Source of the DNA: Ruminococcus sp. | GTDB taxonomy: Bacteria; Bacillota; Clostridia; Oscillospirales; Ruminococcaceae | Assembly (NCBI GenBank): GCA_017441505.1 | Contig: JAFRXL010000034.1 | Span: 62,001 to 126,000 of the forward strand | DNA: 64,000 bases | Direction: 5' to 3' | Shown here: one piece after another, positions 1 through 64,000 of the stretch | Position numbering within the stretch: the stretch's first letter is position 1 | Layout of the letters: the number at the start of each line of letters is the position of its first letter | The notes under the pieces: generated by a model | Told to the model about the DNA's origin: nothing | Database searches by the model: none | What the model saw: only the letters and a program-made list of their open reading frames with translations | Position numbers and translations under genes: made by a program

Positions 1-846
1 GTATCGGTAAAATATATCCCTCCATTTATCCTGCATAGATGTCCCCTCGCCGGTGGACACAAACAAAAGCATCGGGACTTTGGGTTTGTTCCTCGAAGAT
101 ACTTCCGCTGCATTATCCTTAGCCATCTTACATTCTTTTGCAAAGGATATGTTGCCGTAATTGCGGTTGCCAAGTGCAACCCACGTTCTGCATTCCTTCT
201 CTGTGAGAAAATCACCTGATGGCAGAAATGTGCTGTCAGGCAGGTATCTGCCAATGCCAAGATCGAGCAGTCCGTGCAGCAGACGGTAATACGGCACAGC
301 GAAGGAACCGTCCCTTGTGTAGTCATAGCACTCCGGCACGCACATATCCAATCCAATGATAGCCTCCACCTCATCAGGATAGGTCTGTGCCCAATACAGA
401 GCTTCTATTCCCGAATATGAATGCGGACAAAGCACATAAGGAGCTTTCATACCGGCACCTGCAAGTGCAGCTCTTGTATCCGCAAGTATAGAAGCTACAT
501 CACGAGGTTTATCAACGTGTTCACTGAAACCGTAGCCGAATTTCTCTACTACAGCTATCCGGTACTTATCTGTCAGCTGAGGGTATATGCTTTTGAAATC
601 AAGTATTGGAGAAATCGTTCCGCTGCCTGACATAAACACCAAAGTTTTATCGCCTTCACCCTCTGTGTATACGCACATTTTATGACCGTCCACTTCGATC
701 ATCTGACCAATAGGCTTTACTATATCTTCCTCCTGTTTGAGCATGATCCTATGTCGGATAAATGTAAACAGTAAGAATACTACAAATATTACAAGCAATA
801 TCAGCAGTATCTTCTTTATTTTCTTTTTTTTCTTTACAGCTATCAT
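1..846 (-). CDS. Alpha/beta hydrolase, membrane-anchored, C-terminus outside window
   Basis: The reading frame is open from an ATG at 846 to the left edge (282 codons), so the C-terminus is missing. The start follows an AGGAGG site 7 bases upstream. A lysine-rich N-terminus (MIAVKKKKKIKK) is followed by one hydrophobic segment (about residues 13-28), suggesting an N-in membrane anchor with the hydrolase outside. The fold shows as VFMSGSGT (oxyanion-loop region) and the nucleophile elbow CPHSYSGIEAL, where the usual G-H-S-x-G has become P-H-S-Y-S. Family members hydrolyse esters, amides or lipids; the substrate cannot be read here. It lies 35 bases downstream of the ABC exporter on the same strand and is probably co-transcribed with it. 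Confidence 0.8.
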   Translation of the reverse strand, partial: MIAVKKKKKIKKILLILLVIFVVFLLFTFIRHRIMLKQEEDIVKPIGQMIEVDGHKMCVYTEGEGDKTLVFMSGSGTISPILDFKSIYPQLTDKYRIAVVEKFGYGFSEHVDKPRDVASILADTRAALAGAGMKAPYVLCPHSYSGIEALYWAQTYPDEVEAIIGLDMCVPECYDYTRDGSFAVPYYRLLHGLLDLGIGRYLPDSTFLPSGDFLTEKECRTWVALGNRNYGNISFAKECKMAKDNAAEVSSRNKPKVPMLLFVSTGEGTSMQDKWRDIFYRY

Positions 847-881
847 TGTATCGCCTCCTGAATTCCGATTTATTATATTGA

Positions 882-2591
882 TTATTTTTCAATAACGCTA
901 TCACCGGTTATTTCCAAAACTTTGTCACATATACTGAGAGCTGCTGGTCTGTGAGTTACGATAACAACGGTCTTGTCGGTCATTTTTCTGAGATTTTCGA
1001 GGAGCTGCTTCTCAGTAGTTTCGTCAAGAGCACTTGTAGCCTCGTCGAGTATGAGTATCGGACTTTCAGAGAAGATCGCTCTTGCAACGGCAATTCGCTG
1101 GAGCTGACCCTCTGAAAGTCCCGCACCTCTTTCGCCGAGGAGGGTATCAACACCGGCTTCAAGCTCATTTACAAAGTCATAGGCACAGGCAATTTTCAGA
1201 GCTTTATCAAGTCTTTCGCTGTTGGTTGAGGCGGACTTGTCAGCAAAGGATATTACCTCACGGACTGTGCCGCTCATAAGCTGATTTCCCTGTGGGACAT
1301 AGGCGAAAAGTCTGTGCCATTCCGGAGTAAGCGGCTGATGCCCGCCGTTTTTATCATTTATAAAGCAGTTTCCGGAGTCCGGCTTGTAAACTGTCATGAG
1401 CAGTTTTAGAATGGTAGATTTGCCGCATCCGCTGCGTCCGGTGAGAGCTACATACTCGCCCTTATGTATTTGCATACTGATATTTTCGATAACAACCGGC
1501 ATACGAATTTCAGCAGCATTGTTTTCGCTTGCAGGCGGCAGGTAAGTAAAGCTTACAGAATCAAGTCCCACACTATCAAGCTTGTTTGAGTAGAATTCTG
1601 CGACCTCATTCATAGACACCGGCGAATCGGTCATATCGTCGCTGTATGCCTCGATCTCCATGATTCTTTCAGCACTTGCGGTCATAGCGTAAAATTTCGG
1701 GAGATAGCCGGTTATGTTAGCCATAGGTGCCTGTATCTGCGAAATAAGCTGGGTTATAGCAGTAAGAGTACCGAAAGTAATGCGGTTTTTGAGTATACCG
1801 TATCCGCAGTAGCAGACTCCGAAAAGGTACATCCCCTGCATAGCTGCACCGAATCCGATATTGCACACATTTGAAAGTCGATTCTTCACCATTCTTGCTG
1901 ATTTGTGCGACTCCATTTTGTTATCAGCATCGGAAAAAGTCTGTTCTTCGGCAACAAACGAGCGTATCATCATGAGACTTCCGATGTGTTCCTGTAGGAA
2001 AATTCTTAGGTTTCCGTCTTTTTCCTGAACTTTTTTGTGGAGTGCTTTTATCTTTTTCCTGAACAGAAAGGTGAATATTATCATTAAAGCTCCGCCGGGA
2101 ATGAGGATAAATGCGAATTTGGCTTCAAGTATTATCATCATGACAAGAGCACTTATCATTTTTACGATCATGCCTGACATTCCGGGAATTATCTCTACAC
2201 AGCCGTTTGCAATGACAGTAGTGTCGTTGGTAAGTCGGTTGAGCCACTCGCCGGAGTGGACTGAATTTACAGATGCAAAATCTTTTTTCATAATATTTTG
2301 CAGAAGCCGGCGTTTAAAAGCGTTCTCGTAGTCAGCTTTTGCGAGTTCGGTCAGCCAGCGAAGTATCGCTCTCAGACCTATCTGACCGGCGATGAGTGCA
2401 ATGGTCAGCCACACATTCAGCGTGAAGTCGGCGTTGTCCTTTTTTACAGCCGAGTCCACAATATTTCTCATAAGCAGAGCATAAATTACTCCGGAACCGC
2501 CATGTATAGCCTGCAAGACCGTGAGCAGTACGATGTAATATCTCTTTCCCCTGATCGAGGAAGAGATCCATTTTAAAGCATTGCTTTTCAT
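882..2591 (-). CDS. ABC exporter, fused permease and ATPase (half-transporter)
   Basis: 569 residues, the normal size of a homodimeric or heterodimeric type IV ABC exporter. Residues 1 to about 310 hold the transmembrane domain. The C-terminal ATPase has Walker A GRSGCGKST, a Q-loop region (YVPQGNQL), signature LSEGQLQR, Walker B ILILDEATSALD and the switch histidine in VIVTHRP. The signature is LSEGQ rather than the commoner LSGGQ; this is tolerated in the family. Such proteins export lipids, peptides or drugs, but the substrate is not predictable from this sequence. No second half-transporter is adjacent, so a homodimer is likely. It is followed by the alpha/beta hydrolase at 1-846 and preceded by its own promoter. 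Confidence 0.9.
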   Translation of the reverse strand: MKSNALKWISSSIRGKRYYIVLLTVLQAIHGGSGVIYALLMRNIVDSAVKKDNADFTLNVWLTIALIAGQIGLRAILRWLTELAKADYENAFKRRLLQNIMKKDFASVNSVHSGEWLNRLTNDTTVIANGCVEIIPGMSGMIVKMISALVMMIILEAKFAFILIPGGALMIIFTFLFRKKIKALHKKVQEKDGNLRIFLQEHIGSLMMIRSFVAEEQTFSDADNKMESHKSARMVKNRLSNVCNIGFGAAMQGMYLFGVCYCGYGILKNRITFGTLTAITQLISQIQAPMANITGYLPKFYAMTASAERIMEIEAYSDDMTDSPVSMNEVAEFYSNKLDSVGLDSVSFTYLPPASENNAAEIRMPVVIENISMQIHKGEYVALTGRSGCGKSTILKLLMTVYKPDSGNCFINDKNGGHQPLTPEWHRLFAYVPQGNQLMSGTVREVISFADKSASTNSERLDKALKIACAYDFVNELEAGVDTLLGERGAGLSEGQLQRIAVARAIFSESPILILDEATSALDETTEKQLLENLRKMTDKTVVIVTHRPAALSICDKVLEITGDSVIEK

Positions 2592-2637
2592 TTATATTTT
2601 TTCTCCAGATCGTTTTATTCAATAATTTGCATTTATT

Positions 2638-2666
2638 ATTCTATCATAAAAAAGCCTCACGGTCAA
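2638..2666 (-). promoter_or_regulatory. Promoter of ABC exporter operon
   Basis: On the minus strand TTGACC (2661-2666) and TAGAAT (2638-2643) are separated by 17 bases. The start codon lies 47 bases beyond the -10 box. Confidence 0.65.
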
Positions 2667-2749
2667 TATCCATAATGAGCGACATGATTATTGTCATTAT
2701 ATTGCCTAAACACCTGTATTACGCAGAAAATTTAATTTATATATAATTG

Positions 2750-2778
2750 TTGACAAATTGTTAAGAAGTATGTATAAT
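2750..2778 (+). promoter_or_regulatory. Promoter of GH53 galactanase gene
   Basis: Perfect sigma-A consensus: TTGACA (2750-2755), 17-base spacer, TATAAT (2773-2778). The AAGGAGGAG ribosome site follows at 2800-2808. Confidence 0.85.
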
Positions 2779-2813
2779 TGAGGTATAATAAATATATGTA
2801 AGGAGGAGTTGAA

Positions 2814-4790
2814 ATGAAGCTGAAAAAGTTCGTTGCACTTTCAGCGGCAATGCTTCTGTCCCTCACAGGAGTAAACGTGCCGGAAAAAAAGTCCGCTAAC
2901 AGTGCTGAAAGTACATTTCAGGATGTCTGGTTCAACAACATCGATCCGTCAATTAACGGCGGAGAACCTATCCGTGGTGCAGATGTATCTTCTATTATTT
3001 CGATAGAACAGGCAGGGGTGAAGTTCTATAACGAAGACGGTCAGGAAGACGACCTGTTCCACATTCTGGCTGAACATGGTGTGAATTATATCCGTGTAAG
3101 GATATGGAACGAGCCTTATGACTCTCAGGGACGTGGTTACGGCGGAGGCAACAGCGACCTTGAAAAGGCTAAGGAGATAGCCAAAAGAGCGGCAAAGTAC
3201 AATATGAAGCTCCTTGTGGACATCCATTATTCCGACTTCTGGGCTGACCCTTCAAGACAGACACGTCCTAAGTACTGGGAACAGCACGATCACAATACTC
3301 TTAAAGGCGAGATATACAAGTGGACTTCATGGGTCATAGAGTCAATTGATAAAGCCGGCGGAAATATAGGCATGGTACAGGTCGGAAATGAAACGAGCTG
3401 TCTCTTCTGCGGCGAGGACGATATGTACAAGATATGCGACCTGTTCTCAAGTGCTAACAAGGCAATAAGGGAATATGATAAGAATATCCTCATTGCACAT
3501 CATTTCCCGAATCCCGCATCAGGTCATTACGACTGGTATGCAAAGGTAATGGATGAATGTAAGCTCGATTATGATATTTTTGCAACATCCTATTACCCAT
3601 ATTGGCACGGTTCACTGGATAATCTTACAAATGTACTCAAAGGCATAAGTCAGAAGTACAATAAGTACGTAATGGTAGCTGAAACTGCATATCCGTACAC
3701 AAATGATGACTGCGATTCGTATAAGAACGACGTAACATCATCCGGCACTAATATTACGCTGAATTACGATGTTTCAGTTGAAGGTCAGAAACAGTGTCTG
3801 ACTGATGTTTTCAAGGCAGTAGCTAATGTCGGAAGCAAGGGCATAGGAGTATTCTATTGGGAGCCTGCATGGCTCGGAGTATACGGACTGTCGCTTGATG
3901 AGCAGAAGAAGCTATGGAACGAATACGGTTCAGGCTGGTGTTCGGATTATGCTGTAGGCTATGATAAGAATGTAACAGCGGTAGGCGGCTCAGGATTCGA
4001 TAATCAGGCACTTTTCGACTTCCACGGAAAGCCGCTCGAATCGCTGGATGTCTTTGAACATATCTATCCGAGAAAAGAAAATAACATCCCGAAGCTGGGA
4101 GCAGTCATTCCGGAAGGTAAATACAGACTGAAAAATCTCGAAAGCGGACTGTTCCTCACAGTAGCTGACGGCGAGGGCAAAGCCGGAGGAAATGTGTTCC
4201 AGTACTCAGCTGACGGAGCTGCTGATTATAATACATGGAAGCTTGTTGATGCAGGTGACGGATATTACCGCCTTTACTCCGGACTTGATAACGGCAGTAC
4301 TTACCTGCTCGACCTCGATGCCGGAAAAGCTGACGATAAGACCAATATCGGCATATATACTGATACAAAGTCTGATGCACAGCTTTTTAAATTCATCAAG
4401 GGCGATGATAAGAGCTATAAAATAGTGACCAAGTCGAGCGGCGACAAGAGTGCTGTTGAGATAGCTGATGCCGATAAGAGTGACGGTGCAAATGCACAGC
4501 AGTTCAGTCTGAACGGTGCCGGCTGTCAGGAGTGGATACTTGAACCGGTCGAGGATTATCTGCTCTCAGGCGATATGGACGGCGACGGTATCATCGACAG
4601 TTTTGACCTGCTTCTGCTCAGACGCTGTCTTATTTCACAAGGCAAGAATGAGCACGGCGATATAAACGGTGACGGCTCAGTAAATATGGCAGATATGGTA
4701 CAGCTCAGCAGATTCCTGCTGGGACACAAAGATGTTAAACTTCATCAGCATGGAACTCCGAGAAATACGATATTCCCAAAATCACGGTAA
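2814..4790 (+). CDS. Secreted GH53 arabinogalactan endo-beta-1,4-galactanase with ricin-like and dockerin modules
   Basis: 658 residues. A signal peptide (about 1-30) is followed by a GH53 catalytic module to about residue 430. GH53 cleaves beta-1,4-galactan side chains of pectin with retention. The acid/base is Glu193 in QVGNETS and the nucleophile Glu290 in MVAETAYPY; the GVFYWEPAW segment is also typical. Residues about 440-575 form a ricin-type beta-trefoil that may bind carbohydrate. A type I dockerin follows (about 585-650) with two calcium loops, DMDGDGIIDSFD and DINGDGSVNMAD, predicting docking to a cohesin scaffold; no scaffoldin lies in the window. The gene is monocistronic, with a consensus promoter and a terminator. 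Confidence 0.95.
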   Translation: MKLKKFVALSAAMLLSLTGVNVPEKKSANSAESTFQDVWFNNIDPSINGGEPIRGADVSSIISIEQAGVKFYNEDGQEDDLFHILAEHGVNYIRVRIWNEPYDSQGRGYGGGNSDLEKAKEIAKRAAKYNMKLLVDIHYSDFWADPSRQTRPKYWEQHDHNTLKGEIYKWTSWVIESIDKAGGNIGMVQVGNETSCLFCGEDDMYKICDLFSSANKAIREYDKNILIAHHFPNPASGHYDWYAKVMDECKLDYDIFATSYYPYWHGSLDNLTNVLKGISQKYNKYVMVAETAYPYTNDDCDSYKNDVTSSGTNITLNYDVSVEGQKQCLTDVFKAVANVGSKGIGVFYWEPAWLGVYGLSLDEQKKLWNEYGSGWCSDYAVGYDKNVTAVGGSGFDNQALFDFHGKPLESLDVFEHIYPRKENNIPKLGAVIPEGKYRLKNLESGLFLTVADGEGKAGGNVFQYSADGAADYNTWKLVDAGDGYYRLYSGLDNGSTYLLDLDAGKADDKTNIGIYTDTKSDAQLFKFIKGDDKSYKIVTKSSGDKSAVEIADADKSDGANAQQFSLNGAGCQEWILEPVEDYLLSGDMDGDGIIDSFDLLLLRRCLISQGKNEHGDINGDGSVNMADMVQLSRFLLGHKDVKLHQHGTPRNTIFPKSR

Positions 4791-4797
4791 AATTTTT

Positions 4798-4827
4798 AAG
4801 GGACGCATCTGCGTCCCTTGATTTTTT
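4798..4827 (+). terminator. Rho-independent terminator after galactanase gene
   Basis: Stem AAGGGACGCA / TGCGTCCCTT with a two-base loop, followed by ATTTTTT. Confidence 0.85.
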
Positions 4828-4875
4828 AGGCAATACCGCACAAAGACGTCAGGCGGTCTTTGTGCGGTGTTGCCT
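4828..4875. repeat. Palindromic intergenic repeat, copy A
   Basis: Two 20-base arms (4828-4847 and 4856-4875) are complementary except for one position that would be a G-U pair in RNA, around an 8-base loop. The arms begin AGGCAATACCGCAC. Related copies occur at 16907, 23992 and 34138. This copy abuts the stop codon of the minus-strand gene at 4876 and could also act as its 3' hairpin. Confidence 0.8.
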
Positions 4876-5214
4876 TTATGATTCTATATCCTGCAAATAC
4901 ACTTTTAGTTCGGACTCTGTTTCAAATCCGATGCCTATGGAGAGCTGTTCACGGTCGCTGTCAGAAAGAAGTCCGGGACTGACTTCTGCGTACCTGAAAG
5001 GTTCGGGATTCCCACGGCAAAATATTCCGATTTTTCCGTCATATTCTTTAACAATAAATAGCGGAGCCTGCTTTTCAACTGCCGCAGCAGCTATTTTGGA
5101 CTTCATTTTTTCGTCCCTTACATTTTGTCCCATTGCACAAATGACGATAAATCCGGATATTGTGATAGAAGTAACTAAGGTGAAGTAAAGTCTTTTGTCT
5201 ATAATAAGCCTCAT
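4876..5214 (-). CDS. Small membrane-anchored protein with BofC C-terminal-like domain
   Basis: 112 residues. Residues about 9-28 form a single membrane segment or uncleaved signal. The exposed part carries FIVKEYDGKIGIFCRG, then a spacer, then LLSDSDREQLSIGIGF and a C-terminal ELKVYLQDIES. This layout (KEYDGKIAVF, LP..D...L..GI, LEDY.S) is how I remember the BofC C-terminal domain family in clostridia. BofC itself is a forespore inter-membrane regulator of pro-sigma-K processing in Bacillus, but clostridial members are mostly uncharacterised. An AAAGGAGGA site precedes the start. It is transcribed alone, away from the PBP gene. Confidence 0.65.
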   Translation of the reverse strand: MRLIIDKRLYFTLVTSITISGFIVICAMGQNVRDEKMKSKIAAAAVEKQAPLFIVKEYDGKIGIFCRGNPEPFRYAEVSPGLLSDSDREQLSIGIGFETESELKVYLQDIES

Positions 5215-5300
5215 TTTTGTCCTCCTTTGCTGAATTAGCTGTGATTATTGTTGCCTGTTTTTTCTAAATTATACAAAATGACTTTTTTTAGAAAAACTAC

Positions 5301-5329
5301 TTAACATCCGGAGGAAAATGTGATATAAT
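5301..5329 (+). promoter_or_regulatory. Promoter upstream of class A PBP gene
   Basis: TTAACA (5301-5306), 17-base spacer, TATAAT (5324-5329). The mRNA would begin near 5336, leaving a leader of about 60 bases that contains the ribosome site and a small hairpin. Confidence 0.7.
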
Positions 5330-5350
5330 ATATAATGTATAATTATGTGA

Positions 5351-5381
5351 AAGGAGCGTTCCCGTCCTCTTTTTTGGACGG
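5351..5381 (+). promoter_or_regulatory. Distant ribosome site plus hairpin in PBP leader
   Basis: The only good Shine-Dalgarno match, AAGGAG at 5351-5356, lies about 40 bases before the ATG at 5397. A 6-bp hairpin CCGTCC / GGACGG (5362-5381) sits between them. An in-frame stop at 5385-5387 excludes an earlier start. Folding would shorten the gap but not to the usual 5-9 bases. Confidence 0.5.
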
Positions 5382-5396
5382 TCTTGAATTGACAAA

Positions 5397-8063
5397 ATGA
5401 ACAATGAATTTTTAGAGCCGCAGCCGGCGTTTGCGGACGGACAAGCGTCAGGTGTGGATGTCAGAACGGGTCCGCCGCCACGGAAAAAGAAGAAAAAGAA
5501 GAAACACAGCATAGGTTTTATCATTTTCAAAAAACTTTTGACAGTTATCGCTACAACATTGCTGTCACTGTTCCTTGTAATGATAATAACCGGCACTATC
5601 GTTGCAACTGCTCTTACGGTCTATGTACTTGACTTTATGGACGACAGTACGACCATAACTTTCCAGGAGCTTGAATCCGGTAATGATACCTTTATATACG
5701 GTATCAAGACCGATGAGAACGGCAAAGAGACTATAGTGCAGCTCCACAAGGTAAAGTCCACCATACAGCGTATACCTATCTCCATAGACAAAGTGCCTCA
5801 GCACGTAAGGGATGCCTTTGTCTATACCGAGGATGAGCGTTTCTATACTCATGATGGTGTTGACTATAAGCGTACATTCTCTGCATTCCTGAATATGTTC
5901 ATGCATATCTACGATACAGAGCAGGGTGGTTCGACTATCACTCAGCAGCTCATCAAGAACCTCACCGGTGATGACGAGCACTCGCCTCAGCGTAAGATAC
6001 GAGAGATATTCAGTGCTATGCAGCTCGAAAGAACATACTCGAAGGACGAGATACTTGAAGAATACCTCAACTACATCAGCTTCGGCGGTGCGGTAAACGG
6101 TATCGAGCTTGCATCTATCAACTATTTCGGCAAGAGCGTTGAGGAGCTTACAACTCCGGAAGCGGCTGTTCTTGCGGCTATACCTAAGAGCCCTGAGGAA
6201 TACGGACCGTTCCAGTTCTATTATGAGGACGATGATCCCCGTAAACCTATGGTGGTCGACGGACGTGCAAATAACCGCAACCGTCAGAAATATGTTCTCT
6301 ATAAGCTCTATGATAACGGTGCTATCACCTATGACGAGTATCAGGAGTATCTGAATACGCCTATCATTTATACAGATTCAGAGGAATACAAAAAAGCACA
6401 TCCTGAAACTGAAATTGAAGAGCTGAAAAATCAGAACTCTGTATATTCATGGGCTCTGGATGCGATATACTTTGAAGCTGCTGAGTATTTCATGAAAGAG
6501 TTCGATATAGAAGATAAGCTGGAAGCTATCGAGAAGATAAATAAGGGCGGATATAAGATATATTCCAAGATCGATGACAAGATGCAGGAATATGTTGAAG
6601 AGAAGTTCAAGGATGTCAATAATCTTCTGGATGTTGGCAGTGTAAGCCGATGGGTCGATATAAATAACGACGGTACGGTAACAGAAGATGAAAGTATACC
6701 TCACGTTGCTTTCGTTGCACTTGGATATGACGGTTCTGTAATGGCTACAGTAGGTAATTGGGGCGAGAAGAAGGAATCTCTCATAACTAACTATGCGGTT
6801 ACCGATAAACGTGCCGTAGGTTCGACTATCAAGCCGATCTCAACTTACGGATACGCTCTGGAGCATGATATGATACACTGGGGTTCAGTATATCAGGATA
6901 AAAAGGTAATGGATGTAAACGGACAGCCATGGCCTTCAAACTACTCGACCGGTGCAAGTCCGTATATTACAGGAGCTTCCAACTATGTATGGTACTGGCT
7001 CATGAAGTCCTATAATACTATCCCAGCACAGATATTCAAGCAGATAGAAGAGCAGGACGGAAACAAGGCTCTGTTCGATTTCTGTAGAGAAAAACTTGGT
7101 ATGGACCTTTATGACCCGAACGATAACAGTATTGCTCCTTTGTCGATAGGTGCTCTTTCTTACGGTCTTACACTTGAAAATCTTGTTAATGCTTACCTTC
7201 CATATGGTAACGAGGGTATCTATAACGATGCTCATATCATTACAAAGATCGAGGACAGCAATAATAAGGTCATCTATGAAAACAACGGAAATCCACGTCA
7301 GGCTGTAAGTGACGAAACTGCTTGGGTAATGAACAGACTTCTTAAAGTCGTTGTTGATCAGGGTACTGCTACAAGTGCAAAACTTCCTAATAAGGTTTTA
7401 GTCGGCAAGACCGGTACTACTGAGAACTGGTGGGACTCTGCATTCGTTGGTCTTACCCGTGACTTTGCGAGCGGTGTTACTGTAGGTTATAAGGGCAACA
7501 GAGAGGATATGAAACTTCCTACCTACTTCCATGCCTGCGATGTTTGGAAAACTATAATAGGCGATTACGCACAGACAGAATATGCAGATACAGGTTACGA
7601 TTTCGAGCCTGTAAAAACAGTAATCGAAACTCCATGGTGTACTCAGACAGGACTTCCTGCCGGACAGTACTGTCCAAAGAGCAGCCAGAACGGTTACTGG
7701 AAATCAACCAACTGCCCGACCTGCAACGGAGGACACTGGAGTGCTCCTGCAAATACAGGCGGCGGAGATACAAGCGGCGGCGGTACTGCTGAATACGGCG
7801 GAGGAAATGCCGGAGGCGGTGCTGACTACAGCGGCGGAGGAAATGCCGGAGGCGGTGCTGTCGACTATAGCGGCGGAGGAGATGCCGGAGGCGGTGCTGT
7901 TGACTATAGCGGCGGAGGAAATGCCGGAGGCGGTGCTGTTGACTATAGCGGCGGCGGAGATACCGGTGGCGGCGGTGCTGTTGACTATAGCGGCGGCGGA
8001 GACGCCGGAGGCGGTGCTGTTGACTACGGCGGAGGAGACGCCGGTGGTGGTGCTGTCGAATAA
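5397..8063 (+). CDS. Class A penicillin-binding protein (PBP1A-like) with glycine-rich tail
   Basis: 888 residues. It polymerises lipid II and cross-links peptidoglycan outside the membrane. A cytoplasmic tail with nine basic residues (RKKKKKKKH) precedes one membrane segment (about 45-80). The GT51 glycosyltransferase has TEDERFYTHDGVD (catalytic Glu145), STITQQLIKNL and RKIREIFSA. The transpeptidase has SxxK (Ser476, Lys479 in GSTIKPI), SxN (Ser538-Tyr-Asn540) and KTG (671-673). After a four-cysteine segment (CTQTG..CP..CPTC) the last 100 residues are imperfect repeats of DYSGGGNAGGGAV, unusual for a PBP. The start lacks a close ribosome site. The gene leads an apparent operon with methyltransferase, rmuC and comF. 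Confidence 0.93.
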   Translation: MNNEFLEPQPAFADGQASGVDVRTGPPPRKKKKKKKHSIGFIIFKKLLTVIATTLLSLFLVMIITGTIVATALTVYVLDFMDDSTTITFQELESGNDTFIYGIKTDENGKETIVQLHKVKSTIQRIPISIDKVPQHVRDAFVYTEDERFYTHDGVDYKRTFSAFLNMFMHIYDTEQGGSTITQQLIKNLTGDDEHSPQRKIREIFSAMQLERTYSKDEILEEYLNYISFGGAVNGIELASINYFGKSVEELTTPEAAVLAAIPKSPEEYGPFQFYYEDDDPRKPMVVDGRANNRNRQKYVLYKLYDNGAITYDEYQEYLNTPIIYTDSEEYKKAHPETEIEELKNQNSVYSWALDAIYFEAAEYFMKEFDIEDKLEAIEKINKGGYKIYSKIDDKMQEYVEEKFKDVNNLLDVGSVSRWVDINNDGTVTEDESIPHVAFVALGYDGSVMATVGNWGEKKESLITNYAVTDKRAVGSTIKPISTYGYALEHDMIHWGSVYQDKKVMDVNGQPWPSNYSTGASPYITGASNYVWYWLMKSYNTIPAQIFKQIEEQDGNKALFDFCREKLGMDLYDPNDNSIAPLSIGALSYGLTLENLVNAYLPYGNEGIYNDAHIITKIEDSNNKVIYENNGNPRQAVSDETAWVMNRLLKVVVDQGTATSAKLPNKVLVGKTGTTENWWDSAFVGLTRDFASGVTVGYKGNREDMKLPTYFHACDVWKTIIGDYAQTEYADTGYDFEPVKTVIETPWCTQTGLPAGQYCPKSSQNGYWKSTNCPTCNGGHWSAPANTGGGDTSGGGTAEYGGGNAGGGADYSGGGNAGGGAVDYSGGGDAGGGAVDYSGGGNAGGGAVDYSGGGDTGGGGAVDYSGGGDAGGGAVDYGGGDAGGGAVE
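7792..8057 (+). repeat. In-frame 39-base tandem repeats in PBP C-terminus
   Basis: About six to seven imperfect copies of a 39-base unit encoding D-Y-S-G-G-G-(N/D)-A-G-G-G-A-V. Copies differ by synonymous changes and by loss or gain of a glycine codon near the end, which is the signature of slippage. Confidence 0.85.
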
Positions 8064-8069
8064 GCATGA

Positions 8070-9197
8070 ATGACAGGTGATATTTTGAGTAATTTAAGAC
8101 TTTGCTGTCCATGCCATTTTGGTCTGGAAAGCGTTTTGAAATATGAGATAACTAAGATCGGAGGAACTGATCTTAAAGTCAGTGACGGAAAAATAAGCTT
8201 CAGCGGGGACGAAAACGTCCTCGCAAGAGCTAATCTTTGTCTTTCAACAGCAGAAAGAGTGCTGATAGAGCTTATCGAGTTCAAGGCTTCTACCTTTGAG
8301 GAGCTTTTTCAGGGAGTGAAAGCTATAGAGCTTGAAAGATTTATCGGTCCGAAAGATGCTTTTCCGGTAAAGGGACATTCACTCAACTCTGCACTTCACA
8401 GCGTACCTGATTGTCAGGCGATAATCAAGAAAGCGGCTGTTGAGAGACTTAAATCAAAGTACGGTATCGGCTGGTTTGAGGAAACGGGAGCTAAGGTACA
8501 GATACAGTTCAGCATTATGAAAGATGTTGTTTCCATTTACCTTGATACCAGCGGTGCAGGACTTCATAAGAGAGGTTACAGAAAGAACTCCAATGCCGCT
8601 CCTATCAAGGAAACTCTCGCAGCAGGAATTATAGACCTCGCAAGAGTAAGGCCTGAGTCGATAGTCTGTGACCCGTTCTGCGGAAGCGGTACTCTGCTTA
8701 TTGAAGCGGCTCTTAAAGCTCTGAAGATAGCTCCGGGTATCAACAGAAGATTTGCTGCTGAAAAATGGGAGTGCTTTGATGCTAAGGTCTGGCAGGAAGA
8801 GCGAAGCAGAGCTATCGATAATGTCGACAGAACTGCTCAGTTTCAGGCTATAGGAGCTGATATTGACGACGCTGCTGTAGCTCTTACGCTCGATAATGCA
8901 CATAAAGCAGGAATAAAATCAAGAATAAAGGTGGAGCAGGCAGACATTTCTAAATTCCATCAGCCGGAGGACTCAATAGTGATATGTAATCCGCCTTACG
9001 GTGAGAGACTTCTTGAACTTCGTCAGGCTGAGGATATTTACAGACAAATGGGAAGAGTGCTCGGCAAGGGCGGCAGCCGTCAGAGCTACATAATATCTCC
9101 GCATGAGGAGTTTGAAAAGTTCTTCGGTTCAGAAGCTTCCCGACGCAGAAAGCTCTACAACGGCATGATAAAGTGCCAGTTATATATGTATTTTTAG
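8070..9197 (+). CDS. THUMP-domain class I SAM-dependent RNA methyltransferase (RlmL/YpsC-like)
   Basis: 375 residues. The N-terminal half matches a THUMP RNA-binding region (FGLESVLKYEI.. to ..DTSGAGLHKRGYR), and the C-terminal half is a Rossmann methyltransferase with the SAM motif DPFCGSGTLLIEAA and the catalytic NPPYG typical of N2-guanine methylation of rRNA. It is predicted to be a cytoplasmic 23S rRNA (guanine-N2) methyltransferase. The start is uncertain: ATG at 8070 has no ribosome site, whereas TTG at 8085 follows AGGTG at 5 bases and would give a family-like N-terminus beginning LSNLRLCCPCHFG. It starts only a few bases after the PBP stop, so translation is probably coupled. Confidence 0.88.
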   Translation: MTGDILSNLRLCCPCHFGLESVLKYEITKIGGTDLKVSDGKISFSGDENVLARANLCLSTAERVLIELIEFKASTFEELFQGVKAIELERFIGPKDAFPVKGHSLNSALHSVPDCQAIIKKAAVERLKSKYGIGWFEETGAKVQIQFSIMKDVVSIYLDTSGAGLHKRGYRKNSNAAPIKETLAAGIIDLARVRPESIVCDPFCGSGTLLIEAALKALKIAPGINRRFAAEKWECFDAKVWQEERSRAIDNVDRTAQFQAIGADIDDAAVALTLDNAHKAGIKSRIKVEQADISKFHQPEDSIVICNPPYGERLLELRQAEDIYRQMGRVLGKGGSRQSYIISPHEEFEKFFGSEASRRRKLYNGMIKCQLYMYF

Positions 9198-9206
9198 GAG
9201 TAGATC

Positions 9207-10544
9207 ATGGATATTGTTTTACTTGTTATCGGTATCATTCTGATCGTTCTTATGGTGCTCATTCTTTTGAAGCTTGGTTCTTCAAAAGATATGGGCACTG
9301 ATTTTTCTCCGTTCATAGAATCGGTGCGGAATGATAATGCGGCTACGAGCCGTCAGCTGCGTGAGGAAATGTCAGCAAGCGTACAGCTTAGTATGAGAAA
9401 TCTTGGGGATATGCTCAGTGCAGCTCATAAAACATCAGCTGACGCTCAGGCTGTAAGAATAAATGACATGAGCAGGCATATCGACCAGAAGCTCACTGAT
9501 ATGGACAAATTTCTCTCTGATAAGCAGCAGACTTCGAGTGACGCTGTGAATAATCAGCTGCGACAGCTGGAAGTGCGTTTCAAAACTCTTGAAGCCAATA
9601 ACGAAATGAAGCTTGACGCTATGCGGTCGACTATAGCAAAGCACCTCACCAGCATACAGGAGGATAATGCTCATAAGCTTACGGAGATACAGACTGCGGT
9701 CAACGAAAAGCTCGAAAACAAAATGACAGAGTCGTTCAGACTTGTGAGCGAAAGGCTGGAGCAGGTATATAAAGGTCTTGGCGAGATGCAGACTGTGGCT
9801 GCCGGAGTAGGTGACCTTAAAAAAGTTCTTTCAAATGTAAAGAACAGAGGTATACTTGGTGAGATTCAGCTCGGTGCGATACTTGAAGATATTCTTGCTC
9901 CGGAGCAGTATGAAAAGGATATTGCAACTATCCCGTCAAGTGCAAACCGTGTTGAATTTGCGGTCAAGCTCCCGGGAGCAGGCGGCGAGGACTGCATTTA
10001 TCTCCCGATAGACTCCAAATTTCCGGGAGATAGATATGCAGCGTTGCAGGATGCATATGATTCATGTGACCAGTCGGTCATAGCAGCGGCGAAAAAGGAA
10101 CTGCACACTATAATAAGAAAATGTGCAAAGGATATTCACGATAAGTACGTTCAGCCACCGTATACCACGAATTTCGGCATAATGTTCCTGCCGTTTGAGG
10201 GACTTTACGCTGAGGTCGTCAGCAGCGGCAGTATGGAGATAATACAGCGTGAGTTCAACATAAGCATATGCGGTCCGTCGACAATGGCAGCTATGCTGAA
10301 TTCGCTGCAAATGGGCTTCCAGACACTTGCAATACAGAAAAAAAGCAATCAGGTCTGGGAAATACTCGGAGCAGTCAAGTCGGAATTTCTCAACTTCAAC
10401 AAGGCACTTGAAGATGCTCAGAAGCACATCAAAAAGGTCGACGATGACCTTGAAAAACTTGTGGGAGTGCGTTCACGCCAGATAAGCCGCAAGCTGAGTG
10501 CTGTTGAAAGCTTAGAGATACATAATAATGAGAATGAAGCCTGA
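9207..10544 (+). CDS. rmuC: DNA recombination protein RmuC family
   Basis: 445 residues. An N-terminal membrane segment (about 4-23) is followed by a long coiled coil (about 40-200) rich in Gln/Lys/Glu. A RmuC nuclease-like domain follows, with GILGEIQLGAILEDIL, a block ending VEFAVKLPG, YLPIDSKFPGDRY and the downstream IMFLPFEGLYAEV. RmuC limits inversions and other rearrangements at short inverted repeats in E. coli; the fold resembles a restriction-type nuclease. An AGGAG site lies 7 bases before the ATG. It lies 9 bases after the methyltransferase stop and overlaps comF by 17 bases, so these genes form one transcription unit. Confidence 0.92.
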   Translation: MDIVLLVIGIILIVLMVLILLKLGSSKDMGTDFSPFIESVRNDNAATSRQLREEMSASVQLSMRNLGDMLSAAHKTSADAQAVRINDMSRHIDQKLTDMDKFLSDKQQTSSDAVNNQLRQLEVRFKTLEANNEMKLDAMRSTIAKHLTSIQEDNAHKLTEIQTAVNEKLENKMTESFRLVSERLEQVYKGLGEMQTVAAGVGDLKKVLSNVKNRGILGEIQLGAILEDILAPEQYEKDIATIPSSANRVEFAVKLPGAGGEDCIYLPIDSKFPGDRYAALQDAYDSCDQSVIAAAKKELHTIIRKCAKDIHDKYVQPPYTTNFGIMFLPFEGLYAEVVSSGSMEIIQREFNISICGPSTMAAMLNSLQMGFQTLAIQKKSNQVWEILGAVKSEFLNFNKALEDAQKHIKKVDDDLEKLVGVRSRQISRKLSAVESLEIHNNENEA

Positions 10545-11193
10545 TCTAAAGAGCAAATTCCTTGACCTTCTGTTCCCACGCAGATGTCCTGTATGCGGGA
10601 AGTTTATCGACGCTGAAAGCAGATTTTGTCCGGAGTGCTACTCAAAATTCACTTTGTATGCAGATGATTTCGTACCGGAAAATGCGTCGGGATTTACAGC
10701 TTGTTTCGACTATGACGATGCCGTAAAACCGGCGATAATGCTGCTGAAAGACGGTGTGTGCGGAAACGCTGATACTTCGCTCGGACTTGAACTTGCAGAT
10801 AAGCTCGTAAGCTGCGGTATTGCTGATAAAATAGATATTATCGCACCTGTTCCGATGTCGGCAAGGGATAGAAAGATGCGGAGCTTTAATCAGTCCGAGC
10901 TTATTTGCCGGGTGATCAGCAGGGCAATAGAAGTGCCTGTTTCAGCGGATGTACTCATTAAAAGCAGAATGACAGTTCCGCAGAAGGAGCTTAACAGACA
11001 GTTGAGGACGATAAATCTTCAGGATGCGTTTTCGGTCGTGAAACCGGAGCTAATAGCTGATAAGTCTGTACTTGTGGTCGATGATATTTGTACGACCGGA
11101 AGTACTCTGAGCGAGATAGCTCTTACTCTTAAAAATGCCGGTGCTTCGGCAGTTTATTGTGCTGCTTGCTGTAAAACTCCAAAAGTTGAATAA
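10528..11193 (+). CDS. comF: ComF family phosphoribosyltransferase-like protein
   Basis: 221 residues. The N-terminal zinc-binding pair CPVCG...CPEC and the C-terminal PRPP-binding motif VLVVDDICTTGST are diagnostic of ComF/GntX. In Bacillus, ComF acts at the inner membrane in DNA uptake during transformation, probably in the cytosol with the ComFA helicase; many non-competent bacteria also carry it. The ATG overlaps the rmuC end by 17 bases (ATG at 10534 is an alternative start). It is the last gene of the PBP-methyltransferase-rmuC-comF unit, ended by the terminator at 11199. Confidence 0.9.
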   Translation: MRMKPDLKSKFLDLLFPRRCPVCGKFIDAESRFCPECYSKFTLYADDFVPENASGFTACFDYDDAVKPAIMLLKDGVCGNADTSLGLELADKLVSCGIADKIDIIAPVPMSARDRKMRSFNQSELICRVISRAIEVPVSADVLIKSRMTVPQKELNRQLRTINLQDAFSVVKPELIADKSVLVVDDICTTGSTLSEIALTLKNAGASAVYCAACCKTPKVE

Positions 11194-11198
11194 ATAAA

Positions 11199-11235
11199 AA
11201 GAGTTGCTGTATTATTGGTACAGCAGCTCTTTTTT
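11199..11235. terminator. Bidirectional terminator between comF and the LRR/peptidase gene
   Basis: Stem AAGAGTTGCTGTA / TACAGCAGCTCTT with a 7-base loop, a T run on the plus side and a T-rich tract on the minus side. The loop contains the stop codon of the minus-strand gene, so its terminator starts inside the coding region. Confidence 0.85.
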
Positions 11236-12948
11236 CATTAAATATAGGTCAAACGAGTCTAATTTGTCGTCTTTGCAAAGGTCGGCAGCTCGCCATTGCG
11301 GGAGCTTTATTTCGGAAGCAGCAAGAAGCCATTTCTGCAATAGTACAATATCGGCTATGCTTAGGATGCCGTCAGCGTTAATGTCACCTTTGACGTGAGT
11401 GATTTTTTCAAATGGATAAGCAGGTTCACCAAGAACTGAAATCTCGTCAGTTGCAGAGGTGATACCTCCGATATTTTTTGGACTTCCATATGTGTACTGC
11501 ACTCCGTAGTACGGGATGCAGTAATCGTAATCGGACTCACGGTAATATATACACACATCATCTCTGTACTCCGTGGGCAGATTAGGGTCCCAGAGTAATA
11601 TGCGGCGGTCGTAATTCTTGCCGTCCCAGTCCCATTCGCCGGATTCAATACCGCATCCGGCACAGGCATGACCGCCATTCGGAGTGTCAAAGGACAAAAT
11701 AAAAGGTTTTCCAAGAGTTTCAGCCTGCCAGCCGAGTGCAATGAGGTGTTCAAAGAAGTCCTCATTGCTTACACCGGAATGTCTTTCGATTTCAATTGCA
11801 GTTTCGGAGTACTGCAAAAAATGATAGTGATTTATGATAGACTTTACATCATCGTCCGGATTTATGTCTTTGAGAGAATTTGCATCTTGCTGAATATCTG
11901 ACGGCGAAAGCAAGCCGTATTTTACCAGCAAGACGGTCAGGACGAGTCCATAGCATGAGCCGTTCCAATCGTCGTCAAATTTCTGATACCTTGTCTCGAT
12001 ATTCTCAGAAAGAATAGAACGTGAAGCGTCCGTGAGTGCGTATTTATCACCGAAAATGGACTGTTCATTAGCAAAATTCCATGTGTCGGTCTCGATATTG
12101 AGTGCACGTTTGCCGGTCGAAGGCGGTATTTGTGGAGCTGTAAGGCAGTCTATCGAAAGATTCTGAGCTAAAGGGTTGGTCGAATAAATAACTTTAGGTT
12201 TGCAGTTCACGAACGGAGTGCCCTCGATATTTTTGACAGAATAAGGTATCGTAAGTGACTGTAGGCGGCTGCGGTTAAGAAACGCTTTTGAGCCTATCCG
12301 ACTGACTGTTTCAGGCATCACAGCGTTTACGTCGTTCCCGACATAACTGACCAGAAGACCGTTTGAAAGTATTAGCCAGCCGCCGTTTTTCTGGATGAGC
12401 GTTTGCAGATATGGAGTACCCGTGAAAGAAGAGAACGACGCATATGTGACTGAATCAGGCAGCTCAACGTCCTTCAGCATTGTATTGCTGAACGCATATT
12501 CGCCGATTTTAGTGACCGTATCAGGGATAGTTATAGACGTTAGCCAAGCATTTGAAAAAGCTCCCGCAGAAATTTCGGTTATCCCATAGGGAAGATCTAT
12601 CTCAGTGAGCCGAGTGTTCATGAAAGCTGAAGTGCCGATTTTTCGCAGTCCGTCCGGCAGATCGATAGTCTTCAAAGTTGACCTCGCAAATGCGTTATCA
12701 CCGATCTCGGTAACTGTATCCGGAAGAATTACTCGTTCGACTTTCTTATCGTAAAATGAATAGTCTCCGATAGCAGTAACGCCGTAAGGAATTTCGACCA
12801 CAGTTTCAGAGCCTTGATAGCTTATGAGTACGCCGTTTTCTATGTCGAACTCAGAAATATCAGTGTCCGCTGCCAAACCAAACAGCGGACACAGGCTCAC
12901 ATATATCATAAGTATTGCCGTAAGCAATACAGCTGAACGCTTTTTCAT
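11212..12948 (-). CDS. Secreted LRR (BspA-type) + cysteine-peptidase-like + dockerin protein
   Basis: 578 residues from the ATG at 12948 (a GTG just upstream is in frame). A signal peptide (1-27) precedes about seven BspA-type leucine-rich repeats (about 45-245) with the LP(D/Y)x(V/I)TxIGxxAF pattern. Residues about 290-500 resemble a papain/C39-like cysteine peptidase: Cys332 in WNGSCYGL, His427 in NGGHACAG, and an Asp/Asn in LLWDPNLP. The C-terminal dockerin has DINADGILSIADIVLLQKWLL and a weaker second repeat, KDDKLDSFDLYLMKKEL. It would attach to a cellulosome or cell-surface cohesin as a peptidase or adhesin. The start overlaps the rubredoxin-flavoprotein stop (TGATG), so the two are translationally coupled. 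Confidence 0.82.
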   Translation of the reverse strand: MKKRSAVLLTAILMIYVSLCPLFGLAADTDISEFDIENGVLISYQGSETVVEIPYGVTAIGDYSFYDKKVERVILPDTVTEIGDNAFARSTLKTIDLPDGLRKIGTSAFMNTRLTEIDLPYGITEISAGAFSNAWLTSITIPDTVTKIGEYAFSNTMLKDVELPDSVTYASFSSFTGTPYLQTLIQKNGGWLILSNGLLVSYVGNDVNAVMPETVSRIGSKAFLNRSRLQSLTIPYSVKNIEGTPFVNCKPKVIYSTNPLAQNLSIDCLTAPQIPPSTGKRALNIETDTWNFANEQSIFGDKYALTDASRSILSENIETRYQKFDDDWNGSCYGLVLTVLLVKYGLLSPSDIQQDANSLKDINPDDDVKSIINHYHFLQYSETAIEIERHSGVSNEDFFEHLIALGWQAETLGKPFILSFDTPNGGHACAGCGIESGEWDWDGKNYDRRILLWDPNLPTEYRDDVCIYYRESDYDYCIPYYGVQYTYGSPKNIGGITSATDEISVLGEPAYPFEKITHVKGDINADGILSIADIVLLQKWLLAASEIKLPQWRAADLCKDDKLDSFDLYLMKKELLYQ

Positions 12949-13721
12949 CACACTTTTTCAAAATCCGAAGCACCTACGCCGCAAATCGGACATTCAAAGT
13001 CGTCCGGCAGCACGTCACCCTCGTACTCATAGCCGCAGACAGTGCATCTCCAAGTGCTTTTTGAATCTGAGCTTTTTTCAGCAGGAGCGTCAGTGCTTGC
13101 AGGTGAGACTTTCTCAAAATCCGAAGCAGGGTGCTTGCAGAGCGGACAAATGAAATCATCGGGCAGCTCTTCTCCGACGTATTCATAACCGCAGATAGTG
13201 CAACGCCAGATAGTCTGACCGTCCGGAGTAATACCGACAGCGGCAGGCTTTGGCTTTATATTGCTGAGGTAGTACTCATAGGTCGAAGAAGGGGTATCGC
13301 TCAGGACTATCATATCAGTTACGTCTGCGATGAACATAGTGTGAGTGCCGAGGTCGACCGCTTTACAGACTTTAGCCGAAATACAGGCGTTTGTGCCTTT
13401 TGTGATGCAAAAAAGGTCGTTATCTGTCCTTTTGCAGTCAGAAAAAGAGGCAAATTTGTCCATATCTCTTCCGGAGTTGAAACCGAAGAGCTTGAAAAGA
13501 GCAAAGTCCGCAGCCTGACTTATGACAGATACGTTGAATTTTGCAGTGTTTTGTATCATTTCGTGGGTGAGATTGTCTTTGTTGATCGTGAGACTTATGC
13601 GGTTTGGCTGAGAAGTGACCTGACCAACAGTGTTTGTGATGCAGCCGTTGTCGAAGCCGTCGTGACGTGCGGTGACCACAAAAAGTCCGTAGCTGAGTTT
13701 GTACATTGCTTTTTTGTCCAT
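12948..13721 (-). CDS. High-molecular-weight rubredoxin: flavin reductase domain with two rubredoxin domains
   Basis: 257 residues. Residues 1 to about 160 form an FMN-binding split-barrel flavin reductase domain (YGLFVVTARHDG, SVISQ, FGFNSGRDMDKF). Two rubredoxin domains follow, each with two Cys pairs: CTICGYEY...CPLC (about 172-206) and CTVCGYEYEG...CPIC (about 225-257), joined by a Ser/Ala/Pro-rich linker. Hrb of Moorella has one rubredoxin domain and passes electrons from NAD(P)H to flavodiiron proteins that remove oxygen or nitric oxide. The second copy is unusual, and the two copies look like a recent duplication. It lies 36 bases downstream of the MurD-like gene in the same minus-strand unit. 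Confidence 0.88.
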   Translation of the reverse strand: MDKKAMYKLSYGLFVVTARHDGFDNGCITNTVGQVTSQPNRISLTINKDNLTHEMIQNTAKFNVSVISQAADFALFKLFGFNSGRDMDKFASFSDCKRTDNDLFCITKGTNACISAKVCKAVDLGTHTMFIADVTDMIVLSDTPSSTYEYYLSNIKPKPAAVGITPDGQTIWRCTICGYEYVGEELPDDFICPLCKHPASDFEKVSPASTDAPAEKSSDSKSTWRCTVCGYEYEGDVLPDDFECPICGVGASDFEKV

Positions 13722-13757
13722 AAAAATACCTCTTTTCTATATAGATTTATTTTTTGT

Positions 13758-15095
13758 TCAGAGCGACTTTACGAGAGCCTTGAAAGCGTCGCCACGCTCC
13801 TCAAAGTTCTTGAAAATACCGTAGCTTGCAGCGGCAGGGGAGAGCACACAGCTCATTCCGTCCGGAGTTATATCGGCAGCGAGCTCGACAGCTTCTTTCA
13901 GATGCGGAACATAGTGGAATCGGGAGCTGTCGCTTGTTCCGGTCTCGGACAGCATATCATATACACGTTTTCCGGACGCTTCCATGCAGATGACCTGTAC
14001 ATTGAAATCGCAAATGAAGTCCACTAAAGGTGCATAATCTATACCTCTGTCCATACCGCCGATAAGGATAGTACCGACATTTGGCACGCTTTTCAGTGCA
14101 CCGATAGCCGTAGCACAGGCGGTAGAGATAGAATCATCGTACCAGCGGATATTCCGGATAGTATCGACGTATTCAAGTCGGTGAGCGAGAGGTGAGAAGG
14201 TGCAGAGAGCCTTAGTGAAGCTCTCGTCATCTACCAAGTCGGATGTTATATATCTGACTATAGCAATATTGTACTGATTGTGGACTCCGAGAAGCTTTAT
14301 ATCATCTACTGGGATGATATATTCAGTACCGCTGAATTTTACAGTGCCGTTCTCGACGAATACATCAGCACTGCGGTCTGACATGGAGACTGATACAATA
14401 TCTGAAGCAATATTATCCGGAATGATCTCGGAGTTTATAAGCAGCAGGTCACCTTTTTTCTGGTGGAGATAGATATTTTTCTTTGCGTTATAGTAATTTT
14501 CCATAGTACCGTAATGGTCGAGGTGCTCCTCATAGAGGTTAAGAAAAACAGCTTTTGCCGGAGAAACGGTCATATATTCAAGCTGGTGACAGGAAAGCTC
14601 GCATACTATGATACTGCTGCTGTTGATGCTTTCAGCTATATCAAATACCGGTATACCGATGTTGCCGGCTAAGTAAGCGTCAGCACCGGACTCCTTGAGA
14701 ATGTGGTAGGTAAGGGAAGAAACGGTGCTTTTGCCTTTAGTTCCAGTGATGCCGATTATCTGGTCACGGAAGACGCTGAAAAATATCTGAGTTTCAGATG
14801 TGACCTCGCAGTTGAGCTGTGAAGGGTGGACATTGAGGACTATTCCGGGAGATTTGAAAACAATATCAAACTTGTTCAGGCACTCCTGATAGCCCTCGCC
14901 GGTTATGATGTCGACGCTCTCAGGTAAGGAATTGACCTCACGGCTCACTTTGTTAAGATCTGCTATTGCAATGCTCTTTGGTGAGCAATATTTTTTGATT
15001 ATATTATAAGTGGACTTTCCCTCACGTCCGAATCCGAGGATGCAGACTGATTTGTCATTTGTGTAGTTTTTGATATATTCAACAAAATTGTTCAA
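13758..15095 (-). CDS. murD2: MurD2-like ligase: UDP-MurNAc-L-alanine--L-glutamate ligase (predicted)
   Basis: 445 residues, a complete Mur ligase. The N-terminal Rossmann part has CILGFGREGKST, the ATP loop is GITGTKGKST, and the central domain has AGNIGIP, CELSCHQLEYM and NLYEEHLDHYG. Classical MurD adds D-glutamate to UDP-MurNAc-L-alanine and usually has ELSSFQLE; here it reads ELSCHQLEYM. The ATGA overlap (15092-15095) with the MurL-like gene directly upstream matches the MurD2-MurL pair of Xanthomonas, where MurD2 adds L-glutamate, which MurL then inverts. I infer MurD2 from this context; a plain MurD cannot be excluded by sequence alone. It acts in the cytoplasm in peptidoglycan precursor synthesis. 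Confidence 0.78.
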   Translation of the reverse strand: MNNFVEYIKNYTNDKSVCILGFGREGKSTYNIIKKYCSPKSIAIADLNKVSREVNSLPESVDIITGEGYQECLNKFDIVFKSPGIVLNVHPSQLNCEVTSETQIFFSVFRDQIIGITGTKGKSTVSSLTYHILKESGADAYLAGNIGIPVFDIAESINSSSIIVCELSCHQLEYMTVSPAKAVFLNLYEEHLDHYGTMENYYNAKKNIYLHQKKGDLLLINSEIIPDNIASDIVSVSMSDRSADVFVENGTVKFSGTEYIIPVDDIKLLGVHNQYNIAIVRYITSDLVDDESFTKALCTFSPLAHRLEYVDTIRNIRWYDDSISTACATAIGALKSVPNVGTILIGGMDRGIDYAPLVDFICDFNVQVICMEASGKRVYDMLSETGTSDSSRFHYVPHLKEAVELAADITPDGMSCVLSPAAASYGIFKNFEERGDAFKALVKSL

Positions 15096-16474
15096 AGCAA
15101 ACGCTCCATTTCTTTAGTCAATATAGTCTTAAACTCGTCAGGGAGAAGGTTGTCATCATTATAAGAGCCGCAGCACTGAGAGTTAAGTTCGTCGATAGTA
15201 TCCGGATGATAAAGTCCCATTTTTTCGTACTCTGCGAACAGCAGCGGGAGTTTTTCTCCGTTTGCTTTCATTCTGCGAATAGCGAGTGAAACAGCGAGAT
15301 TGACCTCGTCGATGCTGCCGACGCACTCGAAAGGCTTGTGCTCGGACTGCCCTGCAAGTTCGATGAAGTAATTGAGCATATCCGGATCGTTGAGCATATC
15401 CTTGCTGAAGACCTCAGTAAGCTCATCCATACCGAGGAACGGCGAGAGTATCAGGCACACAAACAGGCATTTCGGGCATTCTCCGCACCAAATATCCGGA
15501 GAGACCTTGCTGCCGAGATTACAGCTCCTGAATATCGGCAGGTACTTCTTGTGCGAGACAAACATTTTAGCGATCTGGAATTCAGCAAGCGGACGCAGAA
15601 AGCTGAAATAATAAGCTCCGGTGCGGAGAAATTTTTCCTCATAGTCGTGGAAATCGCTCTCAAATTCAAAGCTTTTTGAGTACTGATGATTGACCTCCTG
15701 ACCAACGACAGTGCTTTCATTCGCACTTGCTTCGTTTGAGAGGACGATGCATTTTAAACCGTTAAGGTAAGCGGTTATCTCAGCGGAAAAAGCTACCACA
15801 GACGAAAAAGGAGTATGACCATTCAGATAGCCTTTTTCATTTAAGGCGACAAGAGAGCGGTCGAAGCGTCTTTTTGCGGTCAGCAGTGCAGTCTCCGGCA
15901 GACCGGCAGTCTCAACAGTGGCACTGATCGAGCATCTTTTGTTGATGGAGTAACACTTGCAGTCCATACCTGCTGAGGTTAGAGTTTCAAGTGTGAGTGC
16001 GGAGTCTTTTCCGCCGCCGACAGGTACAAGGCATCCGGAAAGGGACTTGTTTGTATCAGCAGATGAGAAGTCGTCCTCGGGCAGGGAAGTGATGTTTACA
16101 AAGCCGTCACGGTCAGGAGTTATCTTATTTACATAGAAGAACTCGCCAAGTCCCATAAACCAGAGCTTTTTCCACCATTTTACCTGTTCGGGAGATAAAT
16201 GTCCGCATTCAACTTTTATCTCCGGAGCACAGACGGCTTTCCAGTAGCTGACTATTTCAGCCAAACCGAGTGAAAAAGCAAGACGGCTGAAAGTTTTGTC
16301 GTCTTTTACGGATACATCGGCAGGCTTAGGAAAACTCCAGCCGGGATGAAATTCAGCGAGACCTTCTATAGAGAAGACGAAATCAATATCCACTGAATCT
16401 TCTTTTTCGGTAATATCGAATGATCTGTATATAAACAGGGGATTTTCAGCCCTGAACTTTTCATATTTATCCAT
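15092..16474 (-). CDS. murL: MurL-like UDP-MurNAc-L-Ala-L-Glu epimerase (predicted)
   Basis: 460 residues from the ATG at 16474, which has GGAGG at 7 bases; a longer frame reaching 16528 lacks a site. A PP-loop CLVPVGGGKDSALTLE (mid-protein) points to an ATP pyrophosphatase-type active site, which suits an enzyme that adenylates and epimerises the terminal L-glutamate of UDP-MurNAc-L-Ala-L-Glu. A later Cys cluster (WCGECPKCLFVC) and SNEASANESTVVGQEVNHQYSKS are conserved-looking. MurL-type function is inferred from the PP-loop and the 4-base overlap with a MurD-like gene. Alternatively it could be another PP-loop enzyme such as a tRNA- or nucleotide-modifying protein. Confidence 0.75.
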   Translation of the reverse strand: MDKYEKFRAENPLFIYRSFDITEKEDSVDIDFVFSIEGLAEFHPGWSFPKPADVSVKDDKTFSRLAFSLGLAEIVSYWKAVCAPEIKVECGHLSPEQVKWWKKLWFMGLGEFFYVNKITPDRDGFVNITSLPEDDFSSADTNKSLSGCLVPVGGGKDSALTLETLTSAGMDCKCYSINKRCSISATVETAGLPETALLTAKRRFDRSLVALNEKGYLNGHTPFSSVVAFSAEITAYLNGLKCIVLSNEASANESTVVGQEVNHQYSKSFEFESDFHDYEEKFLRTGAYYFSFLRPLAEFQIAKMFVSHKKYLPIFRSCNLGSKVSPDIWCGECPKCLFVCLILSPFLGMDELTEVFSKDMLNDPDMLNYFIELAGQSEHKPFECVGSIDEVNLAVSLAIRRMKANGEKLPLLFAEYEKMGLYHPDTIDELNSQCCGSYNDDNLLPDEFKTILTKEMERLL

Positions 16475-16491
16475 ATATCCTCCGGATAGAA

Positions 16492-16878
16492 TTATTTGCT
16501 TTCTTTGTTGCCGATGATCTTGCTGCAATAAGCTTTGAGCAGATCAAAAGTCTCATTTGAAAGATCGTGCTCGACCTTACAGGCATCTTCGGCAGCCACA
16601 TCACGGTTTACTCCGAGATATTCAAAGAAGCTGGAAAGCACCTTGTGGCGGTCGTATATACGTTCAGCGACGTCACGGCCTCTTTCTGTAAGGGTTATAT
16701 GATTATCCGAATCGACGTTTACAAGGTTATCGTCCTTCATTTTTTTGAGTACGATAGAGACTGTCGGACGGGAGTAGCCAAGGTAAGAACAGATGTCTAT
16801 AGCGTGGACATCGGGCTGTTTTTGCGAGAGAATGAGTATAGTTTCGAGGTAGTTTTCAACTGCTTCTGTAATAGCCAT
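16492..16878 (-). CDS. DtxR/MntR-family metal-dependent transcriptional regulator
   Basis: 128 residues. An N-terminal winged helix (VHAIDICSYLGYSRPTVSIVLKKMKDDNLV) precedes a dimerisation helix with a metal-ligand pattern (ERIYDRHKVLSSFFEYLG...AAEDACKVEHDLS). The length matches short MntR-type members without the C-terminal SH3-like domain. These proteins repress metal-uptake genes when Fe2+ or Mn2+ binds. The start has GGAGA at 7 bases. It lies 17 bases upstream of the MurL-like gene and heads the minus-strand unit down to the LRR/peptidase gene; no metal transporter is adjacent, so its target lies elsewhere. Confidence 0.88.
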   Translation of the reverse strand: MAITEAVENYLETILILSQKQPDVHAIDICSYLGYSRPTVSIVLKKMKDDNLVNVDSDNHITLTERGRDVAERIYDRHKVLSSFFEYLGVNRDVAAEDACKVEHDLSNETFDLLKAYCSKIIGNKESK

Positions 16879-16906
16879 AACAGAATCTCCTTTATTGGAT
16901 TTATTT

Positions 16907-16955
16907 GTGCATCACCGTACAAAGCTTCCCTTGCGGTTTTGTGCGGTATTGCATT
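16907..16955. repeat. Palindromic intergenic repeat, copy B (degenerate)
   Basis: Arms GTGCATCACCGTACAAA and TTTTGTGCGGTATTGCAT pair with a few mismatches. It belongs to the same family as copy A at 4828. It lies in the 5' leader of the DtxR-type gene, downstream of the promoter at 17032. Confidence 0.7.
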
Positions 16956-17031
16956 TAGTGCCGTTATTAAACGGCGGAGACATTTAGCTGTAAATGGTGA
17001 TAATATCCTATATTACAGCTTATACTCTATT

Positions 17032-17060
17032 ATTATATCATGTTTTTTCTTTGATTACAA
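17032..17060 (-). promoter_or_regulatory. Promoter of the DtxR-MurL-MurD2 unit
   Basis: Minus strand TTGTAA (17055-17060), 17-base spacer, TATAAT (17032-17037). The leader to the start at 16878 is about 150 bases and holds repeat copy B. Confidence 0.65.
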
Positions 17061-17090
17061 CATCTTTTTATGAACATTATGTGCTTACAT

Positions 17091-17118
17091 AAAAAAAGCT
17101 GCCGGAACATCCGGCAGC
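17091..17118 (-). terminator. Terminator after uppP
   Basis: Minus strand stem GCTGCCGG / CCGGCAGC with a 5-base loop and then seven T residues, starting 8 bases beyond the uppP stop. Confidence 0.88.
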
Positions 17119-17125
17119 AGAATTA

Positions 17126-17977
17126 TCATCCAGCGATCGCAAAGTAAAGTATTACAAGAGCACCGAGTATTATACGGTACCAGCCGAATACTTTGAAATC
17201 GTGCTTTTTTATGTAGTCCATGAGGAATTTTATAACGAATATGGATACTACAAAGGCTGTTATCATACCTACAGCGAGAACTGCAAGTTCAGTGCCTGAG
17301 AAGTCGAGTCCGAATTTATAGAGCTTTAGCAGACTTGCACCGAACATTACCGGTACTGCGAGATAGAATGTGAACTCAGCTGCGACAGTTCTTGATATGC
17401 CTATCAGAAGAGCACCTACTATAGTTGCTCCCGAACGGGAAGTTCCTGGGAATATAGCGGCAAGAAGCTGGAAAGTACCTATTATAAATGCAGCTTTATA
17501 TGTGAGCTGATCTATGCTTGTGACTTTGGGTTCACGGTTCTTGTTCCAGTTTTCGACTATGATAAAAGCGATACCGAAAACTATAAGTGCTATTGCAACA
17601 GTCCACGGATTATAGAGGTGTTCATCTATCCAGTCGTCAAAGAGAAGACCTACCACTGCCGCCGGTATGCAGGCTGCAAGCACCTTGAACCACATCTGGA
17701 AAATGTCGGTCTTTATGTAAGCTCCCGCACCGCCATTTTTTAGTGGGTGAGCATTGTCTTTTTTGCCGAAAGGCCAGAGTTTGTGCCAGAAAATTACTAC
17801 GACTGCCATTATTGCTCCGAGTTGGATGACAACATCGAACATCTTTTTGAAATCGTCTGACTGGTCAAGTTTCAGGAATTCATCGACAAGTATAAGGTGA
17901 CCTGTACTGCTTATCGGCAGCCACTCTGTAATACCCTCAACAATGCCGAGAATAAAGGATTTTATAAGTTCTATCAT
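17126..17977 (-). CDS. uppP: Undecaprenyl-diphosphate phosphatase (BacA family)
   Basis: 283 residues with about eight hydrophobic segments, the usual length for BacA/UppP. Signature motifs are present: GIVEGITEWLPISSTGHLIL near the N-terminus and FPGTSRSGATIVGA in the middle. It dephosphorylates undecaprenyl diphosphate on the outer face of the membrane to recycle the lipid carrier for peptidoglycan and wall polymer synthesis; overexpression gives bacitracin resistance. A single-gene unit: consensus promoter at 18011-18039, AAAGGA site and its own terminator. It suits the neighbouring cell-wall precursor genes. Confidence 0.95.
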   Translation of the reverse strand: MIELIKSFILGIVEGITEWLPISSTGHLILVDEFLKLDQSDDFKKMFDVVIQLGAIMAVVVIFWHKLWPFGKKDNAHPLKNGGAGAYIKTDIFQMWFKVLAACIPAAVVGLLFDDWIDEHLYNPWTVAIALIVFGIAFIIVENWNKNREPKVTSIDQLTYKAAFIIGTFQLLAAIFPGTSRSGATIVGALLIGISRTVAAEFTFYLAVPVMFGASLLKLYKFGLDFSGTELAVLAVGMITAFVVSIFVIKFLMDYIKKHDFKVFGWYRIILGALVILYFAIAG

Positions 17978-18010
17978 GTTTGTTTGTCCTTTCTTTCATA
18001 GATAGTTACG

Positions 18011-18039
18011 ATTATAGCATATTTTAAATTATATGTCAA
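18011..18039 (-). promoter_or_regulatory. Promoter of uppP
   Basis: Minus strand TTGACA (18034-18039), 17-base spacer, TATAAT (18011-18016): a full consensus promoter. Confidence 0.85.
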
Positions 18040-18064
18040 ACGAATTACAGAATATACGGGCACA

Positions 18065-18481
18065 TCATGAGATGAGCAAAGAATACATATCTGCTACAGC
18101 GATCCTTATTCCGTCAGTGAATACGAGCTCATTGGAGTAACTGTCGAAAATCCGCACTATTCCGACCTTATCGATGTATTTTCCGCCGGACTTTCTCTCG
18201 TCCGGAACAAAGTATGTGACTTTTATCTTTGGCTGTTTATCAAGTGTGTCTATAAGACGGTTGAGGTTGGAATTAAGTTCACCGATCTCATCTTCATCCA
18301 AGTCTATACGGCTGTCAGTCAGCCTTGCAGTCTCGTCCACAGCGGCATCGTAGCCTGCCAAAGCGGCAAACGGAGCAAACTGAGCTGCTCTGTTTGATAT
18401 TGGCATGGGATATATGTCTTCGTACTGCGGACGTGAGAATTGCTTTATATCCTCATAATCGTCTGTAATAGCGTACTTCAT
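18065..18481 (-). CDS. YolD-like protein, partner of the Y-family polymerase
   Basis: 138 residues from the ATG at 18481, which has AAAGGAG at 5 bases; a frame beginning at 18496 would place the ribosome site inside the gene. The core YPMPISNRAAQFAPFAALAGYDAAVDETAR and the C-terminal block (KIKVTYFVPDERKSGG...IVRIFDSYSNELVFTDG) fit the YolD-like family, which in Bacillus and phages is encoded beside UvrX/YqjW-type polymerases. The function is not firmly established; a UmuD-like accessory role has been proposed. The polymerase stop at 18493 lies 12 bases upstream. Confidence 0.8.
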   Translation of the reverse strand: MKYAITDDYEDIKQFSRPQYEDIYPMPISNRAAQFAPFAALAGYDAAVDETARLTDSRIDLDEDEIGELNSNLNRLIDTLDKQPKIKVTYFVPDERKSGGKYIDKVGIVRIFDSYSNELVFTDGIRIAVADMYSLLIS

Positions 18482-18492
18482 ATTTTCTCCTT

Positions 18493-19986
18493 TCATGCCT
18501 TATGTCCTCCGATCTGGCGGTTGCGGTCTTTTGCAGTAGCACCCTCAGTATAATTCAGTCCTTTAAGAACAGAGTTCTTTCCGTATTTATGTTTTATTTT
18601 CAGCATAGCTTCCTGCAAAGCTCTTTCTTTTTCGAGAGTTTTTGTATCTTTTTGTCGTGAACTTATCGTTTCTTCCGTATCAAAAAGACTCAACTGCTCG
18701 TATTGTTCGCATTCCGGTATATCGTCCTCGTGGATAACATTGCACACAACGAGTGAGATCCGTCTTGCAAGCAGGGATTTGTCTATGATACGGTCGAACA
18801 GCATCATAGTGGCATCGACGAGCTTTCGGGTCGAGGCGGTGTGCTTATCGAGATTCTGAGTACCGTGAGCGTGTTTGGGGATAGCTCTTCCGTAGTGGTC
18901 TGTTGTGACTTCACCTTTATAATGTCCGTCAGCGAGACTTTCACGGTCATAGCCGACAGTCAGCACTATCTGATTTGTAACAAGTCTTTTGTCCACTAAG
19001 TCGAGCGACAGCATATCTGCCATTTCCCATACGATAAGTCTGGTACGTTCATAATCGCAGGGCTCTTGCAGGACTTGTCCGGATGTGATACTGTTGTTTG
19101 ACGGCTTATAGGCTTTTATATCAGCTATGGTAGTCGGCTCAATGCCCCACGCATGGTCTATAAGCAGTTCGGCATTTTTGCCGAGAGCCTTGTATATCTT
19201 CCCGATATGATAGCGGTCGAGTGACTTGCGGGCGATGTCTCCCATGGTGTATATACCGAGCTTTTCAAGTCGGGACGCAGTTCCTTTTCCGACTCTCCAG
19301 AAGTCGGTTATAGGAGTATGTGACCACCATTTTTCTTTGAAGGTCTGCTCGTTGAGCTCAGCGATACGCACACCGTCCTTATCGGCAGGGATATGCTTTG
19401 CAACAATATCCATAGCCACTTTGCACAGAAACATATTTGTGCCAACTCCGGCAGTAGCAGTGATACCGGTGGTATCGAGAACATCCTGTATGAGCATACG
19501 GGCGAATCCGTGACCGTCAGTATTATAGATATTGAGATACCCTGTAGCATCGATGAAGACTTCGTCGACAGAGTAGGCGAAAATGTCTTCCGGAGCGACA
19601 TATTTCAGGTAAATACCGTATATCTGTGCACTTATTTTCATGTAGTGGGACATTTGCGGAGTTGCGGCGATGTAGTCCACGGCAAGAGACGGGTCTGAGA
19701 CAAGTTCAGACTGGATATAGCTTTTTCCGGTCAGCCGTCTGCGTGGAGCTTTCCATGCACGTTCTTTGTTTACCTGTTCGATACGTGCGATGACTTCAAA
19801 AAGTCTCGCTCTTCCGGATATGCCGTAGCTTTTCAGACTTGGTGAAACAGCGAGGCAGATAGTTTTTTCGGTACGGCTTGTATCTGCTACAACGAGATTG
19901 GTATTTAATGGGTCGAGACCAAGCTCCACGCACTCGCACGATGCGTAGAATGACTTCAAGTCTATAGCAACATATACTTTATCCAT
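18493..19986 (-). CDS. Y-family translesion DNA polymerase (UmuC/UvrX type)
   Basis: 497 residues, longer than DinB and typical of the UmuC-like group in Firmicutes. The palm has VAIDLKSFYASCECVE with the first acidic residue and YSVDEVFIDATGYL with the S-(V)-D-E catalytic pair. ATAGVGTNMFLCKVA and the helix-hairpin-helix region (RVGKGTASRLEKLGIYTMGDIA) follow. The C-terminal tail carries QLSLF in YEQLSLFDTEE, a good match to the QLxLF beta-clamp-binding motif. It copies past DNA lesions and is error-prone. It is paired with the YolD-like gene, and its promoter contains a LexA-like site. Confidence 0.93.
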   Translation of the reverse strand: MDKVYVAIDLKSFYASCECVELGLDPLNTNLVVADTSRTEKTICLAVSPSLKSYGISGRARLFEVIARIEQVNKERAWKAPRRRLTGKSYIQSELVSDPSLAVDYIAATPQMSHYMKISAQIYGIYLKYVAPEDIFAYSVDEVFIDATGYLNIYNTDGHGFARMLIQDVLDTTGITATAGVGTNMFLCKVAMDIVAKHIPADKDGVRIAELNEQTFKEKWWSHTPITDFWRVGKGTASRLEKLGIYTMGDIARKSLDRYHIGKIYKALGKNAELLIDHAWGIEPTTIADIKAYKPSNNSITSGQVLQEPCDYERTRLIVWEMADMLSLDLVDKRLVTNQIVLTVGYDRESLADGHYKGEVTTDHYGRAIPKHAHGTQNLDKHTASTRKLVDATMMLFDRIIDKSLLARRISLVVCNVIHEDDIPECEQYEQLSLFDTEETISSRQKDTKTLEKERALQEAMLKIKHKYGKNSVLKGLNYTEGATAKDRNRQIGGHKA

Positions 19987-20042
19987 ATTTCACCGCCTTT
20001 GTGTAATTGAGTTCAGGGAGCGTTTTTTAATGATTTTTTATA

Positions 20043-20071
20043 ATTATAGCACATATGTTCACAAAAATCAA
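20043..20071 (-). promoter_or_regulatory. Promoter with LexA-like SOS box before Y-family polymerase
   Basis: Minus strand TTGATT (20066-20071), 17-base spacer, TATAAT (20043-20048). The spacer contains GAACATATGTGC (20049-20060), one base off the Firmicute SOS pattern GAACnnnnGTTC, and placed where bound LexA would block polymerase. Confidence 0.65.
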
Positions 20072-20165
20072 TAGAATATCGAAAAAATGTTCTGCTAAAT
20101 TTTGCCGGCAAGAATGGTTACTTATTAATATTGTGAGACTTAATTGTAACTTTTTGATGATATTG

Positions 20166-20194
20166 TTGCTATTTGGGACTTGATGTGTTATAAT
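20166..20194 (+). promoter_or_regulatory. Promoter of AraC-family gene
   Basis: TTGCTA (20166-20171), 17-base spacer, TATAAT (20189-20194), divergent from the polymerase promoter. Confidence 0.6.
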
Positions 20195-20221
20195 CAATAA
20201 AAATGAACGGGGGTCAGGGAT

Positions 20222-21010
20222 ATGAAAATAAACAGTATAAAGCTGAATTGCAGACCTGCTGATCTTGTGCGGACAGCCAGAAGCGGTGATTCTGTATTGA
20301 TACTGTTCAGAACACCTGTCGCTTTGGATAATAATGGCATAAACGTGAATATCCCGGGAAGCTCGGTGATAGTTTATCCGGGAGGAATGAGCGGAAAATT
20401 CTGCCGCTCGGGAGCTCAGGAGCTGCATTTTGATTATATAAGTTTCAGGATGAATACATCGGAAAGACAGTATCTGATGTCGCTTGATTTTCCCATGGAT
20501 AAGCCCATAAGATTAAAGGATGACATGATGCTTGCCTCTCTGATACGTGGCATGAATTCGAGAAGTCTTAGAAAAGGCAGGAATTACAATGAGTTCATGG
20601 AACTTTCAATGCGGCTTATCTTTATCATTATAAATGATGCCCACATTGGTGCGGATGAAGAAAAAAATGAGGAAATACCGCATTATCAGGAGTTCAAGGC
20701 TTTGAGGGATTCTATATACGATGACCCCATGAATAAATGGACTGTCGATGAGATGTGCGGCGACCTTGAAATGAGCAGGACCTATTTCCACAGACTCTAT
20801 TTTAAGGCTTTCGGAGTTACCTGCCGTCAGGATATAATAAAGAGCAGACTGCTTTATGCGGCTGATCTGCTGAAAAATACAAATATGTCTGTCAGCGAGA
20901 TCTCTGAATCCTGCGGATACGACAGTGATTCCTATTTTATGCGGCAGTTCAAACAGCATAACGGCTGTACTCCTACAGAATTCAGAAGACGTGCCGCTTC
21001 TGAGAAATAA
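20222..21010 (+). CDS. AraC-family transcriptional regulator
   Basis: 262 residues. The N-terminal part (about 1-150) fits a small cupin-like effector or dimerisation domain with a VYPGGMSG segment. The C-terminal 100 residues hold the two helix-turn-helix motifs: WTVDEMCGDLEMSRTYFHRLY and MSVSEISESCGYDSDSYFMRQF, followed by GCTPTEFRR. It is expected to activate carbohydrate-related or stress genes; the effector cannot be read. The start has a purine-rich site (GGGGGTCAGGGA). It stands alone, with the SOS polymerase divergent on one side and the VanY-like gene with its own promoter on the other. Confidence 0.9.
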   Translation: MKINSIKLNCRPADLVRTARSGDSVLILFRTPVALDNNGINVNIPGSSVIVYPGGMSGKFCRSGAQELHFDYISFRMNTSERQYLMSLDFPMDKPIRLKDDMMLASLIRGMNSRSLRKGRNYNEFMELSMRLIFIIINDAHIGADEEKNEEIPHYQEFKALRDSIYDDPMNKWTVDEMCGDLEMSRTYFHRLYFKAFGVTCRQDIIKSRLLYAADLLKNTNMSVSEISESCGYDSDSYFMRQFKQHNGCTPTEFRRRAASEK

Positions 21011-21125
21011 CAAATATTTGTGCAATACTTATAGTATATATTCACTTTTTTGTGCATATCAGCTCGGGTATACAGTGAGTATTTTGAAAAAAAGGCGAAA
21101 ATTAAGCAAAATTACAAAAAAACAC

Positions 21126-21154
21126 TTTACAATCCTTGGTTAATGTGATATAAT
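21126..21154 (+). promoter_or_regulatory. Promoter of VanY-like gene
   Basis: TTTACA (21126-21131), 17-base spacer, TATAAT (21149-21154). Confidence 0.7.
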
Positions 21155-21224
21155 AAAAAACAATTGGGGAAAATTATATCGAATAAATTAAACAGTCAGT
21201 TTAAACAAGGAGAGATTTCTTTAT

Positions 21225-22283
21225 ATGAATAACGGAAATGAGAGAAGGAATCGCCGCAGACAGAAAGCTTCCAGAAGCTATCGTGTAAGGTACGACCGTA
21301 TCGTGGCAGTGATCCTCGTTCTTATTGTTCTGATAGTAATATTGACATCATGTGTGAAAAGCTGTTCTAAAGACGACAAAAATAATTCCGACAGCAAAAA
21401 GTCTTCACAGTCCGAAGCTGAAGAGACACCTACCGATAATACGATAGTTGATAATCTTCAGACAAGCGGAGATACCAGTGCTTTCATTTCTTCTGCCGCT
21501 ATCGCAGAGGAGACTACACTTTCATCTTTGTCATCAGAAACTCATTCATCCGGAGATATGGAAAGAGGCGATCTTATCCTTGTCAATGCAAGCAATGAGT
21601 ATAAATTCCCTGCCGAGGATACAGACCCCGTAACTCTCTATGACCATATCAAAACAGAATATTACAGCGTCAGCGACTATGTAATAAAGCTTGATTCAAA
21701 TGTTATAACTCAGCTCAACAGCCTTATGGAAGCCTTCTATGAGGAAACTCACAATAAAGACCTCACTGTTATAGGCGGATACCGTACTCTTGAAGAACAG
21801 AATGACCGCTTCTCAAATGGTAATTCTATATTCCAGGGCGGCTATACCGATTATCATACCGCAAGAACTTTCGATCTCGGTATATTCCCTAAGGATTCAA
21901 GCTCCGGCTACTATTCACCTACAGGTACTTATGCGTGGTTCGATGAACACGCAGCAGAGTACGGATTCATCCTCAGATTCCCTAAGGAGAAAGAGTCCTA
22001 TACAGGTGAAGAGGGAAGAACTCAGACCTACAGATATGTCGGAGTTCCTCATGCTGTCTACATAAAACAGAACGGACTTTGTCTTGAAGAGTATATTGAT
22101 GAGCTAAGAGGGCATTATAGTGATGATCCTATTGTCATTACGGCTGATTCAAAGCTCTATAATGTTTACTATGTTCCTTCAAACGGAACAGCTGACACCG
22201 AAATACCTGTACCAATGAATAAGACTTATACTGTATCAGGAAACAACTCAGACGGTTTCATAGTTACAGTATTGATGAACTGA
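21225..22283 (+). CDS. D-alanyl-D-alanine carboxypeptidase, VanY (M15B) family, membrane-anchored
   Basis: 352 residues. A basic N-terminus (RRNRRRQKASR) and one membrane segment (about 25-42) place the rest outside. After a Ser/Thr-rich spacer the M15 fold shows as VIGGYRTLEEQNDRFS, then YTDYHTARTFDLGI, where His and Asp are zinc ligands in the family (commonly SEHQTGLAFD), and RYVGVPHAVYI with the third zinc ligand His. The enzyme trims D-Ala from peptidoglycan stem peptides. The family motif is altered at several positions (DYHTARTFDLG), so activity is likely but not certain. Monocistronic, with its own promoter and terminator. Confidence 0.85.
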   Translation: MNNGNERRNRRRQKASRSYRVRYDRIVAVILVLIVLIVILTSCVKSCSKDDKNNSDSKKSSQSEAEETPTDNTIVDNLQTSGDTSAFISSAAIAEETTLSSLSSETHSSGDMERGDLILVNASNEYKFPAEDTDPVTLYDHIKTEYYSVSDYVIKLDSNVITQLNSLMEAFYEETHNKDLTVIGGYRTLEEQNDRFSNGNSIFQGGYTDYHTARTFDLGIFPKDSSSGYYSPTGTYAWFDEHAAEYGFILRFPKEKESYTGEEGRTQTYRYVGVPHAVYIKQNGLCLEEYIDELRGHYSDDPIVITADSKLYNVYYVPSNGTADTEIPVPMNKTYTVSGNNSDGFIVTVLMN

Positions 22284-22289
22284 AAAAGC

Positions 22290-22322
22290 TGAAAATGTGT
22301 TCTCCTTATGGGGAGCACATTT
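22290..22322 (+). terminator. Probable terminator after VanY-like gene
   Basis: Stem AAAATGTGTTCTCC / GGGGAGCACATTTT pairs fully when two G-U pairs are allowed; only a short T tract follows. Confidence 0.6.
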
Positions 22323-22358
22323 TAATTAACTTTATATGTATATAGAACGGAGAACAAA

Positions 22359-23993
22359 GTGAGAAGAATAGCATTGATATTGTGTGCAGCAGCTATGACT
22401 GTCCCGTTTTCATCATGCGGAAAAAAGGACAAGGGCGAAGGCGTCAACCATATGTACGATATTCCGCTTCTCGGAAATCCTGCAAGCCTTGATCCCCAGT
22501 TTGCTGACGATCCTTCGTCAAATACCGTTATAAGAAACCTTTACAGCGGATTGGTGTCTATGGATCAGTCCGGAAAGATAACCTGCCGCAATGCGGTCGA
22601 TTATACGGTATCGGCGGACGGAACAGAGTATAAATTCAAGCTGCGTCAGGATAATTACTGGTGCATAGACAGAAATGAAAATGATAAAATAGATGAGGAT
22701 GAAATGCAGCCGGTAGTGGCTGACGATTATATTTTTGCTCTGAGAAGACTTCTTGACCCGAAAATGCAGTCGCCTTACGCTGAATATTTCTCCTGTATAA
22801 AGAACGGAGAAAAAATTATCAAAGGCGAGCTTTCACCGGAAGATGCAGGAGTGTATGCTCCGGACGACTATAGTCTTGTAATAACTCTTGATTACCCGTC
22901 GTCAGAGTTTCTCGGTATGCTCGCAACAACAGCTGCATCACCGTGCAATGAGGAGTTCTTTCACTCGACCAAAGGCAGATACGGACTTGATGAAAAGTCT
23001 GTAATGTCCAACGGAGCTTTCCATATACGTACATGGTTCTATGACCCTTACGGAAATCATAACATCCTGTATATGGGCAGAAATGACATGAATAAAAGCG
23101 AGACTGAACCTATATGTCCTTCACATCTCAATTTTACGATCGAGAAAAACGAGGATGATATAATGTCGCTCTTCAAGGATAGCGATATAGACTGCTTTAC
23201 TACTCTGTCCGGCTCATACAGCGGCAGCAAATACGATGTCGAGCCGAGCCGTGCTGTCACTCTTGGACTTGTCTTCAATGATAAAGATAAGTACTTCCGC
23301 AATAAGGACCTCAGAAAAGCTCTTGCGTTGTCGATAGACAGACCGGAGCTAAACAGCCGTATCGGAAGTGACATCGAAACGGCAGCTGGCATAATACCTC
23401 CGGCAGTCAGCATTGCCGGACGCAGCTACCGTGAGCTCTCATCGGACTCACAATTTGCTGTGTATGATCTGGATACGGCTAAGGAGTGTCTTGAAAAAGC
23501 TAAAAAAGACCTGAAAATAGGGTCCGTGGATCAGGTGAAGATACTGGTTAATACGGAAACTGTCAATTCAGGTGACCTTCATATACTCTCTCAGCTTTGG
23601 CAGGAGTATCTCGGTGTTTACATCGGCATAGAGGACGTTACAGCAGAGGAGTTCGATGAACGTATAAAAAATGGCGAATACAGCCTTGCACTCTATCCGC
23701 TGAAAGGCGACCTTAACAGCGGTACGTCAGTGATAAGGCAGTTTGAGAAAAACGATACTCTCAAAGCAGCAGTCGGCAAAACAGGTTTTACTGATAAGCT
23801 GCTGAAATGTAAGAATGTGTCTGAAACAGTGGATGCCTGCACATCTGCTGAACGTGAGATACTTTCAGACTATGGATTTGTCCCGATATTTTATAAGAAT
23901 GCATATCTTGTGGCAGAAAATGATAATGAGGATATAATTTTTGACCCCTTTTCCGGTTCTGTTGACTATCGCATTGCAAAGAATTATAGTTAA
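22359..23993 (+). CDS. Peptide ABC-transporter substrate-binding lipoprotein (SBP_bac_5), orphan
   Basis: 544 residues with a GTG start and GGAG at 6 bases. The N-terminus is a lipoprotein signal with lipobox FSSC (Cys20). The body fits family 5 solute-binding proteins: IPLLGNPASLDPQFADDPSSN, VRNLYSGLVSMD-like segment (IRNLYSGLV), YKFKLRQDNYW, and the C-terminal lobe RKALALSIDR. In OppA-type systems this protein captures oligopeptides and hands them to a permease. No permease or ATPase genes are adjacent, so it must share a distant transporter or act in peptide sensing. The stop codon overlaps the start of repeat copy C. Confidence 0.88.
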   Translation: MRRIALILCAAAMTVPFSSCGKKDKGEGVNHMYDIPLLGNPASLDPQFADDPSSNTVIRNLYSGLVSMDQSGKITCRNAVDYTVSADGTEYKFKLRQDNYWCIDRNENDKIDEDEMQPVVADDYIFALRRLLDPKMQSPYAEYFSCIKNGEKIIKGELSPEDAGVYAPDDYSLVITLDYPSSEFLGMLATTAASPCNEEFFHSTKGRYGLDEKSVMSNGAFHIRTWFYDPYGNHNILYMGRNDMNKSETEPICPSHLNFTIEKNEDDIMSLFKDSDIDCFTTLSGSYSGSKYDVEPSRAVTLGLVFNDKDKYFRNKDLRKALALSIDRPELNSRIGSDIETAAGIIPPAVSIAGRSYRELSSDSQFAVYDLDTAKECLEKAKKDLKIGSVDQVKILVNTETVNSGDLHILSQLWQEYLGVYIGIEDVTAEEFDERIKNGEYSLALYPLKGDLNSGTSVIRQFEKNDTLKAAVGKTGFTDKLLKCKNVSETVDACTSAEREILSDYGFVPIFYKNAYLVAENDNEDIIFDPFSGSVDYRIAKNYS

Positions 23994-24042
23994 GGCAATA
24001 CCGCACCCAAACGCATGGTGTGCTTTGAACGGTGTTGCTTTA
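23992..24042. repeat. Palindromic intergenic repeat, copy C
   Basis: Arms AAGGCAATACCGCACCC and TTTGAACGGTGTTGCTTT. The first bases are part of the preceding gene's TAA stop codon. Same family as the copies at 4828, 16907 and 34138. Confidence 0.75.
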
Positions 24043-24049
24043 AGAACAG

Positions 24050-24082
24050 AGCCTTTCCTAATTATGTCAGGGAGGGCTTTTG
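24050..24082 (+). terminator. Terminator after peptide-binding lipoprotein gene
   Basis: Stem AGCCTTTCCT / AGGGAGGGCT with two G-U pairs, followed by TTTTGTT. Confidence 0.7.
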
Positions 24083-24280
24083 TTGCATAGAGGCAATAAG
24101 ATAAAATTCTCTTAATTGAACAAATAGAACAAACAAGTATCAACAAATTTTATAATCAGAAATGGAGGTGGAAGCATAAAATCCCTGTTATCCGCAGAAA
24201 ATAAAAACATTGTTTGATTAATTAGTAATAATATCAAACAGCTTTTAGGTGATTTTGGCTGCATTAGGATAATAAGGAGA

Positions 24281-24309
24281 TTGACAATTTTTCGACAATG
24301 TGCTAAAAT
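24281..24309 (+). promoter_or_regulatory. Promoter of split pyruvate formate-lyase operon
   Basis: TTGACA (24281-24286), 17-base spacer, TAAAAT (24304-24309). The inverted repeat at 24211-24240 lies about 40 bases upstream and could be a regulator site. Confidence 0.8.
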
Positions 24310-24346
24310 ATAAAGAGCAAAATTAATATTAAAGGAGTCCTGAAAA

Positions 24347-26455
24347 ATGGTTGTAAAAACATGGCCAAAGGAATGGAATGGCTTCAATGAAGGCCGTTGG
24401 AGCAATACCTCTGTAAATGTACGTGACTTTATCAAGAAGAATTATACGCCTTATGACGGCGATGAGAGCTTCCTTGCTGGTCCGACAGAAGCAACAAAAC
24501 AGCTTTGGGATCAGGTTATGGATCTTTCACGTCAGGAGAGAGAAGCCGGCGGTGTCCTCGATATGGATACAAAGATAATATCCACTATCACTTCACACGA
24601 TGCGGGTTACCTCAATAAAGACCTTGAAAAGATCGTAGGACTTCAGACAGATAAGCCTTTCAAGCGTTCACTCCAGCCTTTCGGCGGTATAAGAATGGCT
24701 CAGCAGGCTTGTAAAGAATACGGCTACGAGGTCGATCCGGAAGTAGTTGACATATTCACAAAATACAGAAAGACACACAATCAGGGCGTTTTTGACGCTT
24801 ATACACCTGAAATGCGTCTTGCACGTCATTCTGCTATTCTCACAGGACTTCCTGACGCTTACGGCAGAGGACGTATCATCGGCGACTACAGAAGAGTTGC
24901 CCTCTATGGTATCGACATCCTCATAGAGGATAAGAAGCACCAGATAGAGACTTCACTCGTCAGAATGACATCCAAGAATATCCGCCTTCGTGAGGAACTT
25001 GCAGAGCAGGTACGTGCTTTACAGGAACTCAAGAAGCTCGGAGAGATCTATGGATTCGATATATCAAAGCCTGCTTCAAATGCAAGAGAAGCAGTTCAGT
25101 GGCTTTATTTCGGTTATCTTGCAGCTGTCAAGGAGCAGAATGGTGCGGCTATGTCACTCGGACGTACCTCAACATTCCTCGATATATATATCCAGCGTGA
25201 CCTCGATAACGGTATCATTACCGAGGAAGAGGCTCAGGAGATAATCGACCATTTCATCATGAAGCTCCGTATCGTTAAGTTTGCACGTACTCCTGAGTAC
25301 AACTCACTTTTCTCAGGCGACCCAACATGGATAACAGAGTCCATAGGCGGTGTAAGCGTTGACGGTAATCATATGGTAACAAAGAACAGCTTCCGTTACC
25401 TCCACACACTTGAAAACCTCGGTACTGCTCCGGAGCCGAATATGACTATACTCTGGTCAACAAAGCTTCCAAGAAAGTTCAAGGAATACTGTGCAAAGAT
25501 GTCTATCAAGACCTCTTCTATCCAGTACGAGAATGACGATATGATGCGTGTTATCCACGGTGACGACTATGCTATCGCCTGCTGCGTATCTTCAATGGTA
25601 GTCGGCAAGGAGATGCAGTTCTTCGGTGCAAGAGCAAACCTCGCTAAGTGCCTGCTTTACGCAATAAACGGCGGTATCGATGAGAGACTCGGAATTCAGG
25701 TAGGACCTAAGTTCAGACCTGTTGACGGAGAGTACCTCGATTTCGATGATGTCTGGGAAAAGTATATGGACATGATGGAGTGGCTCGCAGGACTTTATGT
25801 CAACACTCTTAACGTTATCCACTATATGCACGATAAGTACAGCTATGAGAGACTCCAGATGGCTCTCCACGACAGGGACGTTAAGCGTTACTTTGCAACT
25901 GGTATCGCAGGTCTTTCTGTTGTTGCGGATTCACTTTCTGCTATCAAGTACGCTAAGGTAAAGCCTATCCGCAAAGACATCGAAATAAAGGACAAGGCTG
26001 GCAATGTTGTTGACGTTGCAAAGAACGTTATCGTTGATTACGAGATAGAGGGAGACTTCCCAAAATACGGCAATAACGATGACCGTGTTGACCAGCTTGC
26101 TGTTACTGTAGTCCGCAAGTTCATGGACTGCATAAGAAAGCACCACACATACCGTGACGGTGTTCCGACAATGTCTATCCTCACTATCACATCAAACGTT
26201 GTATACGGCAAGAAGACAGGTAATACCCCTGACGGACGTAAGCAGGGAGTTCCGCTTGCTCCCGGAGCTAACCCGATGCACGGCAGAGATACTCACGGTG
26301 CAGTAGCTTCACTTTCATCCGTTGCTAAACTCCCGTTCAGACACGCTCAGGACGGTATCTCGAATACATTCTCTATCATCCCTAACGCTCTTGGTAAGGA
26401 TATGGACGTATTCGTGGGCGATATTGATCTTGATAAGCTCAAAGGTGAAGACTAA
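24347..26455 (+). CDS. pflB: Pyruvate formate-lyase catalytic core lacking the glycyl-radical domain
   Basis: 702 residues. The enzyme converts pyruvate and CoA to acetyl-CoA and formate in the cytoplasm. The PFL core is complete, including Cys412-Cys413 in [12 protein letters not shown], which matches the catalytic pair of E. coli PflB, and [12 protein letters not shown]. The sequence ends soon after [16 protein letters not shown] with an acidic tail ending LKGED. A normal PFL (about 740-760 residues) continues with a radical domain containing RVSGYAV; here that domain is the separate gene at 26704. No frameshift explains this, because a whole extra gene intervenes. The start has AAAGGAG. 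Together with the next two genes it forms one operon. The activase gene is not in the window. Confidence 0.95.
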
Positions 26456-26673
26456 TGAACGGTCCTGAAAAAGAAGTAAACGCTCAGACCCCTGAGGAAC
26501 TGGCTGACCTCATAGATCAGCTTATGGCAGGCGGCAGCGGTCACGTAAATATAATCCCTCAGAAGGACGGGAACGGAGTTAAGGTAGAGACTGTGAACAG
26601 CACTGACTGCGGTATCAAAGGTGCTTGCTGTCAGCCTACCGAGGACGCAGTTGATGAAGACGATGAACTTTGA
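26455..26673 (+). CDS. Small acidic protein between the two halves of pyruvate formate-lyase
   Basis: 72 residues; the ATG overlaps the pflB stop (TAATG), and AAAGGTG precedes it. I know no named family. Residues about 15-33, ELADLIDQLMAGGSGHVNI, align without gaps to [19 protein letters not shown] at the start of the separate radical subunit, sharing L, L, D, G, H and N and several similar residues. The protein then diverges, has three cysteines (CGIKGACC) and ends in an acidic tail (EDAVDEDDEL). It has no RVSGYAV. I infer a truncated relative of the docking segment, perhaps an assembly factor or a competitor for the core. Function unknown. Confidence 0.8.
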   Translation: MNGPEKEVNAQTPEELADLIDQLMAGGSGHVNIIPQKDGNGVKVETVNSTDCGIKGACCQPTEDAVDEDDEL

Positions 26674-26703
26674 TCGTATTTATGAATGAAGGAGGACTTT
26701 ATT

Positions 26704-26943
26704 ATGGAAAATCAGAAACAGGTCGATAACCTTATCGAATTGCTTGACGGTTACGTTGAAAAAGGCGGTCACCACCTCAATGTAAACGTCTTCACAAGAG
26801 AGACACTTCTTGATGCTCAAGCTCATCCTGAGAAGTATCCTCAGCTCACTGTCAGAGTATCAGGATATGCAGTAAACTTCGTCAAGCTCACAAAAGAGCA
26901 GCAGGACGACGTTATTTCAAGAACCTTCCATTCTGAACTTTAA
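26704..26943 (+). CDS. Autonomous glycyl-radical subunit of pyruvate formate-lyase (GrcA-like)
   Basis: 79 residues from the ATG at 26704, which has AAGGAGG at 7 bases; an earlier in-frame ATG at 26686 lies before the ribosome site. The sequence is the C-terminal domain of [38 protein letters not shown] and [13 protein letters not shown]. Gly54 is the predicted radical carrier set by the PFL activase. In E. coli GrcA is a spare part that rescues oxygen-cleaved PFL; here the core lacks its own radical domain, so this subunit should be essential for activity. It is the third gene of the operon, ended by the terminator at 26961. Confidence 0.93.
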
Positions 26944-26960
26944 TAACAATATCTGATATA

Positions 26961-26992
26961 TCCGCTGCATGAAGAGTGCAGCGGATTTTTTA
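26961..26992 (+). terminator. Terminator of pyruvate formate-lyase operon
   Basis: Perfect 9-bp stem TCCGCTGCA / TGCAGCGGA, 7-base loop, then TTTTTTATT. Confidence 0.9.
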
Positions 26993-27079
26993 TTGCTCCT
27001 TTCTTAAATGATGATTATTTAAGCATACGTTTTGTGCGAAATGAATTATTAATAATACATTAATTATAGAAGATGCCCC

Positions 27080-27108
27080 TTGACAAATCCGGAATGAAAA
27101 AGTATAAT
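27080..27108 (+). promoter_or_regulatory. Promoter of GH26 mannanase gene
   Basis: Perfect consensus: TTGACA (27080-27085), 17-base spacer, TATAAT (27103-27108). Confidence 0.85.
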
Positions 27109-27122
27109 AAAATTGAGCGATG

Positions 27123-27149
27123 TTAATTAAATTATAGGCGTTTAATTAA
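27123..27149 (+). promoter_or_regulatory. Inverted repeat downstream of mannanase promoter (candidate operator)
   Basis: Perfect 9-bp arms TTAATTAAA and TTTAATTAA, 9 bases apart, just past the expected transcription start. The position suits a repressor site or a leader hairpin; no regulator is identified. Confidence 0.4.
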
Positions 27150-27204
27150 CAAAGTATAAACATAAATGATTGATTAACAAATTGATTTTGGGAGGATGTT
27201 TAAA

Positions 27205-29268
27205 ATGGGCAGAAAAATAAAAAGAACTCTGGCTTTGGCAGCAGCTGCTGCAATGTCAGCTGTTCAGTTCGGTGCTTCCGGACTTTTTAATTCAACCGCA
27301 GCTGACACAGCAAGCGGTGCAACAAGCTTTCCGTTCGTAATAGAGGGCGAGGATATGGAAGGTGCAGGCGATCCGTGGACTGCGATCTATCAGACACAGA
27401 TCCCGGGATTTTCCGGAAAAGGCTTCTGGTATCTTACAGCTTCACCGGCTTCATTTGAAGTTACTGTTCCTGAGGACGGTATGTACTCAATAACAGTTCA
27501 CGGTGCTCAGATACTCAACAAAGAGGGCAGACAGCAGGCTGTTAAGGTTAATGGTGCAAAGTATATAACTCAGGCTGCATACTCAGAGGAGTGGAGAGAC
27601 TACGATTTCGGTATGGTCAGACTGAACAAGGGTGTGAATACTATCGAATTTATAAGTGAGTACGGTTATATGGCTGTGGACTATGTTACTGTATCAGAGG
27701 CTGAATTCTCTGATCTTAGTATTGCAGATGATACTCCGATAGACGCAAAGGCTACTCCTGAGACTAAAGCTCTTATGAAGTACCTCAAGAGCGTTTACGG
27801 TAAGAATATCCTTTCCGGTCAGCAGGAGATATACGGCGGCGGTCACCCTATGACAAGCACTATCAGATATGATGCGGCTGCTAATAAGTGCGTGGATTCC
27901 GACGGTAAGGAGTACACTTTTGATGAGGCAGATATTGCAACAGCTGACGACGGTTCAAAGTTCGTATGGAAATGTTTTGACGAGGACGGTCAGCAGTACA
28001 ATTACAATCAGCAGAACCGTAATTACACATGGAATGACTACGATTACGAGATGAAGTATCTCAAGAATCTAACAGGCAAGCTTCCGGCTATCAGAGGTTT
28101 CGACTTCGGAAGCTACTGTCCTTGCTATGCATGGGATGACGGTGTTGCAAACCGTATGATCGACTGGGCTAAGAACAAAAACGGTATCGTAACAGCTTCA
28201 TGGCACATAAACGTACCTACTAACAAAGCTGACTATACTCTTGGCGAGCCGCTCGACTTCTCTAAGACAACTTATAGCGAAAAGACTGATTTCGTTACTG
28301 CAAACTGCATGGTAGAGGGTACTATGGAGTATGATTACTTCCAGCTTTGTATGAAGAATCTTGCTGCTGAGCTTAAAAAGCTCCAGGATGCAGGCGTACC
28401 GGTAATATTCCGTCCATTCCACGAAGCAGAGGGAAATCCGAGCCGTACAGAAGACCCTATAGACGGTTCCGGAGCATGGTTCTGGTGGTCAAAAGAAGGA
28501 GCAGAAGTGTACAATAAGCTCTGGGCATTCCTTCAGGATACTCTTATGAACGAGTATGGACTCCATAACCTTATTTACGAGCAGAACCTTTATGCATGGT
28601 CCGAGTATTCAGCAGCATGGTATTCAGGTGATGACAAGGTAGATATTGTCGGCTATGATAAGTACAATGTTGTATATAACCGCCATGACGGAAAAACTTC
28701 CGGAGCAAACTATGATGCTGAGTCAAGAATATTCTATTCGCTCTACAATTGGGTAAAGGGACATAAAATGGTTGCTATGCCTGAGAACGACTCTGTTCCA
28801 AGCATCCAGAATATGAAAGTTGAGCACGCAAACTGGCTGTATTTCTGCCCGTGGTATGATTCCGACCAAGAGCCTTTTGTCTCTGGTGAGAAGTATCAGG
28901 ATGCTGATAATCTCAAAGAGGTTTACCTCAGCGATTACTGCTTAACTCTTGATGAGCTTCCTAAGGACCTTTATAAGGGCGGAAGCACAGACCCTGATCC
29001 GACTGATCCTTCCGAACCGGATGATGTTTTCTACGGTGACGCAAATTGCAGCGGTGAGATAAAGATGAACGATGCTGTACTTATAATGCAGGCTATCGCT
29101 AACAACGATATTTATGGTGTCGGCGGAACTGATGAGAATGCACTTACAGCTAAGGGAGCTATAAACGCAGACTGCTATGAACCTGGCAGTGACCTTACAA
29201 ATATGGATGCTCTTGCTGTACAGAAATACCTCATCGGCACTGAAAAACTGCCTGTTAAGCTCAAATAA
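27205..29268 (+). CDS. Secreted CBM35-GH26 beta-mannanase with dockerin
   Basis: 687 residues from the ATG at 27205; the ATG at 27196 touches the GGGAGG site and is less likely. Signal peptide (about 1-33), then a CBM35-type beta-sandwich (about 45-175; FVIEGEDMEG...YMAVDYVTV) that binds mannan or uronic acids, then GH26 (about 185-600), which cleaves beta-1,4-mannan with retention. Catalytic residues are Glu407 in IFRPFHEAEG and Glu527 in VAMPENDSVP. A Pro/Asp linker leads to a dockerin of Ruminococcus style: GDANCSGEIKMNDAVLIMQA and DLTNMDALAVQKYLIGT, whose second calcium loop is irregular. It is predicted to join a cellulosome. Monocistronic. Confidence 0.95.
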   Translation: MGRKIKRTLALAAAAAMSAVQFGASGLFNSTAADTASGATSFPFVIEGEDMEGAGDPWTAIYQTQIPGFSGKGFWYLTASPASFEVTVPEDGMYSITVHGAQILNKEGRQQAVKVNGAKYITQAAYSEEWRDYDFGMVRLNKGVNTIEFISEYGYMAVDYVTVSEAEFSDLSIADDTPIDAKATPETKALMKYLKSVYGKNILSGQQEIYGGGHPMTSTIRYDAAANKCVDSDGKEYTFDEADIATADDGSKFVWKCFDEDGQQYNYNQQNRNYTWNDYDYEMKYLKNLTGKLPAIRGFDFGSYCPCYAWDDGVANRMIDWAKNKNGIVTASWHINVPTNKADYTLGEPLDFSKTTYSEKTDFVTANCMVEGTMEYDYFQLCMKNLAAELKKLQDAGVPVIFRPFHEAEGNPSRTEDPIDGSGAWFWWSKEGAEVYNKLWAFLQDTLMNEYGLHNLIYEQNLYAWSEYSAAWYSGDDKVDIVGYDKYNVVYNRHDGKTSGANYDAESRIFYSLYNWVKGHKMVAMPENDSVPSIQNMKVEHANWLYFCPWYDSDQEPFVSGEKYQDADNLKEVYLSDYCLTLDELPKDLYKGGSTDPDPTDPSEPDDVFYGDANCSGEIKMNDAVLIMQAIANNDIYGVGGTDENALTAKGAINADCYEPGSDLTNMDALAVQKYLIGTEKLPVKLK

Positions 29269-29304
29269 CCGAGCGGAGATATGTCATTAAAGTGAAATAA
29301 ATGC

Positions 29305-29344
29305 AAAACAGTCATAGGACTTGATGTTCCTGTGACTGTTTTTG
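29305..29344 (+). terminator. Terminator after mannanase gene
   Basis: Stem AAACAGTCATAGGA / TCCTGTGACTGTTT with one G-U pair, followed by a T run. Confidence 0.85.
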
Positions 29345-29395
29345 TATATAGATATTCTTATTTGAAAAAATAGGAGTTTTTTAACATTTTGTCTA

Positions 29396-29424
29396 TTGAA
29401 ATTTTATATTTTATAGTGTATAAT
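29396..29424 (+). promoter_or_regulatory. Promoter of first GGDEF-EAL gene
   Basis: TTGAAA (29396-29401), 17-base spacer, TATAAT (29419-29424). Confidence 0.65.
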
Positions 29425-29656
29425 AGAGAAAAGTCATATTATTTATAATAAATTCAATTAATATCTTTTTATTATTTAATATATTGAGTGTTTGCTATTG
29501 CTCTCCATATAAAAGCCGAAGGCAGTAATGCTTATGCATTTCAAGATTTTTCTGACACTGGGGATTTTTCTTTATGACGAATATTGGCTGGCAGGTTTTG
29601 GGTGGAGTTGCAGCGTATTATTCAACAGTATATCTGCTGTTAGAAAGGAGTTCCTT

Positions 29657-31342
29657 ATGGATCCGGAAAAGGAGTTGCGTTTTTATAGGCTGTATGAACA
29701 GCTTGCATCGCTGACACAGGTCGTAAATCAGAAGCTGGATATACCTCAGATAGAAGCTCTTTTAAATGAAATATCCGGTATGTTTCGCCTTTCCAAGGGA
29801 GTAACACATTTTTACCGCAATCCAGGTGATGAGATGGATGGCATAGGTGAAACAATGATAAGCTATGATACGGGCAAAGGCGGAAAAGCTGTGCATACAG
29901 TGAGATTTGTTACCAGACTTTTGTCTATTTCTACAATGACTGTTTATATGACAGATGATGCTGAACCTTTAACCGAGGAAGAGCTTTTCAAGGTCGACCT
30001 GACTATGCGTACCGCTCTTGCATTTATAAGCCGTAACCGTTTGCAGGTGATGGCTGAGGAGCTTGCTTTCTATGATGATATGGGATTCCGTAATATCCGC
30101 AGTTTCTTCAAGTATATCTCATGGAAAGGCTATAAAGGCGGTCTTGACGGTACAGCGGCATTGAATTATAATATGCGTCATTTTTCTTTGATAAACGATG
30201 AATACGGCAGAGAGTGCGGAGATACAGTACTTAAAAATCATTACAAGCAAGTTGAGAAAATAATTGGTGAAGATGGTATAGCAGTTCGGCTTGGCGGTGA
30301 TTCATTTGTGTGCATATGCAGTCAGAGTGATTTGCCGGAGCTGCTTGAATACCTCAATGAAGCGGTCGTATTGATCGATGACAGCGGCAGAACAGCCCGT
30401 ATATCCAATTGTGTGGGCGTTTTTAATATACCTGAAAACTATACGGTCAAATTCCCGAATGATATTATGGGAAAGGTAATGTATGCTTTTCAGCTTGCTA
30501 AGCTTGGTACATACGGGAATATCGTATTCTATTCCGATGTGCTTATGTCTAATAAAGAACGTTCAAGAAAGATACAGAAATTGTTCCCTAAGGCATTGAA
30601 GAATGATGAGTTTCGTGTGTTCTATCAGCCAAAGGTGGATATTGATACAGGCGAGATATGCGGTGCAGAAGCACTATGCCGCTGGTTCCATGACGGCAGG
30701 ATAATACAGCCTATGGAATTTATACCGGTTCTGGAAGAAACGAATGATATATGCAAGCTTGATTTCCATATGCTCGATCTTGTATGTTATGATATTCGAC
30801 GCTGGCTTGACGAGGGCAGACGTGTCGGGCGTATTTCAGTGAATTTGTCACGCAGGCATATGATCGACCCTAAGCTGCTTGATGTGCTCATGAACATTAT
30901 CGATAAGTATAATGTTCCGCACGAATACATAGAGATAGAGCTGACAGAGACGACAACTGACGTTGAATTCAAAGACCTCAAACGTGTTGTTGAAGCTCTT
31001 CATCAGCAGAATATATGCACATCTGTGGACGATTTCGGCATGGGATATTCGTCACTGAACCTTATACGTGTTGTTCCGTGGAACGTGCTGAAGGTAGACA
31101 GGATATTCCTGCCGCTTGACGGAGAATCTGAGGAGAGCACAAGAAGCGTTATGTTCAAACACGTAATTACAATGGCTAAAGAGCTTGGACTTGAATGTAT
31201 CGTTGAAGGAGTTGAGACTTCCGGTCAGCTTAAACTGCTAAGGAAAAATGGCTGTCGGCTGGCACAGGGGTATCTCTTTGATAAGCCGCTGAAGGTCGAG
31301 GAGTTTGAGAAGCGGCTTGATATGGTCAGATATGTAATATAG
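29657..31342 (+). CDS. GGDEF-EAL protein, probable c-di-GMP phosphodiesterase
   Basis: 561 residues from the ATG at 29657 (AAAGGAG at 7 bases). An N-terminal GAF-like or unassigned region (about 1-150) precedes a degenerate GGDEF domain (about 160-310) in which the motif reads GGDSF, so cyclase activity is unlikely. The EAL domain (about 325-555) keeps the metal and catalytic residues: AEALCRW, SVNLSRRH, ELTETT, SVDDFGMGYSSL, EGVET and AQGYLFDKP. It should hydrolyse c-di-GMP in the cytosol. A paralogue with the same layout lies at 35035 on the opposite strand. Confidence 0.9.
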   Translation: MDPEKELRFYRLYEQLASLTQVVNQKLDIPQIEALLNEISGMFRLSKGVTHFYRNPGDEMDGIGETMISYDTGKGGKAVHTVRFVTRLLSISTMTVYMTDDAEPLTEEELFKVDLTMRTALAFISRNRLQVMAEELAFYDDMGFRNIRSFFKYISWKGYKGGLDGTAALNYNMRHFSLINDEYGRECGDTVLKNHYKQVEKIIGEDGIAVRLGGDSFVCICSQSDLPELLEYLNEAVVLIDDSGRTARISNCVGVFNIPENYTVKFPNDIMGKVMYAFQLAKLGTYGNIVFYSDVLMSNKERSRKIQKLFPKALKNDEFRVFYQPKVDIDTGEICGAEALCRWFHDGRIIQPMEFIPVLEETNDICKLDFHMLDLVCYDIRRWLDEGRRVGRISVNLSRRHMIDPKLLDVLMNIIDKYNVPHEYIEIELTETTTDVEFKDLKRVVEALHQQNICTSVDDFGMGYSSLNLIRVVPWNVLKVDRIFLPLDGESEESTRSVMFKHVITMAKELGLECIVEGVETSGQLKLLRKNGCRLAQGYLFDKPLKVEEFEKRLDMVRYVI

Positions 31343-31364
31343 GTGGATATTGTATGCAAGGAAT

Positions 31365-31400
31365 AACGGCTCCGGAATTTTTTCGGAGCCGTTAATTTTT
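31365..31400. terminator. Bidirectional terminator between GGDEF-EAL gene and asnB
   Basis: Perfect 10-bp stem AACGGCTCCG / CGGAGCCGTT, 9-base loop, T tract on the plus side; it lies between convergent genes. Confidence 0.85.
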
Positions 31401-31418
31401 ATATTGATACCGAGTGAT

Positions 31419-32999
31419 TTATTTACCGCTTTCGCCGTAATTTGAGAGGACTCTGGCAGACGGGTCGTTTACGTTGCAGCCTTCCCACTCCTTATTCGGC
31501 ATCCAGAAGTCAACGACCATTTCGCTGTTATCCGGATAGTACTTTTCAAATATTTCACGGTAAAGGAGTGATTCTTTTGTGAATGGTTTAGCGTGGGAGT
31601 AAACCGGACATTTCAGCTCGAACTCTTCATCTGAGTAATATCTTTCAGCATATTCCTTGAGGTAATCTACCATAGAGTGACCTACAGCATCCGAGAAAGC
31701 GGCTTTTTCACGGTAGAGTATATCATGCGGCAGATAGTCGCCCTCGAATGCATGACGCAGCAGATACTTGCCTTTGTTGTACTTATTCATTTTCATTTCC
31801 GGATCGACAGCCATTACGTACTTTACGAAATCAAGGTCACCAAAAGGAACTCTTGCTTCAAGCGAGTTTACTGATATACAGCGGTCAGCACGCAGAACAT
31901 CGTACATATGCAGTTCATGAACACGTTTAACAGACTCCTGTTGAAAAGCTTCGGCAGACGGAGCAAAGTCTGTATACTTATAGCCGAAAAGCTCGTCGGA
32001 GATCTCGCCGGTGAGAAGCACACGTATATCGGTCTGTTCATGGATAGCCTTGCAAAGCAGGTACATACCCATACTTGCACGAATAGTGGTAATATCGTAA
32101 GTTCCGAGGAGATGTATGACGTTATCAAGAGCATCGAGAACATCGTCTTTAGTGATTATTACTTCGGTATGGTCGCTGCCTATGTAGTCGGCGACCTGTT
32201 TAGCGTATTTTAGGTCTATGGCATCAGTGTTCATACCAATGGCAAAGGTCTTTATTGGCTTATCACTTTTCTTCTGAGCAATAGCACAGACCAGTGAAGA
32301 ATCAAGACCGCCTGAGAGCAGAAATCCGACTTTTGCATCAGCGTCAAGACGCTTTTCAACACCTGCGACGAGCTTATCGTGGATATTTTTGCAGACTGTA
32401 TCCATATCATCGGTCAGTACCCTGTCAACTTTGGTTATATCGCAATAACAGTGGAATTCGCCGTCCTTGTAGTAATGTCCCGGAGGAAACGGCATTATTT
32501 TATCGCATATTTTTATGAGATTTTTTGCCTCGCTTGCAAAAGCCATTGTGCCGTCCTCAGCTTTGCCGTAATACAGCGGACGTATACCGATAGGGTCTCT
32601 TGCGGCGATGAATTCTCTTGCGGAGCTATTGTATATCACACAGGCAAATTCAGCGTCGAGCATAGCGAACATATCCGTGCCGTATTCCCTGTACATAGGC
32701 AGAAGTATCTCACAGTCGCTCTCGCTTCTGAAAGAATAGCCCAGACTGATAAGGTGGTCACGCTGTTTGCGGAAGCCATATATCTCACCGTTGCAGACAG
32801 CAAAGTCGCCGTCAAGCTCAAAAGGCTGCATACCCTCAGGGGTAAGACCCATTATTGAAAGTCTCTGGAAGCCGAGAAGACCGTCAGGGACTTTTACTAT
32901 CCTCTGATCGTCAGGACCACGGGAGACAGTTGCTTTTAGTCCTTCCATAACTTTTCCCGTACCGCCGTTCAAGCCGCAGTATGCCATTATAGTACACAT
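31419..32999 (-). CDS. asnB: Asparagine synthase B (glutamine-hydrolysing)
   Basis: 526 residues. Cys2 after the start Met is the N-terminal nucleophile of the class II glutaminase (MCTIMAYCG, RGPDD, GFQRLSI, CNGEIYGF). The C-terminal synthetase has the PP-loop LLSGGLDSSLVCAI that adenylates aspartate. It makes asparagine from aspartate, glutamine and ATP in the cytosol. Length and order match E. coli AsnB. The start has GGAGG at 7 bases. It is monocistronic; its leader contains a strong hairpin terminator between promoter and start, suggesting transcription attenuation. Confidence 0.95.
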   Translation of the reverse strand: MCTIMAYCGLNGGTGKVMEGLKATVSRGPDDQRIVKVPDGLLGFQRLSIMGLTPEGMQPFELDGDFAVCNGEIYGFRKQRDHLISLGYSFRSESDCEILLPMYREYGTDMFAMLDAEFACVIYNSSAREFIAARDPIGIRPLYYGKAEDGTMAFASEAKNLIKICDKIMPFPPGHYYKDGEFHCYCDITKVDRVLTDDMDTVCKNIHDKLVAGVEKRLDADAKVGFLLSGGLDSSLVCAIAQKKSDKPIKTFAIGMNTDAIDLKYAKQVADYIGSDHTEVIITKDDVLDALDNVIHLLGTYDITTIRASMGMYLLCKAIHEQTDIRVLLTGEISDELFGYKYTDFAPSAEAFQQESVKRVHELHMYDVLRADRCISVNSLEARVPFGDLDFVKYVMAVDPEMKMNKYNKGKYLLRHAFEGDYLPHDILYREKAAFSDAVGHSMVDYLKEYAERYYSDEEFELKCPVYSHAKPFTKESLLYREIFEKYYPDNSEMVVDFWMPNKEWEGCNVNDPSARVLSNYGESGK

Positions 33000-33091
33000 T
33001 TTTTATTCCTCCGAATTATTGATTTAATGAAACCATACAGCACCATTGATGTATAGTATTTATCTGATCTCTCAGAATTTTGAGCTGAAAT

Positions 33092-33135
33092 AAAAAAGGA
33101 CATTCATGCAGGCAGTTAGCCTGTCATGAACGTCC
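33092..33135 (-). terminator. Promoter-proximal hairpin terminator in asnB leader (candidate attenuator)
   Basis: On the minus strand a stem of about 16 bp (GGACGTTCATGACAGGC against GCCTGCATGAATGTCC, one bulge, one G-U pair) with the loop TAACT is followed by six T residues. It lies about 16 bases beyond the -10 box and ends about 90 bases before the asnB start. I found no T-box signature. Confidence 0.7.
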
Positions 33136-33150
33136 TTGTTCTTGTAAATT

Positions 33151-33179
33151 ATCTTAGCACGTTAAGCAGAAAAAGTCAA
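33151..33179 (-). promoter_or_regulatory. Promoter of asnB
   Basis: Minus strand TTGACT (33174-33179), 17-base spacer, TAAGAT (33151-33156). Confidence 0.7.
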
Positions 33180-33277
33180 TAGGGGAAATGTGATTTTTTA
33201 ATGTTTTGTTCATTGTGAACAGTTGATTTCACCTAATTATAAAAAATGTGTGATACATCAAATAACTAAGGACATTA

Positions 33278-33940
33278 TTATTCGGGTGAAATTTCCTCCG
33301 CAGCTGCTTCCTCAGTTGTAACATCTTCCTCCGGTGCTTCATCGCTTACTTTAAGTGAGCCGAGTATAGCCTTAGTTTCAGGACTGTCAAAGCTGAATCC
33401 GGCACATGAAACACGCAGGAACTTGCCGTTGGACTGACCATAAAGCTCGAAACCGCCGCCGAAGTCGTTTCCGTACTGGAAACCGTTCCATTCTATGTTG
33501 CCTAAAGTAGTTGCAGGCAGGTCCTTCTGCTCATTTGTGTAGGTATTCTTGTTGTATTCGTACTTCTGTTTCTGAACTTCTTCTTTCTCACTTTTGATGT
33601 CGAAGTAGCTGAAATCAGATTTTTTTACTGAGCAATAGTTCGGGTCATTTTCATCAAAGACATCTCCGCCTTTGAGTGTCCAGCCGTCCGGTACCATTAC
33701 TGTGAATACGCCCCATGTCTGTTCTGAGCCTGTTATTTCTGCGTTATTTTCGGTCTCAGCTTCTGTGTACTCTTCAATTTCATCAGTCGCAGCATCAATG
33801 TCAGTCTCGCTTGATACTGAGCTTGTTTTTGAGCTGCTTGATTTTGAAGAGCTGTCACTGTCTCCGCAGGATACGAGAGCGAGTGCCATAGAAGCGGTCA
33901 TGAGTGTAACTGCTGTCTTAACGATTAGCGAATTTTTCAT
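33278..33940 (-). CDS. Secreted lipoprotein of unknown function
   Basis: 220 residues from the ATG at 33940 (AGGAGG at 7 bases); the frame extends upstream to 34009 without a site. The N-terminus is a lipoprotein signal with lipobox ALVSC, followed by a Ser-rich linker and an acidic spacer (residues about 30-75). The folded part (about 75-200) starts WGVFTVMVPDGWTLKGGD, a pattern seen in small secreted proteins with a PsbP-like fold, but I do not assign it firmly. The tail is acidic. It has its own consensus promoter. Confidence 0.8.
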   Translation of the reverse strand: MKNSLIVKTAVTLMTASMALALVSCGDSDSSSKSSSSKTSSVSSETDIDAATDEIEEYTEAETENNAEITGSEQTWGVFTVMVPDGWTLKGGDVFDENDPNYCSVKKSDFSYFDIKSEKEEVQKQKYEYNKNTYTNEQKDLPATTLGNIEWNGFQYGNDFGGGFELYGQSNGKFLRVSCAGFSFDSPETKAILGSLKVSDEAPEEDVTTEEAAAEEISPE

Positions 33941-34017
33941 TTCTATACCTCCTGATCGTAAATGGTTCTGAACAGTTTCACAGCGATAACTGTGCACAGT
34001 CCGGAACATCTTTGAAT

Positions 34018-34046
34018 ATTATAGCAGATTCGTTTTTTTGTGTCAA
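34018..34046 (-). promoter_or_regulatory. Promoter of lipoprotein gene
   Basis: Minus strand TTGACA (34041-34046), 17-base spacer, TATAAT (34018-34023). The leader (33964-34006) can form an imperfect hairpin. Confidence 0.85.
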
Positions 34047-34106
34047 TAGAAAGTAGCTCGGTTTGGTTTAACGGTTGTTTTGTGTATTTAAAAAGTAGTT
34101 TTACTG

Positions 34107-34135
34107 TTGATTTTATTACATTTTCGTGCTATAAT
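34107..34135 (+). promoter_or_regulatory. Promoter of double HhH gene
   Basis: TTGATT (34107-34112), 17-base spacer, TATAAT (34130-34135). Repeat copy D begins 2 bases after the -10 box, so it would lie at the start of the transcript. Confidence 0.65.
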
Positions 34136-34137
34136 AT

Positions 34138-34179
34138 TAAAGCAACACCGTGAAATGTGCATTATGCGGTGTTGCCTTA
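34138..34179. repeat. Palindromic intergenic repeat, copy D (short)
   Basis: Arms TAAAGCAACACCG and CGGTGTTGCCTTA with a GCA-rich interior; a shorter relative of the copies at 4828, 16907 and 23992. Confidence 0.7.
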
Positions 34180-34212
34180 AAAAGAAGTAAATACACATGG
34201 AAGTGAATAATT

Positions 34213-34983
34213 ATGGATAATAAGCAAAAGCTTATCTGTTTAGCAATAGGTCTATTCATAATTTCAGTTTTTGTATTTTCCGGTATTTCACATAATAAAG
34301 AAAGTGTATCAGACAAGAAGCTAACCATAATAAATTCAGTACAGACCACAACTTTTAGTGCAAAAAAGAAAGCAACAGCGACTGTTTCAAAAGTCAAAAA
34401 ACAAAAATTGATCAATACCACTCAAAAGCCGAACAACACGACACGCACATCAAAGGCAACGGCAACTACTGAGAGCGTGACTGAACCTTTACATATCAAT
34501 ATAAATCTCGCCGCAAAAGAGGAGTTTGAGCTGCTTCAGAATATAGGTTCAGCTACAGCGAGCAATATAGTCCGCTACAGGGAGGAAAACGGGGAGTTCA
34601 ATAATATAGAGGAGCTCATGCTTGTTGACGGTATCGGACAAGCTGCATTTGAAGAGATAAGTCCGTATATTTATGTTGAATCGCCGTTTTACCCCGAGGA
34701 TGATGAAGAAGAAACAATTTATGATGACACCGAGAACATTGATGAAAGTACTGAGCAGATCAACGAAGAAGCAGTTTCGGAGCCTGTATATCCGGTAAAT
34801 ATCAATACTGCTGCGGAAGATGAGCTTCTGCTCTTGCCGTACTTTAATGAAACTGTTGCCGATGAGGTGATACAGTTCAGGGAAAAAGCTGGCGGATTCG
34901 TAAATATCAACGAGCTGTTGTATATAAAGTCGCTGACGAGAAGTCAGGCTGCTGAACTGAAAGATTACATATGTTTTGAGTGA
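34213..34983 (+). CDS. Membrane-anchored protein with two helix-hairpin-helix domains (ComEA-like)
   Basis: 256 residues. An N-terminal membrane segment (about 7-24) is followed by a Thr/Lys-rich linker and a first ComEA-type domain (about 94-155): HININLAAKEEFELLQNIGSATASNIVRYREENGEF and MLVDGIGQAAFEEI. An acidic linker (about 158-190) leads to a second, weaker domain (about 194-256) beginning VNINTAAEDELLLLPYF, where the hairpin GIG is lost. ComEA binds incoming DNA outside the membrane during transformation; a second domain is unusual. No comEC is adjacent. Confidence 0.82.
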   Translation: MDNKQKLICLAIGLFIISVFVFSGISHNKESVSDKKLTIINSVQTTTFSAKKKATATVSKVKKQKLINTTQKPNNTTRTSKATATTESVTEPLHININLAAKEEFELLQNIGSATASNIVRYREENGEFNNIEELMLVDGIGQAAFEEISPYIYVESPFYPEDDEEETIYDDTENIDESTEQINEEAVSEPVYPVNINTAAEDELLLLPYFNETVADEVIQFREKAGGFVNINELLYIKSLTRSQAAELKDYICFE

Positions 34984-34991
34984 AAATAAAA

Positions 34992-35028
34992 TGCCCCGAA
35001 ACAGTTGATTACGGACTGTTTCGGGGCA
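34992..35028. terminator. Bidirectional terminator between HhH gene and second GGDEF-EAL gene
   Basis: Perfect 14-bp stem TGCCCCGAAACAGT / ACTGTTTCGGGGCA with a 9-base loop; the T-rich tract is best on the minus side (TTTTATTTTC). Confidence 0.85.
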
Positions 35029-35034
35029 ATATTG

Positions 35035-36714
35035 TTATATTGTGTATTTATAATTTTCAAGACGCTTTTCAAATTCTTCAACAGGCATAGGTTTATCGAA
35101 AAGATAGCCCTGTAAGAAATTGCAGCAATTATCACGGAGTATCTCAACTTGTTCGGGAGTTTCGACTCCTTCTGCAACGCATTCAAGTCCTATAGCCTGA
35201 GCCATTGCGACCACGTATTTGAGCATGACTTTATTCTGGTACTTGTCATCGTCATTTCCGGAAGGAAGAAGACTTTTATCGAGCTTCAAAACGTTCCAAG
35301 GCACTTCCTTTATAAGATTTATTGATGAATATCCTACTCCGAAGTCGTCGACTGATGCATAAAGTCCGTTTTTCTGCAATGAGGTAATTGTTTCCCTTAG
35401 TTTCTGAAAATTATAGTCGGTTATTGTTTCTGTGAGTTCGAGTTCGATAAGTTCATGCGGAACGTTGTGACTGTCGATAATTTCAAGGATATGTTTTGTA
35501 AGATCCATATCCGAGAGATGTCTTCTTGACAGATTTACTGATATACGCACAGCTTTTTTACCTTCATCGAGCCATTTGCGTATATGCGAACAAACTCTGT
35601 CGAGCATATAGAAATCAAGCTTGCATATATCCATGCTCCGCTCTAAAACGCTGATGAATTCAAAGGGATGTATGAGCTTGTCCTCGTGTTTCCAGCGGCA
35701 TAGAGCCTCGGCACCTGCGAGCTTATATCCGTCAAGAGTTACCTTAGGCTGATAGTATACGAGAAACTCGTGATTCTTTAATGCTGTCGGGAAATACGCA
35801 GATATAGCATTGGACTTCTTCTTAGCTTCAAGCAGCTTGTCATCGAAGTAAACGAAGTCTATTTTATCAGATTGTCTTGCGATATGCAGAGCAACGCTAA
35901 TGCGGTCCATAACGTCTGTTGCCGAGTTTACAGCGTTATCAGGTATTTCATATATTCCTGCATTAGCGGAAACAAATACTCTTTCACTGCCGGTATCTCC
36001 CATAAATATACCGGTACCGTTCAGGATGCTGAGTATTTTATTCTGGTTGCCTTTTTTCACGATCAAGGTAAAATTATCTCCGCCGATACGGGATATTATC
36101 TCGCCTGACTCAAGTTCGCTGACGATAGTATTGATGAAACTATGCATTACTTTAGTTCCGTTTTTTCTGCCTATCTGCTGATTGACTACCGAGAATTTCT
36201 TCAGATTCATATATATTGCGGTGTATCTGCTTATTTCTGATCTTGAAATGAGCTGATTCAGATACCTCATATAGTACTTATGGTTATATATATCCATGTC
36301 GTAGTCAAAGTACAGCAGTTTATCAGCTAACTGGACAAAACGGCTGCGGCTGTTAAAGATGAACAGCATATCGAGTATCAGAGCCAATCTTTCTTTTTCT
36401 GCATCGTCCCATGCTGATTCAGATTCTCTTATCCATGCAGTATACACAATTGCTCTGTCATCAACAGTCTGATTACGTCTGCTGATGTATATAGTTTCGT
36501 CGTAATTGCCAATATCATAAAATACTTTTGTTTTGTTATTTTCAATATATTCGTCACTTGGAGTATCGAAAAATGAGACTTCTATGCGTCCTATTCTCAT
36601 AACATCACAAAGATCGGCGATACATTCGTGAGCATCGTCTGCGAGTGTATCATCTTTTTCTTTCATGCTTTTCAAAAATTTATTGAAAGCGATCAAATAT
36701 TCTTTATCTTTCAT
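35035..36714 (-). CDS. GGDEF-EAL protein, probable c-di-GMP phosphodiesterase (paralogue)
   Basis: 559 residues, colinear with the protein at 29657. The cyclase motif is degenerate (GGDNF). The EAL domain keeps AEALCRW, SVNLSRRH, ELTETI, SVDDFGVGYSSI, EGVETPEQ and LQGYLFDKP, so hydrolysis of c-di-GMP is expected. The N-terminal 140 residues differ most from the paralogue, suggesting a different input signal. The start has AGAGGTGG. It is monocistronic. The two genes lie within 6 kb on opposite strands. Confidence 0.9.
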   Translation of the reverse strand: MKDKEYLIAFNKFLKSMKEKDDTLADDAHECIADLCDVMRIGRIEVSFFDTPSDEYIENNKTKVFYDIGNYDETIYISRRNQTVDDRAIVYTAWIRESESAWDDAEKERLALILDMLFIFNSRSRFVQLADKLLYFDYDMDIYNHKYYMRYLNQLISRSEISRYTAIYMNLKKFSVVNQQIGRKNGTKVMHSFINTIVSELESGEIISRIGGDNFTLIVKKGNQNKILSILNGTGIFMGDTGSERVFVSANAGIYEIPDNAVNSATDVMDRISVALHIARQSDKIDFVYFDDKLLEAKKKSNAISAYFPTALKNHEFLVYYQPKVTLDGYKLAGAEALCRWKHEDKLIHPFEFISVLERSMDICKLDFYMLDRVCSHIRKWLDEGKKAVRISVNLSRRHLSDMDLTKHILEIIDSHNVPHELIELELTETITDYNFQKLRETITSLQKNGLYASVDDFGVGYSSINLIKEVPWNVLKLDKSLLPSGNDDDKYQNKVMLKYVVAMAQAIGLECVAEGVETPEQVEILRDNCCNFLQGYLFDKPMPVEEFEKRLENYKYTI

Positions 36715-36922
36715 ATAAAACCACCTCTGATATAATAATGGTTTTTGTATACTACGTCTATTTTACTATACCATAACTAAATGTACATAAGAAAAACATA
36801 ATTTTAATAAACTGTAAATAAATAAAAGAAGTGTAAAATTAATAATGTTAGCATATAAAATATATAACAGAATACCGGATTTGTGTTACTTATCTGACGA
36901 GTTAAGCGTGGTTAAATTATTC

Positions 36923-36951
36923 TTGACAAGGATTTTAGGGTATGTTATAAT
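36923..36951 (+). promoter_or_regulatory. Promoter of aroA-aroC operon
   Basis: Full consensus: TTGACA (36923-36928), 17-base spacer, TATAAT (36946-36951). Confidence 0.85.
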
Positions 36952-36965
36952 AATAAAAAAATAAT

Positions 36966-36997
36966 TCCGCTGAAATGCTGATAAACAGCGGATTTTT
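36966..36997 (+). terminator. Promoter-proximal hairpin with T run in aroA leader (candidate attenuator)
   Basis: Stem TCCGCTG / CAGCGGA followed by TTTTT, starting only about 15 bases after the -10 box. GCTGAA in its left arm (36970-36975) can instead pair with TTCAGC near 37018-37023, a possible antiterminator. Confidence 0.55.
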
Positions 36998-37052
36998 AGG
37001 CTTTATAAGGATCGGATTCAGCCGTGATCGCATCAATAACGGAGGTTAAAAT

Positions 37053-38276
37053 ATGGATATATGTATAACACCCTCTCTGCTTGAGGGCAGGGTAAGGATA
37101 CCGGCTTCAAAAAGCTGTGCTCACAGAGCATTGATATGTGCCGCTCTGGCTGACGGAAAATCAGTTATAAGCGGAGTTACCATGTCTAAGGATATTGAGG
37201 CTACGATAGGTGCAATGACAGCTCTGGGTGCGGCATTTACGGTAAAAGACGATGTGATAACAGTTTCAGGTATAAGTACTCCGAAAAAACAGGCGGTCAT
37301 TGACTGCAATGAAAGCGGTTCGACCCTCCGGTTTATAATGCCGGTCGCAGCGGCTCTGGGAGCTGATGCAGAGTTTATCGGCAGGGGAAGACTCCCTGAG
37401 CGTCCGATAGACATTTATAAAAGGGAACTCAGTGCGAATGGAGTAAAGTTCGTAACTGAAAATATGCCCTATAAGCTCTCCGGCAGACTAAGCGGCGGCG
37501 TTTACCATATAGAAGGTGACGTTTCTTCTCAGTTCGTCACAGGACTTATCTTTGCACTCCCGCTGCTTGAAAATGACAGCGAGATAATACTTACATCTCA
37601 TCTTGAATCACGTCCTTATGTTGACATTACTATAGATATATTGAAAAGGTTCGGCATATTGATCGAGGAGTATGAGGGCGGTTTCCACATCAGAGGCGGA
37701 CAGAAATATAAACCCCATGACGAGGTCATCGAGGGGGATTTCTCTCAGGCTGCTTTCTTCTACGTAGCCGATACCCTCGGCTCTGAGATAGATATAGATA
37801 ATCTCAATATGAACAGCGTTCAGGGAGATAAGAAGATACTTGATATTATCCATGAAATGTGCTATAATAATAACGGATGTTTCAATGCGGATTGTTCGGA
37901 CATTCCCGATCTTGTGCCGATACTTGCTGTTCTTGGAACATTCGGAAAAAAAGAATCAGTGATCTATAATGCTAAACGACTTAAAATAAAGGAAAGTGAC
38001 AGGCTTGCAACTACTGCTGCACTTTTAAACAGTCTGGGCGGAAACGTTCAGGTAACTGATGACGGATTGAAAATAACTCCTGTTGATCGTCTTAAAGGCG
38101 GTATCGTCGACGGTGCCGGCGATCACAGAATAGTTATGGCTGCTGCTATAGCAGCTACAAGAGCTGAAACCGATGTCATCATAAAGGGAGCAGAAGCAGC
38201 CGAAAAGTCCTATCCTGACTTTTTTAAAGACTATACAACACTCGGAGGTAAAGCAAATGTCATCATTCTGGAATAA
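37053..38276 (+). CDS. aroA: 3-phosphoshikimate 1-carboxyvinyltransferase (EPSP synthase)
   Basis: 407 residues. Family motifs are present: RIPASKSCAHRALI near the N-terminus, CNESGSTLRFIMPVAAALG, GRLPERPI, KESDRLA and GDHRIVMAAAIA near the end. It transfers the enolpyruvyl group of PEP to shikimate 3-phosphate in the cytosol, step six of the shikimate pathway. GGAGG lies 7 bases before the ATG. It overlaps aroC by 20 bases and is transcribed from the promoter at 36923. Confidence 0.95.
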   Translation: MDICITPSLLEGRVRIPASKSCAHRALICAALADGKSVISGVTMSKDIEATIGAMTALGAAFTVKDDVITVSGISTPKKQAVIDCNESGSTLRFIMPVAAALGADAEFIGRGRLPERPIDIYKRELSANGVKFVTENMPYKLSGRLSGGVYHIEGDVSSQFVTGLIFALPLLENDSEIILTSHLESRPYVDITIDILKRFGILIEEYEGGFHIRGGQKYKPHDEVIEGDFSQAAFFYVADTLGSEIDIDNLNMNSVQGDKKILDIIHEMCYNNNGCFNADCSDIPDLVPILAVLGTFGKKESVIYNAKRLKIKESDRLATTAALLNSLGGNVQVTDDGLKITPVDRLKGGIVDGAGDHRIVMAAAIAATRAETDVIIKGAEAAEKSYPDFFKDYTTLGGKANVIILE

Positions 38277-39348
38277 CAGGATCTCTATTTCTATATTCGG
38301 CGAAGCTCAGGGTCCGGCAATAGGCGTAACAGTGGATAACCTGCCTTCAGGCGAATATATAGATACAGAAGCTCTTGCTGCATTTATGGCAAGAAGGATT
38401 CCGGAAAAATACGTTACACCTGAATTGAATGACAATGCTATGCCGCATATCATGTCCGGCATTTATAATGACCGTACCACAGGTACTCCGCTATGTGCTT
38501 TTATTCAGAACAGAGTCAGAAAAGCTCCGCAGCACGCTGAGCTTGACAGACTTGCACGTCCCGGACACGCTGATTATACCGGTGCTGTCAGATACAAAGG
38601 CTTCAATGATGTCAGAGAGGACGGTCATTTTTCAGAAAGACTTACCGCTCCGCTTTGTTTTGCAGGAGCTATATGCGGACAGATACTTGAACGCCGTGGG
38701 ATCTATACCGGTGCTCATATACGTCAGATACATAATACAAAGGATAATCCTTTTGATCCGGTCAATATAACCAGAGATGCTGTGCTGAGTGTCAGAAACA
38801 AAGCATTTCCGGTAATAAATGACAGAAAAGGCTGGATAATGGAAGAGGATATTGAAAAGGCAAGAAATGCCGGTGAATCTTTGGGCGGTATCATCGAATG
38901 TGCAGTTGTAAATGTGCCGGCTGGTATCGGTTCACCAATATTCGACGGACTGAAAAATAATATTGCTCAGCTTGTGTTCGGTATCCCGGGAGTCAATGGA
39001 CTTGAATTCGGCTCAGGCTTCACATCTGCCAAAATGGTCGGAAGCCAGAATAATGACCCGTTCTATCTGGACGAACACGGTCATGTGCTGACAAAGACCA
39101 ATAATCACGGAGGTATACTCGGAGGTATATCGTCAGGTATGCCGATAACCCTGAATGTGGCTGTGAATCCTTCTCCGGCTATTGCTAAAGAACAGTCAGC
39201 AGTAGACCTTCACGATATGAGCGAGGGGACTATAGCAGGAATTGAAAATCATGACCCGTGCCTTGTCCCGAGACTTGTTCCATGCGTTGAGGCTGCTGTC
39301 AATATTGCGATACTTTCACATATGATGGATTATCCAAATTTCTGTTAA
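38257..39348 (+). CDS. aroC: Chorismate synthase
   Basis: 363 residues. Motifs include FGEAQGPAIGVTVDNLPSG near the N-terminus, RPGHADYTG, FNDVREDGHFSERLTAPLC, NNHGGILGGISSGMPI and the C-terminal DPCLVPR. It removes phosphate from EPSP to make chorismate and needs reduced FMN. The start lies within aroA, with GGAGG at 8 bases, so the two are translationally coupled. tyrA, which uses chorismate-derived prephenate, lies 13 kb away at 52337. Confidence 0.96.
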   Translation: MSSFWNNRISISIFGEAQGPAIGVTVDNLPSGEYIDTEALAAFMARRIPEKYVTPELNDNAMPHIMSGIYNDRTTGTPLCAFIQNRVRKAPQHAELDRLARPGHADYTGAVRYKGFNDVREDGHFSERLTAPLCFAGAICGQILERRGIYTGAHIRQIHNTKDNPFDPVNITRDAVLSVRNKAFPVINDRKGWIMEEDIEKARNAGESLGGIIECAVVNVPAGIGSPIFDGLKNNIAQLVFGIPGVNGLEFGSGFTSAKMVGSQNNDPFYLDEHGHVLTKTNNHGGILGGISSGMPITLNVAVNPSPAIAKEQSAVDLHDMSEGTIAGIENHDPCLVPRLVPCVEAAVNIAILSHMMDYPNFC

Positions 39349-39357
39349 GGTGATAAT

Positions 39358-39951
39358 ATGCAGGACGAAAACATAATGAAAATGGCTGAAAGAGCTGATA
39401 TAGAGATAAAAGATGTTCCTACGCTGAATATCCTTATCTGCTATCTGCTCTATAAGATCGACAGACCTGTAGAGACTGAACAGCTCTATGAGATCGCTAT
39501 AGGTACGGGAGTTGTGAATTACTTCTATTATCAGGACTCTATCGACTATCTGCTGAAAAATTCACTTATATCATTGTCAGTAAACAGCTCAGGTGCAGAG
39601 TGCTATTCCCTTGAAGATAAGGGACGTGAGTGTGCAAGACGACTTAAAAACTATGCACCTAAGTCCTACAGGGATAAGCTCGTGCTTGCTGCACTGAGAT
39701 ATTTTGCAAGACAAAAGGCTGAACAGGAGATAAAAATCGACTACATTCCTCTTGAAAAGGGATGCTATGTCAATGTCAGATGCCTTGATGCAGACTGTGA
39801 TCTTATGGACCTGAAGCTCTATGCTCCGGATATGACTCAGGCGAAGATGCTCGGAGAAAGAATAATGCTGAATCCTGCCGGTTTTTATGGAAAAATAGTA
39901 GAACTTGCTCTTTCAAATGAGGAAGTCCCATACGATCTAAGTGATAATTGA
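39358..39951 (+). CDS. DUF4364 family protein, winged-helix-like
   Basis: 197 residues. The N-terminus (IKDVPTLNILICYLLYKIDRPVETEQLYEIA...VNYFYYQDSIDYLLKNSLI) reads as a winged helix, and the rest fits DUF4364, a clostridial family without a proven function. A regulatory role is an inference from the fold only. AAGGTG precedes the ATG, 9 bases after the aroC stop, so it is the third gene of the operon and ends at the terminator at 39960. Confidence 0.75.
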   Translation: MQDENIMKMAERADIEIKDVPTLNILICYLLYKIDRPVETEQLYEIAIGTGVVNYFYYQDSIDYLLKNSLISLSVNSSGAECYSLEDKGRECARRLKNYAPKSYRDKLVLAALRYFARQKAEQEIKIDYIPLEKGCYVNVRCLDADCDLMDLKLYAPDMTQAKMLGERIMLNPAGFYGKIVELALSNEEVPYDLSDN

Positions 39952-39959
39952 ATAAATAC

Positions 39960-39992
39960 AAAAGAGCATTGTAATTTACAGTGCTCTTTTTT
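39960..39992 (+). terminator. Terminator of aroA-aroC-DUF4364 operon
   Basis: Stem AAAAGAGCATTGTA / TACAGTGCTCTTTT with one mismatch, followed by a T run. Confidence 0.85.
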
Positions 39993-40050
39993 ATGCATAA
40001 AATATGTGAAAAAAATAACAATAGTTACCTGTATTTTCTTAAAAAAACTA

Positions 40051-40079
40051 TTGAAAATTTTTCTTTGTTATGATACAAT
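40051..40079 (+). promoter_or_regulatory. Promoter of rnf operon
   Basis: TTGAAA (40051-40056), 17-base spacer, TACAAT (40074-40079). The leader would be about 225 bases. Confidence 0.6.
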
Positions 40080-40125
40080 TAAATGTATAGTGCGTTTTTA
40101 AGGAACATATTATTATTTAAAGTTT

Positions 40126-40283
40126 TTGCTCCCCCAACTAAACATTGCCAACCAATGCTCGTCATAAAGAAAATTTTTCAGCGTCAGAAAAACTTGAAAT
40201 GCGTAAGCATTCCTGCGTTCTTCTTCCTTGATAAATTTCCTTTCTGCCTTTGCCTTTTTGGCAAAGTTTAATTGGGGGAGCAA
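40126..40283. repeat. 158-base inverted-repeat element in rnf leader
   Basis: The arms 40126-40151 and 40258-40283 match as inverted repeats at 24 of 26 positions, starting TTGCTCCCCCAA and ending TTGGGGGAGCAA. Inside, AAAGAAAATTT (40166 region) pairs with AAATTTCCTTT (40233 region) and AATGC / GCATT closes a tetraloop near 40197-40212, so the whole element can fold as one long hairpin. Either a MITE-like insertion or a structured leader RNA. Confidence 0.75.
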
Positions 40284-40309
40284 TATAAAAAATCTGTAAG
40301 GAGAAAAGC

Positions 40310-41587
40310 ATGAAGAAACTTAATGGCATAAGGCTAAAACACCGTAAAAATACGGAAAACAGCCAGACTATTGATTTCACTTTGCCGGCAAAAGTCGTGA
40401 TACCTATGTCCATGCACATGGGTGTACCTTGTCAGCCGCTTGTCAAAGTCGGAGATACAGTAAAAGTCGGACAGAAAATCGGAGACTCAGATGCACCTTT
40501 CAGTGTGCCGGTACACTCAGGTGTTTCGGGAAAGGTCACGGCAGTGAGCGATTACCGCAATGCTATGGGAACAGTATGCAAAGCGGTTGAGATAGAAACT
40601 GACGGTGAACAGACTATTTCCGAAGATGTAAAGCCGCCTGTAGTTACAGATAAGGAGAGCTTTATAAAAGCAGTGCGTGAGAGCGGCTCGTGCGGACTTG
40701 GCGGAGCAGGTTTCCCTACTCATATAAAACTTAATCCTAAAACTCCAATAGATACACTTATTATAAATGCCGCTGAGTGTGAGCCGTACATTACTGCTGA
40801 CTACAGAGAGATGCTGGAGTGTCCGGAGGATATAATCGGTGGAATAAATCTGATAAAGAAACAGCTTGGAATAAAAAATGCCAAGCTTGCTATAGAGGCA
40901 AATAAGCCGGAAGCTATAAAGAATTTCACCGAAATGGCTAAAAATGACGACACTATAGACATTGTAACACTTCCGTCAAGCTATCCTCAGGGAGCTGAAA
41001 AAGTCATAATATACAACTCTACCGGAAGGATAGTAAAAGAGGGCGAGCTCCCGTCAGATGAGGGAGTTATAGTTATCAATGTGTCTACAGTAGCTTTTAT
41101 TTACAGATATATGCAGACCGGTATGCCATTGGTCACAAGAAGACTCACAATAGACGGCAATGCAGTTGGTGAGCCTAAAAATGTCCGTGCGATAATCGGC
41201 ACTTCATTCAGGGAACTGCTCGATTTCTGCAAGACGGATATAGACAGCATAAAGAAGCTCATCGGCGGAGGTCCCATGATGGGAATGAGCATCCCTGATA
41301 TTAATATGCCGGTTGTAAAGACTTCAAATGCACTTCTTGCAATAAAGACCTATGACGAGAGAAAAACCTCGAACTGTATCCGCTGCGGACGATGCGTGAG
41401 AGTCTGTCCTATGGGACTTATGCCTGCGGAAATCGATAAGGCATACAAGATAAAGAATATAGATGAATTAAAAGAGCTGAAAGTTATGCTCTGTATGAAC
41501 TGCGGAAGCTGTACATACGTGTGTCCGGCGAATAGAAAGCTTGCAGAGACTAACCAGCTTGCAAAATCGCTTATACCAAGAAAGTAA
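40310..41587 (+). CDS. rnfC: Rnf complex subunit C (NADH-binding, peripheral iron-sulfur protein)
   Basis: 425 residues. Motifs fit the RnfC soluble subunit: a glycine-rich nucleotide/FMN region (GLGGAGFPTHIKL), AAECEPYITADYR, and two ferredoxin-type clusters near the C-terminus, CIRCGRCVRVCPMGL and CMNCGSCTYVCPANR. It passes electrons between NADH and the membrane subunits. The Rnf complex couples ferredoxin:NAD oxidoreduction to Na+ or H+ translocation. AAGGAG lies 7 bases before the ATG. It is the first gene of rnfCDGEAB. Confidence 0.95.
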   Translation: MKKLNGIRLKHRKNTENSQTIDFTLPAKVVIPMSMHMGVPCQPLVKVGDTVKVGQKIGDSDAPFSVPVHSGVSGKVTAVSDYRNAMGTVCKAVEIETDGEQTISEDVKPPVVTDKESFIKAVRESGSCGLGGAGFPTHIKLNPKTPIDTLIINAAECEPYITADYREMLECPEDIIGGINLIKKQLGIKNAKLAIEANKPEAIKNFTEMAKNDDTIDIVTLPSSYPQGAEKVIIYNSTGRIVKEGELPSDEGVIVINVSTVAFIYRYMQTGMPLVTRRLTIDGNAVGEPKNVRAIIGTSFRELLDFCKTDIDSIKKLIGGGPMMGMSIPDINMPVVKTSNALLAIKTYDERKTSNCIRCGRCVRVCPMGLMPAEIDKAYKIKNIDELKELKVMLCMNCGSCTYVCPANRKLAETNQLAKSLIPRK

Positions 41588-41602
41588 GGAGGCAGAAAAG
41601 AC

Positions 41603-42544
41603 ATGAATAAACTTATTGTTTCACCGTCTCCGCACGATGAAAATTATCTTAAAACTTCAACTATAATGCTCAATGTAATACTCGCACTTCTTCCTGCATT
41701 GGGCGTGGGATTTTATATGTTTGGTTTCAGGGCAGTTACGCTCACCGCAGTCTGTATTGCAAGCTGTATGATGTTTGAATACGCTTCAAGAAAGATAATG
41801 GGCAGAAGCAATACTATTTCCGACCTTTCAGCAGTAGTCACAGGTATCATACTTGCAATGAACCTACCGGTCACACTTCCATACTGGATGGCTGTTATAG
41901 GCTGTTTTGCGGCTATAGTTATAGTCAAGCAGCTGTTTGGCGGACTTGGACAGAACTTTGCGAATCCGGCTATAACTGCAAGAATAGTGCTTATGGTATC
42001 TTTCCCGTCAGCAATGACACACTGGATAAAGCCTACAGAGTATGACTATGACGCAGTATCTTCAGCAACTCCTCTTGCTGTCAAAGCCGCAGGCGGTGAC
42101 GCACCTTCGTATATCGATATGTTTATCGGAAAAACAGGCGGATGTATCGGAGAGACCTGTGCTCTTGCACTTCTTCTCGGCGGACTTTATCTTGCTGCAA
42201 GAGGAATAATCTCACTTGCTGCTCCTGTATCGTTTATAGGAAGTCTGTTCCTGCTTTCATGGGCAGGCGGTGATGACCCTGTATTTTCCATACTCGCAGG
42301 CGGTGTGTTCCTCGGAGCTTTCTTCATGGCGACTGATTATGCTACAACTCCTATCACATTCAAAGGAAAGATAGTTTTCGGACTTGGCTGCGGTATAATA
42401 ACATTTGTAATACGTCATTTTGGCTCTTATCCTGAGGGTGTATCATTCTCGATACTGCTCATGAACGTTCTTACTCCTTACATAGAGCAGCTTACAAGAA
42501 CTAAAATATTCGGAGCAAAGGAGGCTGAAAAGAATGAAGGATAA
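41603..42544 (+). CDS. rnfD: Rnf complex subunit D (membrane flavoprotein)
   Basis: 313 residues with about eight hydrophobic segments. Thr in SSATPLAVKA (about residues 151-160) is the covalent FMN site in this family. ATDYATTPITFKGKIVFG and GSYPEGVSFSILLMN are typical. It is an integral membrane subunit carrying electrons from RnfC. It has an AGGAGG site and follows rnfC by 15 bases. Confidence 0.95.
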   Translation: MNKLIVSPSPHDENYLKTSTIMLNVILALLPALGVGFYMFGFRAVTLTAVCIASCMMFEYASRKIMGRSNTISDLSAVVTGIILAMNLPVTLPYWMAVIGCFAAIVIVKQLFGGLGQNFANPAITARIVLMVSFPSAMTHWIKPTEYDYDAVSSATPLAVKAAGGDAPSYIDMFIGKTGGCIGETCALALLLGGLYLAARGIISLAAPVSFIGSLFLLSWAGGDDPVFSILAGGVFLGAFFMATDYATTPITFKGKIVFGLGCGIITFVIRHFGSYPEGVSFSILLMNVLTPYIEQLTRTKIFGAKEAEKNEG

Positions 42545-43061
42545 GGTCAAACCAACATTAGTCCTTACCATAATATGTGTAGCAGCCTCACTTCTGCTTG
42601 TACTTGCCTATGAAATGACTAAGGACAGGATCTCTGAACAGAAAGAAAAGAAATTCAACAGCAGTGTTGAAGCTCTGTTCGGTGAGTGCGACAGTCACCT
42701 TATCAATGATAATTTCGGCAACGACGAAATAGTTGAGATAGCTGTCACATCCGACGGCAAAACTGCTGTTCAGGTTTGTGCGGACGGTTACTCTAAGGAC
42801 GGTATCAACATACTTGTTGGAATAGACGAGAACGGTGCTCTTTCCGGTATCGAATTCGTATCACTCGGAGAAACTCCGGGACTTGGCTCAAAAGTACGTG
42901 ATGAAAGCTCGTTCTGTGAGCAGTTCATAGGTATAAAAGAAGCTCCGGAGGACTTCGATGCTATAAGCGGAGCTACATTTTCTTCAAAGGGCATGAAGCA
43001 CGCAATTTCTACAGCAATGAATGTATATAATGAAAATAAGGAGGCGATCCTCGGTGGCTGA
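42534..43061 (+). CDS. rnfG: Rnf complex subunit G (covalent FMN protein)
   Basis: 175 residues. One N-terminal membrane segment (about 8-25) is followed by an exposed FMN domain. Covalent FMN attaches to Thr in SGATFSS near residue 150; GETPGLGSKV is also characteristic. The start overlaps rnfD by 11 bases, with AAAGGAGG upstream. The end overlaps rnfE. Confidence 0.94.
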   Translation: MKDKVKPTLVLTIICVAASLLLVLAYEMTKDRISEQKEKKFNSSVEALFGECDSHLINDNFGNDEIVEIAVTSDGKTAVQVCADGYSKDGINILVGIDENGALSGIEFVSLGETPGLGSKVRDESSFCEQFIGIKEAPEDFDAISGATFSSKGMKHAISTAMNVYNENKEAILGG

Positions 43062-43728
43062 AAAGAATAATAGTCTTGGAAAAGAACTTACAAAGGGAAT
43101 ATTAAAAGAAAATCCTACCCTTGTAATGCTCCTTGGAATGTGTCCTACACTTGCAGTAACAACTCAGGCAGCAAACGGAATTGGTATGGGACTTGCTACA
43201 ACATTTGTACTTCTCGGCTCGAATATAGTAATATCCGCCCTGAGAAATGTTATCCCCGATAAAGTCAGGATACCTTCATTTATAGTGATCATAGCAAGCT
43301 TTGTAACACTTATCGGATTCCTGCTTGAAGGTTTTGTTCCGGACCTCTACGAAAGTCTTGGAATATACCTCACGCTCATTACCGTAAACTGTATTATATT
43401 CGGCAGAGCTGAAATGTTCGCAAGCAAGAACGGTATCGTAGCATCAGCTTGTGACGCTATAGGAATGGGTATCGGATTCACGATAGCCCTCTTCCTTATG
43501 GGCTCGATAAGAGAAATAATCGGAGCAGGTCAGTGGATGGGAATGAATATTCCTGTACTCCACGATAATCCTATGCTTCTGTTCATCATGCCGGCAGGCG
43601 GATTCTTTACACTTGGAATGATAATCGCTGCTGTAAATAAGATAGCAAATAAGAAACCGCCTCAGGAGCTCGGATGCAGCGGATGTCCTCATGCGGAACA
43701 GTGCGGAAAGGCAGGTGACTGTCAGTGA
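43054..43728 (+). CDS. rnfE: Rnf complex subunit E (integral membrane)
   Basis: 224 residues from the GTG at 43054, which has AAGGAGG at 9 bases; the longer frame from 43021 lies inside rnfG and lacks a site. Six hydrophobic segments are present. GMCPTLAVTTQAANGIGMGLATTFV and GIYLTLITVNCIIFGRAE match RnfE/NqrD, and a C-terminal Cys-rich tail (CSGCPHAEQCGKAGDCQ) is typical of the clostridial form. It pairs with RnfA in the membrane. It overlaps rnfA by 4 bases. Confidence 0.94.
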   Translation: MAEKNNSLGKELTKGILKENPTLVMLLGMCPTLAVTTQAANGIGMGLATTFVLLGSNIVISALRNVIPDKVRIPSFIVIIASFVTLIGFLLEGFVPDLYESLGIYLTLITVNCIIFGRAEMFASKNGIVASACDAIGMGIGFTIALFLMGSIREIIGAGQWMGMNIPVLHDNPMLLFIMPAGGFFTLGMIIAAVNKIANKKPPQELGCSGCPHAEQCGKAGDCQ

Positions 43729-44303
43729 AAGCGTTAATGATAATTCTTCTGTCAGCCATGCTCACAGATAATTTTGTACTCGCTAAATTTATGGGAATAT
43801 GTCCGTTCCTCGGAGTATCAAAAAAGCTCGATAGTGCGACCGGAATGGGACTTGCTGTAACATTTGTAATGCTTTGTGCGACTTTAGTTACATATCCGAT
43901 ACACCACGGAATATTAGTACCTAACGACCTTGAGTACCTTGATACAGTAGTGTTCATTATGGTCATAGCACTTTTTGTGCAGCTCGTTGAGACAATGCTG
44001 AAAAAGTGCATACCTTCACTGTACAGCTCGCTCGGAGTTTATCTGCCGCTTATAACAACAAACTGTGCAGTGCTCGGTGTTACTGTACTGAATATCGATA
44101 ATGACTATACATTTGTACAGTCAATGGTGAATGCACTTGGCGGCGGTCTTGGATTCATGCTTGCTCTTGTTATCTTCTCGGGAGTAAGAAAGAAAATGGA
44201 GTACGCTGACATCCCCGAGACTTTCAAGGGTGTTCCGGCAACTCTTATAGCAGCGTCGATAGTTTCCGTTAGCTTCATGGGCTTTTCGGGACTGTTCAGC
44301 TAA
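43725..44303 (+). CDS. rnfA: Rnf complex subunit A (integral membrane)
   Basis: 192 residues, GTG start overlapping the rnfE stop (GTGA). Six membrane segments in an inverted topology to RnfE. DNFVLAKFMGICPFLGVSKK and LGVYLPLITTNCAVLGV carry the paired conserved Cys residues that hold an intramembrane [2Fe-2S] cluster with RnfE in Rnf/Nqr structures. Membrane subunit. Confidence 0.95.
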   Translation: MKALMIILLSAMLTDNFVLAKFMGICPFLGVSKKLDSATGMGLAVTFVMLCATLVTYPIHHGILVPNDLEYLDTVVFIMVIALFVQLVETMLKKCIPSLYSSLGVYLPLITTNCAVLGVTVLNIDNDYTFVQSMVNALGGGLGFMLALVIFSGVRKKMEYADIPETFKGVPATLIAASIVSVSFMGFSGLFS

Positions 44304-44318
44304 GGAGGTGCAGAGAAT

Positions 44319-45134
44319 ATGACATATGTTATACCTGCACTGATAGTTGGTCTGTGCGGAATGATGGCAGGAATACTGCTCACTGTAGCTGCTAAGGTAT
44401 TCCATGTTGAAGTGGATGAAAGAATAGAAAAAATCAGCGAGGCACTCCCTCAGGCAAACTGCGGAGCGTGCGGATATGCCGGATGTGCTGACTATGCGGC
44501 TGCGATAGTCGAAAAGGGAGCTCCTACCAATCTCTGCCGTCCGGGCGGAGCTGATGCTGCTGTTAAAATAGCAGGAATACTCGGAACTGCGGCTGCTGAC
44601 GTTGTGAAAATGACAGCAGTAGTTCACTGTAACGGTGACTGCAAAGCTACTGACACTGCTTTCGTTTTTGACGGAGTTCAGTCATGTAAGGCAGTAAAGA
44701 GGTTTTACGGCGGTACTGGACTTTGTAAATACGGCTGTATAGGTCTTGGGGACTGCATGAAAGTCTGTGAACACTCTGCTATCCGCATCGAAAACGGAGT
44801 AGCGAATGTAACTCCGGCGTTGTGCGGAGCTTGCGGACAATGTGCAGCAGTCTGTCCTAACAGTCTGATAGAGATAAAGCCGCTTGCAAAGCATATCGAT
44901 GTATTATGTTCATCAGCTGATAACGGTAAGCTCACAAAGCAGAACTGCAAAAACGGCTGTATCGGATGTAAGATATGCGAAAAGAAGTGTCCTAACGAAG
45001 CGATAAAGGTCGAGAACTTCCATGCTTCGATCGATTATGAAAAATGTACCGGATGCGGACTGTGCATGGCAGCTTGTCCTGTTAAGGCTATACATAGCTG
45101 TGAGCCCGAGAGATCTAAGCCGGCAGAGGATTAA
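44319..45134 (+). CDS. rnfB: Rnf complex subunit B (ferredoxin-accepting, multi-cluster)
   Basis: 271 residues. An N-terminal membrane anchor precedes the CGACGYAGCADYAAAI cluster-binding domain, and then a series of ferredoxin motifs: CGACGQCAAVCPNSL, CIGCKICEKKCPNEA and CTGCGLCMAACPVKA. It receives electrons from reduced ferredoxin. AAGGAGGTG precedes the ATG. It is the last rnf gene; the GNAT gene follows after 3 bases. Confidence 0.95.
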   Translation: MTYVIPALIVGLCGMMAGILLTVAAKVFHVEVDERIEKISEALPQANCGACGYAGCADYAAAIVEKGAPTNLCRPGGADAAVKIAGILGTAAADVVKMTAVVHCNGDCKATDTAFVFDGVQSCKAVKRFYGGTGLCKYGCIGLGDCMKVCEHSAIRIENGVANVTPALCGACGQCAAVCPNSLIEIKPLAKHIDVLCSSADNGKLTKQNCKNGCIGCKICEKKCPNEAIKVENFHASIDYEKCTGCGLCMAACPVKAIHSCEPERSKPAED

Positions 45135-45137
45135 ACT

Positions 45138-45692
45138 ATGCAGCACAGCGGTACTATAGAATTTGAAACAGAAAGACTGATATGCCGACGCTTTCATGCT
45201 GAGGATGATAAGGATATGCTGAACAACTGGGCAGCTGATCCGGATATACAGTTTGAGTACGGCGAGCCTGTTTATACAGATATAGCTCAGGTGCGTGGAC
45301 TGCTCTCAAAGTATATTGAAAGTTACAGTGATCCGGATAGCTACAGGTGGGCGATAATCGAAAAGACCAGCGGTCAGAATATCGGGCAGATAGCTCTGTG
45401 CAAAGTATATTCTGACTGCTGTACTGCTGAGATAGAATACTGTATCGGTAAGAGTTTCTGGGGAAGCGGATATGCCGGAGAAGCGTTGTCCGGACTTATG
45501 AGATTCATATTTAATAATACAGGATTCCAAAAGCTTGAAGCGTACCACAGAGTAGAAAACGTCAAATCAGGTCGTGTACTTGAGAAGTCAAGAATGCATA
45601 TCACTGATACTGTACAGCGTTTTGTCAGGGAAAATAAAGAGCCGGTCGGAGAAGTCTGCTACTGTATCACAAGGGACGAATATCTTGGATAG
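45138..45692 (+). CDS. GNAT family N-acetyltransferase (RimJ/RimL-like)
   Basis: 184 residues. ETERLICRRFHAEDDKDM at the start and the acetyl-CoA region EYCIGKSFWGSGYAGEALSGLMRFIF fit the RimJ/RimL group that acetylates protein N-termini or small amines; KLEAYHRVENVKSGRVLEK is the third motif. The substrate is unknown. It lies 3 bases after rnfB and shares its transcript, but nothing suggests a role in Rnf. Confidence 0.88.
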   Translation: MQHSGTIEFETERLICRRFHAEDDKDMLNNWAADPDIQFEYGEPVYTDIAQVRGLLSKYIESYSDPDSYRWAIIEKTSGQNIGQIALCKVYSDCCTAEIEYCIGKSFWGSGYAGEALSGLMRFIFNNTGFQKLEAYHRVENVKSGRVLEKSRMHITDTVQRFVRENKEPVGEVCYCITRDEYLG

Positions 45693-45707
45693 TCTCAAAT
45701 AAAAAGA

Positions 45708-45752
45708 AACCCGGAACAGGTCATGATCGACCGATTCCGGGTTGTGTTTTTA
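45708..45752. terminator. Bidirectional terminator after GNAT gene and small peptide gene
   Basis: Stem AACCCGGAA / TTCCGGGTT plus an inner AGGTC / GACC pairing; T runs on both strands. It serves the rnf-GNAT unit and the minus-strand peptide gene. Confidence 0.82.
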
Positions 45753-45784
45753 TATAGGCTGACCTATATAGCTTTCTGTCGTGA

Positions 45785-45841
45785 TTAGCAGCCTAAGCCG
45801 AGAAGCTGACAGATAAGCTTCCATATGTTATTGCAGCACAT
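45785..45841 (-). CDS. 18-residue cysteine-rich peptide
   Basis: ATG at 45841 preceded by AGGAGG at 8 bases; the sequence MCCNNIWKLICQLLGLGC ends at TAA 45785-45787. Four cysteines (positions 2, 3, 11 and 18) and a hydrophobic, possibly amphipathic middle. It has its own promoter (45885-45913), a leader hairpin and a shared terminator, so it is a gene by all signals although only 57 bases long. I do not recognise it. Possible roles are a membrane-active or signal peptide, a metal- or redox-sensing leader, or a toxin of a type I system. No modification or export gene is adjacent. Confidence 0.65.
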   Translation of the reverse strand: MCCNNIWKLICQLLGLGC

Positions 45842-45862
45842 AGTGGATACCTCCTGTAAGTA

Positions 45863-45880
45863 TTATCCCTCTTGGGATAA
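45863..45880 (-). promoter_or_regulatory. Perfect inverted repeat at the 5' end of the peptide mRNA
   Basis: TTATCCC / GGGATAA with a 4-base loop, directly after the -10 box: an operator or a stabilising 5' hairpin. Confidence 0.45.
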
Positions 45881-45884
45881 TTAT

Positions 45885-45913
45885 ATTATATCAGAGGTTT
45901 ATCGTTAAATCAA
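45885..45913 (-). promoter_or_regulatory. Promoter of the 18-residue peptide gene
   Basis: Minus strand TTGATT (45908-45913), 17-base spacer, TATAAT (45885-45890). Confidence 0.7.
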
Positions 45914-45942
45914 TGCAAAAATACTGGCAAAAAAATTACCAA

Positions 45943-46413
45943 TTAATTGATGACACAGGTCGCAATAGCAAGATAAGAAGCAAATAGGCTCCAGATAAGA
46001 TATGGGATGTTCAGATAAGCTGCAAGAGGCTTTGTGTGGCAGAATCCCCATATCATAGCTGCAACCGCTATTGAAAGAAGCACAGCTACTACTGCTGCGA
46101 GAGAAAGTATCTCAAATCTGAAGAATATGATGCTCCATGTGAAGTTGATAACGAGCTGGACGGCATATATTTTCAGCGAGAAAGTCCTGTATCCGCTGTC
46201 TTCCGAGTGATAGACGAGATAAGCTCCGATGCCCATGAGTGCATAGAGTATCGCCCACACTATCGGGAATACGACCGCAGGCGGAGAAAGCGGCGGCTGT
46301 TTGAAGTCATTGAAGAATCCGGAATAACCTCCGGTCAGCAGGGCAGATAGTGCTCCCACAAGCTCGGCAGCCACGATTGAGATTATAAGATCAGTCCAAT
46401 TGATTTTTTTCAT
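45943..46413 (-). CDS. TspO/MBR family membrane protein
   Basis: 156 residues with five hydrophobic segments, the family length. Conserved elements are present: LTGGYSGFFNDFKQPPLSPPAVVFPIVWAILYALMGIGAYLV and the NFTWSIIFF segment. TspO proteins bind porphyrins and related ligands and act in stress or tetrapyrrole handling; the role here is unknown. Single gene, upstream of the small peptide gene but separated from it by that gene's own promoter. Confidence 0.92.
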   Translation of the reverse strand: MKKINWTDLIISIVAAELVGALSALLTGGYSGFFNDFKQPPLSPPAVVFPIVWAILYALMGIGAYLVYHSEDSGYRTFSLKIYAVQLVINFTWSIIFFRFEILSLAAVVAVLLSIAVAAMIWGFCHTKPLAAYLNIPYLIWSLFASYLAIATCVIN

Positions 46414-46473
46414 AGCATATACCTCGATTCGTTGATGATATATTCTATGGAAAAAAGTCAGGAAATATTCATT

Positions 46474-47136
46474 TTATTTCATTGGAGTCACATTGTTGAA
46501 CAATGCATAGAATTTTATCGGGATGTGCTTATCTATATGACACTTTCCGAAGAACCATTTTTTGTATGTACAGGTCTTGATAATGTCCTCGAAGAAAGCA
46601 TGGACTTCAAGTCTTTGCAGTACATCAACGTTAAGGCAGTCTTTCAGGGACGCAGGGGGTTCGTGAGTGACTATGTAGTCGACGGTATTATCATTCAAGG
46701 CAAGATTGTGGATAGCCTCACGTATCTCGTCGTGAGTAGGCTGTTCACGTTCCCACCAGTCTCCGTCGTGTCTGAACTCGAAGTCCTGACTGTGACCGCC
46801 GCCGAAAGTGAATATCTTTTTGCCCTCAATGGTATAGATCTGACCTCTCATGAGGTGGACTATATTATCTCCTATAACTCTTGCTTTGCCGCCGTTCCAC
46901 TCTGTTACCGGAAATTTTTCAAGTATATCGAAGTTTTCGTGGCATCCGTCAACAAAAGCAATGGTATAATTTTTTGATGCAAGTTTATTAATTACAGACC
47001 TCTCTTTTCTTGAACCGTCCCAGAAAAAGCCGAAATCTCCGCATATTATAAGGGTGTCACCGCTGCGGAGCTTTTTCATGGCAGGGTCTTTGAAGCGGCT
47101 TATGTCGCCGTGAGTGTCTCCTGTTACGTAAATCAA
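46474..47136 (-). CDS. Metallophosphoesterase (calcineurin-like)
   Basis: 220 residues from the TTG at 47136, which has GGAGG at 8 bases; the frame extends to 47196 but that start has no site. The metal-binding motifs are intact: GDTHGD, GDFGFFWDG (GDxG), DGCHENFD (GNHD-like, here GCHE), THEPP and GKCHID. It is a two-metal hydrolase of phosphoester bonds; the substrate may be protein, nucleotide or RNA ends. The GNHD motif reads GCHE, as in several small bacterial members. Single gene with the promoter at 47175-47203. Confidence 0.85.
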   Translation of the reverse strand: MIYVTGDTHGDISRFKDPAMKKLRSGDTLIICGDFGFFWDGSRKERSVINKLASKNYTIAFVDGCHENFDILEKFPVTEWNGGKARVIGDNIVHLMRGQIYTIEGKKIFTFGGGHSQDFEFRHDGDWWEREQPTHDEIREAIHNLALNDNTVDYIVTHEPPASLKDCLNVDVLQRLEVHAFFEDIIKTCTYKKWFFGKCHIDKHIPIKFYALFNNVTPMK

Positions 47137-47174
47137 GTTTGTTACCTCCGTTTGTTTTCTGTTTCTATAATTAC

Positions 47175-47203
47175 ATTTTACCACATTTATATGCAAAGGT
47201 AAA
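47175..47203 (-). promoter_or_regulatory. Promoter of phosphoesterase gene
   Basis: Minus strand TTTACC (47198-47203), 17-base spacer, TAAAAT (47175-47180). Confidence 0.6.
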
Positions 47204-47252
47204 GTCCTAAGAAAAAAATTTTGAAACGTGCAGCAAGTTTTGCAGTATCGTA

Positions 47253-47281
47253 TTGACTATTTCATGCCGATATGCTAAAAT
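47253..47281 (+). promoter_or_regulatory. Promoter of SMI1/KNR4 pair
   Basis: TTGACT (47253-47258), 17-base spacer, TAAAAT (47276-47281). Confidence 0.65.
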
Positions 47282-47330
47282 ACATCTTGATATTATGCTT
47301 TGTACTACAATTATAAAAGGGGATTTTGAT

Positions 47331-47801
47331 ATGTATATTCCGGAAATACCTGAGAATAGTTTGATTAATGAAATTAAAGAGATAATTAATCTCGCAATTA
47401 GATTAGAGGGAATCAAACGTTTTGCTTTTAACTATCCTGCTATTGATTCGCAAATAATTGAAGTTGAAAAGACAATTAATTATACGTTGCCTGATGAATA
47501 TAAAGACTTCTTAAAGTTTTCAAATGGAATAACGCTTAATAATTTTACTGCGGATTTTTATACAACAGATGAAATAGTCAGTACTTATAATGTAGAGAAA
47601 GAAGAGCCTTTTCCCGAAGACTATATTATTATTGCTGACATAATTGGTGACGGAGAAATATTATGTTTTTCTGGCCGTAGCGGTAAATTTGTTATGTGTT
47701 TTGGATGTGAAGAAAGAATATTTGATACATTTAAGGCATTTTTAAAATACATCATTAAGTTTATTAAACGTTTAAATGAAGAATATTTGTTGGAAGATTA
47801 A
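47331..47801 (+). CDS. SMI1/KNR4-like protein (possible immunity protein)
   Basis: 156 residues from the ATG at 47331 (AAAGGGG at 8 bases); the frame opens earlier at 47253 without a site. The core fits SMI1/KNR4: IIEVEKTINYTLPDEYKDFLKFSNGIT, then YIIIADIIGDGEILCFSGRSG. In bacteria this superfamily often neutralises contact-dependent or polymorphic toxins. No toxin gene is adjacent. Base composition is more A/T-rich than the neighbours (AAT, ATT and TTA codons), suggesting recent transfer. Confidence 0.78.
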   Translation: MYIPEIPENSLINEIKEIINLAIRLEGIKRFAFNYPAIDSQIIEVEKTINYTLPDEYKDFLKFSNGITLNNFTADFYTTDEIVSTYNVEKEEPFPEDYIIIADIIGDGEILCFSGRSGKFVMCFGCEERIFDTFKAFLKYIIKFIKRLNEEYLLED

Positions 47802-47819
47802 TCATTAGAGGTAATTATT

Positions 47820-48275
47820 ATGCAAAAAAATGATAAAGAATTAATATGTGAATCATATGATTATTTAAAGCAATTATGTGAGTTCCTTGTTGATTATTAT
47901 GATTATCGGTTTTATGAACCGGTTTCGATAGAGGAAATAGAAAAATGGGAGATCGAAAATGAAATAAAAATCCCATTAATGCTGAAAGAATGGTTGCTTT
48001 TAACTAAAAGTTGTAATATGTCTAATAGAGCTTGGCGTCTTTTTTGGCCAGAAATTGATGAAACCGGAAATGCTTTAGTAGGAAGTTTTGTCGGTGATGG
48101 AGAATTTTTGTATTTTTCAAAAGAAACAGGAGAATTCTTTACATTATTTGATGGAGAAAAAGAAGAGTTTGATTCTTTTGATAGTGTGCTTACATATATT
48201 TCTGTAGATTTGGAAGACAAAGCAGAAGAAATATTTGGAGAAGATTGGTTAGAAAAATTTGAATCCAACCAATAA
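47820..48275 (+). CDS. SMI1/KNR4-like protein, second copy
   Basis: 151 residues, 18 bases after the first. VSIEEIEKWEIENEIKIPLMLKEWLLLTKSCNM, then ALVGSFVGDGEFLYFSKETGEF, are the SMI1/KNR4 landmarks and resemble the first copy in layout but not closely in sequence. It is strongly A/T-rich and acidic (tail EEIFGEDWLEKFE). The pair is probably an operon of orphan immunity genes. Which toxins they would block is unknown. Confidence 0.72.
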   Translation: MQKNDKELICESYDYLKQLCEFLVDYYDYRFYEPVSIEEIEKWEIENEIKIPLMLKEWLLLTKSCNMSNRAWRLFWPEIDETGNALVGSFVGDGEFLYFSKETGEFFTLFDGEKEEFDSFDSVLTYISVDLEDKAEEIFGEDWLEKFESNQ

Positions 48276-48306
48276 AAAAGTCACCGAAAAAATTTTTGAA
48301 AAAGAC

Positions 48307-48335
48307 TTTAAAAAAGCTGAAATATGTGATATAAT
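48307..48335 (+). promoter_or_regulatory. Promoter of D,D-carboxypeptidase-like gene
   Basis: TTTAAA (48307-48312), 17-base spacer, TATAAT (48330-48335). Confidence 0.55.
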
Positions 48336-48371
48336 AATAAAGTATGAAAATTTTAATAATGAGGAGAGCAT

Positions 48372-49799
48372 ATGAAAAGGTTACTATCTGTTATAGCAGC
48401 AGTTGTCATGCTGCTTCCGTTTGTATATATCCCCGAAGCAAAAGCGGTCAATTTTCCGCTTAAAACACCGATACAGAGCGAATCTGCGATGCTGATAAAT
48501 CTTGATGCAGACATTGTTATACACGAGAAGAATGCGGATGTAAAGCAAATGCCGGGACCTCTTGTAAACATAATGACAGCAGTTATTGTTCTTGAAGAGT
48601 GCAAGGACCTCAATCAGGAGCTTACTCTTGAACCTGAGATATATCAGAATGTATACGAGTCGCTCAACGCTCATGACTATAGTGAGGATCTCCCTTCCTG
48701 CGACATAAAGGACGGAGATGTGCTTACTGTTACTGACCTGCTTTACTGTATGATGCTTACATCATCAGTTGAAGCGGCTGAGACACTTGCTTATCATGTA
48801 GGCGGAAAGAATACAGCAGCATTCGTCGAGAAGATGAACAATAAGGCTGCTGAGCTCGGAATGACTTCAACTCACTTTACAAATGCTACAGGAATGTACG
48901 ATGAGAATCAGTACACGACTGCAAGAGATATGGCTACGCTTACTCAGTATGCACTTACAGTTCCGCTTTTTGAAAATATCTCAACTACTTATTCCTACAA
49001 GCCGACAGTACCTAATCCGGAGCGTCATGAGCATCTTGACGAGTGGATATGGACTCATTCAAATGTTATGATGGATCAGGAAGATGAGGACCTTTACTAT
49101 ATGGGTGCAAGAGGTATCAAGACCGCAAATCTGGTTGCTGCCGGAAGAAATATCGTCACTATGGCAAGCAAGAATGGCAATAATTACCTTGCAGTACTCC
49201 TTAAAGCTCGTTTTAACGATGCTGAGGGAAATATGCAGTTCTATCATGTCAGAGATGCCATACAGATGTTTGACTGGGCATTTGACCATTTCTCATATCA
49301 GATAATACTTGCTGATACTGCCGAACTTGGCGAGCTTCCTGTAAAGCTTGCAGAGGGCAATGACTATGTACTTGCTTGTCCGAAAGAAGAATTCGACCTT
49401 CTCTGGTATGACGAGATAGATATTTCTCTCATAAAAAAAGACAACATAAAATGGTACAAGAATTCACTTCAGGCACCTGTTAAAAAGGGCGAACCGCTTG
49501 GAGAAGTCACACTTGAATATTCCGGCGAGAAGCTTGGAACAGTCGAGCTGGTTGCTGTATCTAATGTAAACAGATCGAAGTCGAAATACAATATCGAAGC
49601 TGCAAAGCGATTCAGAAAGTCAGTCTGGTTCAAGAATGCTTTGAAAATATCAATAATACTTTGTCTCATTTATATCCTTGTATGTATTTACGCATGGGTA
49701 GTATTCAAAAGCAAGGGCAAACCGATGAAGCCTATATATGCTGTGCCTAAAATGGACAAGAAGAAAAAGAAGGGCAGAAAGCCTGAAAATAAGGAATAA
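48372..49799 (+). CDS. D-alanyl-D-alanine carboxypeptidase-like protein (S11), predicted inactive
   Basis: 475 residues with the architecture of PBP5/DacA: signal peptide (1-25), S11 domain (about 35-290), a beta-rich C-terminal domain and a final membrane segment (about 418-440) with a basic cytoplasmic tail. All three active-site motifs are changed. SxxK reads P63-L-V-N66 in MPGPLVNIMTA where PASLTKIMTA is usual. SxN reads S131-S-V133 in SSVEAAETLA. KTG reads K250-T-A252 in GIKTANLVAAGRN. The surrounding family sequence is well kept, so this looks like a maintained pseudoenzyme, not a decaying gene. It may bind peptidoglycan or regulate other PBPs. Confidence 0.88.
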   Translation: MKRLLSVIAAVVMLLPFVYIPEAKAVNFPLKTPIQSESAMLINLDADIVIHEKNADVKQMPGPLVNIMTAVIVLEECKDLNQELTLEPEIYQNVYESLNAHDYSEDLPSCDIKDGDVLTVTDLLYCMMLTSSVEAAETLAYHVGGKNTAAFVEKMNNKAAELGMTSTHFTNATGMYDENQYTTARDMATLTQYALTVPLFENISTTYSYKPTVPNPERHEHLDEWIWTHSNVMMDQEDEDLYYMGARGIKTANLVAAGRNIVTMASKNGNNYLAVLLKARFNDAEGNMQFYHVRDAIQMFDWAFDHFSYQIILADTAELGELPVKLAEGNDYVLACPKEEFDLLWYDEIDISLIKKDNIKWYKNSLQAPVKKGEPLGEVTLEYSGEKLGTVELVAVSNVNRSKSKYNIEAAKRFRKSVWFKNALKISIILCLIYILVCIYAWVVFKSKGKPMKPIYAVPKMDKKKKKGRKPENKE

Positions 49800-49807
49800 A
49801 ACTCAGA

Positions 49808-49839
49808 CTGATCTCACTGAAAGGTGAGGTCAGTTTTTT
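49808..49839 (+). terminator. Terminator after D,D-carboxypeptidase-like gene
   Basis: Stem CTGATCTCAC / GTGAGGTCAG with one G-U pair, 6-base loop, then TTTTTT. Confidence 0.88.
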
Positions 49840-49870
49840 GTTTGATATTCCAAGAATTTTCCATTATCTC

Positions 49871-49900
49871 TTGACGAAGTAACGTGATAAGGAGTATAAT
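49871..49900 (+). promoter_or_regulatory. Promoter of pncB
   Basis: TTGACG (49871-49876), 18-base spacer, TATAAT (49895-49900). A palindrome, AAGAAC-TT-GTTCTT (49907-49920), lies at the expected transcription start and could be a repressor site. Confidence 0.65.
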
Positions 49901-49959
49901 AACTATAAGAACTTGTTCTTATTCTTCAAAGGCAAACAGATACAGAAAGGATGATAGTT

Positions 49960-51159
49960 ATGAAGCTTGAACCGATAATCATATCTCTGCTTGATACTGA
50001 TCTTTACAAATTCAATATGGATCAGGTCATATTCCACAAGCACACCGACCTTTGCGGACAGTATTTCTTTAAATGCCGCAATAAGGATGTTGTGTTTACT
50101 CCGGAAATGGTGCAGGAGATAAACGAGCAGATAGACCATTTATGCTCGCTCACATTCAAAAAGGAAGAACTTGACTATCTGCGTTCCATACGTTTTATAA
50201 AGAATGACTATGTTGAATTTCTTAGATTATGGAGACCTATAAGAGACTACGTTACAACCTCGCTTGATGAAAACGGCGAACTCTTTATTGAAGTAAACGG
50301 ACCGCTCTTTTCTGCAATGCAGTTTGAAATATATCTTTTAGAGATAGTCAATGAAGTGTATTTCAGAATGAAGTACGATTACGACAGACTTCTCAAATCA
50401 GCTCAGGAGAGGCTCGATGCTAAGATAAAGGCTATGAATGACGGTACTTACACTTTCAAGTTTGCTGAATTCGGCTGCCGCAGAAGACTTTCAAGAGAGT
50501 GGGAAGATGTCGTTGTAAAGAGATTCGTTACAGAGACTAAAAACTGCGTCGGCACTTCAAATGTATATCTCGCAATGAAATACAATGTAACTCCTATCGG
50601 CACATATGCACATGAGTTCGTACAGATGTATCAGGGCATTGATTCAATACCTCTTGCATATACCAATCACTACGCAATGAAGGACTGGTATGATGAGTAT
50701 GACGGCGATAACGGTACAGCTCTTACAGATACAGTAACAACCAATCTGTTCCTGCTTGACTTTAATCGTTCAATGGTCAATAACTATACCGGAGTACGTC
50801 ACGACAGCGGTGACCCATATGCGTGGGGAGAGAAGATGATCGCTCACTATAAAAAGTACGGAGTTGACCCGAAAAGCAAGCTCCTTCTTTTCAGTGACAG
50901 TCTCGACTTTGACAGAGCTCAGAAGCTTTACGATTATTTCTGTGATAAGACCAAAGTATCATTTGGTATAGGAACATTCTGCTCAAATGATACAGAGGAG
51001 AATGCACTTAATATCGTAATAAAGCTCCAGTACGTAAACGGCAGACCTGTTGCAAAGCTTTCGGATGATACAGGCAAAGCAATGTGCCGTGATAATGACT
51101 ACCTTAGCTACCTTAAACGTTCGGTAGAATTCAGAATACAAAGAGAATCAGAAAAGTAA
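49960..51159 (+). CDS. pncB: Nicotinate phosphoribosyltransferase
   Basis: 399 residues from the ATG at 49960; an in-frame ATG at 49951 touches the AAAGG site and is less likely. TDLYKFNMDQVIFHKH near the start, FAEFGCRRRLS, GTSNVYLAMKYNVTPIGTYAHEF and GVRHDSGDPYAWGEK are the family landmarks; the histidine in GTYAHEF is the phosphorylated one in characterised enzymes. It makes nicotinate mononucleotide from nicotinate and PRPP in NAD salvage, in the cytosol. Monocistronic. Confidence 0.94.
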   Translation: MKLEPIIISLLDTDLYKFNMDQVIFHKHTDLCGQYFFKCRNKDVVFTPEMVQEINEQIDHLCSLTFKKEELDYLRSIRFIKNDYVEFLRLWRPIRDYVTTSLDENGELFIEVNGPLFSAMQFEIYLLEIVNEVYFRMKYDYDRLLKSAQERLDAKIKAMNDGTYTFKFAEFGCRRRLSREWEDVVVKRFVTETKNCVGTSNVYLAMKYNVTPIGTYAHEFVQMYQGIDSIPLAYTNHYAMKDWYDEYDGDNGTALTDTVTTNLFLLDFNRSMVNNYTGVRHDSGDPYAWGEKMIAHYKKYGVDPKSKLLLFSDSLDFDRAQKLYDYFCDKTKVSFGIGTFCSNDTEENALNIVIKLQYVNGRPVAKLSDDTGKAMCRDNDYLSYLKRSVEFRIQRESEK

Positions 51160-51167
51160 AAAAAGTC

Positions 51168-51206
51168 ATCCCCTTGATATAAACGAATATCGAGGGGATA
51201 TTTTTA
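51168..51206. terminator. Bidirectional terminator between pncB and amidase gene
   Basis: Stem ATCCCCTTGATAT / ATATCGAGGGGAT with one G-U pair and a 6-base loop, T run on the plus side. Confidence 0.85.
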
Positions 51207-51944
51207 TCAATAGTAGATATATTCTCCGCTGGAGTAACCGGTGATTCCATTATAGCTGACTACGTACCAGCCATTTGTCTCGCCGTTTATTGTAACAGAA
51301 GCTCCGTTTGGTATAGAGCCGATTATCTTACCGGAAGTTGAGGGGTAACTCCTTATATTTAGTCCGCTTCCGTCAGTAACGACAGTTCCCCACGATACAG
51401 GTCCGGCTGGAATAAACGGTATACCAAAGTAATCGCAGAGTGAGCGTACTAAGTTTTTGGCGATATTTTCGAGATTATTCTTCAGCCATGCCTCGTCTGC
51501 AAAATTGTCGTGATAGCCGATCTCGCATAGCACTGCAACTGCCTTTGTACGCAGAACTTCACCGAGAGTTGTTGTCGGAAGTGCTCTTACTTTGTCCGGC
51601 AGAGGGTATATGCTTTTAAGATTGTTTGCGATAATATTTGCGAGTTTTTCGCTCTGACCGCTTGCCGGAGCAAAATATATGTCAATTCCTCTTAATTTTC
51701 CTGCAAGATTAGGAGGTGCGGCATTTGAGTGCAGAGCAAGATGAACGTCATAATTACCGGAATTTGAATCAGATATAGCACCGCCGACATTTCTGTCCGG
51801 ATCATTTCTGACAAACTGTATACCGCATGAACGCAGGTATGGTTCGACCCTGTCAGCGAGGAGATTCATGTACAGCTCCTCGTTGCCGCTTGTTGCGTAC
51901 TCGTTCCATTCCTGAGTTGAAGGACTTAAAAAAACCTTAGGCAT
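51207..51944 (-). CDS. N-acetylmuramoyl-L-alanine amidase (Amidase_3) with SH3 domain, no signal peptide
   Basis: 245 residues. The zinc amidase region has VFLSPSTQEWN (where the family has a His near the start), LALHSNAAPP with the zinc His, and VLCEIGYHDN with the catalytic Glu. Residues about 180-245 are a bacterial SH3 domain (GSGLNIRSYPSTSGKIIGSIPNG). It cuts the MurNAc-L-Ala bond. There is no signal peptide, which recalls Bacillus CwlC, released from the mother cell at spore formation, or phage lysins. AAAGGA precedes the ATG. A possible sporulation-type promoter lies at 51986-52011. Confidence 0.85.
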   Translation of the reverse strand: MPKVFLSPSTQEWNEYATSGNEELYMNLLADRVEPYLRSCGIQFVRNDPDRNVGGAISDSNSGNYDVHLALHSNAAPPNLAGKLRGIDIYFAPASGQSEKLANIIANNLKSIYPLPDKVRALPTTTLGEVLRTKAVAVLCEIGYHDNFADEAWLKNNLENIAKNLVRSLCDYFGIPFIPAGPVSWGTVVTDGSGLNIRSYPSTSGKIIGSIPNGASVTINGETNGWYVVSYNGITGYSSGEYIYY

Positions 51945-51985
51945 AATAACATTCCTTTCTTAGATTTAGAGAAAAACTCTAATGT

Positions 51986-52011
51986 TATTTTATGCTAAAG
52001 GTAAGTAATAT
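51986..52011 (-). promoter_or_regulatory. Possible mother-cell sigma factor promoter of amidase gene
   Basis: On the minus strand ATATT (52007-52011) and CATAAAATA (51986-51994) are 12 bases apart. The second box fits the CATAnnnTA -10 of sigma-E/sigma-K. No good sigma-A pair is seen. Confidence 0.3.
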
Positions 52012-52050
52012 GTTATTACTTCGGCAATCAAACATCAATAAAACGACGAA

Positions 52051-52195
52051 GTCGGCAAAAAAGGGATTCCAAAGGGTTTCCAACCCTTTGGCGGAAGGGT
52101 GTGCGAGGGGAGGCAGAGCCTCACCTAAGAAGCAGTACAGCGAGCAAAGCAACGCTGTACGGACCGTCCATATAACTCCCCTCGGCTTGACCGAC
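52051..52195. repeat. Structured multi-hairpin intergenic element
   Basis: Nested pairings: outer GTCGG (52051) / CCGAC (52191); perfect 10-bp hairpin CCAAAGGGTT / AACCCTTTGG (52069-52091); GAGGGGAG (52105) / CTCCCCTC (52176) enclosing TACAGCG / CGCTGTA (52136-52159). The fold suggests a structured RNA or a dispersed repeat. No other copy is in the window. Confidence 0.6.
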
Positions 52196-52277
52196 ACGAA
52201 TTTTATCAATATAATATTGCCGCATTAATAATGTGACAGTACTGAATAAGAAAAATAAAAAAATAATACCTCCGGTA

Positions 52278-52306
52278 TTGACTTTTACCATTTAAAGCAT
52301 TATACT
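52278..52306 (+). promoter_or_regulatory. Promoter of tyrA
   Basis: TTGACT (52278-52283), 17-base spacer, TATACT (52301-52306). Confidence 0.65.
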
Positions 52307-52336
52307 ATTAAATGATAAAAACTTTAGGAGGACATT

Positions 52337-53188
52337 ATGAATATTCTTGTAGTGGGACTTGGATTAATAGGCGGCTCTTTTTGTAAAGCCATGAAAAAAT
52401 ATACATATCACAAGGTTACAGGCTGTGACCTCAATCATGATATTGAGTACGCTGCACTCCGTGATGTAGCGATAGATGACGTTTTTACAGGAAGCTATGA
52501 AGGCTATGACCTCATTATAATAGCTCTTTTCCCGGATGCGGCAGAAAGATTTTTCAGCGAAAACGCATCTAAAATACCTGCGGGAACTCTCGTGACCGAT
52601 GTTTGCGGTATCAAGGGAGCTTTTTCCGAGAGAATGAAGCAGACTGCACTCTCAAACGGACTAAGATATGTAGGCATACATCCTATGGCTGGCAAGGAGT
52701 TCGGAGGCTACTATAATAGTACTGCTGACCTTTTCTGCAAGGCAAATTTCATCGTTGCACCTTTTGAGGACAGCAGCTCAGAGGATATTGAGCTTCTTAA
52801 AAAGCTTGCAGCTGAGGTAGGTGCAGGAAAGATAGTTGAGACAACTCCGGAGAATCACGATAAGATGATAGCCTATACTTCTCAGCTTGCACATATCGTT
52901 TCAAGTGCGTATGTAAAGAGCCCTGAGCTTGGACTTGAATGCGGATTCAGCGGCGGCAGCTTTCAGGATATGACCCGTATAGCTACCATGAACGAAAAAA
53001 TGTGGACTGACCTTTTCATGCAGAATCGTGATAATTTGCAGTACGAGCTCGACCTTCTTATAGAGAATCTTGGCAAGTACAGCGAGGCACTCAGAAATGG
53101 TGACGCTGACAAAATGAGGTCGCTTATCGCAGAGGGCAGAGAGCTGAAAGAGGATAACCTCCGCCACAGAGTTGGTCAGCCTAACTGA
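52337..53188 (+). CDS. tyrA: Prephenate dehydrogenase
   Basis: 283 residues. The NAD(P)-binding motif GLGLIGGSFCKAM opens the protein; TDVCGIKGAF, GIHPMAGKEFGGY and the TSQLAHIVSSAY helix are typical. It oxidatively decarboxylates prephenate to 4-hydroxyphenylpyruvate on the way to tyrosine. There is no chorismate mutase or ACT domain, so feedback control by tyrosine must differ or be absent. AGGAGG lies 6 bases before the ATG. Its stop is 1 base from the stop of the convergent rluA-type gene, with no terminator between. Confidence 0.93.
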   Translation: MNILVVGLGLIGGSFCKAMKKYTYHKVTGCDLNHDIEYAALRDVAIDDVFTGSYEGYDLIIIALFPDAAERFFSENASKIPAGTLVTDVCGIKGAFSERMKQTALSNGLRYVGIHPMAGKEFGGYYNSTADLFCKANFIVAPFEDSSSEDIELLKKLAAEVGAGKIVETTPENHDKMIAYTSQLAHIVSSAYVKSPELGLECGFSGGSFQDMTRIATMNEKMWTDLFMQNRDNLQYELDLLIENLGKYSEALRNGDADKMRSLIAEGRELKEDNLRHRVGQPN

Positions 53189-53189
53189 A

Positions 53190-54137
53190 TCAGAAATATT
53201 TCTTCTGAAAATCGGGCTCATTGTCGTGTATATCGAGAGCATTCAGATAGTGCAGAGGTGAATCTTCCGGCATAGTGAATCTGAGTGCATAGGCACAAAG
53301 AGCCTGATAAAAGACTGCGAAACGCTTATTTACAGCGGTATTGCCGTATTTGCCGTCACCGAGCAGCGGATTGCCGATGTGAGCAAGGTGAGCTCTTATC
53401 TGGTGAGTACGTCCGGTGTAGAGGGTGACCTCAACAAGCGAAAGACCGCCTTTTGTCGACAGCACTTTATATCCGGTCTTTATAGGCTTGAACCCGTCTT
53501 TCAGAGTATCAGATATGCGGACTATATTTCTGCCGTCGTCTTTTTTGTGATAGGCAGTTATAGTGTCCTCTTTTCTTGGAAGCTCCCCGATGCAGATGCA
53601 CCTGTATATTTTATGCAGATCTCCCTCACGGATGGCAGCATTTACATCTCTCAGAGCTTTTGCGTTTTTAGCCGCTGTTATAAGACCAGCAGTATTCCTG
53701 TCAAGACGACTGCAAACAGCCGGAGCAAATGAGGACTCAGCATCAGGGGCATACTCTCCTTTGTCGTAAAGGTACTTTTTTATGCGGTTTATCATGGTAT
53801 CGTCGACAGGGTCATTTCCTGCGTGAGTGTCAAGACCTACGGGCTTGCTGACTATAATGATATTATCGTCCTCGTAGACTATAGAGAGCTCATTTGCGGC
53901 ATTGAGGAAGCTCATGTCGTGCTGTTTGGGTGCAGAGAGCTCGTCCTTGACATAAACTCTGACGACATCGCCGCTGTTGAGTTTTGCTGAGAGATCACAG
54001 CGTTTGCCGTTTATTTTGATGTCTTTCTTTCTTATTAGCTTATATAGCATACTTTTTGGCATATCCGGCATTGCTTTAAGTATGAATTTATCTACTCTCT
54101 GACCCGAATCGTTGTCATTTATAACAAATTCTTTCAT
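53190..54137 (-). CDS. RluA-family 23S rRNA or tRNA pseudouridine synthase
   Basis: 315 residues from the ATG at 54137, with AGGTG at 5 bases; a GTG 9 bases earlier overlaps the site. The S4 RNA-binding domain (about 10-75; RVDKFILKAMPDMPKSMLYKLI and KINGK) precedes the catalytic domain with VSKPVGLDTHAG and CSRLDRNTAGLI, in which the Asp is catalytic, and GRTHQIRAHLAHIGNPLLGD. It isomerises uridine to pseudouridine in the cytosol. The exact target (RluC/RluD or tRNA) cannot be told. Confidence 0.92.
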   Translation of the reverse strand: MKEFVINDNDSGQRVDKFILKAMPDMPKSMLYKLIRKKDIKINGKRCDLSAKLNSGDVVRVYVKDELSAPKQHDMSFLNAANELSIVYEDDNIIIVSKPVGLDTHAGNDPVDDTMINRIKKYLYDKGEYAPDAESSFAPAVCSRLDRNTAGLITAAKNAKALRDVNAAIREGDLHKIYRCICIGELPRKEDTITAYHKKDDGRNIVRISDTLKDGFKPIKTGYKVLSTKGGLSLVEVTLYTGRTHQIRAHLAHIGNPLLGDGKYGNTAVNKRFAVFYQALCAYALRFTMPEDSPLHYLNALDIHDNEPDFQKKYF

Positions 54138-54250
54138 ATTTTTCACCTATTCTTGAATATAAAGTATATATAAATCTTACAAAAAGAACTTTGTAAAATT
54201 AACATAGTTCACAAAGATACAATTTGTTCAACATAATTTTGCTAAAATGC

Positions 54251-54279
54251 TTGTAATATAAGTATTTTTGTGCTATAAT
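54251..54279 (+). promoter_or_regulatory. Promoter of tandem GH25 gene
   Basis: TTGTAA (54251-54256), 17-base spacer, TATAAT (54274-54279). Confidence 0.65.
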
Positions 54280-54347
54280 TACAAAAGGGTTACATAAAAA
54301 CATTGTTTGTAACTATTTGTTATGAATATTAAGGAGTTTGGTAGAAA

Positions 54348-55940
54348 ATGAAGTTTTCAAAAAGGATACTTTCCGCCGTTGTCTCAATGATAATGACGGG
54401 AACAGCTATAGCTGCATCGGTCGTTCCGACTGCTTATGCGGAAGATACAGCAAATGCAGTTATCTCTGACATTAATGATACCATAAATCAGGAAGAAAGT
54501 AAAGTGGAGGAGACAACAGAATCCCCATTTAACGTTTTCGATATTTATGATGCACATCAGAAGGTCGTTCCGCCAAAGACAACAACGCCTGTTCAGCAGC
54601 CTGTTGTCGAAAAGCCGAAGCCGAGCATTTATAAGAATTCTGAGGGTATCGATGTTTCTTATGCACAGGGAAAAATTGACTGGAAAGCTGTTAAGGCAAG
54701 CGGTATCGATTACGCTATCATAAGAGCGGGTTACGGTAATGCTAAGGCGTATCCTAATCAGGTCGACACATGGTTTGAATATAACATAAAGGAAGCTCAG
54801 GCAGCAGGAATAAAATGCGGTGCGTACTGGTTCAGCTACGCTACTGATGTCAGCGGAGCTTATGCAGAAGCAGAATCCTGCTATGAAGTAATAAAGAAGT
54901 ATAAATTTGATTACCCTATCTATTTTGATATTGAGACTGAAAAGCAGATGAATCTGTCTGCAACTCAGGTTTCAGCTATCATAGAGGCATTCTGTTCAAG
55001 ACTTCAGTCCAAGGGATATTATGTAGGACTTTACAGCTATGCAAGTATGCTTCAGACCAAGGTAATTGAAACTACACTGAAAAAATATGATGTATGGGTA
55101 GCTCATGTAAATGTTGCCAAGCCTGCTTTCAGCGGAAGCTATGGAATGTGGCAGTATTCATGGACAGGCAGAATAAACGGTATAAGTACGGATGTCGATA
55201 AGAATCACTGCTATATCAACTATCCTTACATAATCTCACCTGATACATACACAGATACTGATAAGGGAACAACATATACACCACCGGCAGGCGGTAAGCC
55301 GCTTTTACCGGGTTCCAGTCAGGGAGTAGCAACAGGTATCGACGTTTCAGAGTGGCAGAAGGACATAAACTGGAAGTCTGTAAAGGCATCAGGAGTTGAT
55401 TTTGCAATAATCCGTGCAGGATACGGTAAGTATTCAAGTCAGAAAGATCCGTATTTCGAGAAGAATATGAAAGCAGCTAAAGCTGCCGGTCTGAACTGCG
55501 GTGCATACTGGTACAGCTACGCTACAACTCCTCAGGAAGCTAACTCTGAGGCAGCATTGTTCTATAAAACAATACAGGGATATAAGTTTGAATATCCTTT
55601 GTATGTTGTTTTCGAGAACAGTGCCCTTACAAAGCTCAGCCGTGAAGAGGTAACAAAAATTGCGAATACATTCTGCTCTTACTTTGAAAAGAACGGATAT
55701 TATATAGCTATAAGAAGCTTGAACAATTTGTTTGAAAACAAGTTCGATTCAACTGTATTCTCTAAGTATGATCTGTGGGCAAAGGACATTGATGTTGCTG
55801 CACCTAAGTTCAATACTTCCGGTATGTGGATGTATACTGCTACTGGTTTTGTAAACGGCGTTTCTACTTTAGTTAATATGGATCGTGCTTATAAGGATTT
55901 CCCGACTATAATGAAGGAAGCACATCTTAACGGTTATTAA
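54348..55940 (+). CDS. Secreted protein with two GH25 lysozyme domains, second apparently inactive
   Basis: 530 residues. A signal peptide (about 1-31) and a Pro/Thr linker (about 65-95) precede the first GH25 domain (about 100-300): GIDVSYAQGKIDW, YPIYFDIETEKQ with the Asp-x-Glu catalytic pair, and STDVDKN. The second domain (about 325-520) repeats the fold (GIDVSEWQKDINW, AIIRAGYG, CGAYWYSYATT), but the pair reads YVVFEN (Asp lost) and the later Asp is Leu (STLVNMD). GH25 cleaves the MurNAc-GlcNAc bond of peptidoglycan. The second copy may bind wall. It is followed by a strong hairpin. Confidence 0.93.
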   Translation: MKFSKRILSAVVSMIMTGTAIAASVVPTAYAEDTANAVISDINDTINQEESKVEETTESPFNVFDIYDAHQKVVPPKTTTPVQQPVVEKPKPSIYKNSEGIDVSYAQGKIDWKAVKASGIDYAIIRAGYGNAKAYPNQVDTWFEYNIKEAQAAGIKCGAYWFSYATDVSGAYAEAESCYEVIKKYKFDYPIYFDIETEKQMNLSATQVSAIIEAFCSRLQSKGYYVGLYSYASMLQTKVIETTLKKYDVWVAHVNVAKPAFSGSYGMWQYSWTGRINGISTDVDKNHCYINYPYIISPDTYTDTDKGTTYTPPAGGKPLLPGSSQGVATGIDVSEWQKDINWKSVKASGVDFAIIRAGYGKYSSQKDPYFEKNMKAAKAAGLNCGAYWYSYATTPQEANSEAALFYKTIQGYKFEYPLYVVFENSALTKLSREEVTKIANTFCSYFEKNGYYIAIRSLNNLFENKFDSTVFSKYDLWAKDIDVAAPKFNTSGMWMYTATGFVNGVSTLVNMDRAYKDFPTIMKEAHLNGY

Positions 55941-55949
55941 TAATTGATA

Positions 55950-55986
55950 ATATGCATACCGGTGAAAATCGGTATGCATATTTTAT
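55950..55986 (+). terminator. Hairpin terminator between GH25 gene and addB
   Basis: Perfect 12-bp stem ATATGCATACCG / CGGTATGCATAT with an 8-base loop and a short T tract. Only 18 bases separate it from the addB start. Confidence 0.7.
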
Positions 55987-56003
55987 GCAGGCAGGTGGAT
56001 AAA

Positions 56004-59000
56004 ATGGTAGAATTTATAACAGGACAGGCTGGAAGCGGTAAGACTACCTATATGTTCAGCAAAATAAAAAATGATACGGATAAAGATTCAGAGCTGTGCA
56101 TACTCGTGCCGGAGCAGTATTCCTATGAATTTGATAAAACACTGTATTTCTATCTCGGAGCTGAAAAGTTCAACAGACTCTATTCACTCAGCTTTACCGG
56201 ACTTGCAAGACAGCTGTTTCAGCTCTATGGCGATCCGGACAGAAATGGTGAATATGCGGACGAGCTTGCAAGGATGATAATGATATATCAGGCGATAGAT
56301 ACAGTAAAAAAGCGTCCGGACGGATTCAGGTACTTCGACCGTCAGAGCGGTTATAACGGATTTGCAGAAGAAGTAATGAAGCTGATAAGCGACATGAAGC
56401 GTTCAGGTATCAGCTATGACGAACTTGTGAATAAAACTCAGCTCATAGACGACCGTCTTGGCGATAAAACTCACGATATAGCGGCAGTCTTTTTTGAGTA
56501 TGAGAGAGCAATGGCGGAATATGGATTCAAGGACTCGTTTGACAATATCGCTGAGGCAGCAAAGGTCGCTAATCTTCATTCTTACTTCAAGAGCAAAGAA
56601 GTCTATATTGACGAGTTTGAAAGCTTTACCGGCGATCAGCTCGAACTTATGAAAGTTATTATATCCTCAGCTGAAAATGTAACTGTAACACTGCGTACAG
56701 ATGACGTTTATTCGGGAGAATTCACTCTCTTTGAGACTGTCAATAATACTTTCCGACGTATAAGAGACATTTGCAGAGAAGAAGGAAAAGAGTTTAAAGT
56801 GACTGCTTTGAAGGAGAGCTATCGTTTTAAGCATACTGACCTTGCATATCTGAGCAGTCACATAATGAGAAGTGAGAAACTGACCGGCGACGCTCCCGAA
56901 TCGGAGCATATAACAGTGTTTGAAGCTAAGGATATGTACAGCGAAGTTGAGTACGTATGTGCAACGATAAAACGCATAGTAAGCAGTGATGCTGATGTGA
57001 AATATCGTGATATAGCTGTTATCTCTAATGAAATATCAGGTTATGCATCGGTACTCAAGGCTGCGTTCGGAAGATACGATATTCCGTATTTTCTGAGCAT
57101 AGAGCGTCCGGTAACTCATACGGCGATAATGGTATTTTTCACTTCTGTACTCACTCTGCTGTCCTCTTCAAGACTTCACTCCGAGCACATTTTCAGGATA
57201 TTAAAAAGCGGTATACTCGACTATCATCTGACAGATGTCTCGCTGCTTGAAAATTACTGCTACAAATGGGGCATAGACGGCGAACTCTGGAACTCACCGT
57301 TCACACCTGAGGATGCTGATCTTGAAAAGCTGGAAGAACTGCGAAGCAGTTTCATCGAGCCGCTTATCAAGCTCAAAAAGAAATTGTCAAAGCTGAAAAC
57401 GGCTTCAAGTATGTGTGAGGAGCTTTATGAATACCTCGTAAACTGCGGTGCGGAGAAGAATACTGGCAGACTTATGGGAAAGCTCGTAAAAGAAAACAGG
57501 GACTTTGAAGCATCTGAGCTGAAAAGACTGTGGGGATGTCTCATAGATATTCTCGACAGCATACACGAAACTCTCGGAGAAAGTGAGATAAGATTTTCTG
57601 AGCTTGCACTTATGATACGCTCAATGATAGGCAAGATAACCTACTCAGTACCGCCGCAGACTCTTGATTCTGTCATAGCAGCTTCTGCACGTACAGCCCG
57701 ACTTAATTCGCCTAAGATAGTATTTGTGATAGGAGCAACTGACGGCGATTTTCCGAATCAGGTCAACATACACGGACTTTTTTCCGAGACTGATAAAATG
57801 CGTCTTGCAAAACAGGGCATCGAAATATCACGTCCGCTTTCCGATCTTATAGCGTCAGAAAGACTTGTTGTGTACAAGTCCCTGTCAGCGGCTTCTGAGA
57901 GATTATATATCACTTATCCGCTGTCTGACCTTTCCGGACAGGCTAAATATCCCTGTCAGCCGGTAGACCAGATACTCACGCTTTTCAAAGGGCAAAAATT
58001 AAGGATCACAGAATCAGAGATACCGCCTCACTATTATGCGGTCACGCTCCATTCCGCTTTTTACCACTATATGCAGAATCGTGACAGCAAAAGCGAGTCT
58101 GTGGCATCTATAAAAAAGGTACTGCTGAGCGATACGGAGTACAGCCGGCGTACAGCCTATGTGCTCAGCCGCTCAGGATATACTCAGGAGTACAGGATAG
58201 ACAGCAGTATAATGCAGAAGCTGAAGAACTTTGAGCCGCTGAGATTATCCTCGACCAACCTTGAAGAGTATAATCTTTGTCATTTCAAGTACTTCTGCAA
58301 TCAGTGTCTGAAGCTGAAAAGCTGCGAGAAAGTTGAGCTTGACGCAAGAGTGTCCGGCGAACTGATACATGAGTGTTTCAGCAGCATTCTTGCGGCAAGG
58401 AGTAAAAATGAATTTGTCACAATGTCGTTCGACCAGCTGAAAGCTGAGATAAATAACTGTGCCGACAATTACAGGAACAACAAGCTTGCCGGTGAATTCG
58501 GCAAAAACGGGCTCTTTGAACTAAAATATAAAAAGCTTACCGAAAGACTGACCGATGTATTTATGCATACTCAACACGCACTGATGAACTCATCATTTAC
58601 TCCTGTGAAGTATGAGCTTGACCTGAGAAAGGAGCACTCGGTAGTGCTTCCGTTTGCAGAAAATAAGAAGCTGAGCTTCGGCGGAATCGTTGATCGTGTT
58701 GACACTTGTGAGATAGACGGCGAAAAGTATGTCCGCATAGTGGACTACAAGAGCAGTCACAAGAGCATCAATGCCGCTTCACTGGCAGGCGGTATCAATA
58801 TACAGATGCTGCTTTACCTGTTTGCTTCTACGGATAAGGGCGGTTCATACGATGACCATAAGCCGGCAGGGGTACTCTATTCACCGATACAGCTTTCCGA
58901 TGTTAAGGCTGACGATCACCGTATCGAGGACAGAAATGAAAAGGTGATACGTTCAGAGCTGAAAACAAGCGGACTTCTTCTTGGTGACTATAAAATACTC

Positions 59001-59339
59001 GACGCAATGGAAAAGGGGATAGCCGGTGAATATATCCCTGCAAAGCTAACAAAGAGCGGCGAGCTTGACAGCAGGTCGGGCTGTATATCTGAAAGTTCGA
59101 TGAAGCGTCTGAGGGAGTACACATACAGGAAGCTCACGAATATGGCTGAGGAGCTTTATTCAGGTCACGCAGAAGCAGTGCCGCTTATTATAGGCAAGAC
59201 AGCTCCGTGTGACTACTGTGATTATGCGAATATATGTGATAATTCCGAGCTTATGCTCCATAGAGCTCCGGATGAAGCTGCACTTGCAGAAGCCGAGGAT
59301 ATACTCAGCCACAAAACTGATAAGGAAACGGAGGTGTGA
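56004..59339 (+). CDS. addB: AddAB helicase-nuclease subunit B
   Basis: 1111 residues from the ATG at 56004 (AGGTGG at 5 bases); the longer frame from 55944 includes the terminator. A P-loop FITGQAGSGKTTYM opens the protein. The C-terminal PD-(D/E)xK nuclease has VRIVDYKSS. Cysteines in FKYFCNQCLKL and CDYCDYANICD match the [4Fe-4S] cluster ligands of AddB. With AddA it resects double-strand breaks up to a Chi-like site and loads RecA. It lies 3 bases before addA. Confidence 0.93.
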   Translation: MVEFITGQAGSGKTTYMFSKIKNDTDKDSELCILVPEQYSYEFDKTLYFYLGAEKFNRLYSLSFTGLARQLFQLYGDPDRNGEYADELARMIMIYQAIDTVKKRPDGFRYFDRQSGYNGFAEEVMKLISDMKRSGISYDELVNKTQLIDDRLGDKTHDIAAVFFEYERAMAEYGFKDSFDNIAEAAKVANLHSYFKSKEVYIDEFESFTGDQLELMKVIISSAENVTVTLRTDDVYSGEFTLFETVNNTFRRIRDICREEGKEFKVTALKESYRFKHTDLAYLSSHIMRSEKLTGDAPESEHITVFEAKDMYSEVEYVCATIKRIVSSDADVKYRDIAVISNEISGYASVLKAAFGRYDIPYFLSIERPVTHTAIMVFFTSVLTLLSSSRLHSEHIFRILKSGILDYHLTDVSLLENYCYKWGIDGELWNSPFTPEDADLEKLEELRSSFIEPLIKLKKKLSKLKTASSMCEELYEYLVNCGAEKNTGRLMGKLVKENRDFEASELKRLWGCLIDILDSIHETLGESEIRFSELALMIRSMIGKITYSVPPQTLDSVIAASARTARLNSPKIVFVIGATDGDFPNQVNIHGLFSETDKMRLAKQGIEISRPLSDLIASERLVVYKSLSAASERLYITYPLSDLSGQAKYPCQPVDQILTLFKGQKLRITESEIPPHYYAVTLHSAFYHYMQNRDSKSESVASIKKVLLSDTEYSRRTAYVLSRSGYTQEYRIDSSIMQKLKNFEPLRLSSTNLEEYNLCHFKYFCNQCLKLKSCEKVELDARVSGELIHECFSSILAARSKNEFVTMSFDQLKAEINNCADNYRNNKLAGEFGKNGLFELKYKKLTERLTDVFMHTQHALMNSSFTPVKYELDLRKEHSVVLPFAENKKLSFGGIVDRVDTCEIDGEKYVRIVDYKSSHKSINAASLAGGINIQMLLYLFASTDKGGSYDDHKPAGVLYSPIQLSDVKADDHRIEDRNEKVIRSELKTSGLLLGDYKILDAMEKGIAGEYIPAKLTKSGELDSRSGCISESSMKRLREYTYRKLTNMAEELYSGHAEAVPLIIGKTAPCDYCDYANICDNSELMLHRAPDEAALAEAEDILSHKTDKETEV

Positions 59340-59342
59340 CAG

Positions 59343-62300
59343 GTGGCTTGGACAAGTCAACAAGAAAATGCGATAAATGCGAGGAATTCCTCAATAATAG
59401 TATCTGCGGCTGCCGGAAGCGGAAAGACTGCGGTACTCACAGAGCGTCTTGCAAAGCTTATTGCTGACCCCGACTCTGGAGTAAGAGCGGACAGGATGAT
59501 AATAGTTACATTCACAAATGATGCCGCAGCGGAAATGAAAAAAAGACTTGATATGAAGCTGCGGGCTTTGATAAATGATGATCCTGCAAATGAGCATCTT
59601 CTGAAACAGCAGGTGCTTTTGCAGAGTGCCAAAATTTCGACTATAAACTCTTTCTGTTTTGAGCTTATAAGGGACAATATAACCGATCAGGGAATAACGT
59701 CGGGATTCGGAGTGCTTGACGATACGGACAATGCAGTTATCCGCTCACAGGCAATGGACGATCTCCTTAACTATTACAGTGAAAACGATTACGAGAAAAT
59801 CTCTTTCATGTATGATCGCTTCTGCATAAGAAGCTATAGATCACTTTCAGCTGTTATCAGTAAAGCCGACGAGTTCCTTGCGTCTGTTACACTCAGGGAA
59901 AAATGGCTTGAACTTGCAGAAAAGGAGTACAGCAAGCCTTTCAGTGAATCAGTATATTACAAGTCGCTCATTGAATCGGTGAAAAGACGTGTGGACAGGG
60001 GAGTGCGGATAGCTGACGAGTGCCTGAACATGGTAACTGCTATATTCCCGGACCGTGAGAATTATCCGCAGGCAGAAAAGTCATTTGCTGTGGCTGAGGA
60101 TGACTACGATAAGCTTTGTGAGCTTCAAAAGATATTCGATTCCGGACGTTTTACGAATGAGGAGGAAGCTGCGAGACTTACTGCATTTGGTGACCTTGTA
60201 AGAGTAACTGCTAAAACTCCGCATAATAAAAGTCTGAGAGAGCTTTATAAGGCAAAAAGAGAGCAGCTGAAAAAAATACCTGCCGGAGTTATCGACAGTA
60301 TCAGCTCAGTTGAAAGCGATTACAGGGAGTCGGCGGAAGTTACTATGGTGCTGACCGAGATGCTCAGGAAATATCAGGAGTTCATATGGAAAAGAAAGTG
60401 CGAGAAGAACTCTATCAGTTTTGACGACGGCGAGAGGCTCGCTATTGAGCTTCTTGCTGATATAGACGAAAACGGACGCATAGTCCCGTCGGAAACAGCA
60501 CGTCAGACCGCTGAGCACTACGATATAATCATGATAGATGAGTATCAGGACTCAAACAATAAAGAGGACCTCATATTCAAGCTTATATCCAAAAATTTCA
60601 AGCACGACAGCAGCGGCGAGCCTATGTACGGCGACAATGTATTTCTTGTAGGAGATGTAAAGCAGTCGATATACAGGTTCAGACTTGCAAATCCACGTAA
60701 TTTCATAAATACGCTAAGGAGCTCCGAGCCGTATACTGCGGAAAGCAAATCGCCAAACAAGGCGATACTGCTCAACCGGAATTTCCGCAGCTCCGAGGGA
60801 GTTATAGATTTTGTAAATTACGTTTTCGGACAGATAATGACAGAACGCTGCGGCGACATTGATTATAATGAGGACGAAATGCTGTATTTCGGTGCAGAAG
60901 AATACAGGGACTGCGTCGACACTCAGGCTCACATAGCGTTTATAGTTGATGACCCTGATGAAGACGAGGATGACAAGGCTGATACTTCTGACATAAATAC
61001 CGAGGCAGTCTACACAGCCGGAAAGATAGCAGAAATGATAGAGTCCGGTACTGAAGTGATACTAAAGGACGGTACTAAGCGACCATGTATTCCGTCGGAT
61101 TTCAGCATACTTGTAAGAGGAAATAAGTATATAAATGTTTATGCAAAAGAGCTCGAAAAGGTCGGTGTACCTGCAAAGGGCAAAGAGGAAAGCGGATACC
61201 TCAGAGCAAGGGAGATAGCTGTCCTCATCGATATGCTGAGGATAATAAATAATCCGCTTCTGGATATACCTATGACAGCTGTTATGACATCTCCGATGTA
61301 TATGTTCACGATACCGGAGATAGCCTATATAAAGTCGCTCGACAGGGAAAAGGCGATATATCCGATACTGCTTGGTATCGCTTCCGGAGACTATCCGGAA
61401 TGTGATGATATGTTCTTCATCGGCAGAATAAATGATTTCCTCGGAGCATTGGAATCGTTCAGACTTGATGCAGTCACCATGACCATAGGCGAGCTTATAG
61501 GCAGGATTTACGATACTACTGACTTTATATCAGTAATGCAGCTTTACAACGACGGCGAGAAAAAACGTGCAAACCTGAGAGTGCTTGTTCAGTACGCAAG
61601 CAATTATGAAAGTACCGTAGCATTTGAGGGCTCAGGCGGACTTGGCGGATTCCTCAGACATATTGACCGTGTAATGGAGAACGGTGATTATACTCAGGGA
61701 AAGGTCTCTTCTTCATCAGGTGACTATGTTACGATACAAACGCTCCACGGTTCAAAGGGACTTGAATACCCGTTTGTATTCATTGCGGAGACTTCACATA
61801 AATTCCGTTTTGATTCAGATACGGTCATGTGTTCTTCTGACGGCAGAATAGGTTATACACTGTATGACCCGAAAATAGTCCGGAAGTATAAGACTTTCCA
61901 GCACACAATGCTCACGGAGGAAGAAAGACGTGACACCAGAAGTGAAGAAATGCGGCTGCTGTACGTTGGCATGACCCGTGCGAGACAAAAGCTGTTTATC
62001 AACCTTAAATGCGGAGAAAAGACACTGAAAAGAATAGACAATAAGATAAACAGCTGTGCCATAAGAGGCTGGGACATATCCGAGAATGTCGGAGAGGCCG
62101 AAAATTATGCAGATTGGTTATGGCTCTCACTGTTCAGGCATTCTGAGTTTACAGCAATATCTGAGCAGGTCGGTGTTGGCGGAAAAGATTTCGGAGCTCC
62201 GGCATATATAAGTGACAAGAATCTTTTTGACTATGAAATAGTGTGTCCGGAGAAAAAGAGTGTATTTGAAGAAGCGGCAGAGCAGGAGGAAACAGCTCCG

Positions 62301-62987
62301 AATGAGGAGATATGTGCCGAGCTGAGGTCGTATATAGAAAGCAAGTATGACCGTTCACTCTCAGAGATGCCTGCAAAGCTGAGTGTAACTCAGATAACGA
62401 AGAAATTCAAGGATGATGAGGAGGATTTTGACTTCAAGCTGAAACGTCCGATGTTCAAATCGTCCGGCAGCAGACTCACAGGTGCAGAGCGTGGAACTGC
62501 TATACATACATTTTTCCAGTATTGCGACTTTTACGGTGCAAGAAACGATATTAGCTCAGAGATAGAAAATATGGTGGAAAAGGGATATATATCTGCTGCA
62601 CAGGCAGAGTCTATCGACAGAGCAAATGCGTCAGCATTTTTTGATAGTGACCTGTACGAGCGGATGTCAAAAGCAAAGGAAGTGTGGCGAGAGAAAAAAT
62701 TCATGGTCGCAGTTTCGCAGCTTGACATAGAAAACAAGCTCATGGAGGTGCTCAGCCGCTCGGACGGAATGATAAAGGGCATTGTCGACCTCATGTTTGA
62801 GGAAGAGGACGGAATAGTGCTCGTTGACTATAAGTCTGACAGAGGTATCTCAGCTGAACGTTTAGCTGAGAGGTACGATATACAGCTTCGTTTATATAAA
62901 TCAGCGATAGAGCTTACCATGAACAAAAAAGTCAAGGCAGCATATCTCTATTCATTTGAACTAAAGCGTTCAGTGCATATATTCTAA
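59343..62987 (+). CDS. addA: AddAB helicase-nuclease subunit A
   Basis: 1214 residues, GTG start with GGAGG at 8 bases. UvrD/RecB-type helicase: Walker A SAAAGSGKTAVL, motif Ia VTFTNDAAAEMKKR, motif II MIDEYQDSN, motif III GDVKQSIYRFR, motif V TIQTLHGSKGLEYPFV and motif VI YVGMTRARQ. The C-terminal nuclease has GIVDLMFEEEDGIVLVDYKSD. This is the normal length and order for AddA in Firmicutes. It is co-transcribed with addB and ends at the terminator at 62992. Confidence 0.95.
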   Translation: MAWTSQQENAINARNSSIIVSAAAGSGKTAVLTERLAKLIADPDSGVRADRMIIVTFTNDAAAEMKKRLDMKLRALINDDPANEHLLKQQVLLQSAKISTINSFCFELIRDNITDQGITSGFGVLDDTDNAVIRSQAMDDLLNYYSENDYEKISFMYDRFCIRSYRSLSAVISKADEFLASVTLREKWLELAEKEYSKPFSESVYYKSLIESVKRRVDRGVRIADECLNMVTAIFPDRENYPQAEKSFAVAEDDYDKLCELQKIFDSGRFTNEEEAARLTAFGDLVRVTAKTPHNKSLRELYKAKREQLKKIPAGVIDSISSVESDYRESAEVTMVLTEMLRKYQEFIWKRKCEKNSISFDDGERLAIELLADIDENGRIVPSETARQTAEHYDIIMIDEYQDSNNKEDLIFKLISKNFKHDSSGEPMYGDNVFLVGDVKQSIYRFRLANPRNFINTLRSSEPYTAESKSPNKAILLNRNFRSSEGVIDFVNYVFGQIMTERCGDIDYNEDEMLYFGAEEYRDCVDTQAHIAFIVDDPDEDEDDKADTSDINTEAVYTAGKIAEMIESGTEVILKDGTKRPCIPSDFSILVRGNKYINVYAKELEKVGVPAKGKEESGYLRAREIAVLIDMLRIINNPLLDIPMTAVMTSPMYMFTIPEIAYIKSLDREKAIYPILLGIASGDYPECDDMFFIGRINDFLGALESFRLDAVTMTIGELIGRIYDTTDFISVMQLYNDGEKKRANLRVLVQYASNYESTVAFEGSGGLGGFLRHIDRVMENGDYTQGKVSSSSGDYVTIQTLHGSKGLEYPFVFIAETSHKFRFDSDTVMCSSDGRIGYTLYDPKIVRKYKTFQHTMLTEEERRDTRSEEMRLLYVGMTRARQKLFINLKCGEKTLKRIDNKINSCAIRGWDISENVGEAENYADWLWLSLFRHSEFTAISEQVGVGGKDFGAPAYISDKNLFDYEIVCPEKKSVFEEAAEQEETAPNEEICAELRSYIESKYDRSLSEMPAKLSVTQITKKFKDDEEDFDFKLKRPMFKSSGSRLTGAERGTAIHTFFQYCDFYGARNDISSEIENMVEKGYISAAQAESIDRANASAFFDSDLYERMSKAKEVWREKKFMVAVSQLDIENKLMEVLSRSDGMIKGIVDLMFEEEDGIVLVDYKSDRGISAERLAERYDIQLRLYKSAIELTMNKKVKAAYLYSFELKRSVHIF

Positions 62988-62991
62988 AAAC

Positions 62992-63028
62992 AAAACAGTC
63001 AGCTCCGGATCGGAACTGACTGTTTTAT
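62992..63028. terminator. Terminator between addA and htrA-like gene
   Basis: Stem AAAACAGTCAG / CTGACTGTTTT around CTCCGGATCGGAA, between convergent genes; it can serve both strands. Confidence 0.8.
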
Positions 63029-63057
63029 ATAAATAAGGAGAAGAAAGAGATTAACTA

Positions 63058-64000
63058 TCAGAATGCGAATGGGTCAACCGGTGGAGTTTCCTGCTGAGCC
63101 TTTTTGCTTTTCTTTTTTTCTTCTTTGGTTTCATTTTTATCTGTATCTTCATCTTCGTCATCATCCTGAGCATCAGGAGCATCTGCCTCACTGAGCACTA
63201 CCTGTACCTTGATGTCCTCGCCGCCACGGTAAACTGTGAGAGTCAGGGTATCACCGACATTGTGTTTGCTTATCACAGCATTGAGCTCCTCAGTTGTCTT
63301 TATGACCTCATCTTCGATACCGATGATAATATCACCCTTGTGAACATCGCCCTTTTCGCCGGCACCGTCCTCAATAACGTCTGTTACATATACACCCATC
63401 GGGATATTGTAGTAGCGTGAATAGCTTTCGGTAACGTCCTTATAGATAAGACCGAGCTGAGGTCTGCCTTTTACGTACTTATAGTGGATAAGGTCATCGA
63501 TTATCTTCTTAGCATCAGAGATAGGGATAGCAAATCCGAGTCCCTCAACGGAAGCAGAGCCGTAGCTGGATGACATTTTAGCCGAGTTTATACCTATTAC
63601 CTGTCCGCAGCTGTTGAGGAGAGGTCCGCCGGAGTTACCGGAGTTTATAGGAGCATCTGTCTGGATAAGAGACATAGACCTTTCATTGATAGATATTTGT
63701 CTGTTAAGAGCAGATACGATACCGCTTGTAACCGAGCCAAAGAGGTCGAATCCAAGAGGATTGCCGACAGCGATAACAAGCTCGCCGACTCTTAGTTCGT
63801 CACTGTTTCCTATAACAGCAGGAGTAAGCCCTGTTTCATCTACTTTGAGGACTGCAATGTCAGTTTCGGTATCATAGGCGATTATTTTAGCTTCGTGCTC
63901 AGTCTCGTCACTAAACATGATAGAGACATCGATAGCTTCACCGGCTTTGTACTCACTGTCGTCATATATAACGTGAGCATTGGTAACGATATATCCGTCC
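63058..64000 (-). CDS. HtrA/DegP-family serine protease with PDZ domain, N-terminus outside window
   Basis: Open from the right edge to the stop at 63058 (about 314 codons visible). The visible part opens DGYIVTNAHVIYDD, with the catalytic His; DTETDIAVLKV holds the Asp and INSGNSGGPLLN the Ser, so the triad is complete. A PDZ domain follows (RPQLGLIYKDVTE.. to ..GDTLTLTVYRGGEDIKVQV) and then a charged tail (DDDEDEDTDKNETKEEKKKSKK). The ATG at 63918 is internal. It degrades or controls misfolded proteins outside the membrane. The signal or membrane anchor must lie beyond the window. Confidence 0.93.
   Translation of the reverse strand, partial: DGYIVTNAHVIYDDSEYKAGEAIDVSIMFSDETEHEAKIIAYDTETDIAVLKVDETGLTPAVIGNSDELRVGELVIAVGNPLGFDLFGSVTSGIVSALNRQISINERSMSLIQTDAPINSGNSGGPLLNSCGQVIGINSAKMSSSYGSASVEGLGFAIPISDAKKIIDDLIHYKYVKGRPQLGLIYKDVTESYSRYYNIPMGVYVTDVIEDGAGEKGDVHKGDIIIGIEDEVIKTTEELNAVISKHNVGDTLTLTVYRGGEDIKVQVVLSEADAPDAQDDDEDEDTDKNETKEEKKKSKKAQQETPPVDPFAF

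Follow-up and report, generated by a model that had tools for sequence, protein, structure and literature searches.

A probable pyruvate formate-lyase encoded as a separate catalytic core and radical subunit, with a conserved third gene, in Ruminococcus

Pyruvate formate-lyase (PFL) is the textbook example of an enzyme cleaved by oxygen, and its rescue by the small protein YfiD is treated as an emergency measure. In the window analysed here, i.e. the whole 64,000-nucleotide stretch of DNA from Ruminococcus sp., the gene for the PFL core stops where the glycyl radical domain should begin and the radical domain is encoded by a gene of its own. The locus raises the question of whether these genes encode the parts of one enzyme, a spare part for a complete PFL located elsewhere, or the remains of a broken gene, and what the third gene that lies between them contributes.

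Organization of the operon

The features of the locus are as follows (window positions).

24281–26986, + strand: three-gene PFL operon (core, middle ORF, GrcA3) with its flanking signals, promoter-like on the 5' side and terminator-like on the 3' side
24281–24309, + strand: promoter-like site TTGACA-17-TAAAAT with TG ahead of the second hexamer (11 of 12 consensus bases; consensus match only)
24347–26455, + strand: PFL catalytic core, 702 aa, without the radical glycine, matched by TIGR01255 and Pfam PFL-like
25580–25585, + strand: codons of the active-site pair Cys412-Cys413 (direct reading)
26455–26673, + strand: middle ORF, 72 aa, with a radical-domain-like first half, the two-cysteine motif STDCGIKGACCQPTE and an acidic end
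26608–26610, + strand: Cys52 codon of the middle ORF, invariant in 36 aligned sequences
26626–26628, + strand: Cys58 codon of the middle ORF, invariant in 36 aligned sequences
26629–26631, + strand: Cys59 codon of the middle ORF, directly after Cys58 and not invariant
26704–26943, + strand: radical subunit GrcA3, 79 aa, matched by NF038360, with a ribosome site ahead of 26704
26863–26865, + strand: codon of Gly54, the radical glycine of GrcA3 (direct reading)
26960–26986, + strand: terminator-like hairpin of 11 pairs with a T tail (consensus match only)

The start of the middle ORF shares one base with the stop codon of the core (TAATG), and an alternative in-frame ATG at 26686 would lengthen GrcA3 to 85 aa. 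No RNA element was found in the operon in Rfam at the gathering threshold. Immediately 3' of the operon, positions 27196–29268 and 29528–31342 encode a family 26 glycosyl hydrolase (690 aa), whose end resembles a dockerin, followed by a GGDEF-EAL protein.

The core scored 1120 bits against TIGR01255 (cut-off 994; positions 2–667 of the 744 in the model) and 730 bits against Pfam PFL-like, and the small radical protein matched positions 662–744 of the same TIGR01255 model. In the alignment to Escherichia coli PFL (PDB 1h16), the core corresponds to residues 10–680 and the small protein to residues 681–756, with the break at ~680/681. Both the reading of the ORFs and the TIGR01255 match bear out the original prediction of a 702-residue core that carries Cys412-Cys413 and ends where the radical domain should begin. 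Direct reading likewise placed Gly54 in the RVSGYAV motif of a separate 79-aa ORF, which starts with the ATG at 26704, 249 bases past the core stop, behind a ribosome site of its own (AAGGAGGA). This radical piece passes the NCBI GrcA3 model NF038360 (166.8 bits, cut-off 158) and fails TIGR04365, the model for GrcA/YfiD (96.3 bits, cut-off 170). Thus, the locus has a core that scores over the PFL cut-off and contains the adjacent cysteine pair, and it has the radical glycine motif on a separate ORF instead of in the same polypeptide; the activating enzyme sought in the genome, pflA, was found on a contig other than that of the operon (TIGR02493, 309.6 bits).

The proposal that activity must need two polypeptides holds in so far as the core lacks the radical glycine and the split is conserved (see below); it overlooked the third gene within the 249-base gap. 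The sequences strongly suggest that the proteins of the operon form one enzyme, which we regard as very probable, and for the whole explanation, namely that the three genes encode one obligate multi-polypeptide PFL with the core, GrcA3 and the middle protein as its parts, we would put the probability at about 0.8.

The middle protein and the cysteine element

The middle protein of the window had no family match in Pfam, NCBIfam or PHROGs. A profile built from 36 diverse middle proteins (some of them from this genus) gave matches that span all or most of the profile in 33 of the 36 genomes of the genus, the same 33 that show a separate radical gene. Met1, Asp21, Cys52, Cys58 and Pro61 are invariant in these 36 sequences. 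The first half of the protein resembles the first half of GrcA3 (hhalign probability 94.8, E = 5.1e-8 over 30 columns; with 12 sequences, probability 70.5, E = 3.9e-5), and 13 of the 36 middle proteins matched the NCBI GrcA3 model at E ≤ 0.01, the best of them at 4e-6. The second half has the two-cysteine motif instead of the radical glycine loop of PF01228. Searches with all 36 proteins gave one weak Gly_radical match in Pfam (0.0088) and no PHROGs family, and the cysteine half appears to belong to no family in the libraries searched. When the profile was run against a draw of 197 genomes from the order, it matched 22, three of them over nearly the full length, all with a split PFL; the remaining 19 matches covered the first half only and lay within a radical domain, that of GrcA3 in 12 cases and that of a fused PFL in 7.

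A wider view was provided by the best 80 GrcA3 loci among titled genome records, a selected set obtained by a GrcA3 alignment scan. Their titles include Ruminococcus flavefaciens, R. bicirculans 80/3, Ruminococcus sp. YE71, Beduini massiliensis, Claveliimonas bilis, Lachnoclostridium phytofermentans and Candidatus Gastranaerophilales, and many of the records are metagenome-assembled. A standalone radical domain is present in all 80 loci and a truncated core adjoins it in 76. As for the other four, L167 begins at a contig edge and L153, L177 and L185 have no core nearby. The latter three, titled Gastranaerophilales, thus carry the standalone radical domain without an adjacent PFL core, and an opposite-strand gene in L153 and L185 presumably encodes a Crp/Fnr-like regulator. 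The pflA gene lies on the same strand in 45 of the best 80 loci and within 400 bases of grcA3 in 40.

All 76 loci with a core contain a cysteine element, which forms the end of the core in 31 (type A) and a separate protein in 45 (type B). The pattern C-x(2,9)-[AGP]-C-x2-P fits all 45 type B proteins and 15 of the 31 type A tails, the other 16 having other pairs, e.g. CC or CxCC; the middle ORFs of L059, L138, L148 and L265 fell outside the regular expression and were identified by reading. The two types are bridged by L085, whose separate protein ends in ACQTPTLHEGLD... like those type A core tails that have GAC..PTLFEGLD. In type A cores the cysteine motif occurs with no radical-domain-like half, which means that this half can sometimes be dispensed with.

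The likeness of its first half to GrcA3 leads us to propose, tentatively and at less than even odds, that the middle protein docks at the site of the radical domain. It is also possible, if somewhat unlikely, that the cysteine element has no docking role at all and acts as a redox tail, which would return the active-site pair to its reduced state once air has reached it in the absence of the radical piece. This idea is modelled on the C-terminal thiols of aerobic ribonucleotide reductases. The 76 bacterial loci with a core (of the best 80) have in common at least two cysteines towards the C-terminal end, whether of the core or of a separate protein; most of these ends are acidic (the last 15 residues have a median net charge of -6 and -3 in the two forms); the variable spacing of the cysteines is easier to reconcile with a flexible thiol pair than with a fixed metal site; and the 23 distinct stretches of fused PFL that run from SNTF to the end contain at most one cysteine each. 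However, the conserved proline and the radical-domain-like half of the separate form suggest something more than a free thiol tail.

It is doubtful that the middle protein is a metal-binding accessory subunit that tunes radical transfer, like the small subunits of benzylsuccinate synthase. A [4Fe-4S] cluster needs four cysteines, and only two are invariant in the 36 sequences, which would not suffice for such a cluster within a single chain; the two have 5 or 6 residues between them in 38 of the 45 separate proteins, and the profile matched no PDB chain better than E = 0.19. What recommends this reading is that benzylsuccinate synthase has two [4Fe-4S] subunits, one of which promotes thiyl radical formation, according to the part of the source available to us (PMC12590467). 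The leading idea is that the cysteines would guard or re-reduce the active site, a metal site being less likely.

Conservation, distribution and origin of the split

The suggested comparison with related Ruminococcus genomes showed the same split throughout most of the genus: 33 of the 36 genomes, that of the window included, have a standalone radical domain, and both the core and the middle ORF are present in all 33 fetched loci, with one core running off the end of its contig and another containing masked bases. The exceptions are G010 and G021, which gave no PFL match, and G035, which has a core fragment. G010 is 96% complete and matched neither TIGR01255 nor GrcA3 nor the middle-protein profile, so that this congener seems to have lost PFL.

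TIGR01255 was used to search 50 genomes, the 36 of the genus and 14 others with GrcA3, of which 28 were at least 90% complete and at most 5% contaminated. Matches were found in 48, and in 44 of these the core scored over the cut-off and ended at model position 664–682 of 744; the other four were fragments or were broken by contig ends or masked bases, and the G035 fragment cannot be judged. No fused PFL was seen in the 48 matched genomes of the 50 searched. Some frame lengths in this search and in the class draw described below (~790–906 aa) run through stops; in the fetched loci, separate core and radical ORFs were confirmed by translation. The second full-length pflB that would have spoken against the split enzyme was thus seen in none of the 48, nor in the window's own genome, which is 79.55% complete, and for that reason the argument is carried by the genus-wide result. 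A second Gly_radical match in the same genome, on contig C19, was rejected as a PFL: it is the anaerobic ribonucleotide reductase NrdD, accompanied by its activase NrdG.

An even draw of 245 genomes of Clostridia contained 122 with an over-cut-off PFL, and in 12 of the 122, the window's genome included, a truncated core was the only one. The other 11 all have GrcA beside the core, with the cysteine motif on the core in five, on a separate ORF in five and absent in one (L270). In L261 (genome G761) the gene order is core, grcA3 and then the separate cysteine protein, which usually stands in the middle. The GrcA3 cut-off was passed by 15 of 197 genomes in the draw from the order and by 2 of 398 in the draw from the phylum (the window's genome being included in both). 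The split form is frequent in certain gut lineages but rare on the whole.

These searches make it very improbable that GrcA3 is an ordinary YfiD-type spare part, with the true fused PFL elsewhere and the operon secondary. Such a role could be read from the membership of the small protein in the GrcA group of models, from its NCBI name, autonomous glycyl radical cofactor, and from the incompleteness of the window's genome. However, GrcA/YfiD works alongside a complete PFL that it repairs, and the 50 genomes searched showed no fused PFL; nor did any genome in the class draw combine a complete split core with a fused PFL at E 1e-150, fragments aside. A fused PFL hidden elsewhere was rejected on the basis of the genus-wide and class-draw searches.

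Across the genus loci, median dN/dS was 0.043 for the core, 0.040 for GrcA3 and 0.19 for the middle gene (dS 1.4–1.8, which is near saturation; 266 of 528 pairs usable for the middle gene), so that the middle gene evolves faster than the other two. A misassembly or a premature stop in a decaying pflB, which might be suspected in a draft assembly of 57 contigs, is ruled out by the recurrence of the layout across 33 genomes of the genus as well as in complete records (R. bicirculans 80/3 chromosome II and the C. bilis chromosome) and by the dN/dS values near 0.04 for the core and GrcA3.

A split form without the cysteine element was found in family f219, that of genome G800. Of its 61 genomes searched, 33 matched and 30 loci were fetched, 29 of them readable (all but L302). 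Sixteen loci are split, with the core ending near SLGKED and the radical ORF next to it, and 13 are fused; the cysteine-pair motif was found in none of the 16, the core of L298 ending in a single cysteine. Twelve viral contigs (L186–L197) carry a standalone radical domain similar to the f219 form, and a PFL core adjoins it in L190 and in L192/L197, which are identical over that stretch. Because the f219 and viral split forms are without the cysteine element, the cysteines are not required for splitting itself.

The viral split PFLs (L190:2932–5222 and L192:4968–7264) are close to the cysteine-free split PFL of f219, and the one in L192 stands after an anaerobic ribonucleotide reductase gene. 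The core of L192 (5240–7264) contains three in-frame TGA codons, each at a tryptophan position of its relatives, which suggests that TGA is read as tryptophan there. Viral contigs were also scanned with exact short patterns, which detect close relatives only: the PDB chain 38la gave no relative and the L190 core gave its own contig alone. Among phage records, the 38la sequence found 35 matches (best, 72.5%), and the two records examined contain fused PFLs. One record labelled Bacteriophage sp. (L228, MT838692.1) has a fused PFL followed by a gene that by eye is pflA-like, nested among split bacterial PFLs; it is probably bacterial DNA and possibly a re-fusion.

Three trees, all of them quick searches on ~470 columns without bootstrap and with hand-thinned sets (the second dropped 20 of the 97 rows of the first and the third kept 55), differ in the number of changes between fused and split forms: one in the first tree, which had 14 fused rows, two in the second and at least five in the third. 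A single origin of the split fits the first tree and not those with more fused rows; one gain with re-fusions and several fissions both remain. In the third tree, rows of the cysteine type cluster in a group of 44 (96 percent) that includes one fused row, and cysteine-free rows in a group of 22 (100 percent) that includes four fused rows; this tree undersamples the fused side because L239, L241, L243 and L250 were left out and a motif filter removed 14 of the other 27 class loci. In the second tree, PDB chain 38la groups with the viral cores (98 percent SH-aLRT).

A possible mechanism and comparison with known systems

If the three proteins form an obligate PFL, the core would supply the catalytic Cys412-Cys413 pair, and GrcA3, activated by the unlinked PflA, would supply the whole radical domain (approximately E. 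coli residues 681–759). Such an assembly would be a permanent version of the state of E. coli PFL after oxygen damage, i.e. a core that lacks a usable radical glycine, with a replaceable radical piece. Since the likeness of the core to PFL ends at ~680 and the middle protein restores in trans a relative of the part from ~681 on, we read the operon as a permanently cleaved PFL with its spare part. The first half of the middle protein would then dock at the GrcA3 site, marking or holding the empty site until GrcA3 takes over, and its two cysteines would guard the exposed active site. The original suggestion that the split would let the cell swap a cleaved 9-kDa piece is a plausible benefit.

Experiments on the E. 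coli enzyme bear on this proposal. The E. coli PflB G734A variant makes formate with GrcA and none without it, as reported in the part of the source available to us (PMC12338860), which indicates that a core can function with a separate domain when its own glycine is missing. According to the accessible sections of PMC8683613, PFL lacking residues 696–733 (truncated after residue 695) did not detectably bind YfiD and gave a radical yield reduced 32-fold, which led the authors to infer that residues 696–733 are a recognition element; once activated, the truncated PFL complexes were as active as the wild type. In the same sections, radical on truncated PFL amounted to 2.7 µM with YfiD lacking its N-terminus vs 0.5 µM with the full-length protein (5.4-fold), and that of cleaved PFL with YfiD to 15–17 µM. 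Because the YfiD without its N-terminus activates the truncated core better, a short core and a short radical piece can apparently manage in part without a third part, and the docking reading is the weaker for it. The split enzymes would provide a natural test of residues 696–733 as the recognition element.

A more elaborate picture, rather unlikely to hold as a whole, is that of a take-apart PFL in gut bacteria, in which an exposed core is served by a disposable radical cartridge and by a dummy cartridge, consisting of the docking half and the two cysteines, that would plug or re-reduce the active site, the core surviving air and restarting without resynthesis; in other lineages the dummy would be reduced to a tail of the core. 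The cysteine element, on the core or in trans, is in any case a concrete conserved part that calls for explanation. Natural two-piece enzymes offer a way to study how the radical domain enters and leaves the active site, and the split layout opens a new way to test how an oxygen-sensitive enzyme is repaired. For annotation, such cores look like truncated pflB though formate production should be intact.

Parts of the system are known already: NCBI curates a family for the radical piece, and the PDB contains two truncated PFL cores. Since the radical piece passes NF038360, it has been delimited by NCBI; the name of that family denotes a cofactor and not an obligate subunit, and the core and the cysteine half of the middle protein lie outside the model. 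The PDB entries 38la and 38lb (Formate acetyltransferase), with chains of 687 and 739 residues, are the best PDB matches to the split cores. Both fall on the split-form side of a quick tree (support 89), 38la with the cysteine-free viral cores and not with this operon; neither chain has a radical-domain match (38lb considered without its last ~38 residues), and their ends may be natural or engineered. No paper on the split PFL arrangement was found in the open-licence literature, most subscription journals being outside this scope, and the accessible parts of PMC11528403 and PMC9403272 do not mention it. Within these limits of the open-licence literature, the obligate lineage-wide split and the cysteine element appear to be undescribed.

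Two known systems invite comparison. In benzylsuccinate synthase the radical domain stays in the large chain. Its accessory subunits resemble the small proteins described here in being small partners of a glycyl radical enzyme, but they bind [4Fe-4S] clusters, according to the available part of PMC12590467. Closer is the E. coli system of PFL and YfiD/GrcA (TIGR04365), in which, as proposed here, a separate radical domain activated by PflA serves a core without a working glycine. Compared with YfiD, GrcA3 is without the long N-terminal extension and includes the stretch matching residues 681–695, over which YfiD did not align. In E. coli a complete PFL is retained and the spare part comes into use after damage, whereas the group of anaerobes described here appears to run its central metabolism with the radical domain permanently detached.
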